Below, in pieces: positions 1 to 32,064 of a stretch of 32,064 nucleotides of DNA. The stretch is taken from positions 1 to 32,064 of the forward strand of contig NZ_JAEUMN010000123.1 of NCBI RefSeq assembly GCF_016793225.1, in the 5' to 3' direction. Within the stretch, counting starts at the first letter, position 1. Each line of letters opens with the position of its first letter. The notes under the pieces are model-generated. The model did no database searches. It was not told the DNA's origin and saw nothing but the letters and a program-made list of their open reading frames with translations. The position numbers were made by a program, and so were the translations under genes. This DNA is from Phenylobacterium sp. (GTDB lineage Bacteria; Pseudomonadota; Alphaproteobacteria; Caulobacterales; Caulobacteraceae).

Positions 1-806
1 GCGAAGGCCAGCTTCTCGCGGTCGAGGCCGAAGAAGCGGAAGTACTCCCGCTGCGACGGCGCCATGACCCCGTCCATCCGCTCGAGTTGCAGGCGCAGCA
101 TCATCACCACGTCGCAGCCGGCGATGCCTTTGCGCAGGTCGTGGAAGATCTCGACGTTCCAGAGGTGGGCGGCGGCGGGGATCAGCGTGGGCGGGCCCAC
201 GAGGCGCACGTTCGCCGCCAGCATCTGCAGCATGGCGATGTTCGAGCGCGCCACGCGGCTGTGCAGGACGTCGCCGCAGATCGCGACCTTGAGGCCCGCG
301 ATGTCGCCGAAGGCGCGGCGGATGGAGAGGGCGTCCAGCAGCGCCTGGGTCGGATGCTCGTGCTGGCCGTCGCCGGCGTTGATCACCGAGCAGCCCACCT
401 TCTGCGACAGGAGCGAGGCGGCGCCCGACGAGGCGTGGCGCACCACCAGCAGGTCCGGCTGCATGGCGTTCAGCGTTACGGCCGTGTCGATCAGGGTCTC
501 GCCCTTCGAGATCGACGACGAGCGCGGGCTCATGTTGACCACGTCGGCCCCCAGGCGCTTGCCGGCCAGCTCGAAACTGGCCTGGGTGCGCGTGGAGTTC
601 TCGAAGAAGAGGTTCATCAGCGTCCGACCCTTCAGCAGGTCGAGCTTCTTCGAGGTCTGCCGGTTCAGGCTGACGAATCCGTCGGCGAGGTCCAGGAGGT
701 CCCGCACCTCCACCTCGTTCAGATCCGTGGCGGACAGGAAATGGCGCTTGGGAAAGGAGAAGGTCCGCTGGAGGACCTCGTTCAGACCAGGGGGCGCGCC
801 GCTCAT
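1..806 (-). CDS. pyrB: Aspartate carbamoyltransferase catalytic subunit, 3' end cut by window
   Basis: Catalyses carbamoyl phosphate + L-aspartate to N-carbamoyl-aspartate, the committed step of pyrimidine synthesis, in the cytosol. The reading frame is open from ATG at 806 to the left edge (about 268 codons of the usual 310-320), so the C-terminus lies outside the window. The carbamoyl-phosphate loop [13 protein letters not shown] and the later HPTQALLDA motif are both visible, which is diagnostic of the ATCase family rather than OTCase. A GAGGG ribosome site sits just upstream of the ATG. The neighbour at 948 is divergent, so the promoter must lie in 807-947. In many alphaproteobacteria pyrC follows pyrB; that would be off the left edge. 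Confidence 0.96.
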
Positions 807-947
807 TAAAGCGCCCTCTTAGGTGAGGTCGCCCGCGATGGGAAGCCGATGCGGCCCGCCCGTCCCCAGGTTCGTGCGCCGCCGCCTTTGCGAAGCTGCG
901 CCATGGGGCCATATCAGACCGAGCCTGTCACTCGAGGGGGGGAACCC

Positions 948-1454
948 GTGGCCGTCGATCTTTTCACCTTTGTCGGAATGTACGACCGCGCGCTCGGCAC
1001 GCTCGGCCATGTGCTCGACCGCGGCGCCGAACGCGCCAGGGCGCTCGGCGCGTCCGAGGCCGAGATGCTGGAGTGGCGGCTCATCGACGACATGAACCCG
1101 CTGAGCTTTCAGGCGCGCGTCGTCATCAACTTCACCAAGCAGTGGACGGCGCGCGTGGCCGGGCTCGAGGTCCCGCCCGACATCGCCACCGACCTGGACG
1201 TCGCCGGCCTGAAGGCCGAGATCGCGAATGCGAAGGCCTGGCTCGCGGCGCTGAAGCCCGAGCAGTTCGCCGGCCGGGACGACGTGGTGCTGAAGATCAG
1301 CCTGGGCCAGCTCGAGCCGACCTTCAGCCTGGGGCAGTGGCTCGCCAGCTTCGCTACGACCAACGTCTACTTCCACCTCTCCATGGCCTACGCGATCCTG
1401 CGGGCGCGGGGCGCGAACCTGGGCAAGGTGGACCTGTTCGCCGGCGGACTCTGA
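948..1454 (+). CDS. DUF1993 domain protein
   Basis: Protein of 168 aa belonging to the DUF1993 family (DinB-like helical fold; no established biochemical role). I choose GTG at 948 because GAGGGGGGGAA lies directly upstream and because family members begin with a short sequence like VDLFTFVGMYDRALGTL. In-frame ATGs at 849 and 903 would add an unconserved-looking arginine/proline-rich tail. Typical features are the N-terminal YDRALGTLGHVLD segment, the central NFTKQW and the C-terminal FATTNVYFHLSMAYAILRARG. No signal peptide is seen, so it is probably cytosolic. It is divergent from pyrB and followed by a separate secreted-protein gene. Function unknown. Confidence 0.88.
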   Translation: MAVDLFTFVGMYDRALGTLGHVLDRGAERARALGASEAEMLEWRLIDDMNPLSFQARVVINFTKQWTARVAGLEVPPDIATDLDVAGLKAEIANAKAWLAALKPEQFAGRDDVVLKISLGQLEPTFSLGQWLASFATTNVYFHLSMAYAILRARGANLGKVDLFAGGL

Positions 1455-1588
1455 GCGTCGTTCACGAAGCGTGGACGGCGCGGCGCGCGGCTCGCGAAGG
1501 CGCAGCGGCCGCTCGCGTAACTCGGGATGCGGGGCGGCCGCGGCCCGCCTAGCTCCGGCGCGAGTTCGATCGCCGGAGAAGAGAGATC

Positions 1589-2044
1589 ATGCGACGTCCC
1601 AGTTTCCTGCCCCTGGCGCTGGCGGTGAGCCTGTTCGCGACCGCGAGGGCCGAAGCCGCGGAGGCTTCGCTCACGGTGGTGTTCAAGGAGATCGTCACGC
1701 CCAGCGGCGCCATCCGGGCGGTGCTCTACGACAGCGAGGCGGCGTACCGCAGCCGCAGCACGCCCGTCCGCGTTCTCACCTTGCCCGTGACGGGTGCGAC
1801 GGTGCAGGCGCAGGTCGCGGACCTGCCGCCGGGCCGGTACGCCATCTCGGCGTTCCATGACGCTGACGGTGACGGCAAGCTGAAGACCAATGCGTTCGGC
1901 GTCCCGCAGGAGGCGTTCGCATTCTCCAACGGCGCCCGGGCCCAGATGGGACCGCCGGGCTGGGAGGCCGCCGCCTTCGCCGTGGTCGCAGGTCAGAACA
2001 CCCAGACGTTGGTCCTCGATTCCTCGTTCGTGCCGCCGTCCTAG
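1589..2044 (+). CDS. Secreted DUF2141 family protein
   Basis: Protein of 151 aa. Residues 1-23 form a signal peptide (positive start, hydrophobic LPLALAVSLFA core, AEA cleavage context), so the product is exported. The rest matches the DUF2141 pattern: an early beta segment ending in GAIRAVLYDS, then the hallmark LPPGRYAISAFHDADGDGKLKTNAFGVPQE-type region with the acidic DADGDGK turn and the GxP loop. DUF2141 proteins are small beta-sandwich-like exported proteins of unknown function. A GAGAAGAGAG ribosome site precedes the ATG. The gene stands alone on its strand between the DUF1993 gene and the AraC regulator. Confidence 0.87.
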   Translation: MRRPSFLPLALAVSLFATARAEAAEASLTVVFKEIVTPSGAIRAVLYDSEAAYRSRSTPVRVLTLPVTGATVQAQVADLPPGRYAISAFHDADGDGKLKTNAFGVPQEAFAFSNGARAQMGPPGWEAAAFAVVAGQNTQTLVLDSSFVPPS

Positions 2045-2144
2045 TCGCCGGGACACAGGCGGGGTCGCCCGCACGCCAACGTTGTTCCCGATCGGCTCTC
2101 GCCGCGCTAGCAGGAGGGGCGGATGTGCAGTTCGGGGTGCAGGC

Positions 2145-3167
2145 TTGAGCGGGGGCGTTCCCTACCTGACGTTCCAGAGCGCGGAGGTCCCCAGGGGCGA
2201 GGGCCGGCGGCGATGGGAGGACCTGATCGGCGCCTATGACGTCCGGCTGCCGCCGGGCCTGGCGGAAGACGACTTCAGCGTCCGCTCCGAAACCTGGCTG
2301 GTCGCCCAGCTCATCGTCTCTCACGGGCGGCTCAGCCCCGTTCGGCTCAACCGCTCTTCCGAGCGCGTCGCGGCCGACGGGCGGGACACCTTCACCATCG
2401 GCCTGGTCACCCACGGTCTGCTGGCGGGCGACTTCGACGGCCGCGCCTGCGAGCTTCGGCCCGGGCAGGTGTGCATGATCGACTTCGCCCGGCCCTGGCA
2501 GGCGCAGACCGAGGAGACGGAGTTCGTGCTCCTGTCGGTTCCGCGCCCCGCGCTCATGGCGCTGGCGCCGCGGACGCTGGATCTCCACGGCCGGCGGCTC
2601 GAAGGCGCCGCGGCGCGCATCCTCACCGAGCATCTCCTCGCGCTCGTGCGCTACTTGCCGCAGGTGGAGGCCGCCGATGCGCCGCTCCTGCAGCGCACGA
2701 CGCTGCGGCTGCTGGCGGACGGCCTGGAGGCGCTGGCGCCCATCGAGGCGGCGGGCGCCGGCCCCCTCGAGAGCCGGCTGACCTACCGCGTGCGGCGCCA
2801 CATCGAGGAGAACCTCGCCGCGCCGGACCTGACACCCGCCGGGATCTGCAGGGCCCTGGGCGTGACGCGGCCCACGCTCTACCGCGCCTTCCGGCCGCTG
2901 GGGGGGATCATGAACTACGTCCGCCGCCGGCGGCTGGAAGCCGTGCACGTGCGGCTTTCCGACCCCTCCGAGCCGCGCGGCGTCGCCGAGCTCGCGGAAG
3001 CGTTCGGCTTCTCGAGCCACGCCCATTTCAGCACGGCCTTCCGCCGGCGGTTCGGCTATGCGCCGCGCGACGCCCGGATCGGCGCGCACGGCGACGCCGG
3101 CGCCACGCTCGCGCTCAAGTTCCGCAGCTGGATGCTGGGACTGCCGCTTCGGGACGACGCCCCCTAG
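2145..3167 (+). CDS. AraC family transcriptional regulator
   Basis: About 340 aa when read from TTG at 2145. Residues 1-190 fit the AraC-binding-like (cupin) ligand/dimer domain, with the hallmark tract HGLLAGDFDGR and RPGQVCMIDFARPWQ. Residues about 215-325 are the double helix-turn-helix DNA-binding domain: GICRALGVTRPTLYRAF for the first HTH and GVAELAEAFGFSSHAHFSTAFRRRFGYAPRDAR for the conserved second. It is a DNA-binding regulator of unknown target. The start is uncertain: the reading frame runs upstream through the DUF2141 gene, and the strong AGGAGGGG at 2112-2119 is well placed only for an out-of-frame ATG at 2123. No obvious regulated operon adjoins it. Confidence 0.87.
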   Translation: MSGGVPYLTFQSAEVPRGEGRRRWEDLIGAYDVRLPPGLAEDDFSVRSETWLVAQLIVSHGRLSPVRLNRSSERVAADGRDTFTIGLVTHGLLAGDFDGRACELRPGQVCMIDFARPWQAQTEETEFVLLSVPRPALMALAPRTLDLHGRRLEGAAARILTEHLLALVRYLPQVEAADAPLLQRTTLRLLADGLEALAPIEAAGAGPLESRLTYRVRRHIEENLAAPDLTPAGICRALGVTRPTLYRAFRPLGGIMNYVRRRRLEAVHVRLSDPSEPRGVAELAEAFGFSSHAHFSTAFRRRFGYAPRDARIGAHGDAGATLALKFRSWMLGLPLRDDAP

Positions 3168-3189
3168 CCGACGCCACGCGCCCCTAGGT

Positions 3190-3648
3190 CTAACGGTTGC
3201 GCAGCCGGTCCAGCGCGCCCTGCAGGATCCAGGCGGCCGCGGCCTTGTCGACGACTTCGGCGCGGCGCGAGCGGCTGACGTCGGCCTCGGCGATCAGCAT
3301 CCGGTTGACGGCCATCGAGCTCATCCGCTCGTCCCAGAAGGCGACCGGCAGTTCGGGGCGCAGCCGCAGGAGGTTGCGGGCGAAGGCGCGGCTGGATTGG
3401 CAGCGCGGGCCCTCGGTCCCGTCCATGTTCACCGGCAGGCCTACCACGATCGCCGTCGCGCGCCGGGATTCCATCAATCGGAAGAGCGCCTCGGCGTCGG
3501 CCGTGAACTTCGTCTTGCGGATCGTCTCCAGCGGCGAGGCGATCATCTGGGTCGCGTCCGACACCGCCACGCCGATCGTCTTCTCCCCGAGATCGAGCCC
3601 CACGATGGGGGCGCCCCGGGGAAGTTCGGTGAGGGCGAGGACGGCCAT
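3190..3648 (-). CDS. ruvX: RuvX/YqgF putative pre-16S rRNA nuclease (Holliday junction resolvase-like)
   Basis: Protein of 152 aa, the usual size for RuvX/YqgF, an RNase H-fold nuclease linked to pre-16S rRNA 5' maturation. Visible motifs are GLDLGEKTIGVAVSD (first catalytic Asp in GLDLG), IVVGLPVNMDGTEGPR (substrate loop), WDERMSS and the C-terminal VDKAAAAWILQ with the last acidic residue. I start at ATG 3648 (MAVLALTEL); an upstream in-frame ATG at 3705 would add 19 unlikely residues and would overlap the divergent promoter region. It is divergent from gatC. The AraC gene converges on it, leaving 22 bp between stops. Confidence 0.94.
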   Translation of the reverse strand: MAVLALTELPRGAPIVGLDLGEKTIGVAVSDATQMIASPLETIRKTKFTADAEALFRLMESRRATAIVVGLPVNMDGTEGPRCQSSRAFARNLLRLRPELPVAFWDERMSSMAVNRMLIAEADVSRSRRAEVVDKAAAAWILQGALDRLRNR

Positions 3649-3705
3649 GACGGTTCCATAGGCCCTGCAGGAGGGCTGCGACAACCGCGCCGCCTCCGGG
3701 ACCAC

Positions 3706-3729
3706 GCCCCCTTGCGCTCGCAGGGGGGC
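3706..3729. repeat. GC-rich hairpin between ruvX and gatC
   Basis: Two 11-nt arms (GCCCCCTTGCG and CGCAGGGGGGC) separated by CT form a near-perfect stem with a single G-T wobble. It sits in the divergent intergenic space about 40 nt before the gatC start. It could be a cruciform, a 5'-UTR structure or an operator; nothing decides between them. Confidence 0.4.
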
Positions 3730-3767
3730 GCCGCTAACCCACGCGCTCGGAATTTGGAGGGATGGTC

Positions 3768-4055
3768 ATGGCCATCGACGCGGCGACGGTCCGCAAGGTC
3801 GCCAGGCTGGCGCGCATCGCCGAGCCCGAGGAGAAGCTGGAGCCGCTGGCGAAGGAGCTCTCGGGCATCCTCGACTGGATCGAGCAGCTCAACGAGGTCG
3901 ACACCGACGGCGTCGAGCCGATGACCACCTCGGTGCACACCCACCTGCCCATGCGCGACGACGTGGTGACCGACGGCGGCGATCCCGCCCGGGTGCTCGG
4001 CAACGCGCCCAAGTCCGAGAAGGGCTTCTACGTCGTTCCCAAGGTGGTGGAATAG
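3768..4055 (+). CDS. gatC: Asp-tRNA(Asn)/Glu-tRNA(Gln) amidotransferase subunit C
   Basis: Protein of 95 aa, exactly the family size. GatC wraps round GatA and stabilises the GatCAB complex, which converts misacylated Glu-tRNA(Gln) or Asp-tRNA(Asn) to Gln- and Asn-tRNA. Recognisable segments are [15 protein letters not shown] near the N-terminus, [20 protein letters not shown] in the middle and [10 protein letters not shown]...[17 protein letters not shown] at the end. ATG 3768 is chosen because GGAGG at 3756-3760 is 7 nt away; the ATG at 3762 lies only 1 nt from it. The gatA start follows after one base, so the two are translated as an operon. Confidence 0.96.
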
Positions 4056-4056
4056 C

Positions 4057-5529
4057 ATGTCCGACCTCACCGGACTGACGCTGAAGGCCGCGCTGGACGG
4101 CCTCGCCAAGGGCGACTTCTCGTCCGAGGAGATCACCACCGCCCACCTGGGCGCCATCGAGCAGTCGCGGGCGCTCAACGCCTATGTGGTCGAGACGCCG
4201 GACCGGGCGGTCGAGATGGCCCGCGCCTCCGACGCCCGCCGCGCGCGCGGCGAGGCGGGCCCGCTGGAAGGCGCCCCTCTGGGCATCAAGGATCTCTTCT
4301 GCACCGAGGGCGTGGAGTCCACGGCCGGGTCCATGATCCTGCGTGGGTTCAAGCCGGCCTACGAGAGCACGGTGACGTCCCAGCTCTGGCGCGACGGCGC
4401 GGTGATGCTGGGCAAGCTCAACATGGACGAGTTCGCCATGGGCTCGTCCAACGAGACCTCGGCCTGGGGCCCCGTGGCGAACCCCTGGCGGATCGAGGGC
4501 GGCAACCGCAACCTGACGCCCGGCGGCTCGTCGGGCGGTTCGGCGGCGGCGGTCGCGGCCGACCTCTGCCTGGGCGCGACGGCGACCGACACCGGCGGGT
4601 CCATCCGCCAGCCCGCGGCCTTCACCGGCACGGTCGGGATCAAGCCCACCTACGGCCGCTGCTCGCGCTGGGGGATCGTGGCCTTCGCCTCGTCGCTCGA
4701 CCAGGCGGGTCCGATGGCGCGTTCGGTGGAGGACGCCGCCATCCTGCTGAAGTCCATGTCGGGCCACGACCCGAAGGACTCGACCAGCCTGCCGGTGGAG
4801 GTCCCGGACTTCCCGAGCTTCTGCGGCAAGTCGGTGAAGGGCCTGCGCGTCGGCATCCCGAAGGAGTACCGCGTCGACGGCATGCCGGCCGAGATCGAGG
4901 CGCTCTGGGAGCAGGGCATCGCCTGGCTGAAGGAAGCCGGCTGCGAGATCGTCGAGGTCTCCCTGCCGCACACGAAGTATGCGCTGCCGGCCTACTACAT
5001 CATCGCCCCCGCCGAGGCCTCGTCGAACCTCGCCCGCTACGACGGCATGCGGTACGGCCTGCGCGTCGACGGCGCGAACCTGACGGACACCTACGAGAAG
5101 AGCCGGGCCGAGGGCTTCGGCGCCGAGGTGAAGCGCCGGATCCTGATCGGCACCTACGTGCTCTCGGCCGGCTACTACGACGCCTACTACCTGAAGGCGC
5201 TGAAGGTCCGCCGGCGCATCGCCGACGACTTCGACCGGGCCTGGGAGAAGGTGGACGCGCTGCTGACGCCCACTGCGCCGTCGGCCGCCTTCGCGCTCGG
5301 CGAGAAGTCGGACGATCCGGTGGCGATGTACCTGAACGACATCTTCACGGTGACGGTGAACCTGGCGGGCCTCCCGGGCATGAGCGTGCCCGCCGGCCGC
5401 GACGCTCAGGGGCTGCCTCTGGGCCTGCAGCTCATCGGCCGCAACCTCGACGAGGGCACGCTGTTCTCGCTGGGCTCGGCCATCGAGAAGGCCGCGGATT
5501 TCCGCGCCAAGCCGTCGAAGTGGTGGTGA
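4057..5529 (+). CDS. gatA: Asp-tRNA(Asn)/Glu-tRNA(Gln) amidotransferase subunit A
   Basis: Protein of 490 aa, normal length. GatA is the glutaminase of GatCAB, releasing ammonia that is channelled to GatB. The amidase-signature Ser-cisSer-Lys triad is intact: Lys78 in PLGIKDLF, Ser158 in [13 protein letters not shown] and nucleophile Ser182 in [10 protein letters not shown]. Other family marks are [38 protein letters not shown] and the C-terminal [13 protein letters not shown] and LPLGLQLIG. It starts one base after the gatC stop. gatB is not contiguous; a repeat element and a small inverted gene intervene. Confidence 0.98.
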
Positions 5530-5533
5530 AGAG

Positions 5534-5675
5534 AATGGAGCCCTCCCGTCGATGGGGAGGGTGGGCCGCGCCGCCGGCGCGAGCCGGGCGGGAAGACCAA
5601 GGTCCACGCGGGACGCCGCCGGCCTCCCCACCCTGACCGCTGTGCGGTCGTTCCCTCCCCAGGCAGGGGAGGGAC
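5534..5675. repeat. Intergenic palindromic element with three hairpins
   Basis: The 152-bp gap after gatA is almost filled by nested inverted repeats. CCCTCCC at 5541-5547 pairs with GGGAGGG at 5555-5561. AGGGTGGG at 5558-5565 can pair with CCCACCCT at 5627-5634. GACCGC/GCGGTC form a hairpin at 5635-5649. TCCCTCCCC at 5652-5660 pairs with GGGGAGGGA at 5666-5674. This is the architecture of a REP-type or MITE-like repeat. The last hairpin lies immediately downstream of the minus-strand gene ending at 5682 and may also end its transcript. Confidence 0.6.
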
Positions 5676-5681
5676 GTCGCC

Positions 5682-5993
5682 TTACTTGATCTCGTCGAAC
5701 TTCGCCTGCAGCTCCTTCAGCTTGGCGTCGTCCAGCGCGCCCTGGCTCATCGGCGCGATCTGCGCCAGCGTCATGGTGGCGATCTGGTCGTAGAACTGCG
5801 GGATCTGCGGCACGGCGGCCTCGAGGGCGGCCTTGGCCTTCTCGTTCTTGATGATGTCGCCGATCGGCGTGGTCTCGACGCTGAGCTTGCCGGCGGCCGC
5901 GGCGGCCGGGGCATGGCCCGCGTGGTCCTGCGCGAAAGCGGGCGCGGAGACCGCAGCCACGGCGAGCGCGGCGGCGAAAGCGATAGTCTTCAT
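5682..5993 (-). CDS. Small secreted protein of unknown function
   Basis: Protein of 103 aa starting at ATG 5993, with GAGGAA placed 6 nt upstream; an in-frame ATG at 6041 lacks this support. Residues 1-21 are a clear signal peptide (MKTIAFAAALAVAAVSAPAFA), so the product is periplasmic or secreted. The mature part begins QDHAGHAPAAAAAGKLS, an alanine/histidine-rich linker, followed by a helical region of about 65 residues (IGDIIKNEKAKAALEAAVPQI and MTLAQIAPMSQGALDDAKLKELQAKFDEI). I do not recognise a named family. It is inverted relative to gatA and gatB and sits between them. Confidence 0.82.
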   Translation of the reverse strand: MKTIAFAAALAVAAVSAPAFAQDHAGHAPAAAAAGKLSVETTPIGDIIKNEKAKAALEAAVPQIPQFYDQIATMTLAQIAPMSQGALDDAKLKELQAKFDEIK

Positions 5994-6123
5994 TGGGTGT
6001 TCCTCATTCCCCGGTCTAAGCGCCGTCAAGACGCGCCGCACCTTGAGTCCAAATCATGGCGTTCGCGCAAGTGACTTCTGAGCAAGCTTCCGAAATGCCG
6101 CGCGCTTCGGTAGTAGGCGCGGC

Positions 6124-7620
6124 ATGACCGACACGACCGCCAAGCTGATCCAGGGCCGCACCGGCCCGTGGGAGATCGTCCTCGGACTCGAGGTGCACGC
6201 CCAGGTGGCCTCGAACGCCAAGCTGTTCTCGGGCGCCGCCGTGGGATTCGGCGCGGGTCCGAACCAGCAGGTCAGCCTCGTGGATGCGGCCATGCCCGGC
6301 ATGCTGCCGGTCATCAACCGCCACTGCGTGGAGCAGGCGGTGAAGACGGGCCTGGGCCTGAAGGCGCAGATCAACGAATGGTCCCGCTTCGACCGGAAGA
6401 ACTACTTCTATCCGGACCTGCCGCAGGGCTACCAGATCAGCCAGTACCAGCATCCGATCGTGGGCGAGGGCGAGGTGACCGTCGAGCGTGACGACGGCTC
6501 CACGTTCACCGTCCGCATCGAGCGGCTGCACCTGGAACAGGACGCCGGCAAGCTGCTGCACGACCAGGCCCCCAACGCCACCTACGTGGACCTGAACCGC
6601 GCGGGCACGGCGCTGATGGAGATCGTCTCGCGCCCCGACATGCGCTCGTCCGACGAGGCCGCGGCCTATGTGAAGAAGCTTCGGACGATCCTGATCTACC
6701 TGGGCTCGTGCGACGGCGACATGGAGAAGGGCAATCTGCGCGCCGACGTGAACGTCTCGGTGTGCCGCCCCGGCGCCTACGAGAAGTACCGCGAGAGCGG
6801 GGACTTCTCCCACCTCGGCACGCGCTGCGAGATCAAGAACGTCAACTCGTTCCGCTTCATGCAGCAGGCGATCGAGTACGAGGCCCGCCGCCAGATCGAG
6901 ATCCTGGAGGACGGCGGCAAGGTCGACCAGGAGACCCGCCTGTTCGACCCGAACAAGGGCGAGACCCGCTCGATGCGTTCCAAGGAAGAGGCGCACGACT
7001 ACCGCTACTTCCCCGACCCGGACCTCCTGCCGCTGGAGCTCGACCCGGCGTGGATCAAGCGGATCGAGGCCGAGCTGCCCGAGCTGCCCGACGCCAAGAA
7101 GGCGCGCTTCCAGTCGCAGTACGGCCTCTCGGCCTACGACGCCGGCGTGCTGATCAGCGAGCAGGCCCGCGCCGACTACTACGAGGCGGCGGCCAAGGGG
7201 CGCGACGCCAAGCTGGTGGCCAACTGGGTGACGAACGACCTCGCCGCCAAGCTCACGGCCGGCGGCCTGGACATCGCCGACAGTCCCATCGCGCCCGCCG
7301 CGATCGCCGAGCTGGTCCAGCTCATCGAGGACGGGACGATCTCGTCCAAGATCGCCAAGGACGTGTTCGAGCGGATGTGGGCGGGCGAGGGCGGCGCCGG
7401 CGAGATCGTCGACAGGCAGGGCCTGAAGCAGGTCAGCGACACCGGCGCGCTGGAGAAGATCATCGACGACCTGATCGCGGCCAACCCCGGCCAGGCGGCG
7501 GCGGTCAAGGACAAGCCCCAGGCGATCGGCTGGTTCGTGGGCCAGGTGATGAAGGCCACCCAGGGCAAGGCCAATCCGGGTGCGGTGAACCAGCTCCTGA
7601 AGGCGAAGCTGGGCCTCTGA
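6124..7620 (+). CDS. gatB: Asp-tRNA(Asn)/Glu-tRNA(Gln) amidotransferase subunit B
   Basis: Protein of 498 aa. GatB binds the misacylated tRNA and carries the ATP-dependent kinase step that activates the aminoacyl group before amidation. N-terminal cradle motifs include [19 protein letters not shown]-like [39 protein letters not shown] and the [21 protein letters not shown] stretch. From about residue 350 to the end lies the helical and YqeY-type tail, ending in a typical [25 protein letters not shown]. It completes the GatCAB set with gatC and gatA on the same strand, but is separated from gatA by about 600 bp and probably has its own promoter in 5994-6123. Confidence 0.98.
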
Positions 7621-8112
7621 TCAGTCGGGAATGATGTCGAAGATCTGGCCGCTGGACTCCGACACCAGGGCGAAGCCGCTGCCCACGCGCACCCAGGCGT
7701 ACCCGCTCGGCGGCGGCCGCAGCCGGTAGCGCCGGTAGTCCTCGACGACGCCGCCGCGGAAGCGATCGGGCAGGTAGCCGCCGCGGCGCGCCCCGGACGG
7801 CGCGAAGGCGGGCCGCGGGCCGTCCTCGTACCGCCGGCGTCCCTCGTACGGCGGCGCCGGGCGCGGCGGGCCCCCGTCGTCGACCCAGCGGCCGCGCGGC
7901 GGACCGGCGCGCCGCTCGTCGAACCGGCGGCGGTCTCCCCAGTCGCGGCGCTCATCGCCGCCCCGGCGGGCGCCGCGATCGGCCGGCGCATCCTGCCGCT
8001 CGGCGCGGCCGCCGCGACGGTCGCCGTCGCCGCGGCCCTGGCTCCAGGCCACGTCGCCGAGGGGCGCGGCCACGCAGACCGCCGCTGCGATCATGAGGAA
8101 CAGACGTCTCAT
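7621..8112 (-). CDS. RcnB-family secreted protein
   Basis: Protein of 163 aa with a signal peptide over residues 1-24. The middle (about 25-110) is a low-complexity Arg/Gly/Asp/Pro tract. The C-terminal 50 residues carry the RcnB pattern: GYLPDRFRGG, then a YRRYRLRPPPSGYAWVRVG segment, FALVSESSGQI and a terminal IFDIIPD. E. coli RcnB is a periplasmic protein affecting Ni/Co homeostasis; in alphaproteobacteria the domain is common and usually uncharacterised, so a metal role is not assumed. Its stop codon abuts the gatB stop (7620/7621), so the two genes converge without spacer. Confidence 0.87.
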   Translation of the reverse strand: MRRLFLMIAAAVCVAAPLGDVAWSQGRGDGDRRGGRAERQDAPADRGARRGGDERRDWGDRRRFDERRAGPPRGRWVDDGGPPRPAPPYEGRRRYEDGPRPAFAPSGARRGGYLPDRFRGGVVEDYRRYRLRPPPSGYAWVRVGSGFALVSESSGQIFDIIPD

Positions 8113-8230
8113 CTGCCGAAGATCATGCCGTCTCGGGGCTGAACTGTCGCTGAACGCCTGCCGGACCCGGCCTGCACCAGGGCGTCTGGGACGTCGTTAA
8201 GCCTGCGACCCATTGGCCACTCATCAATTC

Positions 8231-8243
8231 TGTCGATTCGACA
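8231..8243. promoter_or_regulatory. Short inverted repeat in RcnB/Sel1 divergent region
   Basis: TGTCGA and TCGACA arms separated by one base lie about 100 bp upstream of the Sel1-like gene and about 120 bp upstream of the RcnB-like gene. It could be a regulator site for either; no other conserved element was recognised in 8113-8336. Confidence 0.3.
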
Positions 8244-8336
8244 ACGGCGGCCTTAACCATGTGTTCAACTGAAGCTTGGTTTTCTTCGTCGCGATAGGCC
8301 GGTTAGGGGTCCGAGAAGCGGACCGGCCGGCGCTGG

Positions 8337-8624
8337 ATGGGAATGATGACCATGCTGGCGAGCGTCGACACGAAGTGTGATGGCCTGCCGCTGCCGAATC
8401 CGGACGCGACGGGCGACGAGCTGTTCCGCCTGGGGCTGCTCTATTCGACGGGACAGGGCGGCGCGCCGCTCGACTACGTCTCGGCCCACATGCTGTTCAA
8501 CCTGGCCGCCATGCGGGGCTCGATGGAAGCCAAGGTCTACCGCAAGGAGATCGCCGGCGAGATGGCGTCCGAGGACGTGGCCGAGGCGCAGCGCCAGGCG
8601 CGCCAGTGGCTCGCTCAGGGCTGA
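8337..8624 (+). CDS. Short Sel1-like repeat protein
   Basis: Protein of up to 95 aa; several ATGs (8337, 8343, 8346, 8352) are possible and none has a strong ribosome site, so the N-terminus is uncertain by a few residues. The core from DELFRLGLLYSTGQGGAPLDYVSAHMLFNLAAMRGSMEA is one and a half Sel1/TPR-like repeats (AxxLGxxYxxGxGxxxDyxxAxxxfxxAA pattern). The tail, MASEDVAEAQRQARQWL, is a helix typical of alphaproteobacterial single Sel1 proteins. Such repeats mediate protein contacts. There is no signal peptide, so it is likely cytosolic. Partner unknown. Confidence 0.82.
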   Translation: MGMMTMLASVDTKCDGLPLPNPDATGDELFRLGLLYSTGQGGAPLDYVSAHMLFNLAAMRGSMEAKVYRKEIAGEMASEDVAEAQRQARQWLAQG

Positions 8625-8791
8625 TCCGTCCAGCCTGATGTCGCCGCCGACGGCGCCCACGCGGGCGCCGGAAGCGTCGCGTCCCGACGGCCGCCGCCCT
8701 TGGCGCCCGGGCGCGCGAACGGGAACAAAATCCCCCGTCGGAAGATTGGAATCCCCTGAGGGTTGAAAACGACAATCCCTCTGCCTGCGCA

Positions 8792-8817
8792 GGAACAAAC
8801 TGTGGCGGCTTCTTGTT
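8792..8817 (+). promoter_or_regulatory. Possible EcfG-type promoter (GGAAC-N17-TGTT)
   Basis: GGAAC at 8792-8796 and TGTT at 8814-8817 are separated by 17 nt. This differs from the alphaproteobacterial general stress promoter consensus GGAAC-N16/17-CGTT by one base. Transcription would begin near 8824, about 30 nt before the PEP-CTERM gene start. It is weaker than the two exact matches near 29.4 kb. Confidence 0.4.
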
Positions 8818-8840
8818 GAGCGCCACAGGGACACCTGTGG
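8800..8840 (+). promoter_or_regulatory. Overlapping alternative hairpins before the PEP-CTERM gene
   Basis: CTGTGGCG at 8800-8807 pairs with CGCCACAG at 8821-8828. The same CCACAGG (8823-8829) alternatively pairs with CCTGTGG at 8834-8840, whose final GG is the start of the GGAGG ribosome site (8839-8843). The two stems are mutually exclusive. Confidence 0.45.
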
Positions 8841-8852
8841 AGGCTCCAAGCC

Positions 8853-9551
8853 GTGAAAATTCTTGCTCTTGCTGCGACGACTGCAGCTGCCGCTCTGCTC
8901 GCGAACTCGGCGTCGGCCGCCGTCTACATCTCTTTCGACGGTTCGACGTCCGTCTTCACCCAGGCCGGTGACGGCGTCTTCACGTTCGAAGCCAACTGCG
9001 GCGTGGTGAATTGCGGCGGCTTCGAAGCGGTGACCGTGGACGGCTCGGCGCCTCCGAGCTTCCCCGGCCTGCTGCACAGCGACACCGTGACCGTGAACAC
9101 GGCCGACTCCGGCGCGGCCGAACTCACCATCTGGGTGACGCGGACCGACCTCACCAACCTGAGCGACGCCTTCTTCTCGTCGTTCACCAGCAACAACCAG
9201 GGCGGCCCGGTGAACGTGCAGCTCGACACCTACATCTCGGCGTCGAACGAACTGTTCGCCGGCACGAACCTCGCCTCGTTCAATCACAATGCGATCGGCG
9301 CGGCGTCCGGCAACTTCAACTCGGTGTTCAACACCAATCCGAACGGGACCTACTCGGTCACCGAGCGCTACGTCATCCGCGCGGCGGCGTCGGATTTCGA
9401 GCGCAGCGCGTCGCCGACCATCACGCTGTCCGGCGTGCCCGGCGCGGCGGTCCCGGAGCCCGGCACCTGGGCGCTGATGATCCTGGGCTTCGGCGGCGCG
9501 GGCGCGATGCTTCGCAACCGTCGCCAACGGATCGGCGCCTCCGCGGCCTGA
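8853..9551 (+). CDS. PEPxxWA-CTERM exported protein
   Basis: Protein of 232 aa beginning at GTG 8853, with GGAGG 9 nt upstream. A signal peptide covers residues 1-22 (KILALAATTAAAALLANSASA). The C-terminus has the full sorting signal: VPEPGTWALMILGFGG, a glycine-rich transmembrane helix, then the basic tail RNRRQR. Proteins of this type are processed by an exosortase and are often linked to exopolysaccharide or the cell surface. The mature domain is beta-rich with a Cys pair in NCGVVNCGGF and a later Asn/Thr/Ser-rich stretch. It lacks a recognised catalytic domain. No exosortase gene is in the window. A strong hairpin terminator follows the gene. Confidence 0.9.
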   Translation: MKILALAATTAAAALLANSASAAVYISFDGSTSVFTQAGDGVFTFEANCGVVNCGGFEAVTVDGSAPPSFPGLLHSDTVTVNTADSGAAELTIWVTRTDLTNLSDAFFSSFTSNNQGGPVNVQLDTYISASNELFAGTNLASFNHNAIGAASGNFNSVFNTNPNGTYSVTERYVIRAAASDFERSASPTITLSGVPGAAVPEPGTWALMILGFGGAGAMLRNRRQRIGASAA

Positions 9552-9574
9552 TCGAGACGTCTGAGCCGACACGC

Positions 9575-9601
9575 GACGCCCCGGCCTCTGGCCGGGGCGT
9601 C
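9575..9601 (+). terminator. Rho-independent-type terminator
   Basis: A perfect 12-bp stem (GACGCCCCGGCC / GGCCGGGGCGTC) with loop TCT is followed by TTGCGTTT, 24 bp after the stop of the PEP-CTERM gene. Confidence 0.75.
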
Positions 9602-9666
9602 TTGCGTTTGCCTGCTCGCGGAAATCGCCTAGCACTGTCGGCGACGACAGGGAGGCCCGGCGGGTC

Positions 9667-10386
9667 ATGATGAAGCTCTATTCCGGCGATCTCAGCCCGT
9701 ACTCGGCGCGCGTACGGATGCAGATCTACGCCAAGGGCCTCGAGGACCGGATCGAGCTGGAGCGTCCGGCCGACTTCGGCATGCCGACGTTCCGCCAGCG
9801 CAATCCGATCGGGCGCATCCCGGTCCTCGACATCGACGGCGACCTGATGCCCGAGTCCGAGGTCATCGCCGAGTATCTGGAGGAGGTGTTCCCCGAGCCT
9901 TCGCTCCTGGGGGAGACGGCGCGCGAGACCGCCCATATCCGCACGCTCGCCCGGATCGGCGACGTGTACCTCATGAACAACCTCTTCATGCTGTCGGGCC
10001 AGGCCCGGGCGGCCGACCGCAACGCCGGCGTCGTCGAACTGCTGGGCGGACAGGTCGTCCGCAACATCAAGGCGCTGGACAGGATGATCGGCGAGGACGG
10101 CTTCGCCTGCTGCGGCCGCCTCACCATGGCCGACTGCGCCCTCGTGCCAGCGCTCTTCATGATGGGCAGCGTCATTCCGGGCGTCGGACTTGAAAACCCC
10201 GTGCCCAAGGCGGCCAAGGTCGCGGCCTACTGGGCGGCGATCCAGCAGAACGCCCACGCCGCACGGGTCCTGGTCGAGCTGCATCGGGGCCTGGAGGAAC
10301 GGCTCGAGCTGATCCGCTCGGGCAAGTTCGAGAAGATGATGCAGGCCTTCCGCGCCGCCCAGGCCGCCGCGGACGCCGAGGCCTGA
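9667..10386 (+). CDS. Glutathione S-transferase family protein
   Basis: Protein of 239 aa. The N-terminal thioredoxin-like domain (1-80) starts MMKLYSGDLSPYSARVRMQIYAKG with a Ser (SPYS) at the position that usually activates glutathione. It contains the cis-Pro strand GRIPVLDIDGDLMPESEVIAEYLEE, where the ES pair binds the glutathione gamma-glutamyl group. The all-helical C-terminal domain (90-215) has the N-cap motif GRLTMADCALVPALF. A helical tail rich in Ala and charged residues extends it slightly past usual. GSTs conjugate or isomerise electrophiles with glutathione; the substrate is unknown. GGGAGG lies 11 nt before ATG 9667; ATG 9670 is equally possible. Confidence 0.92.
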   Translation: MMKLYSGDLSPYSARVRMQIYAKGLEDRIELERPADFGMPTFRQRNPIGRIPVLDIDGDLMPESEVIAEYLEEVFPEPSLLGETARETAHIRTLARIGDVYLMNNLFMLSGQARAADRNAGVVELLGGQVVRNIKALDRMIGEDGFACCGRLTMADCALVPALFMMGSVIPGVGLENPVPKAAKVAAYWAAIQQNAHAARVLVELHRGLEERLELIRSGKFEKMMQAFRAAQAAADAEA

Positions 10387-10482
10387 CGCGAAGGCGCCGA
10401 TCCCGTTCGAGCCCGTCTAGGCAGACGCCCCATCGTCCGCTAAGAACCGCCCTCCCGCGGTCGCGAAAGTGGCCTGCGCGCT

Positions 10483-10572
10483 GGTGACGTGGCCGAGTGG
10501 CTGAAGGCAACGGTTTGCTAAATCGTCATACGTGAAAGCGTATCGAGGGTTCGAATCCCTCCGTCACCGCCA
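10483..10572 (+). tRNA. tRNA-Ser (anticodon GCU)
   Basis: The 7-bp acceptor stem is GGTGACG (10483-10489) with CGTCACC (10562-10568). Discriminator G is followed by an encoded CCA (10570-10572). The anticodon stem ACGGT/ATCGT encloses loop TTGCTAA, with anticodon GCT at 10517-10519. A long variable arm (CATACGTGAAAGCGTATG-like) is typical of tRNA-Ser, and the T loop is GGTTCGAATCC. It reads AGC and AGU codons. Confidence 0.97.
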
Positions 10573-10634
10573 CTTCCTCCTAACTGGATAGCCTCCGGCT
10601 CTGCGGTCCCGCTTCCGCCCCACGTTCGTCGGCG

Positions 10635-10654
10635 GAGGTCAGGCATCTGACCTC
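10635..10654. repeat. Inverted repeat between tRNA-Ser and PEP-CTERM gene
   Basis: Perfect 8-bp arms GAGGTCAG and CTGACCTC with loop GCAT lie 62 nt after the tRNA. It may be the tRNA terminator, although no T-run follows, or an operator upstream of the next gene. Confidence 0.45.
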
Positions 10655-10775
10655 AAGGAGGGTTGCCGTACACGCCGGCCGCAAGGGTTTCGCTTGAAAC
10701 GCGAACCAGCTTGTAGCCCAAGCTATGCCGTGGCAACCGGCGAACGTGGGTCATTTAGGAAGGGGCGCTACCACA

Positions 10776-11324
10776 ATGAAATTGCATACCATCTTGGCGG
10801 GCGCGGTTGCCACGGTCGCACTCGGCAGCGCCGCGCAGGCTGCGACGTTGGCCGGCGACACCATCGACATCAACCTCAACGCCGGGGGTACCGACTACGG
10901 CACGCAGACCGTGCTCGTGGGCGCCGGAGACGACGCGTCTTACTTCGCCAACCAGTACATCGATCTGGACGCCGGCGTGGCTGGCGACCTCTTTACCGTC
11001 CGCTCGACGAGCAACTACTGCGGCATCGTGTGCGGTGGCCGGGTCACTTGGACCCTGACCAGCCTGAACTTCGGAACGCCGTTGACCGGCTTCACCGTTC
11101 TTCAGTCGATCGCGCCCGTTACCATCGACGCGCTGACCGCCACTTCCGTGACCTTCAGCTACAACGACGTGAGCATTCCGACGGGCGTCTATTTCCAGGC
11201 TCGTTTCGAAACCGGTGACGTCGGCGGCGTTCCCGAGCCGTCCACCTGGGCGCTCATGATCGGGGGATTCGGTCTGGCCGGCGCCGCGCTTCGCGGCCGG
11301 AAGCAGGCCGCCGCGCAGGCTTAA
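10776..11324 (+). CDS. PEPxxWA-CTERM exported protein (second copy type)
   Basis: Protein of 182 aa starting at ATG 10776 with AGGAAGGGG upstream. Signal peptide: residues 1-22 (MKLHTILAGAVATVALGSAAQA). C-terminal exosortase signal: VPEPSTWALMIGGFGLAGAALRGRK. The mature region is beta-rich, with a Cys pair in YCGIVCGG that resembles NCGVVNCGG of the other PEP-CTERM protein at 8853. No enzymatic motif is recognised. Both are likely surface or extracellular, sorted by an exosortase elsewhere in the genome. An in-frame ATG at 10725 lies before the ribosome site and is rejected. A terminator follows directly. Confidence 0.88.
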   Translation: MKLHTILAGAVATVALGSAAQAATLAGDTIDINLNAGGTDYGTQTVLVGAGDDASYFANQYIDLDAGVAGDLFTVRSTSNYCGIVCGGRVTWTLTSLNFGTPLTGFTVLQSIAPVTIDALTATSVTFSYNDVSIPTGVYFQARFETGDVGGVPEPSTWALMIGGFGLAGAALRGRKQAAAQA

Positions 11325-11330
11325 GCGGCG

Positions 11331-11356
11331 GAGCGGGGCGCTTCCGCGCCCCGCTC
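11331..11356 (+). terminator. Terminator after second PEP-CTERM gene
   Basis: A perfect 11-bp stem GAGCGGGGCGC / GCGCCCCGCTC with loop TTCC lies 6 nt after the stop codon. The following bases (GCCTTCAA) are only weakly U-rich in transcript. Confidence 0.7.
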
Positions 11357-11730
11357 GCCTTCAAGCGCGGGTGGCGTGGGCCATACCCTAGTTCTTGACG
11401 GCATAACCTTCGGTTCGGTTGCCCGTTTCTGCGCCAGCGTTCCACCTCGGTTCACTCATCTCCCAGAACAGGAACGTGCGGCCCTCCCATTCACCGGAGT
11501 CGCCGCTGTAGCGCCCCTCCTGCCCGGACCGGATCGCCCCGACACGAGGGGCGGATCGAGGGCCTCGAGCGCGCTGGCGCATTTCCAGTCTCAACAACGG
11601 CACCGCTACTTCTTCTCAGCCAATGGAACGACTTGGCGGGGCGGGTCGGGGCGCTCAGCCCCGCCGCCCTGAAGACGCGCGACGGACAAGGCGGGCCATC
11701 ACGCCCAGCCCGGCGAGAAGCGGCGCGCCC
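11357..11730. other. Gene-poor stretch, possible eroded gene fragment
   Basis: No convincing gene in about 370 bp. The left half (11388-11480) is lower in GC than its surroundings. The minus strand there reads about 40 residues with natural-looking composition (GDSGEWEGRTFLFWEMSEP..., ending GYAVKN) but with no start or ribosome site of quality and no recognised family. It may be the remnant of a degraded gene. The right half is a GC-rich spacer with 8-bp arms GGCGGGGC / GCCCCGCC around 11635-11668. Confidence 0.35.
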
Positions 11731-11756
11731 GATTAAATGAACGTGTTCATTTAATC
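11731..11756. promoter_or_regulatory. Long palindromic operator, probable TetR site
   Basis: Perfect 12-bp arms GATTAAATGAAC and GTTCATTTAATC are separated by two bases, in an AT-rich island in otherwise about 70% GC DNA. The core TGAAC-N2-GTTCA is a common TetR-family operator form. It lies 45 bp upstream of the Coq4-family gene, which is followed by a TetR gene, so autoregulation is likely. A TAGGGT at 11767-11772 could be the -10 box of a promoter whose -35 overlaps the palindrome. Confidence 0.8.
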
Positions 11757-11800
11757 GCCGGCCTGCTAGGGTCCCCGTCCGCAAAGGGGAGATCGCTGCC

Positions 11801-12505
11801 GTGACCGACAGGCCCACCATCGACCGGGAGTTCGCCGAGAAGTTCCTGAAGTCCGCCGACACGCCGCTCGACTACGGGGTCTACTTCCTGTTCCACGAGT
11901 GGTGGGAAAAGGCGCCGCAGAAGGCCATCGACGCCTACAGCCGCGAACTCGCCTCGATCCCCGAGGCCGCCCCCTTCATCGCCCAGCGGTTCATTTCCGA
12001 ACCGTTGTCGCTGGAACGGCTGGCGCAGTGCGCGCCGGGAACCCTGGGGCACGCCTACCGGCGCTTCATCCTCGACAACAAGCTGGAGCAGAACCTCGGC
12101 CGGAACTACCGCCGGTTCAACGAGGAGCTGACGGCGTCCGGCAAGCTGGATCGCCTGCCGCCGGACCTCAGCTACATGATGGTCCGGGGCTTCCAGATCC
12201 ACGACTTCCTGCACGTGCTCACCGGCTACGAGGCGACGCCCCGCGGCGAGCTGGCGCTCGCGGCCTTCTATCTCGCTCAGCTGCGGTTCCCGTACCACGC
12301 GATGCGGGTGGCGGTGACGGCGGCGCACATGGCCTTCCTGCGGCCGGGCCTGATCGTGGAGGCCATGGACGCCTTCGTGGACGGGTGGGCCTATGGCCGG
12401 GTGGCGAGGAACCTGAACTTCGAGCGCTGGGAGGACGAGCTGGACACGCCGCTCGAAACGCTGCGCGCCCGAATGGGCTTGAACCGGACGAGCCTGGCCG
12501 CATAA
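11801..12505 (+). CDS. Coq4 family protein (ubiquinone-biosynthesis type)
   Basis: Protein of 234 aa beginning at GTG 11801 after AAGGGGAG. The Coq4 metal-site signature HDxxH-x11-E is exact: His134-Asp135-x2-His138 and Glu150 in IHDFLHVLTGYEATPRGE. Eukaryotic Coq4 is a zinc/lipid-binding protein that takes part in ring decarboxylation and hydroxylation of the ubiquinone precursor; bacterial homologues are mostly uncharacterised and need not act in ubiquinone synthesis. The rest is helical, including YLAQLRFPYHAMRVAVTAAHMAFL. The gene is followed after 7 nt by a TetR regulator and preceded by a strong palindrome, so it is probably induced by a ligand. Confidence 0.88.
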   Translation: MTDRPTIDREFAEKFLKSADTPLDYGVYFLFHEWWEKAPQKAIDAYSRELASIPEAAPFIAQRFISEPLSLERLAQCAPGTLGHAYRRFILDNKLEQNLGRNYRRFNEELTASGKLDRLPPDLSYMMVRGFQIHDFLHVLTGYEATPRGELALAAFYLAQLRFPYHAMRVAVTAAHMAFLRPGLIVEAMDAFVDGWAYGRVARNLNFERWEDELDTPLETLRARMGLNRTSLAA

Positions 12506-12512
12506 GGGCGCA

Positions 12513-13118
12513 ATGCCCCGCACGCCCGCCACCGAAGCGCAGCGCGACGCCGCCCGGCGTCATCTGCAGAAGGCGGCGGCGGGCCTTTACGCCGAACTCG
12601 GGGCGACCGGCGTCTCGGCGCGCGCGGTGGCCGAGCGCGCCAACGTCAGCGTCGGCACCATCTACTCCTACTTCGGCAGTCTCCAGGGGCTGATGCAGTC
12701 CCTGTGGATGCAGCCCCTGGAGGGGATCAACGCCCGTTTCGAGCAGGTAGCCGCCGCGGTTCCCGAGCCGCTGCCCAGGCTGCGCGCTCTGCTCGAGGCC
12801 TACGTCGACGTGGCGCGGGCGCGGCCCGAGCTGTACCGTGGCGCCTTCCTGTTCGTTCGGCCCGCGGCCCTGCCGACGCCGGAGCGGGGGCCGCTGGAGA
12901 CCGCGGTTTTCCCCTCGCTGCTCGTCGCCGCCATCCGCGATGGACAGGCCCAGGGCGCCATGCGCGAGGGCGACCCGGTCCGGCTGGCGCAGCTCGCCTG
13001 GGCCGGCGTGCACGGCGCCTTGGCCCTGCCGGTGAACTTCGACCGCCTGCAGCTGGACGCGACGGGATGTCTCGCCGGGGACATGGTAGGCCTCGTCGTC
13101 GACGGGTTGGCGAGCTAG
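12513..13118 (+). CDS. TetR/AcrR family transcriptional regulator
   Basis: Protein of 201 aa. The N-terminal HTH (about 13-60) reads LQKAAAGLYAELGATGVSARAVAERANVSVGTIYSYFGS, the canonical TetR DNA-binding domain with VGTIYSYFGS as the recognition helix. The remainder is the helical ligand-binding/dimer domain with a C-terminal WAGVHGALALPVNF segment common to TetR_C-type domains. It starts 7 nt after the Coq4 stop and is probably co-transcribed and autoregulated through the palindrome at 11731. The ligand is unknown; a hydrophobic or quinone-like effector would fit Coq4, but that is inference. Confidence 0.93.
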   Translation: MPRTPATEAQRDAARRHLQKAAAGLYAELGATGVSARAVAERANVSVGTIYSYFGSLQGLMQSLWMQPLEGINARFEQVAAAVPEPLPRLRALLEAYVDVARARPELYRGAFLFVRPAALPTPERGPLETAVFPSLLVAAIRDGQAQGAMREGDPVRLAQLAWAGVHGALALPVNFDRLQLDATGCLAGDMVGLVVDGLAS

Positions 13119-13189
13119 ACGCCACGGCGCCCTTGCGCCCGGCGGCGTCCTGCTGACAGGCTCGCGGCAAAACGAGACGGGGAGACGCC

Positions 13190-14050
13190 ATGCTGAGCTG
13201 GCAAGTGGGGGCGGTGAAGATCACGCGGGTGGTCGAGGTGCAGATGCCGATCGCCTACAGCCCGGACACCGTCTTCCTGAAGGAAGCGACGCCGGCCGAG
13301 CTGCGCAAGCTGCCCTGGCTCTATCCGCACTTCGTGAGCGAGAACGACGAGCTGCTGCTCTCGATCCATGCCCTGCTCGTGGAGGCGCCGGGCCTGCGCC
13401 TCGTGGTCGACACCTGCATCGGCAACGACAAGCCGCGCGCCGGCATGACCGGGCCGGGCGGCCTGCAGACGAAGTTCCTGGAGGCGATGGCCGAGGCGGG
13501 CTGGAGCCCCGACAGCGTCGACGCCGTCGTCTGCACCCACATGCACGTGGACCACGTCGGCTGGAACACCATGCGCGTCGACGGCGCCTGGGTGCCGACC
13601 TTCCCCAAGGCGCGCTACCTGCTCGGACGCGCCGAGTTCGACCACTGGACCGCGGAGGGCGACGCCGAGCAGCAGCAGATCATGGCCGACTCCGTCCAGC
13701 CCGTGCTCGACGCCGGCCTCGTGGATTTCGTCCCCCTCGACCACGTGATCTCGCCGGAGATCCGGCTGACGCCCAGCGTCGGCCATACCCCCGGCCACGT
13801 GTCCGTGGTGATCGAGTCGCAGGGCGAGCGGGCGGTGATCACCGGCGACATGACCCATCACCCCTGCCAGTTCGCGCATCCGCACTGGTGCCCGTCGTTC
13901 GACGTCGACCCCGCCGCGGCGACCGCGACCCGCCGGCGGCTGTTCGCCGAATGGGCCGACGACCCGACGCTGGTCATCGGCACGCACTACGCCGACCCTA
14001 CCGCCGGCCGCGTGCGTCGCGACGGCGCGGCTTTCCGCTTCGAAGCCTAG
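13190..14050 (+). CDS. MBL-fold metallo-hydrolase
   Basis: Protein of 286 aa. Metallo-beta-lactamase-fold metal ligands are all present: His117, His119, Asp121 and His122 in CTHMHVDHVGW, the GHTPGH pair at 199-203, Asp220 in ITGDMTHH and His266 in VIGTHYADP. The N-terminal part LSWQVGAVKITRVVE and the later FPKARYLLGRAEFDHW fit the hydrolase subgroup that contains lactonase-like and organophosphate-like enzymes; the substrate cannot be fixed. No signal peptide is present. It lies 71 bp after the TetR gene and 9 bp before the histidine phosphatase, so it is likely co-transcribed with the latter. Confidence 0.92.
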   Translation: MLSWQVGAVKITRVVEVQMPIAYSPDTVFLKEATPAELRKLPWLYPHFVSENDELLLSIHALLVEAPGLRLVVDTCIGNDKPRAGMTGPGGLQTKFLEAMAEAGWSPDSVDAVVCTHMHVDHVGWNTMRVDGAWVPTFPKARYLLGRAEFDHWTAEGDAEQQQIMADSVQPVLDAGLVDFVPLDHVISPEIRLTPSVGHTPGHVSVVIESQGERAVITGDMTHHPCQFAHPHWCPSFDVDPAAATATRRRLFAEWADDPTLVIGTHYADPTAGRVRRDGAAFRFEA

Positions 14051-14059
14051 GCGCCCCGA

Positions 14060-14635
14060 ATGGAACTGATCCTCATCCGCCACGGGCTGCCCGAGCGCCG
14101 CGACGACACCTCGGACCCGCCCCTCAGCGCGGAAGGCCATCGCCAGGCCCGGCGCGTGGCGGACTGGCTCCGGCACGAGCCCATCCACGCCGTCTATTCC
14201 TCGACGATGCTGCGGGCCCGCCAGACGGCGGAGCCGTTCGCCGGACACCTGGGCCACGAGATCGACTGCCACGACGGCATCTGCGAGTTCGACCGCCACA
14301 CCGGCGCCTACGTGCCCATGGAAGTGCTCAAGCGCGAGAACTACGAAGCCTGGCTCCGCATGGCGACGGGCGAGCACTCGGTCGACATCGCGGCGTTCCA
14401 GCGGCCCGTCGTCGAGACGCTGGAGGCGATCATCGAGGCCAACCAGGGCCGCCGCGTGGCCGTCTTCTGCCACGGCGGGGTGATCAACGTCTGGACGGCG
14501 CACGTGCTGGGGATGGCCCCGCGGCTCTTCTTCGAGCCGGACTACACCTCGATCCACCGCTTCATGTGCGCCCGCACCGGCCAGCGCAACGTGCTCAGCC
14601 TCAACGAGCGGGCCCACCTGCGCGAGCCGGGCTAG
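14060..14635 (+). CDS. Histidine phosphatase family protein
   Basis: Protein of 191 aa of the phosphoglycerate-mutase-like branch. The nucleophilic His8 lies in LILIRHGLPERR. Arg52-type residues follow in SSTMLRARQTAEPFA, an acidic CEFDRH provides the general acid, and the second catalytic His138 is in VAVFCHGGVIN. These enzymes dephosphorylate small molecules or phosphoproteins through a phosphohistidine intermediate; the substrate is unknown. It begins 9 nt after the MBL stop. It converges on the radical SAM gene, with six bases between stops and no visible terminator. Confidence 0.93.
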   Translation: MELILIRHGLPERRDDTSDPPLSAEGHRQARRVADWLRHEPIHAVYSSTMLRARQTAEPFAGHLGHEIDCHDGICEFDRHTGAYVPMEVLKRENYEAWLRMATGEHSVDIAAFQRPVVETLEAIIEANQGRRVAVFCHGGVINVWTAHVLGMAPRLFFEPDYTSIHRFMCARTGQRNVLSLNERAHLREPG

Positions 14636-14641
14636 ACGGGC

Positions 14642-16261
14642 TCACGCCGCCGCCTCCAGCGCCTCCAGCAGGACCGCCTGGTTGCGGGCCACGAAGGCGT
14701 CGCGCTCGCGGATCACCGCCGCCAGGGTCGCGTCGCACAGGTCGCGAAGCGCCGCCGGATCGGGCGCCCGGCCCACGCCGTGCTCGTGCAGGTCGGCCAG
14801 CGCCTCGACGATCTGGAAGAGCTCGGCGTTGCTGCGTGCGGTCAGCGCCTTCAGCGTGGCCTCGTACGCGTCGGTGTCGGGGAGGGCGGGGAACAGGCGC
14901 CGCACCACGGCCACCTCCAGATGGGCCCACGAGAGCTGCATGGTCAGCGCCCGCGGCCCGTGCACCCAACCCGTCACCTCCACGATGCGCGCCAGGTCGG
15001 CGTAGAAGGCGTCCAGGCGGGGATCCAGGAAGTCGTAGTCGGGCGTGCAGACGTCGCCCTTCAGCCGGCCCGCCGCCTCCAGCGTCGCCTTGATGGGCGT
15101 GCCGTCGTAGGGAAGCATCTTGCAGAAGGTCGCCGGCGAGCAGCCGTCACCCACGATCTCGCGCAGGAAGGCGAGGTTCGCCCGCACCGAGCGGAAGGTG
15201 CTGGACGGATCCAGCAGCATGAAGCCGTACTCGAAGCGGATCCCCAGGTCCTTCAGCATCCGGACCGCCGCGAGGTTCTGCTCGACGGTGATCTCCTTGT
15301 TGAGGGTCACCAGGCCGTCCTCGTCGCCGGACTCCAGGCCCATGTAGACCAGGTACAGGCCCGCATCGCGCATCCGCGACAGCAGGTGGGCGTCCACGGC
15401 ATCGGCCCGGCAGTTGAGCTTGAAGATCACCTTCCGCGAGAGGCCGCTCTCGATCAGCCTGTCGACGAGATCGTGCGCCCAGGCCCGCCACTTGGGCCCG
15501 AACATCGGGAAGTCGTCGTCCTGGAACAGGAAGACCGTGACCCCGCGGGTCTCGTACAGCTCGGCCATCTCGCGGACGACCTCGTGGGTCTTGCGCAGCC
15601 GCACCACCTTGCCCGGCGCGGTCCGGTAGAAGGTGTGGATCGAGCAGAACGAGCAGGTGCGCGCGCAGCCCCGGCTGGCCAGGATCGGCATGCCCTGGCG
15701 TCCCAGGATCTCGGTCGGCGCGAAGTCGCGGTCGGGGAAGGGCAGGGCGTCGAGGTCGTGGACCAGGTGGCGGGGCGGGTTGGCCTGCACGCCGTCCGGC
15801 GTCCGGTAGACCAGGCCGTCCAGGGCGCGCCAGTCGCCGCCGTCCCGCAGGGTCTCCACCAGCGCCAGCAGGGTCTCCTCGCCCTCGAAGCGGACGACGC
15901 TGTCGAGGTCGGGGGCAGCCTTCAGCGTCTGCTCGGGACTGAGGCTGGGATAGTGCCCGCCCATGGTGAAGTGGGCGTCCACCCCTGCGCGCCGCAGGCT
16001 GAACATGAGGTCGTCGTAGCGGCGGATGTAGTACTGGAAGATCAGCGAGAACCCGACCAGCAGCGGCCTGGCGTCGGCGACGGCGCGCACGATCGCCTCG
16101 GGGGGCTGTTCGATGTCGATGACCCGGACATCCCAGCCTGCGCGGCGCAGCACCGCCGACAGGTAGCCCAGGCCGAGGTTGCCCATCTTCTGGAAGCCGA
16201 TCAGCGCAACGACGCCGCGCGCATCGGCGACCGGCGCGGAAGCGCGGTCGATCGCAGGCAT
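14642..16261 (-). CDS. B12-binding domain radical SAM protein
   Basis: Protein of 539 aa. Residues 15-135 are a cobalamin-binding Rossmann-like domain (GFQKMGNLGLGYLSAVLRRAGW, then MGGHYPSLSPE) without the DxHxxG lower-ligand motif, as usual in B12 radical SAM enzymes. Residues 185-400 are the radical SAM barrel with the 4Fe-4S cluster motif C199-x3-C203-x2-C206 (SRGCARTCSFC) and GLESGDE. About 130 C-terminal residues are a helical extension of unknown role. Such enzymes often methylate unactivated carbons or rearrange peptides, lipids or cofactors. CAGGAG lies before the ATG. A 68-aa peptide gene sits 58 nt upstream in the same orientation, suggesting a peptide substrate or partner. Substrate unknown. 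Confidence 0.92.
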   Translation of the reverse strand: MPAIDRASAPVADARGVVALIGFQKMGNLGLGYLSAVLRRAGWDVRVIDIEQPPEAIVRAVADARPLLVGFSLIFQYYIRRYDDLMFSLRRAGVDAHFTMGGHYPSLSPEQTLKAAPDLDSVVRFEGEETLLALVETLRDGGDWRALDGLVYRTPDGVQANPPRHLVHDLDALPFPDRDFAPTEILGRQGMPILASRGCARTCSFCSIHTFYRTAPGKVVRLRKTHEVVREMAELYETRGVTVFLFQDDDFPMFGPKWRAWAHDLVDRLIESGLSRKVIFKLNCRADAVDAHLLSRMRDAGLYLVYMGLESGDEDGLVTLNKEITVEQNLAAVRMLKDLGIRFEYGFMLLDPSSTFRSVRANLAFLREIVGDGCSPATFCKMLPYDGTPIKATLEAAGRLKGDVCTPDYDFLDPRLDAFYADLARIVEVTGWVHGPRALTMQLSWAHLEVAVVRRLFPALPDTDAYEATLKALTARSNAELFQIVEALADLHEHGVGRAPDPAALRDLCDATLAAVIRERDAFVARNQAVLLEALEAAA

Positions 16262-16286
16262 TACGGAACTCCTGGCTTGAGGCGGG

Positions 16287-16308
16287 GGCGGCGGCCGGAA
16301 CCGCCGCC
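16287..16308 (-). promoter_or_regulatory. GC hairpin between peptide gene and radical SAM gene
   Basis: Arms GGCGGCGG and CCGCCGCC (all G-C, 8 bp) with a 6-nt loop lie between the two minus-strand genes. It has no U-run. It could attenuate transcription or protect the upstream mRNA so that the peptide is made in excess of the enzyme. Confidence 0.5.
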
Positions 16309-16319
16309 AGGTCGACGGG

Positions 16320-16526
16320 TCAGCGCCCGACGCCGATCGCCTTCTGCACCGCGTCGACAGCCTTCAGCTGCGCCCGGAGCATGTCCTCGTGCAGCTGGAC
16401 CTGGACCTTCGCGATCTCGAGGATCTGCCGCTTGTCGAGGATGTCGATCAGATAGGGCCAGGGCACCGGGTCGGCGTGCGGCCAGGGCCGGAATTCCAGG
16501 CGCGAGAGGCGTTCGGCGTCAGCCAT
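16320..16526 (-). CDS. 68-aa peptide, possible radical SAM substrate or partner
   Basis: Starts at ATG 16526 with AAGGAA 8 nt upstream. No Cys and no signal peptide. Residues 13-25 are an unusual Pro/Trp-rich stretch (RPWPHADPVPWPY; Trp15 and Trp23). Residues 27-65 look like one amphipathic helix (IDILDKRQILEIAK, then VQLHEDMLRAQLKAVDAVQKAI). It ends GVGR. I do not recognise the family. The position directly before a B12 radical SAM gene, with a hairpin between them, is what a ribosomally made peptide precursor would show. A small accessory subunit is the main alternative. Coding is supported by the ribosome site and ordered composition. Confidence 0.72.
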   Translation of the reverse strand: MADAERLSRLEFRPWPHADPVPWPYLIDILDKRQILEIAKVQVQLHEDMLRAQLKAVDAVQKAIGVGR

Positions 16527-16566
16527 GGATCAGTTCCTTCTCTGCGAGGCCCCCGACCACCCCTAG

Positions 16567-16578
16567 GTTGTCAACAAC
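16567..16578. promoter_or_regulatory. Small inverted repeat in AT-rich divergent promoter region
   Basis: GTTGT and ACAAC arms around CA lie in the only AT-rich part of the 220-bp region between the divergent peptide gene (start 16526) and caspase-like gene (start 16747). It may be an operator. Clear -35/-10 pairs were not found. Confidence 0.35.
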
Positions 16579-16746
16579 TCTACTTTAAATCGCACTTTCG
16601 CCCCACCTGCGAGCCCAACGAGCGATGTTCACGGATCGTTGATCTGAAGCGCCCGCGGTCTCGGGGGCCTTGCTCGGGCGCACGAGCCAGCGTCCCTCGG
16701 CATCCGACTTACGTAGCTGACACAACCCTGTTATCGATCCGGGGGC

Positions 16747-18900
16747 ATGCGAAGGGTGCGGCGCGTGGGCGGGACGGCGCGGATCCTGGGACGGAAGAGG
16801 CTGGCGTGGGCCCTGGCGCTTGCGTTCGCCGGCGCCGGCGAGGCCGCCGCGGCCACGCGGCCTGCCGAGAGCCTCCTGATCGTCGATTGCCTGCTTCCGG
16901 GAAAGGTGCAGAGGCTCGGGACCCAGGCCACCTATGTGACGCAGCGGCGCGCGGTGAAGACCACCGCCGGGGACTGCGCCGTCCGGGGCGGGGAGTACAC
17001 GGCGTTCGATCGCGCGACCACGGCGGCGTCGATGAACGTCTGGCTGCCCGCAGCTCGAGCCGGTGATCCCGAGGCGCAAACCAACGTCGGCGAGATCCTG
17101 GAGAAGGGCGTCGGCGGACAGGCGCAGCCCGATCTGGCGCGCCAATGGTACGAGCTCGCCGCCGAGCAGGGCTACGCTCGCGCTCAGATCAACCTCGGGT
17201 CCCTCTACGAGCGGGGCGTGGGTGTTCCGCGCGACGTGGCGAAGGCGCTGGAATGGTATCGCCGCGCGTCCGGCCTCGACGCGGCGAGCCTGTCGTTCGC
17301 GCCGGGCGAGGAGGTGGAGGGGCTGCGGCGCGAGCGTGACGCGCTCGCCGGGCTCCTGGAGGCGGAGCGGGCCGAGCGCGGGCGCCTGCAGCAGGATCTC
17401 GATGCGGTGCGCCAGCGCCTGGAGCGGGATCGCTCGGTGTTGGGGGAGACCGAGCGCAGGCTGGCTGACGCCCAACGCGAGCTTGCCGCGCGGACGGCGG
17501 CGGTCGAGGTCGAGACGCGGCGGGCCGGCACGGCGGTGACGGCGCAGCAGAGCGCCAGCGCCGAGCTCGCCGCCATGCGACGCGAGATGGAGGCCCAGAG
17601 GCAGGTCGTCGAGGCCCGCAATGCAGAGCTGGCCCGGGCCCGGGCCTCGGTGGCCGAGCTGGAGGCGCGGTCGCGGACCCTCCAGACAGACCTCGCGGCC
17701 GCCGAGGCCCGCCGCGCCACTGACGTCGCAGGCGCGCTGTCGCAGGCCGAGGCCGCGCGACGCCAGCTGGGCGAACTCGGCGCGCGCCTGAAGGCGGCCG
17801 AAGGCGAGCTGGGCCGCAGCCTGGAGGCGATGTCCGCGCAGCGCGCCGAGGTGGAGCGGCTACGGGCAGCGCTGGACGACAGCCGGGGGCGGACCCAGTC
17901 CGGCGACGGACGGCGGGCCGAACTCGAGGCGCAACTGGCGGCCCGCGAGGCGGAGCTCGCCGAGTCGCGTGAGCGCCTGGGGACGCTCAACGGTGAAGTG
18001 GCCCGGCTCGAGAAGGAGGCCTCGGTGCTGCGCGAGTCGGCCCGACGGGCGGAAGCGGCGCGCGAGGAAGCGGCGAGGCTGGCGGCCGCGACGGAGCAGA
18101 AGCCTGTCGCCGTACGGACCGCCCAGCCGGGGGTGATCAGGCCGCCGCCGGATTTCAGCTTCGGCCGCTACCACGCCCTGATCATCGGCAACAACAGCTA
18201 CCGTCACCTCGAGCGGCTGGAGACCGCCGTCAACGACGCCCGCGCCGTCGACGACGTGCTGCGCCGCCGCTACGGCTTCAAGACCACGCTGCTGCTGAAC
18301 GCCGACCGGTACCAGCTGCTCTCCGCGCTCAACAAGCTGCGCGAGGAGCTCACCGCGCAGGACAACCTTCTCATCTACTACGCCGGGCACGGCGAACTCG
18401 ACCGGGTGAACAACCGCGGCTACTGGCTGCCCGTCGACGCGGAACTCAATTCCACCGCCAACTGGATCTCGTCGATCCAGATCACCGATGTCCTCAACGC
18501 CATGACGGCCAAGCAGGTGCTGCTGGTGGCCGACAGCTGCTACTCGGGCGTGCTCACCCGCGCCTCCATGGCCCGGCTGGAGGCGGGCCTGACCGAGGAG
18601 GAGCGCATGCGCTGGCTCAAGGCCATGGCCACGAAACGGGCGCGCGTGGTTCTGACCTCGGGCGGGGTGCAGCCGGTGCTGGACGGCGGTGGGGGCGAAC
18701 ACTCGGTCTTCGCCGCGGCGTTCCTGGCGGCGCTGGAGGCCAATCAGGGCGTGATGGAGAGCCAGCGCCTGGCCCAGAGGGTCGTGCAGCAGGTGACCAC
18801 CTCGGCCGCCGGGGCCAGCATCGACCAGATCCCAGTCTACGCGCCGATCCGCTTTGCCGGACATGAAGCCGGGGACTTCTTTTTCGTGACGAAGAACTGA
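16747..18900 (+). CDS. Secreted caspase-like protease with Sel1 repeats and coiled coil
   Basis: Protein of 717 aa. Residues 1-37 form a long basic then hydrophobic signal peptide. Residues about 97-176 hold Sel1-like repeats (AARAGDPEAQTNVGEILEKGVGG, AAEQGYARAQINLGSLYERGVGV). Residues about 188-440 are an Ala/Glu/Arg-rich coiled coil. Residues about 470-715 are a Peptidase_C14 caspase domain: RYHALIIGNNSYRHL, catalytic His548 in IYYAGHGE and Cys598 in VADSCYSGV. Both catalytic residues are present. Caspase-like enzymes cut after basic or acidic residues; the target is unknown. It is expected in the periplasm. It ends 10 nt before a beta-barrel gene with GGAGGGG between, so the pair is an operon. 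Confidence 0.92.
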   Translation: MRRVRRVGGTARILGRKRLAWALALAFAGAGEAAAATRPAESLLIVDCLLPGKVQRLGTQATYVTQRRAVKTTAGDCAVRGGEYTAFDRATTAASMNVWLPAARAGDPEAQTNVGEILEKGVGGQAQPDLARQWYELAAEQGYARAQINLGSLYERGVGVPRDVAKALEWYRRASGLDAASLSFAPGEEVEGLRRERDALAGLLEAERAERGRLQQDLDAVRQRLERDRSVLGETERRLADAQRELAARTAAVEVETRRAGTAVTAQQSASAELAAMRREMEAQRQVVEARNAELARARASVAELEARSRTLQTDLAAAEARRATDVAGALSQAEAARRQLGELGARLKAAEGELGRSLEAMSAQRAEVERLRAALDDSRGRTQSGDGRRAELEAQLAAREAELAESRERLGTLNGEVARLEKEASVLRESARRAEAAREEAARLAAATEQKPVAVRTAQPGVIRPPPDFSFGRYHALIIGNNSYRHLERLETAVNDARAVDDVLRRRYGFKTTLLLNADRYQLLSALNKLREELTAQDNLLIYYAGHGELDRVNNRGYWLPVDAELNSTANWISSIQITDVLNAMTAKQVLLVADSCYSGVLTRASMARLEAGLTEEERMRWLKAMATKRARVVLTSGGVQPVLDGGGGEHSVFAAAFLAALEANQGVMESQRLAQRVVQQVTTSAAGASIDQIPVYAPIRFAGHEAGDFFFVTKN

Positions 18901-18910
18901 GGAGGGGAGC

Positions 18911-20143
18911 ATGGTCATGCGGATGATGCGTCGGGCGGCCACGGCCCTCGTGGCGCTGGGGGGCCTTGGCGGCGGCGCCGCCCACGCCCAATCGGCGGGG
19001 AACGCGGCCTATCAGACCTATTTCCTGCAGGCCTGCACGGGCGCCACCGGCGCGCTTGCGAGCCTCTGCGCCGCCTCGCGCGGCGGGCAGCTTTCCGGGG
19101 ACAGCGAGTCCTCCTTGAACCCGAACCAGACGTCGGTGCTGGCCTCGACATCGCTGGCGCGCGCGCAGGCGCTGGCCGAAGCCACCGAGCGGCGGCTGGA
19201 GGGCGTCCGCGCCGGGGACAGCGACGCGAAGGCCGAAGGCGGCTTCGGCTTCTTCGGCAGCGTGCAGGGCGAATGGTCCGACCAGGATCGCGGGCCGTTC
19301 GACAACGAGCGCGGGTTCGATGCGGACGCCTGGCGCATCACCGCCGGCGTCGACTGGCGGCTCTCGCCCAACACGATCGTCGGCCTTTCGGCGACCTACA
19401 GCGACTACGGCTCGGACTTCGACGCGAACCGGCCGGGCAATGCGTTCACGCCCCAGGCCGACGCCGGCGGCATCGACACCGAGCAGGTGACAATCCTGGC
19501 GTTCGGCTCGACCTCGCTATCGGATGCGGTCTGGCTGGACGCCTCGGCCGGCGTCGGGTTCGCGGACCACCGGATCCGGCGCAACGCGACGTTCCAGGAA
19601 AGCAACCGCCTGATCCCGCAGACCAACGTCCGGGCCGTGGGGTCGCCGGATGGGCGCGAGTACCACGCGGCGGTCGGCCTCGGGTATGACGGCCAGATGG
19701 GCCCGCTCAGCCTCGGGCCGTACGCGCGGCTGCGCTACATCCGCACGAAGATCGACGCCTACACCGAGCGCGACGGCGGCGTCGGCCTGGCGCTGAACGT
19801 TTCCCGGGCACGGTCGACGTCGTTCACGTCGATCCTCGGCGCGCGGGCCTCCTATGCGATCGGCGCAAGCTGGGGCGTCGTCGTCCCGCAGGCGCGCGTC
19901 GAGTTCGAACACGAGTTCGACGACGACGCCCGCACCGCGACGACGCGCCTCGCGCTCGATCCGGCCAGGACGCCGTTCCGCCTGAGCAACGACGCCCCGG
20001 ATCGCAATGCGTTCAACTTGGGCGCCAGCCTCCTCTTCGTCCTGCCGAACGGCTTCGCGCCGTACGTCGACTACGAAGGACAGGTGGGCTACCGCGACGC
20101 GTCGCGGCACCGCGTGAGCGCCGGGTTCCGGTCGCGGTTCTGA
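18911..20143 (+). CDS. Autotransporter-type outer-membrane beta-barrel protein
   Basis: Protein of 410 aa; ATG 18917 is a possible second start. Signal peptide to about residue 27 (ending AHAQ). Residues 28-105 have two Cys and a Gly/Ser-rich then helical segment (ASTSLARAQALAEATERRLE) that could sit inside a barrel. From about residue 110 come alternating beta strands (GFFGSVQGEWSDQDRG, WRITAGVDWRLSPNTIVGLSATYSDYG and later YARLRYIRTKIDAY). The protein ends in RSRF, the C-terminal aromatic signature of outer-membrane barrels. There is no large passenger. It is co-transcribed with the caspase-like gene, which could be the periplasmic partner. Confidence 0.87.
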   Translation: MVMRMMRRAATALVALGGLGGGAAHAQSAGNAAYQTYFLQACTGATGALASLCAASRGGQLSGDSESSLNPNQTSVLASTSLARAQALAEATERRLEGVRAGDSDAKAEGGFGFFGSVQGEWSDQDRGPFDNERGFDADAWRITAGVDWRLSPNTIVGLSATYSDYGSDFDANRPGNAFTPQADAGGIDTEQVTILAFGSTSLSDAVWLDASAGVGFADHRIRRNATFQESNRLIPQTNVRAVGSPDGREYHAAVGLGYDGQMGPLSLGPYARLRYIRTKIDAYTERDGGVGLALNVSRARSTSFTSILGARASYAIGASWGVVVPQARVEFEHEFDDDARTATTRLALDPARTPFRLSNDAPDRNAFNLGASLLFVLPNGFAPYVDYEGQVGYRDASRHRVSAGFRSRF

Positions 20144-20159
20144 CCGCGGACCAGGCACG

Positions 20160-20188
20160 CTGACAACTTAGCGGTGTTCAGTTATACC
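20160..20188 (+). promoter_or_regulatory. Probable housekeeping promoter for the monooxygenase
   Basis: CTGACA at 20160-20165 and TATACC at 20183-20188 are 17 nt apart, a good sigma-70-like pair about 30 bp before the start codon. The segment also forms an imperfect inverted repeat (CTGACAAC and GTGTTCAG), possibly a repressor site. Confidence 0.5.
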
Positions 20189-20217
20189 CGCGTCCCGATC
20201 GGTGGCGGCAGGCGGAC

Positions 20218-21705
20218 ATGGTTGAACACTTCGACGTTGTGATCGTGGGCGCAGGGCTGTCCGGCGTCGGCGCCGGCTATCACCTGCAGACGGCGTGCCC
20301 CGACCGCAGCTACGTGATCCTGGAAGGCCGCGAGGCGATCGGGGGCACCTGGGACATCTTCCGCTACCCGGGCATCCGGTCGGATTCCGACATGTATACC
20401 CTGGGCTATGCCTTCAAGCCGTGGACCGAGGCGAAGGCGATCGCGGACGGTCCGTCGATCCTGAGGTATGTCCGCCAGACCGCCGCCGAGAACGGCATCG
20501 ACCGCAAGATCCGCTTCGGCCACCAGGTGAAGCGCGCCGCGTGGTCAACCGAGGACGCCTGCTGGACGGTGGAGGCCGAGGTCGCGGGGACCGTGAAGCG
20601 GTTCACCTGCGGCTTCCTGTTCCTCTGCGGCGGCTACTACTCCTACGAGGGTGGCTACACGCCCGAGTGGCCCGGCGCGGACCGGTACAGGGGAACCTTC
20701 GTCCATCCGCAGAAGTGGCCCGAGGGCCTCGACTACGCCGGCAAGCGCGTGGTGGTGATCGGCTCCGGCGCCACGGCCGTGACCCTCGTCCCCGAGATGG
20801 CGCGCACCGCGGGCCACGTGACCATGCTGCAGCGCTCGCCCACCTATGTGGTGAGCCGCCCGGCCGAGGATGCGATGGCGAACTGGCTGCGCCGTCGGCT
20901 GCCCGGCAAGCTCGCCTACGACATCGTGCGCTGGCGCAACGTCCTGTTCGGCATGTGGTTCTTCAACCTTGCGCGCCGGAAGCCCGCGCAGGTGAAGGCC
21001 AACATCATCAAGATGGTGCGCGAACAGCTCGGGCCGGACTACGACGTCGACCGCCATTTCACGCCCACCTACAACCCCTGGGACCAGCGGCTCTGCCTGG
21101 TTCCGGACGCCGACATGTTCCGCGAGATCAAGGCCGGGCGCGCCTCGGTCGTGACCGATCACATCGAGACCTTCACCGAGACCGGCATCCGCCTGAAGTC
21201 CGGCCAGGAGCTGGCGGCCGACATCGTCGTCACGGCGACCGGCCTCGTGCTGGAGGTCTGGAACGGCGTCGAGATCAGCGTCGACGGCCGCCAGGTCGAT
21301 CCGTCCCAGACGCTGGCCTACAAGGGCATGATGTACGAGGGCGTCCCGAACCTCGCCTCGGCGTTCGGCTACACCAACGCCTCGTGGACGCTGAAGTGCG
21401 ACCTGACGTGCGAATACGTCTGCCGCCTGCTCAACCACATGAAGGCGACGGGCCTGCGCCAGGCGACGCCGGTGAACGACGACCCGAGCGTGACCTTCGA
21501 GCCCTGGCTCGATTTCTCGTCCGGCTACGTGCAGCGCGCCATGGCGAAGTTCCCGAAGCAGGGGAACAAGGTCCCCTGGAAGCTGAACCAGAACTACGCC
21601 CTGGACCTGATGAGCCTGCGCTACGCCAAGCTCGAGGACGGCGTCCTGCGCTTCTCCAACCGGGCGCGCCCGGCGCAGGCCTCGACGGAGAAACTCGCCG
21701 CCTGA
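20218..21705 (+). CDS. Flavin-containing monooxygenase, Baeyer-Villiger type
   Basis: Protein of 495 aa. FAD-binding GxGxxG is at residues 11-16 (VIVGAGLSGVGAGYHL) and the NADPH-binding motif is GSGATA at about 182-187. Between them the Baeyer-Villiger fingerprint FxGxxxHxxxWP appears as YRGTFVHPQKWP (157-168), with Tyr in place of Phe. A GGTWDIFRYPGIRSDSDMYTLGY block after the FAD motif is typical of the EthA-like branch. It inserts oxygen into ketones or oxidises S/N substrates; the substrate is unknown. It stands alone with its own promoter and has no regulator beside it. Confidence 0.93.
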   Translation: MVEHFDVVIVGAGLSGVGAGYHLQTACPDRSYVILEGREAIGGTWDIFRYPGIRSDSDMYTLGYAFKPWTEAKAIADGPSILRYVRQTAAENGIDRKIRFGHQVKRAAWSTEDACWTVEAEVAGTVKRFTCGFLFLCGGYYSYEGGYTPEWPGADRYRGTFVHPQKWPEGLDYAGKRVVVIGSGATAVTLVPEMARTAGHVTMLQRSPTYVVSRPAEDAMANWLRRRLPGKLAYDIVRWRNVLFGMWFFNLARRKPAQVKANIIKMVREQLGPDYDVDRHFTPTYNPWDQRLCLVPDADMFREIKAGRASVVTDHIETFTETGIRLKSGQELAADIVVTATGLVLEVWNGVEISVDGRQVDPSQTLAYKGMMYEGVPNLASAFGYTNASWTLKCDLTCEYVCRLLNHMKATGLRQATPVNDDPSVTFEPWLDFSSGYVQRAMAKFPKQGNKVPWKLNQNYALDLMSLRYAKLEDGVLRFSNRARPAQASTEKLAA

Positions 21706-21765
21706 GCGCTTGACCTACGCCTGTAAATTTGCTCCGTCGTACGACTGTAGTTCGGAGCTTCGCCG

Positions 21766-22212
21766 ATGCTCGCTGGAAAGCAGACGTGGGTCGGGCCCAC
21801 GATCCTCGCCGCGATCGCGGTCCTGGTCGTCGGGGGGCTGGGCGCGCGCTACCTGCGGATCCATCAGATGCGGGTCGACGACGCGAAGGCCTGGGCCATC
21901 GAGGGCCCGCCGTGCCCGCAGATCACCGAGGCCGAACTGCTGGCGGCGCCCCGCGGCCTGCGCCGCTCGGACTACGGCGAGGTCTCGTTCGAGCGCAGCA
22001 AGGGCGAGATGGAGTGCGCCACCATCTTCGTCGACGGCGGCCGCGGTGACGCGAGCTATCCGGTCTGCCAGTTCGACCGGCCGAGCGACCTGCGCGTCCG
22101 CACCGCCCGCGGCGAGTGGCGCTTCCGGCCCGGGCCCGGGCGCCCGGCGACGGTGTCCACCCGGGACGGCGTCGCACGGTGCGTGCTGGCCACCGCGAGG
22201 GCGCCCGCATGA
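21766..22212 (+). CDS. Membrane-anchored four-cysteine protein, first of a tandem pair
   Basis: Protein of 148 aa with one N-terminal membrane segment (residues 11-28, GPTILAAIAVLVVGGLGA). The rest should face the periplasm and contains four Cys in the motifs GPPCPQITEAEL, MECATIF, YPVCQFDRP and ARCVLA, suggesting two disulfides. The stretch RGEWRFRPGPGRPATVSTRDG is shared with the next gene. No known family is recognised. Its TGA overlaps the ATG of the next gene (ATGA at 22209-22212), so translation is coupled. A perfect palindrome GTCGTACGAC at 21736-21745 lies in the upstream region. Confidence 0.85.
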   Translation: MLAGKQTWVGPTILAAIAVLVVGGLGARYLRIHQMRVDDAKAWAIEGPPCPQITEAELLAAPRGLRRSDYGEVSFERSKGEMECATIFVDGGRGDASYPVCQFDRPSDLRVRTARGEWRFRPGPGRPATVSTRDGVARCVLATARAPA

Positions 22213-22676
22213 CGCGCCGCCGCCGGCTGACGGCCGGCCAGAGGGCGGCGGTCTGGGTCGCGGCGGCCGTCTTCCTGGGCTTCGCCGCCTGGCTCTATGG
22301 CGGCAGCTACCTGCGGCAGCGTGACTTTGCGCTCGACCGCGCCCGGCAGGTGGCGGTCGCCGGTCCGCCGTGTCCCGAGATCACAGCCGCCCAGTTCGAA
22401 GCCCGGCGGCTCAGGGCGTTCAAGGCCACGCTCTACGAAGGCGTCGTGTTCGGCCGCCAGTTCGGCCACATGGACTGCTCGACCCTGCGCTACGGTGGCG
22501 GCTGGAGCCCGGCGACCTACCCGGTCTGCCAGTTCACGGGACCGGCCCTCCTGCAGGTGAAGACCGCCAAGGGCGAGTGGTTCTACGCCCCGGGCGCCGG
22601 CCAGCCCGCCACGGTCAGGACGCCGCAGGGAAGGGCGGAGTGCGTCCTGGCCTCGAACTTCACGCTGCAGCCCTAG
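22209..22676 (+). CDS. Membrane-anchored four-cysteine protein, second of a tandem pair
   Basis: Protein of 155 aa, beginning at ATG 22209 inside the upstream stop (ATGA). One transmembrane segment lies at residues 13-30 (AAVWVAAAVFLGFAAWLYGG). The periplasmic part repeats the same four-Cys plan as its neighbour: AGPPCPEITAAQF, MDCSTLRY, YPVCQFTGP and AECVLA. The shared tail pattern is KGEWFYAPGAGQPATVRTPQG. The two proteins are clear paralogues at moderate identity, so the duplication is not recent. Function unknown; a secreted disulfide-bonded domain or a heteromeric complex is possible. A palindromic repeat element begins about 20 bp downstream. Confidence 0.85.
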   Translation: MTRRRRLTAGQRAAVWVAAAVFLGFAAWLYGGSYLRQRDFALDRARQVAVAGPPCPEITAAQFEARRLRAFKATLYEGVVFGRQFGHMDCSTLRYGGGWSPATYPVCQFTGPALLQVKTAKGEWFYAPGAGQPATVRTPQGRAECVLASNFTLQP

Positions 22677-22696
22677 GTTCCGGACTCAAGGCCCGA

Positions 22697-22820
22697 TCAT
22701 CCCGGCGAAGGCCGGGATCCAGATGGCGTGGCTAAGAGGCGGGGTCCGCGGGTTCGGAGCCCCTCCCACCAAGTCCCGCGCATGGATCTGGGTCCCGGCC
22801 TTCGCCGGGACGGCCGGGAG
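22697..22820. repeat. REP-like palindromic intergenic element
   Basis: Left arm (22697-22724) and right arm (22782-22810) are inverted copies of the repeat built on CCCGGCGAAGGCCGGGA and GATCCAGAT-like edges. They are separated by about 57 bp. This matches the interspersed repeats of many alpha- and betaproteobacterial genomes, whose shadow translation contains IPAFAGM on the minus strand. No transposase is nearby, so it looks like a non-autonomous element. Confidence 0.75.
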
Positions 22821-22923
22821 GTGTTGAAAGCGCCGATATCGAATGGCGCCTGAGCCCTGGAGTGCGTTCGGCAAGGCGGCAGCCGCCTTCGCTCCGAGAA
22901 CGCGCTCGAGTTTAAAGGCGGCC

Positions 22924-23151
22924 CTAGACGGCGTGGCAGTCGGCCGGAGGTCGGTCGGAAGGGATCGGCGCCTCGGCGCCGCCTGCGCCGCCGAACGGGC
23001 GCCGGCTGGTGACGAAGTGGCCGTCCTCCGGTGGGGGATAGCGGCGGGAGCGCGCCTTGGGCCGCGAGAGCTGTCCCTTGAGGCGCGACAGGAAATGATC
23101 GAGGCTCTCGTCCGAGCCCGTCAGATCCTTGCGGAAACTGCGCTCTTGCAT
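22924..23151 (-). CDS. Small hypothetical protein
   Basis: Reading frame of 75 aa starting at ATG 23151 (MQERSFRKDLTGSDESLDHFLSRLKGQ), hydrophilic and basic, with a disordered-looking Pro/Gly-rich C-terminus. No signal peptide, no membrane segment, no recognised family. There is no ribosome site, but a TATAAC box ends 8 nt before the ATG, which would make a leaderless transcript. Composition of the first 40 residues looks like a real soluble protein; the rest is less convincing. It diverges from the GST gene at 23244. Confidence 0.5.
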   Translation of the reverse strand: MQERSFRKDLTGSDESLDHFLSRLKGQLSRPKARSRRYPPPEDGHFVTSRRPFGGAGGAEAPIPSDRPPADCHAV

Positions 23152-23159
23152 GACGCGGC

Positions 23160-23165
23160 GTTATA
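23160..23165 (-). promoter_or_regulatory. -10 box of a possible leaderless promoter
   Basis: TATAAC on the minus strand ends 8 nt before the ATG at 23151, so transcription would start at or within 1-2 nt of the start codon. A -35-like TGGAAT is at 23188-23183, 17 nt upstream. Confidence 0.4.
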
Positions 23166-23243
23166 CGCCCAACGGGCGAGTGATTCCACCCCTGGGGCGA
23201 GCCGGCCCCGGGTCGGACAACGAGAAAAGGGAAGGGACTAGCG

Positions 23244-23858
23244 TTGAAGCTCTATACGTCGATCGGGCCCAATCCGCGGGTCGTGAAGATGTTCATGGCG
23301 GAGAAGGGGATCGATCTTCCCCGCATCGAGGTGGACCTCCGCGGGGGCGAGAACCGCCAGGACGCCTACCTGAAGGTCAATCCGGCGGGCCAGACCCCGG
23401 CCCTGGAGATGGACGGCGGCGGGCTCCTCAGCGAGATCACCGCCATCTGCGAGTACCTCGAGGAGAAGCACCCCAGCCCGCCGCTGATCGGCACGACGCC
23501 CGAGGAGCGCGCCGAGACCCGCATGTGGACCCGCCGCGTCGACCTGAACATCTGCGAGCCCATGACCAACGGGTTCCGCTACGGCGAAGGCCTTGCGATG
23601 TTCCAGTCGCGCATCCGCTGCCTGCCCGAGGCGTCGCCGGGCCTGAAGGCGGTGGCCCAGGACGGCCTGCGTTGGCTGGAGGCCAACATGAAGGGCCCGT
23701 GGATCGCCGGCGACCGCTTCACCCTGGCCGACATCCAGCTGTTCGCCTTCATGGACTTCGGGGCCATGGTGGGCCAGCCCGTGGACACGAACAACAAGCG
23801 CGTCGCCGACTGGTTCGAGCGCGTGAAGGCCCGTCCCAGCGCCGCCGCCAGCGCCTGA
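23244..23858 (+). CDS. Glutathione S-transferase family protein (second GST)
   Basis: Protein of 204 aa beginning at TTG 23244 after GGAAGGGA. The thioredoxin-like domain (1-78) reads KLYTSIGPNPRVVKMFMAEKGID, then VNPAGQTPALEMDGGGLLSEITAICEYLEEK, with the cis-Pro strand (QTPAL) and the S-E pair that bind glutathione. The C-terminal helical domain includes the N-cap GDRFTLADIQLFAF. The active-site region SIGPNPR is typical of fungal/proteobacterial GSTs with Ser/Asn. It is not close to the GST at 9667 in sequence, so it is not a recent copy. A strong terminator separates it from the converging acyl-CoA ligase. Confidence 0.92.
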   Translation: MKLYTSIGPNPRVVKMFMAEKGIDLPRIEVDLRGGENRQDAYLKVNPAGQTPALEMDGGGLLSEITAICEYLEEKHPSPPLIGTTPEERAETRMWTRRVDLNICEPMTNGFRYGEGLAMFQSRIRCLPEASPGLKAVAQDGLRWLEANMKGPWIAGDRFTLADIQLFAFMDFGAMVGQPVDTNNKRVADWFERVKARPSAAASA

Positions 23859-23865
23859 CAGCCGT

Positions 23866-23892
23866 GTCCGGGCCGGCTCGTCCGGCCCGGAC
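23866..23892. terminator. Bidirectional terminator hairpin
   Basis: A perfect 11-bp stem (GTCCGGGCCGG / CCGGCCCGGAC) with 5-nt loop fills the 39-bp gap between the converging GST and acyl-CoA ligase genes. Confidence 0.7.
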
Positions 23893-23897
23893 GCCGC

Positions 23898-25457
23898 TCA
23901 GCCGACCTTCCGGTCCCGCCCTTCCCAGTACGGCTTGCGCAGTTCGCGGCGCAGCACCTTGCCCGAGGGGTTGCGCGGCAGGACGTCGATGAAGTCCACG
24001 CTCTTGGGGGCCTTGTAGCCGGCGATCCGCTGGCGGGCCCAGCCGATGACGTCGTCGGGCGTCGGGTCGGCGCCGGGCGCCTTCACGACGATGGCCTTCA
24101 CCGCCTCGCCCCACTTGTCGTCGGGCACGCCGATGACCGCGGCGTCGGCCACGCCCGGGCAGCCCAGGATCGCGTTCTCCACCTCGGCCGGATAGACGTT
24201 CTCGCCGCCCGACACGATCATGTCCTTCACCCGGTCGTGGACGAAGAAGAAGCCGCTCTCGTCCATATAGCCGGCGTCGCCGGTGCGCAGCCAGCCGTCC
24301 GGCCGGATGGTTTCGGCCGTCGCCTCGGGCCGGTTCCAGTAGCCGGCCATGACGATCGGGCCGCGGATCTCGATCTCGCCGATCTCGCCCGCGGGCAGCG
24401 TGGCGCCGTCCTCGTCGGCGATCCGCGTCTCCAGCGTCGGCCAGGGCCGGCCGCATGACCGAAGAAGTTCGCCCCGGTGCTCACCGGGCGCCAGCGTGGT
24501 TCCGGCGCCCGTGGTCTCGGTCATGCCGTAGAACTGGATGAACCCGCATCCGAACACCTGGGTGGCCTTGGCCAGCACCGCTTCCGAGATCGGCGAAGCC
24601 CCGTAGCTCACGGTCTTCAGGCTGGAGAAGTCGGCCTGGTCCACGCCGGGGGTCTGCAGCAGGGCGTTGATCATCACCGGGGCCAGGAAGACGTGGTTCA
24701 CGCGCTCGACGCCGAAGGCCTCCAGCACCTTCGGCGGGACGAAGTCGGCCTGCAGCACGATGCGCGCGCCCGAGGCCAGCCCGGCGAAGCTGATGTTCGT
24801 GCCGGCCACATGGAACATCGGCATCAGGATCAGCACCGTGTCGTCGGCCTCGTACGAGAACCCCTCGATCGCGTGGCGCAGGTTGAGGAAGGCGCTGTAG
24901 TTGGCGTTGGTCAGGCGCACGCCCTTCGGCAGGCCGGTCGTGCCGGACGTGTAGAGCTGCAGGACGTCGTCGTCCGCCGTCGGCTCCGACAGCGCGGGGG
25001 CCGGAGCGGAGTCGCGGGCCGACGCGTAGTCCATGAAGGCGGGACTGCCGCCGCCCACGCCCACCACGAGCACCTCGCGGTCCACCTGGTTCAGCACGGC
25101 CTCCGCGGCCGCGTAGAACTCGGGGCTTACGAAGAACACGTCCGCGCCGGAGTCCTGCAGGATGAAGGCGATCTCGGGCACGGCGAGGCGCGAGTTGATC
25201 GGGGCGAAGCAGGCGCGCGCCTTGGCCACGCCGAAGAAGATCTCGTACCAGGCCTCCGACGCCCGGCCGAGCCAGGCCACGCGGTCGCCGGCCTTCACGC
25301 CCAGCTTCTGCAGCAGCCCCGCCACCTGGTCGGAGCGCCGGTCGAGCTCGGCGTAGGTCAGGTCGCGCCCCTCGAAGTGCACGGCCACGCGGTCTGCGCG
25401 TTCACGCCCGTGGACGCGCGCGATGTCGATCAGCAACTGGATGGGATCGTCGGTCAT
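23898..25457 (-). CDS. AMP-dependent acyl-CoA ligase (fatty acid/aryl acid-CoA synthetase)
   Basis: Protein of 519 aa of the ANL superfamily. The AMP-binding P-loop is LYTSGTTGLPKG at residues 168-179. The acyl-adenylate motif is FYGMTETTG, the hinge region reads DGWLRTGDAGYMDESGFFFVHDRVKDMIVSGGENVYPAEVE, and the C-terminal catalytic Lys is in NPSGKVLRREL. It activates a carboxylic acid as acyl-AMP and then acyl-CoA; chain length cannot be fixed from sequence alone. The gene lies 85 bp downstream of kynureninase on the same strand and could be co-transcribed, but no shared pathway is obvious. Confidence 0.94.
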   Translation of the reverse strand: MTDDPIQLLIDIARVHGRERADRVAVHFEGRDLTYAELDRRSDQVAGLLQKLGVKAGDRVAWLGRASEAWYEIFFGVAKARACFAPINSRLAVPEIAFILQDSGADVFFVSPEFYAAAEAVLNQVDREVLVVGVGGGSPAFMDYASARDSAPAPALSEPTADDDVLQLYTSGTTGLPKGVRLTNANYSAFLNLRHAIEGFSYEADDTVLILMPMFHVAGTNISFAGLASGARIVLQADFVPPKVLEAFGVERVNHVFLAPVMINALLQTPGVDQADFSSLKTVSYGASPISEAVLAKATQVFGCGFIQFYGMTETTGAGTTLAPGEHRGELLRSCGRPWPTLETRIADEDGATLPAGEIGEIEIRGPIVMAGYWNRPEATAETIRPDGWLRTGDAGYMDESGFFFVHDRVKDMIVSGGENVYPAEVENAILGCPGVADAAVIGVPDDKWGEAVKAIVVKAPGADPTPDDVIGWARQRIAGYKAPKSVDFIDVLPRNPSGKVLRRELRKPYWEGRDRKVG

Positions 25458-25542
25458 TCTGGCCCTTGGGTTTCCTCGCGGGCGTTTCCGCGCCCGTCGG
25501 CGGAATAGCTAGCAACGGGGACCCCGCGGCGGAAGCCTGCCT

Positions 25543-26769
25543 TCAGGTCACGGTCGCCCGGACCCGGAACTCCGGACGCTCGAAGGCGCGGGTCTCCAGC
25601 ACGTCGCGCAGGATCTCCACCGCGTCCCAGACCTCGGCATGGCTGAGGAAGAGCGGCGTGAAGCCGAACCGGCAGATGTCGGGGTCGCGGAAGTCGCCGA
25701 TCACCCCGCGGGCGATCAGGGCCTGGACCAGCGCGTAGCCGTCGGGGTGGGCGAACGCCACGTGCAGGCCGCGCCGGGCCATGTCGCGCGGGCCCACCAG
25801 CGTCAGGCCGAGCCCGCCGCAGCGGGCCTCGACCAGCCGCGTGAACAGTTCGCACAGGCTGCGGCCCTTGGCGGCGACGGCGCCGGCGGGCGCGCGCAGA
25901 TGGATGTCGACGCCGCATTCGAGCGCCGCGATCCCCAGGATGGGCGGCGTGCCGCAGAGCTGGGCGCGGATGTCGGGGGCCGGGCGGTAGCGGGGCTCGA
26001 AGGCGAAGGGCGCGGCGTGGCCCATCCAGCCGGACAGTGGGGGGCGGATCGCCGCCTGGTGACGTTCGGCGACGAACAGGAAGGCCGGCGCGCCCGGCCC
26101 GCCGTTCAGGTGCTTGTAGCCGCAGCCGACGGCGAGGTCGGCGTCCGCACGGTTCAGGTCGCAGCCCGCCGCGCCCACGGTGTGGCTGAGGTCCCAGAGG
26201 ACCAGCGCACCCCTCGCGTGCGCCGCCGCCGTGACGGCCGCCATGTCCCAGGCTTCGGCCGTGGCGTAGTGGACATGGGTCAGCACCAACAGCGCCGTTT
26301 CGTCGTCGACGGCGCCGAGCACCTGGTCGCGGGGCAGGACCTCGAGCGTCGCGCCGACCAGCGCGGCCAGGCCCTCCAGCACGTACACGTCGGTGTGGAA
26401 GTTGCCGGCTTCGGTCACGATCTTCCGGCGCCCCGGGCGCAGCGGGAGCGCGCCCGCCGCGAGCTTGAAGAGGTTCACCGAGGTGGAGTCCGCCACCGCC
26501 ACCTCGCCGGGCGCCGCGCCGATCAGCCGCGCGATCTTGTCGCCCACCCGCTGGGGCGCGTCGATCCAGCCCGCCTTGTTCCAGCTGGTGATGAGGTCGT
26601 GGCCCCACTCGCGCGCCAGGACGTCGTCCATCCGCCCGCGCGTCGCCTTCGGGATCGGCCCCAGCGAATTGCCGTCGAGGTAGATGATGCCGTCCGGCAG
26701 GTCGAACAGGTCGCGGAACGCGCGCAGCGGATCGTCGGCGTCGAGGGCTTCGGCGTGGGCGCGGTCCAT
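25543..26769 (-). CDS. kynU: Kynureninase
   Basis: Protein of 408 aa, the normal kynureninase length, when started at ATG 26769 (MDRAHAEALDADDPL); the open frame extends further upstream but into the divergent gene. A PLP enzyme that cleaves kynurenine to anthranilate and alanine in tryptophan breakdown. Marks include IIYLDGNSLGPIPK near the start, STSVNLFKL, the DLSHTVGA strand with the PLP-binding Asp, and the PLP Lys219 in GCGYKHLNGGPGAPAF, then CGTPPILGIAALE and the C-terminal RFGFTPLFLSHAEVWDAVEIL. Tryptophan dioxygenase and formamidase genes are not in the window. Confidence 0.96.
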   Translation of the reverse strand: MDRAHAEALDADDPLRAFRDLFDLPDGIIYLDGNSLGPIPKATRGRMDDVLAREWGHDLITSWNKAGWIDAPQRVGDKIARLIGAAPGEVAVADSTSVNLFKLAAGALPLRPGRRKIVTEAGNFHTDVYVLEGLAALVGATLEVLPRDQVLGAVDDETALLVLTHVHYATAEAWDMAAVTAAAHARGALVLWDLSHTVGAAGCDLNRADADLAVGCGYKHLNGGPGAPAFLFVAERHQAAIRPPLSGWMGHAAPFAFEPRYRPAPDIRAQLCGTPPILGIAALECGVDIHLRAPAGAVAAKGRSLCELFTRLVEARCGGLGLTLVGPRDMARRGLHVAFAHPDGYALVQALIARGVIGDFRDPDICRFGFTPLFLSHAEVWDAVEILRDVLETRAFERPEFRVRATVT

Positions 26770-26890
26770 GACGCGGGTTCTAGCCGCCGCGTTTCCGCGC
26801 GGAAAGGACACCTCGCACGGTGCGTGCTTAGATGCCGCCACAGGGCTTCGAAGGCGCGGGCGGCAAGACCCGCGGGAGGGAACGGGACAC

Positions 26891-28633
26891 ATGCTGAGCT
26901 GGCGCAAGCTGGCGCTCGCCTCGACGGCGGCGCTCATCCTCACGACCGCCGCGGCGGACCCGGCGCTGGCGCAGCGGCGGGCCGCGGCCGCCGCCGAGAA
27001 GCCCGCGCCGTGGCCGGGGCTGCCGCCCGGAGCGGTCGAGGAGGTCATGACGCTGCGCGACGGCGTGAAGCTGTCCGCCAATGTGTTCAAGCCGGCGGGG
27101 CAGGGGCCCTGGCCGGTGGTCCTCTCGCGCACGCCCTACCTCAAGGACGGCCGCATCGATCCGAACGCCGATCCCAGGGGCGAGGAGAACCGCAAGCGGC
27201 TGGCGGCGCAGGCGAAGCGCTATACCGACGCCGGCTACGTCTTCGTGCTCCAGGACGTCCGCGGCAAGGGTCGCAGCCAGGGCTTCTACGCCGCCTTCGA
27301 GAACGACATCGAGGACGGCTACGACGCGGTGGAATGGGCCGGGACCCAGCCCTGGTCCAACGGCAGGGTCGGCATGACGGGCGGCTCGGCCCTGGGGATC
27401 ACCGCCAACTCGGCGGCCATGGCTGCGCCCCCGCACCTGAAGGCCGCCTACGTGGTCGTCGCCCCGGCCGACCGGCTGGCCTACAGCTATCCGGGCGGCG
27501 TCCTGAAGGAGAAGGACACCGTCGGCTGGCTGCGCGGGCAGGGGGTCTCGGAAGAGGCGCTGAACCGCACCCGCGGCCGGGCCTTCGACGACGTGTCCTG
27601 GAACCGCGTCTCCATGGTCCAGAACCGCAAGTACATCCAGATTCCGATCTACAACGTCGGCGGCTGGTACGACATCTTCAACGGCGGCACGGTCGAGAAC
27701 TTCGAGTGGCTGCAGAACCACGGCGCCGCCGGCGCGCGCGGGAACCAGAAGCTCCTGATGGGCCCGTTCGGCCACGGCCAGCTTTCCGGCGAGCTGGCCT
27801 ATCCCGGCAGCGACCGCCTGAGCCTGGGCGGCGACCAGGAGATCCGCTGGTTCGACTACTGGCTGAAGGGCCAGGACAACGGGATCATGGACGAGCCGCC
27901 GGTCCAGTACTTCATGATGGCGAGCGCGCGGAAGGACGCCTACAGCCCGAAGAACCGGATGCTCGCCTCGGCGAACTGGCCGCCCGCCTACCGCGAGGTG
28001 CGCTACTATCCCGGCCCCGGGAACAGCCTCGTCCCGAGCGCGCCGACGGGCGAGGGGCAGCGGTGGAGCTACCGCTTCGACCCCGCCAACCCGGTGACCA
28101 CCTTCGGCGGCGCCAACCTGACCTTCGAGCGCGGACCGGACGACCAGCGCAAGGTGGGCCAGCGGCAGGACTACCTGCGCTTCTCGACCCCGCCGCTGGA
28201 GAAGGATGTCGCCATCGCCGGCCCGGTGAAGGTGGAGCTGTGGGCCGCGACCGACGGGCCCGACACCGACTTCGTCGCCAAGCTGGTGGACGTCTACCCC
28301 GACGGCTACGAGGCCCTGATCCTCGACGCGCCGATCCGCACGCGCTTCCGCGACGGGCGGATGCCGGAACAGGTGCGGATGATGACCCCCGGCGCGCCCG
28401 AGAAGCTGGTCATCGACCTGTGGCCCACGGCGATCACCTTCGAGAAGGGGCACCGGATCGCGCTGCACATCACCTCGTCGAACAGCCCGCGCTTCGAGGT
28501 GAACCCCAACACCGGCGAGCCGCCGGGTTCGGGAAAGCTCAAGCCGCGGGTGGCGGTCAACACGATCTACGTCGACGCCGCCCATCCGACGGCGGTGGTC
28601 CTGCCCGTGGTCTATCCGGCGGAGACGAAATAG
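26891..28633 (+). CDS. Secreted CocE/NonD family hydrolase
   Basis: Protein of 580 aa starting at ATG 26891 with GGGAGGGAA 8 nt upstream. A signal peptide covers residues 1-28 (ending ALAQ), so it acts in the periplasm or outside. The alpha/beta-hydrolase core has the X-Pro dipeptidyl-peptidase S15 style: MTLRDGVKLSANVFKP, DVRGKGRSQG, the nucleophile Ser166 in GGSALG, Asp in NVGGWYDIFNGGT and His in PFGHGQ. The last about 190 residues form the PepX_C jelly-roll domain (GPVKVELWAATDGPDTDF...). Relatives include cocaine esterase, glutaryl-7-ACA acylase and alpha-amino-acid ester hydrolases; the substrate is unknown. It is divergent from kynU. Confidence 0.93.
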   Translation: MLSWRKLALASTAALILTTAAADPALAQRRAAAAAEKPAPWPGLPPGAVEEVMTLRDGVKLSANVFKPAGQGPWPVVLSRTPYLKDGRIDPNADPRGEENRKRLAAQAKRYTDAGYVFVLQDVRGKGRSQGFYAAFENDIEDGYDAVEWAGTQPWSNGRVGMTGGSALGITANSAAMAAPPHLKAAYVVVAPADRLAYSYPGGVLKEKDTVGWLRGQGVSEEALNRTRGRAFDDVSWNRVSMVQNRKYIQIPIYNVGGWYDIFNGGTVENFEWLQNHGAAGARGNQKLLMGPFGHGQLSGELAYPGSDRLSLGGDQEIRWFDYWLKGQDNGIMDEPPVQYFMMASARKDAYSPKNRMLASANWPPAYREVRYYPGPGNSLVPSAPTGEGQRWSYRFDPANPVTTFGGANLTFERGPDDQRKVGQRQDYLRFSTPPLEKDVAIAGPVKVELWAATDGPDTDFVAKLVDVYPDGYEALILDAPIRTRFRDGRMPEQVRMMTPGAPEKLVIDLWPTAITFEKGHRIALHITSSNSPRFEVNPNTGEPPGSGKLKPRVAVNTIYVDAAHPTAVVLPVVYPAETK

Positions 28634-28696
28634 CAGCGGTCGGCGGCTCGACCTCGCGCGGCTCACATGTGTAGTCTGCGCGGGCAGGGGGGCGCG

Positions 28697-28873
28697 ATGG
28701 CGGGCAGGAAGCGCGCAGCCGCGGTTGATGCGGCGCTGAGAGGGATGTTCCGGGGACTCGAGGCCCGGGGCGTGCCCGAGCACGTGATGCGCGTGGTGGA
28801 CGAGCTCGAGGCCGCCGCCGAGCAGGACGCGGCTAGGCCGTCCCCAGAACCGCCGCCGACTCCAGAGCCATGA
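28697..28873 (+). CDS. NepR-like anti-sigma factor (putative)
   Basis: Protein of 58 aa, the size of NepR, starting at ATG 28697 with AGGGGGG 5 nt upstream (an earlier ATG at 28667 is less well placed). The core VDAALRGMFRGLEARGVPEHVMRVVDELEAA fits the NepR pattern: two short helices joined by a V-P turn. NepR binds the EcfG sigma factor and is released when phosphorylated PhyR binds it. The tail is Pro/Glu-rich. The gene converges on the sigma gene and overlaps its 3' end by 41 bp, an unusual arrangement since nepR is normally in the same operon. If this is a shadow frame, it is a deceptive one. Confidence 0.6.
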   Translation: MAGRKRAAAVDAALRGMFRGLEARGVPEHVMRVVDELEAAAEQDAARPSPEPPPTPEP

Positions 28874-29372
28874 CGTCCGTCGGGTCGTCCGCGTCCATGA
28901 TCTTCAGCAGGCGCGCGCGGGCCCGGTTCACACGGCTCTTGATCGTGCCCAGCGCGCAGCCGCAGATCTCGGCGGCTTCTTCGTAGGAGAGCCCCGCCGC
29001 GCCCACCAGGATCAGGGCTTCGCGGTGCTCGCTGGGAAGCTGCTGCAGGGCCGCCTGCAGCGAGCGCATGGCCACGCTCCACTCCTGGGTCGGCGGGGTC
29101 TTCAGCGTGCTGGCGTACTCGCCCATCTCGTCGCGCACCTCGCGGCGGCGGCGCAGGACGTTCGTGTAGTAGGTGTTCCGCAGGATCGTGAAGAGCCAGG
29201 CGCGCAGGTTGGTGCCGGGCTCGAACTTGTCGCGGTTGGCCCACGCCTTGATCAGCGTGTCCTGAACCAGGTCGTCGGCGTCGGACCCGTTGTGACTGAG
29301 GGACCACGCAAAGGCTCGCAGCGCGGGAATGAGTCCGACGACATCGTCCCGCCAACTCGACACGGAGGTCAT
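28833..29372 (-). CDS. EcfG-type (general stress response) ECF sigma factor
   Basis: Protein of 179 aa from ATG 29372, with AAGGGG 6 nt upstream; the open frame extends upstream but no conserved sequence is lost. Region 2 reads LSHNGSDADDLVQDTLIKAWANRDKFEPGTNLRAWLFTILRNTYYTN, and region 4 reads LPSEHREALILVGAAGLSYEEAAEICGCALGTIKSRVNRARARLL. The FEPGTNLRAWLFTILRN and SYEEAAEICG phrases are characteristic of the alphaproteobacterial EcfG/SigT/RpoE2 group. It directs RNA polymerase to GGAAC-N16/17-CGTT promoters in stress. An exact such promoter lies upstream (29429-29453), so it should activate its own gene. Controlled by NepR and PhyR; phyR is not in the window. Confidence 0.93.
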   Translation of the reverse strand: MTSVSSWRDDVVGLIPALRAFAWSLSHNGSDADDLVQDTLIKAWANRDKFEPGTNLRAWLFTILRNTYYTNVLRRRREVRDEMGEYASTLKTPPTQEWSVAMRSLQAALQQLPSEHREALILVGAAGLSYEEAAEICGCALGTIKSRVNRARARLLKIMDADDPTDVMALESAAVLGTA

Positions 29373-29428
29373 ACACACCCCTTTGGGAACCCGGCCGCTC
29401 GACCGGTACGAAGCCGCCAGGTCATCTG

Positions 29429-29453
29429 AACGCGGCGCGCCTGGGACCGTTCC
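29429..29453 (-). promoter_or_regulatory. EcfG promoter for the sigma factor gene
   Basis: On the minus strand GGAAC (29453-29449) and CGTT (29432-29429) are separated by 16 nt, an exact match to the general stress promoter consensus. The -10 box is 56 bp before the sigma gene start codon. Confidence 0.85.
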
Positions 29454-29473
29454 GGCCGCTAGGCCAGGACGGC

Positions 29474-29499
29474 GGAACCGCTGTGGGCGAATCGACGTT
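29474..29499 (+). promoter_or_regulatory. EcfG promoter for egtBD
   Basis: On the plus strand GGAAC (29474-29478) and CGTT (29496-29499) are separated by 17 nt, again an exact match. The start codon of egtBD is 110 bp downstream, leaving a leader of about 100 nt that contains the palindrome GCATCGATGC at 29501-29510. Confidence 0.85.
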
Positions 29500-29608
29500 G
29501 GCATCGATGCGATGCGGACGGGGCATGACCCGGCCTGTTGCCGCGTTCCGGTTTTGTCCCCATGGTGACGGACGTCGGGTGCGGCGTTCGATCATGAAGG
29601 GACCTCAG

Positions 29609-31765
29609 ATGCGCGAGACCGAACGACGGCCTGAGGATCGCTCTCGCCTGCACGTCGAAGCGAGCGCGACGGACGCCATCGTGCGCTACCGGGCCGTGCG
29701 CCGCGGTACGGAGGCCCTGACGCGCTCCCTGACGCCCGAGGACATGGGCGCCCAGTCGATGCCCGACGCCAGCCCGACGAAATGGCACCTCGCCCACACC
29801 ACCTGGTTCTTCGAGACCTTCATGCTGGGGCCGCACCTGCCCGGCTACCGCGTGTTCGATCCGCGGTTCGGCTACCTGTTCAACTCCTACTATGAGGCGG
29901 TCGGCCCGCGGCAGCCGCGACCGGCGCGGGGGCTGATCACCCGTCCGACCGTGGCCGACGTCTTCGCCTATCGCGCCCACGTGGACGCAGCGATGGAGCG
30001 GCTGCTGGCGAACGGCGTGGACACGCTGGGCGGCCTCCTCGACCTGGGGCTGGCGCACGAGGAGCAGCACCAGGAGCTGATCCTGATGGACATCCTGCAC
30101 CTGTTCGCCCAGTCGCCGCTCAGCCCCGCCTTCGCGCCGCCGCGGCCCGCGCCCGCGGCCGACCCCGGCCCGATGGCATTTGCGGACGTGCCGGGCGGCC
30201 TGGCGGAGATCGGCCATGCCGGCGACGGCTTCGCGTTCGACAACGAAGGGCCGCGCCACCGCGTCTGGCTCGAGCCCTTCCGCCTGGCGGACCGGCTGGT
30301 GACCAACGGCGAATGGCTGGCGTTCATGGCCGACGGCGGATACCGGCGGCCCGAGCTCTGGCTGTCCGACGGCTGGGCCCTCTGCCGGGCCGAGGGCTGG
30401 CAGGCCCCCGTCTACTGGCGCGAGGGCGCCGGCGGCTGGACCATCATGGGTCTGACGGGCGCGCGGCCGCTCGATCCCCACCAGCCGGTCAGCCACGTGA
30501 GCTACTACGAGGCCGACGCCTACGCCGCCTGGGCCGGCGCGCGGCTCCCCACCGAGGCCGAGTGGGAGCGCGCGGCGACCGCCGGCGGCGACCTCAGGGG
30601 CCGTGGCGAGCTCTGGGAATGGACCCGCAGCGCCTACCTTCCGTACCCCGGGTTCCGCCCCGCGGCGGGGGCGGTGGGCGAGTACAACGGCAAGTTCATG
30701 TCCGGCCAGTTCGTGCTGCGCGGCGGCGCCTCGGTGACGCCGGCCGGCCACGTCCGCGCCAGCTACCGCAACTTCTTCTATCCGCATCAGCGCTGGATGT
30801 TCTCCGGCGTGCGCCTGGCGCTGGACGGACACGGCGAAGGCGCCGCAGCGTCGGATCTCGAGGCCGACGTGCTGGCGGGCCTGTCGAAGTCCCGCAAGTC
30901 GATCCCGCCCAAGCACTTCTACGACGCCGAGGGTTCGCGCCTCTTCGAGCTCATCACCGAACTGCCGGAGTACTATCCGACCCGGACCGAGATCGCGCTG
31001 CTGCAGGACCAGGCCGCCCGGATCGCCCGCCGCATCCCCGACGCCGCCGCGCTGGTGGAGTTCGGCTCGGGCGCCAGCACCAAGACTCGCATCCTGCTCG
31101 ACGCCGCGCCCCAGCTCGCCGTGTACGTCCCGATCGACATCTCGGAAACTGCGCTGCAGGCGGCCGCGCGGGCGATCCGGTCCGACTATCCCGGGCTCAC
31201 CGTGGCCGCCCTTCGCGACGACTTCACCAACGCCCTGCAGCTGCCCGAGGCGGCGCGCGGCAGGCCGGTGGTCGGCTTCTTCCCGGGCTCCACGATCGGC
31301 AACTTCGACCGGGCGCAGGCCAGGACCTTCCTGGAGGGCGCGCGTCGCCTCCTGGGCCCCGGCGCCGCCCTGCTGGTGGGGATCGATCTCGTGAAGTCGC
31401 CAGAGGTCCTGGTGGCGGCCTACGACGACGCCCAGGGCGTGACGGCCGCCTTCAACCTGAACCTGCTTGCCCGCATCAACCGTGAGCTCGGCGCGGACTT
31501 CGATCTCGCGGCCTTTCGCCACCGCGCGATCTGGAACCCCGCCGAGAGCCGGATCGAGATGCACCTCGAGAGCCTCGCCGACCAGACCGTGCGCGTGGCC
31601 GGCCGGCCGTTCCACTTTCGGGCGGGTGAGACACTGCACACCGAGAACTCGCACAAGTTCACGCTGGAAGGCTTCGCGGCGCTCGCCGGCGACGCCGGCT
31701 GGTCCGTGGAGGAAAGCTGGCGCAGCGCCGAACCCGGCTTCGCCGAAGTGCTGCTCCGCGCCTGA
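29609..31765 (+). CDS. egtBD: EgtB-EgtD fusion, ergothioneine biosynthesis
   Basis: Protein of 718 aa. Residues about 20-175 are the DinB-like part of EgtB with the iron ligands: His60/His63 area (KWHLAHTTWFFE) and HEEQHQE with His150, His154 and Glu156. Residues about 190-405 are the FGE-sulfatase-like part (FDNEGPRHRVWLEPFRLADRLVTNGEW, LPTEAEWERAA, RGGASVTPAGHVRASYRNFFYP). Residues about 420-718 are EgtD, the histidine Nalpha-trimethyltransferase (FYDAEGSRLFELITELPEYYPTRTE, SAM site FGSGAS near 486). EgtD makes hercynine, EgtB adds a sulfur-containing thiol to C2. I start at ATG 29609, with AAGGGA 6 nt upstream; the ATG at 29483 lies inside the promoter. EgtA, EgtC and EgtE genes are not seen. 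Confidence 0.94.
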   Translation: MRETERRPEDRSRLHVEASATDAIVRYRAVRRGTEALTRSLTPEDMGAQSMPDASPTKWHLAHTTWFFETFMLGPHLPGYRVFDPRFGYLFNSYYEAVGPRQPRPARGLITRPTVADVFAYRAHVDAAMERLLANGVDTLGGLLDLGLAHEEQHQELILMDILHLFAQSPLSPAFAPPRPAPAADPGPMAFADVPGGLAEIGHAGDGFAFDNEGPRHRVWLEPFRLADRLVTNGEWLAFMADGGYRRPELWLSDGWALCRAEGWQAPVYWREGAGGWTIMGLTGARPLDPHQPVSHVSYYEADAYAAWAGARLPTEAEWERAATAGGDLRGRGELWEWTRSAYLPYPGFRPAAGAVGEYNGKFMSGQFVLRGGASVTPAGHVRASYRNFFYPHQRWMFSGVRLALDGHGEGAAASDLEADVLAGLSKSRKSIPPKHFYDAEGSRLFELITELPEYYPTRTEIALLQDQAARIARRIPDAAALVEFGSGASTKTRILLDAAPQLAVYVPIDISETALQAAARAIRSDYPGLTVAALRDDFTNALQLPEAARGRPVVGFFPGSTIGNFDRAQARTFLEGARRLLGPGAALLVGIDLVKSPEVLVAAYDDAQGVTAAFNLNLLARINRELGADFDLAAFRHRAIWNPAESRIEMHLESLADQTVRVAGRPFHFRAGETLHTENSHKFTLEGFAALAGDAGWSVEESWRSAEPGFAEVLLRA

Positions 31766-31779
31766 GCCCCGACAGCAAG

Positions 31780-31811
31780 AGGGGATGAGAGACCTGGGTC
31801 TCTCATCCCCT
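31780..31811. terminator. Bidirectional terminator hairpin
   Basis: A perfect 15-bp stem (AGGGGATGAGAGACC / GGTCTCTCATCCCCT) with a 2-nt centre lies 14 nt after the egtBD stop and 39 nt from the stop of the converging KGG gene. It should serve both. Confidence 0.8.
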
Positions 31812-31850
31812 GCGCTGCATCGTCATGTTGGAATGGCGCGGGTCGGCGCC

Positions 31851-32063
31851 TCAGCTCTCGCTGCCGCGCGTGCGACCGCCGCCGCGGCTGGCCTCGCCGC
31901 CCTTGCGGCCGGCGGAAGCGGCCAGGTCGCGGTCCTTGGCGAAGCTGCGCTTCTCGCCGGGGACGCTGGCGCCGCCCTTGCGGGCGATCTCGCGGCGGCG
32001 TTCGGGGTTCATGGCGGCGAAGCCGCGTCGGGCGCGGGGCTTGCCGGTGTCAGCGGTGGCCAT
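31851..32063 (-). CDS. KGG-repeat stress protein (GsiB/con-10-like)
   Basis: Protein of 70 aa starting at ATG 32063, one base from the window edge; upstream control elements are off the window. It carries two KGG motifs: FAAMNPERRREIARKGGASVPGEKR and SAGRKGGEAS, with SFAKDRDLAA between. It is Arg/Lys/Gly/Ser-rich, without Cys or Trp, and probably disordered. KGG proteins (B. subtilis GsiB, fungal con-10) are induced by general stress and desiccation. Its position beside the EcfG and egtBD genes fits the same regulon, but its own promoter cannot be checked here. Confidence 0.88.
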   Translation of the reverse strand: MATADTGKPRARRGFAAMNPERRREIARKGGASVPGEKRSFAKDRDLAASAGRKGGEASRGGGRTRGSES

Positions 32064-32064
32064 C

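Follow-up and report, generated by a model that had tools for sequence, protein, structure and literature searches.

What does a B12-dependent radical SAM enzyme do with a 68-aa peptide whose gene lies directly upstream of its own? The question was raised by one locus in a 32,064-nucleotide contig of Phenylobacterium sp. (NZ_JAEUMN010000123.1, hereafter the window), for which an earlier note had suggested a peptide-modification system. B12 radical SAM enzymes are able to place methyl groups on unactivated carbons; to our knowledge, few of them with ribosomal protein substrates are known. Comparison of the locus with its relatives revealed that the enzyme and its partner, which carries an Asp-Pro-x-Pro (DPxP) motif, look like an undescribed protein-modification system. 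The reading that we favour, with moderate confidence, is that of a two-gene cassette in which the partner is the protein substrate of the enzyme, Asp-Pro is the modified or recognised site and C-methylation is the most likely chemistry. A radical SAM enzyme with a dedicated peptide substrate is a general kind that is already known, and we file the B12/Asp-Pro pair as a new variant of it.

The peptide gene occupies positions 16320 to 16526 of the minus strand (ORF and translation) and the gene of the 539-aa B12-binding/radical SAM enzyme, with its helical C-terminal part (Pfam, alignment and AlphaFold), positions 14642 to 16261 of the same strand. Between the peptide stop and the enzyme start there is a 58-nt gap (16262 to 16319, minus strand), identical in length in the nearest congener (L022), with an AGGAG ribosome-binding-like site 7 nt before the enzyme ATG. 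The peptide ATG is preceded at 8 nt by an SD-like AAGGA, and the upstream, same-strand position and own ribosome site described for the peptide gene in the earlier note were thus confirmed. The peptide frame had GC contents of 0.75/0.36/0.91 by codon position, typical of a gene, and between L022 and the window dN was 0.043 and dS 0.343 in the peptide gene, and 0.057 and 0.411 in the enzyme gene, supporting, through codon composition and purifying selection, that both are real genes; constraint on the peptide was weaker against L023 (dN 0.326, dS 0.647). The peptide contains RPWPHADPVPWPY and runs from an N-terminal LxFRPW segment through ADPVPWP at residues 18-24 to a C-terminal amphipathic helix, as judged from its sequence. 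The codons for residues 17-24 (HADPVPWP), which hold the DPxP motif as seen from translation and motif conservation, lie at 16455 to 16478 of the minus strand. As claimed before, the peptide had no recognised family, with no match in Pfam or NCBIfam.

Convergent with the enzyme gene, an MBL-fold hydrolase (AidB-type lactonase-like, below cut-off) and a histidine phosphatase are encoded at window positions 13190-14635 of the plus strand, and similar genes were found at the same position at one congener locus (L018). On the other side, two genes at 16747-20143 of the plus strand separate the peptide from a flavin monooxygenase. The first encodes a 717-aa caspase-domain protein with Sel1 repeats and a coiled-coil-like central part, the second an autotransporter beta-barrel protein of 410 aa. 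The flavin monooxygenase is directly divergent from the peptide in two congeners (L018 and L019); being common to three Phenylobacterium loci only, it was rejected as a part of the cassette.

The enzyme has the architecture of class B (B12-binding) radical SAM enzymes, with an N-terminal B12-binding domain (PF02310, 79 bits, residues 25-134) and a radical SAM core (PF04055, 63 bits, residues 195-350) that carries CxxxCxxC (C199/C203/C206). The cysteines were invariant in 20/20 aligned members, window included, so the intact CxxxCxxC and cobalamin domain first reported for it stand. Its AlphaFold model (mean pLDDT 90.4, pTM 0.89) contained four long predicted helices from about residue 414 onward, and N478 was invariant in the alignment. 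The 130-residue C-terminal extension that had been called unexplained does exist, in the form of these helices; the model indicates that it is part of the family fold. A Foldseek search with the model placed OxsB, TsrM, MgmA, AprD4, TokK and CysS at the top ranks, and OxsB was the best PDB match by sequence profile (2e-28) as well as by fold. Among the NCBIfam matches listed (the best 25 of 30), the enzyme fell below every equivalog cut-off, with bits/cut-off of 109/650 for HpnR, 117/481 for BchE, 99/578 for HpnJ, 102/750 for ApyD and 85/360 for MgmA. An identity as a lipid/hopanoid enzyme was rejected on this wide margin; membership of a known small-molecule or lipid family, named in the earlier note as a finding that would speak against peptide modification, was not what these cut-offs indicated.

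Weak family-level similarity to HpnR, HpnJ and BchE would nevertheless be compatible with chance neighbours, that is, with a small unrelated gene upstream of a lipid/hopanoid-type enzyme. The distribution of the pair argues strongly against this. In an enzyme tree of 42 rows, 39 formed one clade against three outgroup rows (L080, L082 and L087, out of five outgroup loci), with support of 100/100; the long outgroup branches are possibly misjoined, and L079 and L086 are long rows. A same-strand upstream partner with Asp-Pro before a C-terminal helix was found in 38/39 clade members, which amounts to the RiPP-type arrangement of a peptide gene and a modifying enzyme adjoining as a conserved pair, with the partner as a putative precursor. 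The conserved start motif of the enzyme lay 11-322 nt past the partner stop in 29/29 loci measured. Among named strains, the pair is present in Limobrevibacterium gyesilva (L026) and Litoreibacter roseus (L036). The co-occurrence of peptide homologues and related enzymes, proposed earlier as a check, therefore proved to be the rule in the clade. Because the pairing recurs across several phyla and is congruent with the enzyme tree, and because the cut-offs of the matched NCBIfam families were missed so widely, we regard chance neighbourhood as highly improbable.

The sole clade exception is an enzyme of Flavihumibacter solisilvae (L041:7971-9584, plus strand), which had no DPxP partner at its locus. 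Searching that genome with the repeat, large and short models gave no match at E <= 1, an empty answer that proves little without a positive genome. Next to the enzyme are a weak cytochrome-like match and an FMN-dependent dehydrogenase, with oxidoreductase-like ORFs upstream (named by eye). Seven more distant loci (L050, L056, L080-L083 and L087) had no homologous partner as judged by eye. A first enzyme tree included L050, which the later one omits, and the truncated enzyme of L053 was excluded from the trees while its partner was kept in the motif and spacing counts. L051 (from the assembly of L047) and L090 (enzyme identical to that of L044) were dropped as repeats, as were L013-L021, L054, L076-L078, L084, L088, L089 and L096 as loci already counted.

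The upstream proteins, 66 to 362 aa long overall, fell into three architectures. Short partners (66-82 aa with the chosen starts) carry one motif, as in the window; repeat partners (101-226 aa) have 1-6 motifs and are Pro/Trp/Gly-rich between helical ends; and large partners (283-362 aa) have an unnamed N-terminal domain and mostly GDPSPED ahead of the helix. For several partners the start codon was set by eye, the C-terminal helix after the Asp-Pro motif was likewise judged by eye, and the short, repeat and large labels were assigned by the analyst. None of 11 partners scanned (the window peptide and ten others) reached a Pfam or NCBIfam cut-off. The N-terminal domain of the large partners (L042-L049 and L053) spans about 200 aa and gave no Pfam match in the two tested (L043 and L049). 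The AlphaFold model of a large Nitrospira partner was of low confidence (mean pLDDT 51.6) and was set aside for fold comparison. When the three labels were mapped onto the enzyme tree (38 labelled rows), 3 changes were sufficient, whereas 300 shuffles required at least 13 and on average 17.7, demonstrating that partner architecture follows the enzyme tree and that the two genes are inherited together. Caulobacteraceae members sit in two distant parts of this tree, suggesting that the pair spread horizontally.

We found strict DPxP in 35/38 clade partners (absent from L028, L029 and L086) and DPx(1,2)P in 37/38, the exception being L086, which has DPPR. DPxP was present in 28 of 31 partner proteins, whereas 2000 composition-preserving shuffles gave it in 2.8 on average and never in more than 8. 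As the motif was first noticed while reading loci, the enzymes found afterwards (L055, L079, L085, L086 and L091-L095) give a fairer test: 9/9 had a partner and 8/9 a partner with DPx(1,2)P, these nine being partly related (L091 is 97% identical to L046, and L093 81%/92% identical to L092/L094). Among 56 DPxP occurrences in 34 proteins, the preceding residue was mostly G, A, T, W or V and the middle residue mostly S, V, P, A or G, and Asp was the commonest residue two positions past the second Pro (33/56). The second Pro was missing in L086 (DPPR), L053 (DPAAY) and the majority of the L039 repeat units; L028 and L029 have it at a shifted position. Since L053, L086 and most L039 units keep Asp-Pro without DPxP, Asp-Pro is more constant than the second Pro, and the constant of the whole family is Asp-Pro, usually as DPxP. 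Some partners carry many copies of the motif, with five in L032 and the maximum of six in L034. In L040 and L039 the Asp-Pro unit sits in tandemly repeated DNA, with repeat lengths of 102 and 63 bp, respectively. The motif has thus been multiplied in some relatives.

The bare pattern was also examined as a control. DPx(1,2)P occurred in an upstream same-strand ORF at 3/8 other radical SAM loci of the window genome (L002, L006 and L007), where none of the ORFs resembles the partner by eye, and in upstream ORFs of the outgroup loci L056, L082 and L083, so that alone it is a weak sign. True partners and ORFs with the bare pattern were separated only by homology of the upstream gene, judged by eye. 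In the literature searched with radical SAM terms (full text, mostly without subscription papers, and without work that is on bioRxiv only) we found no DPxP.

An alignment of peptide homologues had been proposed earlier as a way to see which residues are invariant, and a Trp/Pro-rich motif had been singled out in the peptide. That motif is present; its Trp-rich part, however, belongs mainly to the short-peptide clade, in which nine aligned peptides keep Trp after the motif, while Asp-Pro is the constant across the family. These results bear on the reading that the partner is the substrate and Asp-Pro merely a structural cap or recognition element, with the modified residue elsewhere, for example at the Trp of the short clade or in the variable stretch ahead of the motif. 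A DPxPxD that leads into a helix would resemble a helix N-cap, and TsrM, a structural neighbour of the enzyme, methylates Trp, which together with the Trp kept in the nine short peptides would suit such a reading. The residues common to the three architectures, by contrast, are Asp-Pro and its surroundings, and the partners of L036 and L052 lack Trp, for which reason Trp was rejected as a family-wide target. We therefore consider a modified residue outside Asp-Pro to be quite unlikely.

The multiplication of the motif also weighs on the main rival, in which the partner is an accessory subunit or scaffold, DPxP and the helix form a docking surface and the substrate of the enzyme is a small molecule or lipid. 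Expanded repeats and a copy number that varies would suit substrate sites and are hard to square with a fixed subunit, and a length of 66-362 aa is odd for one. Strict pairing with one enzyme family and the short conserved helix would suit a subunit well enough, and several B12 radical SAM relatives have small-molecule substrates (OxsB, related in fold and profile, and the matches below cut-off BchE and HpnR). No other pathway gene indicates a product, a point that could be held in favour of a subunit, whereas the finding that small-molecule pathway genes do not recur around the cassette (33 loci) counts against it. The accessory role had previously been called equally open; with a motif number that varies up to six it has become less likely, and we now hold it to be rather unlikely. 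The core of the idea of a peptide-modifying B12 radical SAM system, in turn, withstood both the test of pairing and that of family identity, while its partners turned out not to be limited to small peptides.

From these comparisons, the enzyme probably modifies the small Asp-Pro-x-Pro partner chemically. We infer that the partner is the substrate, the motif the site and C-methylation the chemistry. The upstream gene would be expressed as a small protein with at least one Asp-Pro(-x-Pro) motif just ahead of its C-terminal helix, and this helix would be the recognition part that positions the motif in the active site of the enzyme. The downstream B12-dependent radical SAM enzyme would then act at or beside Asp-Pro, most likely methylating an unactivated carbon of Asp or Pro with the help of methylcobalamin and a radical derived from SAM. 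Counted against the partner as substrate were the locus without a partner (L041), the lack of any RRE, protease or conserved exporter among the genes scanned, the best match to OxsB and the fact that the bare motif is not rare; the variable second Pro leaves the exact site uncertain. A minimal enzyme-substrate pair with a short defined motif, a 68-aa substrate and natural multi-motif relatives would be easy to test in E. coli. It could lead to a novel residue modification as well as a tool for C-methylation at selected sites, and would assign a function to enzymes and partners that are unnamed in the family libraries searched.

Pairs of a radical SAM enzyme and a target peptide have reportedly been found through co-occurrence, in work of the type of Haft and Basu, mostly for SPASM-type enzymes. 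The discovery logic is the same, in that the enzyme adjoins the peptide; here, in contrast, the enzyme is B12-binding and the Asp-Pro partner occurs in several architectures. OxsB, the closest structure by profile and fold, acts on a small nucleotide substrate and is a longer chain (727-731 residues in the models, compared with 539 aa). The analogy with PoyC, ApyD and MgmA makes C-methylation the most probable chemistry. ApyD (NF050148), which belongs to the aminopyruvatide RiPP pathway, is a B12 radical SAM enzyme that forms beta-methyltyrosine (PMC10635010), and it resembles the window enzyme in joining B12-binding and radical SAM domains and, on our reading, in acting on a ribosomal peptide encoded nearby. 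It differs in having an RRE and in its partner enzymes, an MNIO, a P450 and a methyltransferase (PMC10635010), none of which was found among the ORFs scanned in the window; the window enzyme reaches 102 of the 750 bits of its cut-off. MgmA (TIGR04014, methyl-coenzyme M reductase glutamine C-methyltransferase), likewise a B12 radical SAM enzyme, methylates a Gln residue of a protein and has a cleft that can accommodate an extended peptide (PMC11796369). It is thus a protein-methylating relative with a fold match (TMt 0.71), but its substrate is a large metabolic enzyme and not a dedicated adjacent partner, and the score was 85 of 360 bits. TsrM and PoyC share the B12-binding and radical SAM architecture and come from RiPP pathways, TsrM being among the best fold matches. 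TsrM has a canonical CxxxCxxC and methylates tryptophan at C2, and PoyC methylates valine in a peptide, with an unusual Cx7Cx2C in PoyC-type enzymes instead of the CxxxCxxC found here (PMC5682303).

In the window, none of the seven neighbouring ORFs scanned with Pfam (11801 to 21705) matched a protease, transporter or RRE model, in agreement with the earlier note, and the enzyme itself had no RRE/PqqD match in Pfam. Genes for leader removal or export were not a conserved part of the locus, either next to the window pair or across 33 loci. Beyond the pair, the most widely shared neighbours were ABC-type genes of mixed kinds (6/33 loci), including ATP-binding subunits of mixed kinds at L026, L029, L031 and L040. 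At one Nitrospira locus the large partner and the enzyme adjoin an ABC transporter of type I secretion that matches Peptidase_C39 (L043:4062-6134, minus strand), and at another a homologue of this transporter is accompanied by HlyD and an outer membrane efflux protein (OEP) (L045:967-5873, minus strand). Seen at these two loci only, type I secretion was rejected as a part of the cassette. Since the scans turned up neither an RRE nor a protease or conserved exporter, and modification of the peptide rests on our reading, we make no claim of RiPP membership, and protein modification fits better than a classical RiPP product because of the multi-motif partners and those of 283-362 aa. A bolder possibility, which we hold only tentatively, is a new class of multi-site protein modification, in which Asp-Pro motifs would be altered (for example to C-methylated Asp or Pro) in dedicated, helix-anchored and often repetitive partners. 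On this view the partner would be modified for the sake of its own structural or cellular role rather than to yield a secreted peptide product, and the pair would move between phyla as a unit.

Relatives of the enzyme and the peptide were rare. True matches to the peptide were found in 3 of 119 relatives searched, a fourth (L012, E 0.009) being discarded as chance. The window enzyme, used to search 299 genomes of the family, matched 5 of them at E <= 1e-60, its own genome included. A 20-row enzyme profile at E <= 1e-90 matched 2/385 genomes of the class and, in further genome sets, 8/343, 4/347, 1/176, 7/158 and 1/150, these counts including the genomes on which the searches were centred. In the 343- and 347-genome sets members scored E <= 3e-172, separated from five others at 9e-95 to 3e-105, three of which were placed outside the clade, the other two being without placement. 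A link to defence was rejected, as PADLOC gave one weak match for the enzyme (PDC-M51A, residues 82-368) and none for three partners. So was a link to phage: PHROGs gave no match for the enzyme and four partners, and of 36 pattern matches in viral contigs 0 were confirmed as relatives. A plasmid relative from Sinorhizobium sojae (32.5% identity) was set aside because its locus is of another kind and has no homologous partner. Across 84,980 species genomes a scan gave 32 loci, which span Pseudomonadota, Planctomycetota, Acidobacteriota, Nitrospirota, Bacteroidota and other groups.
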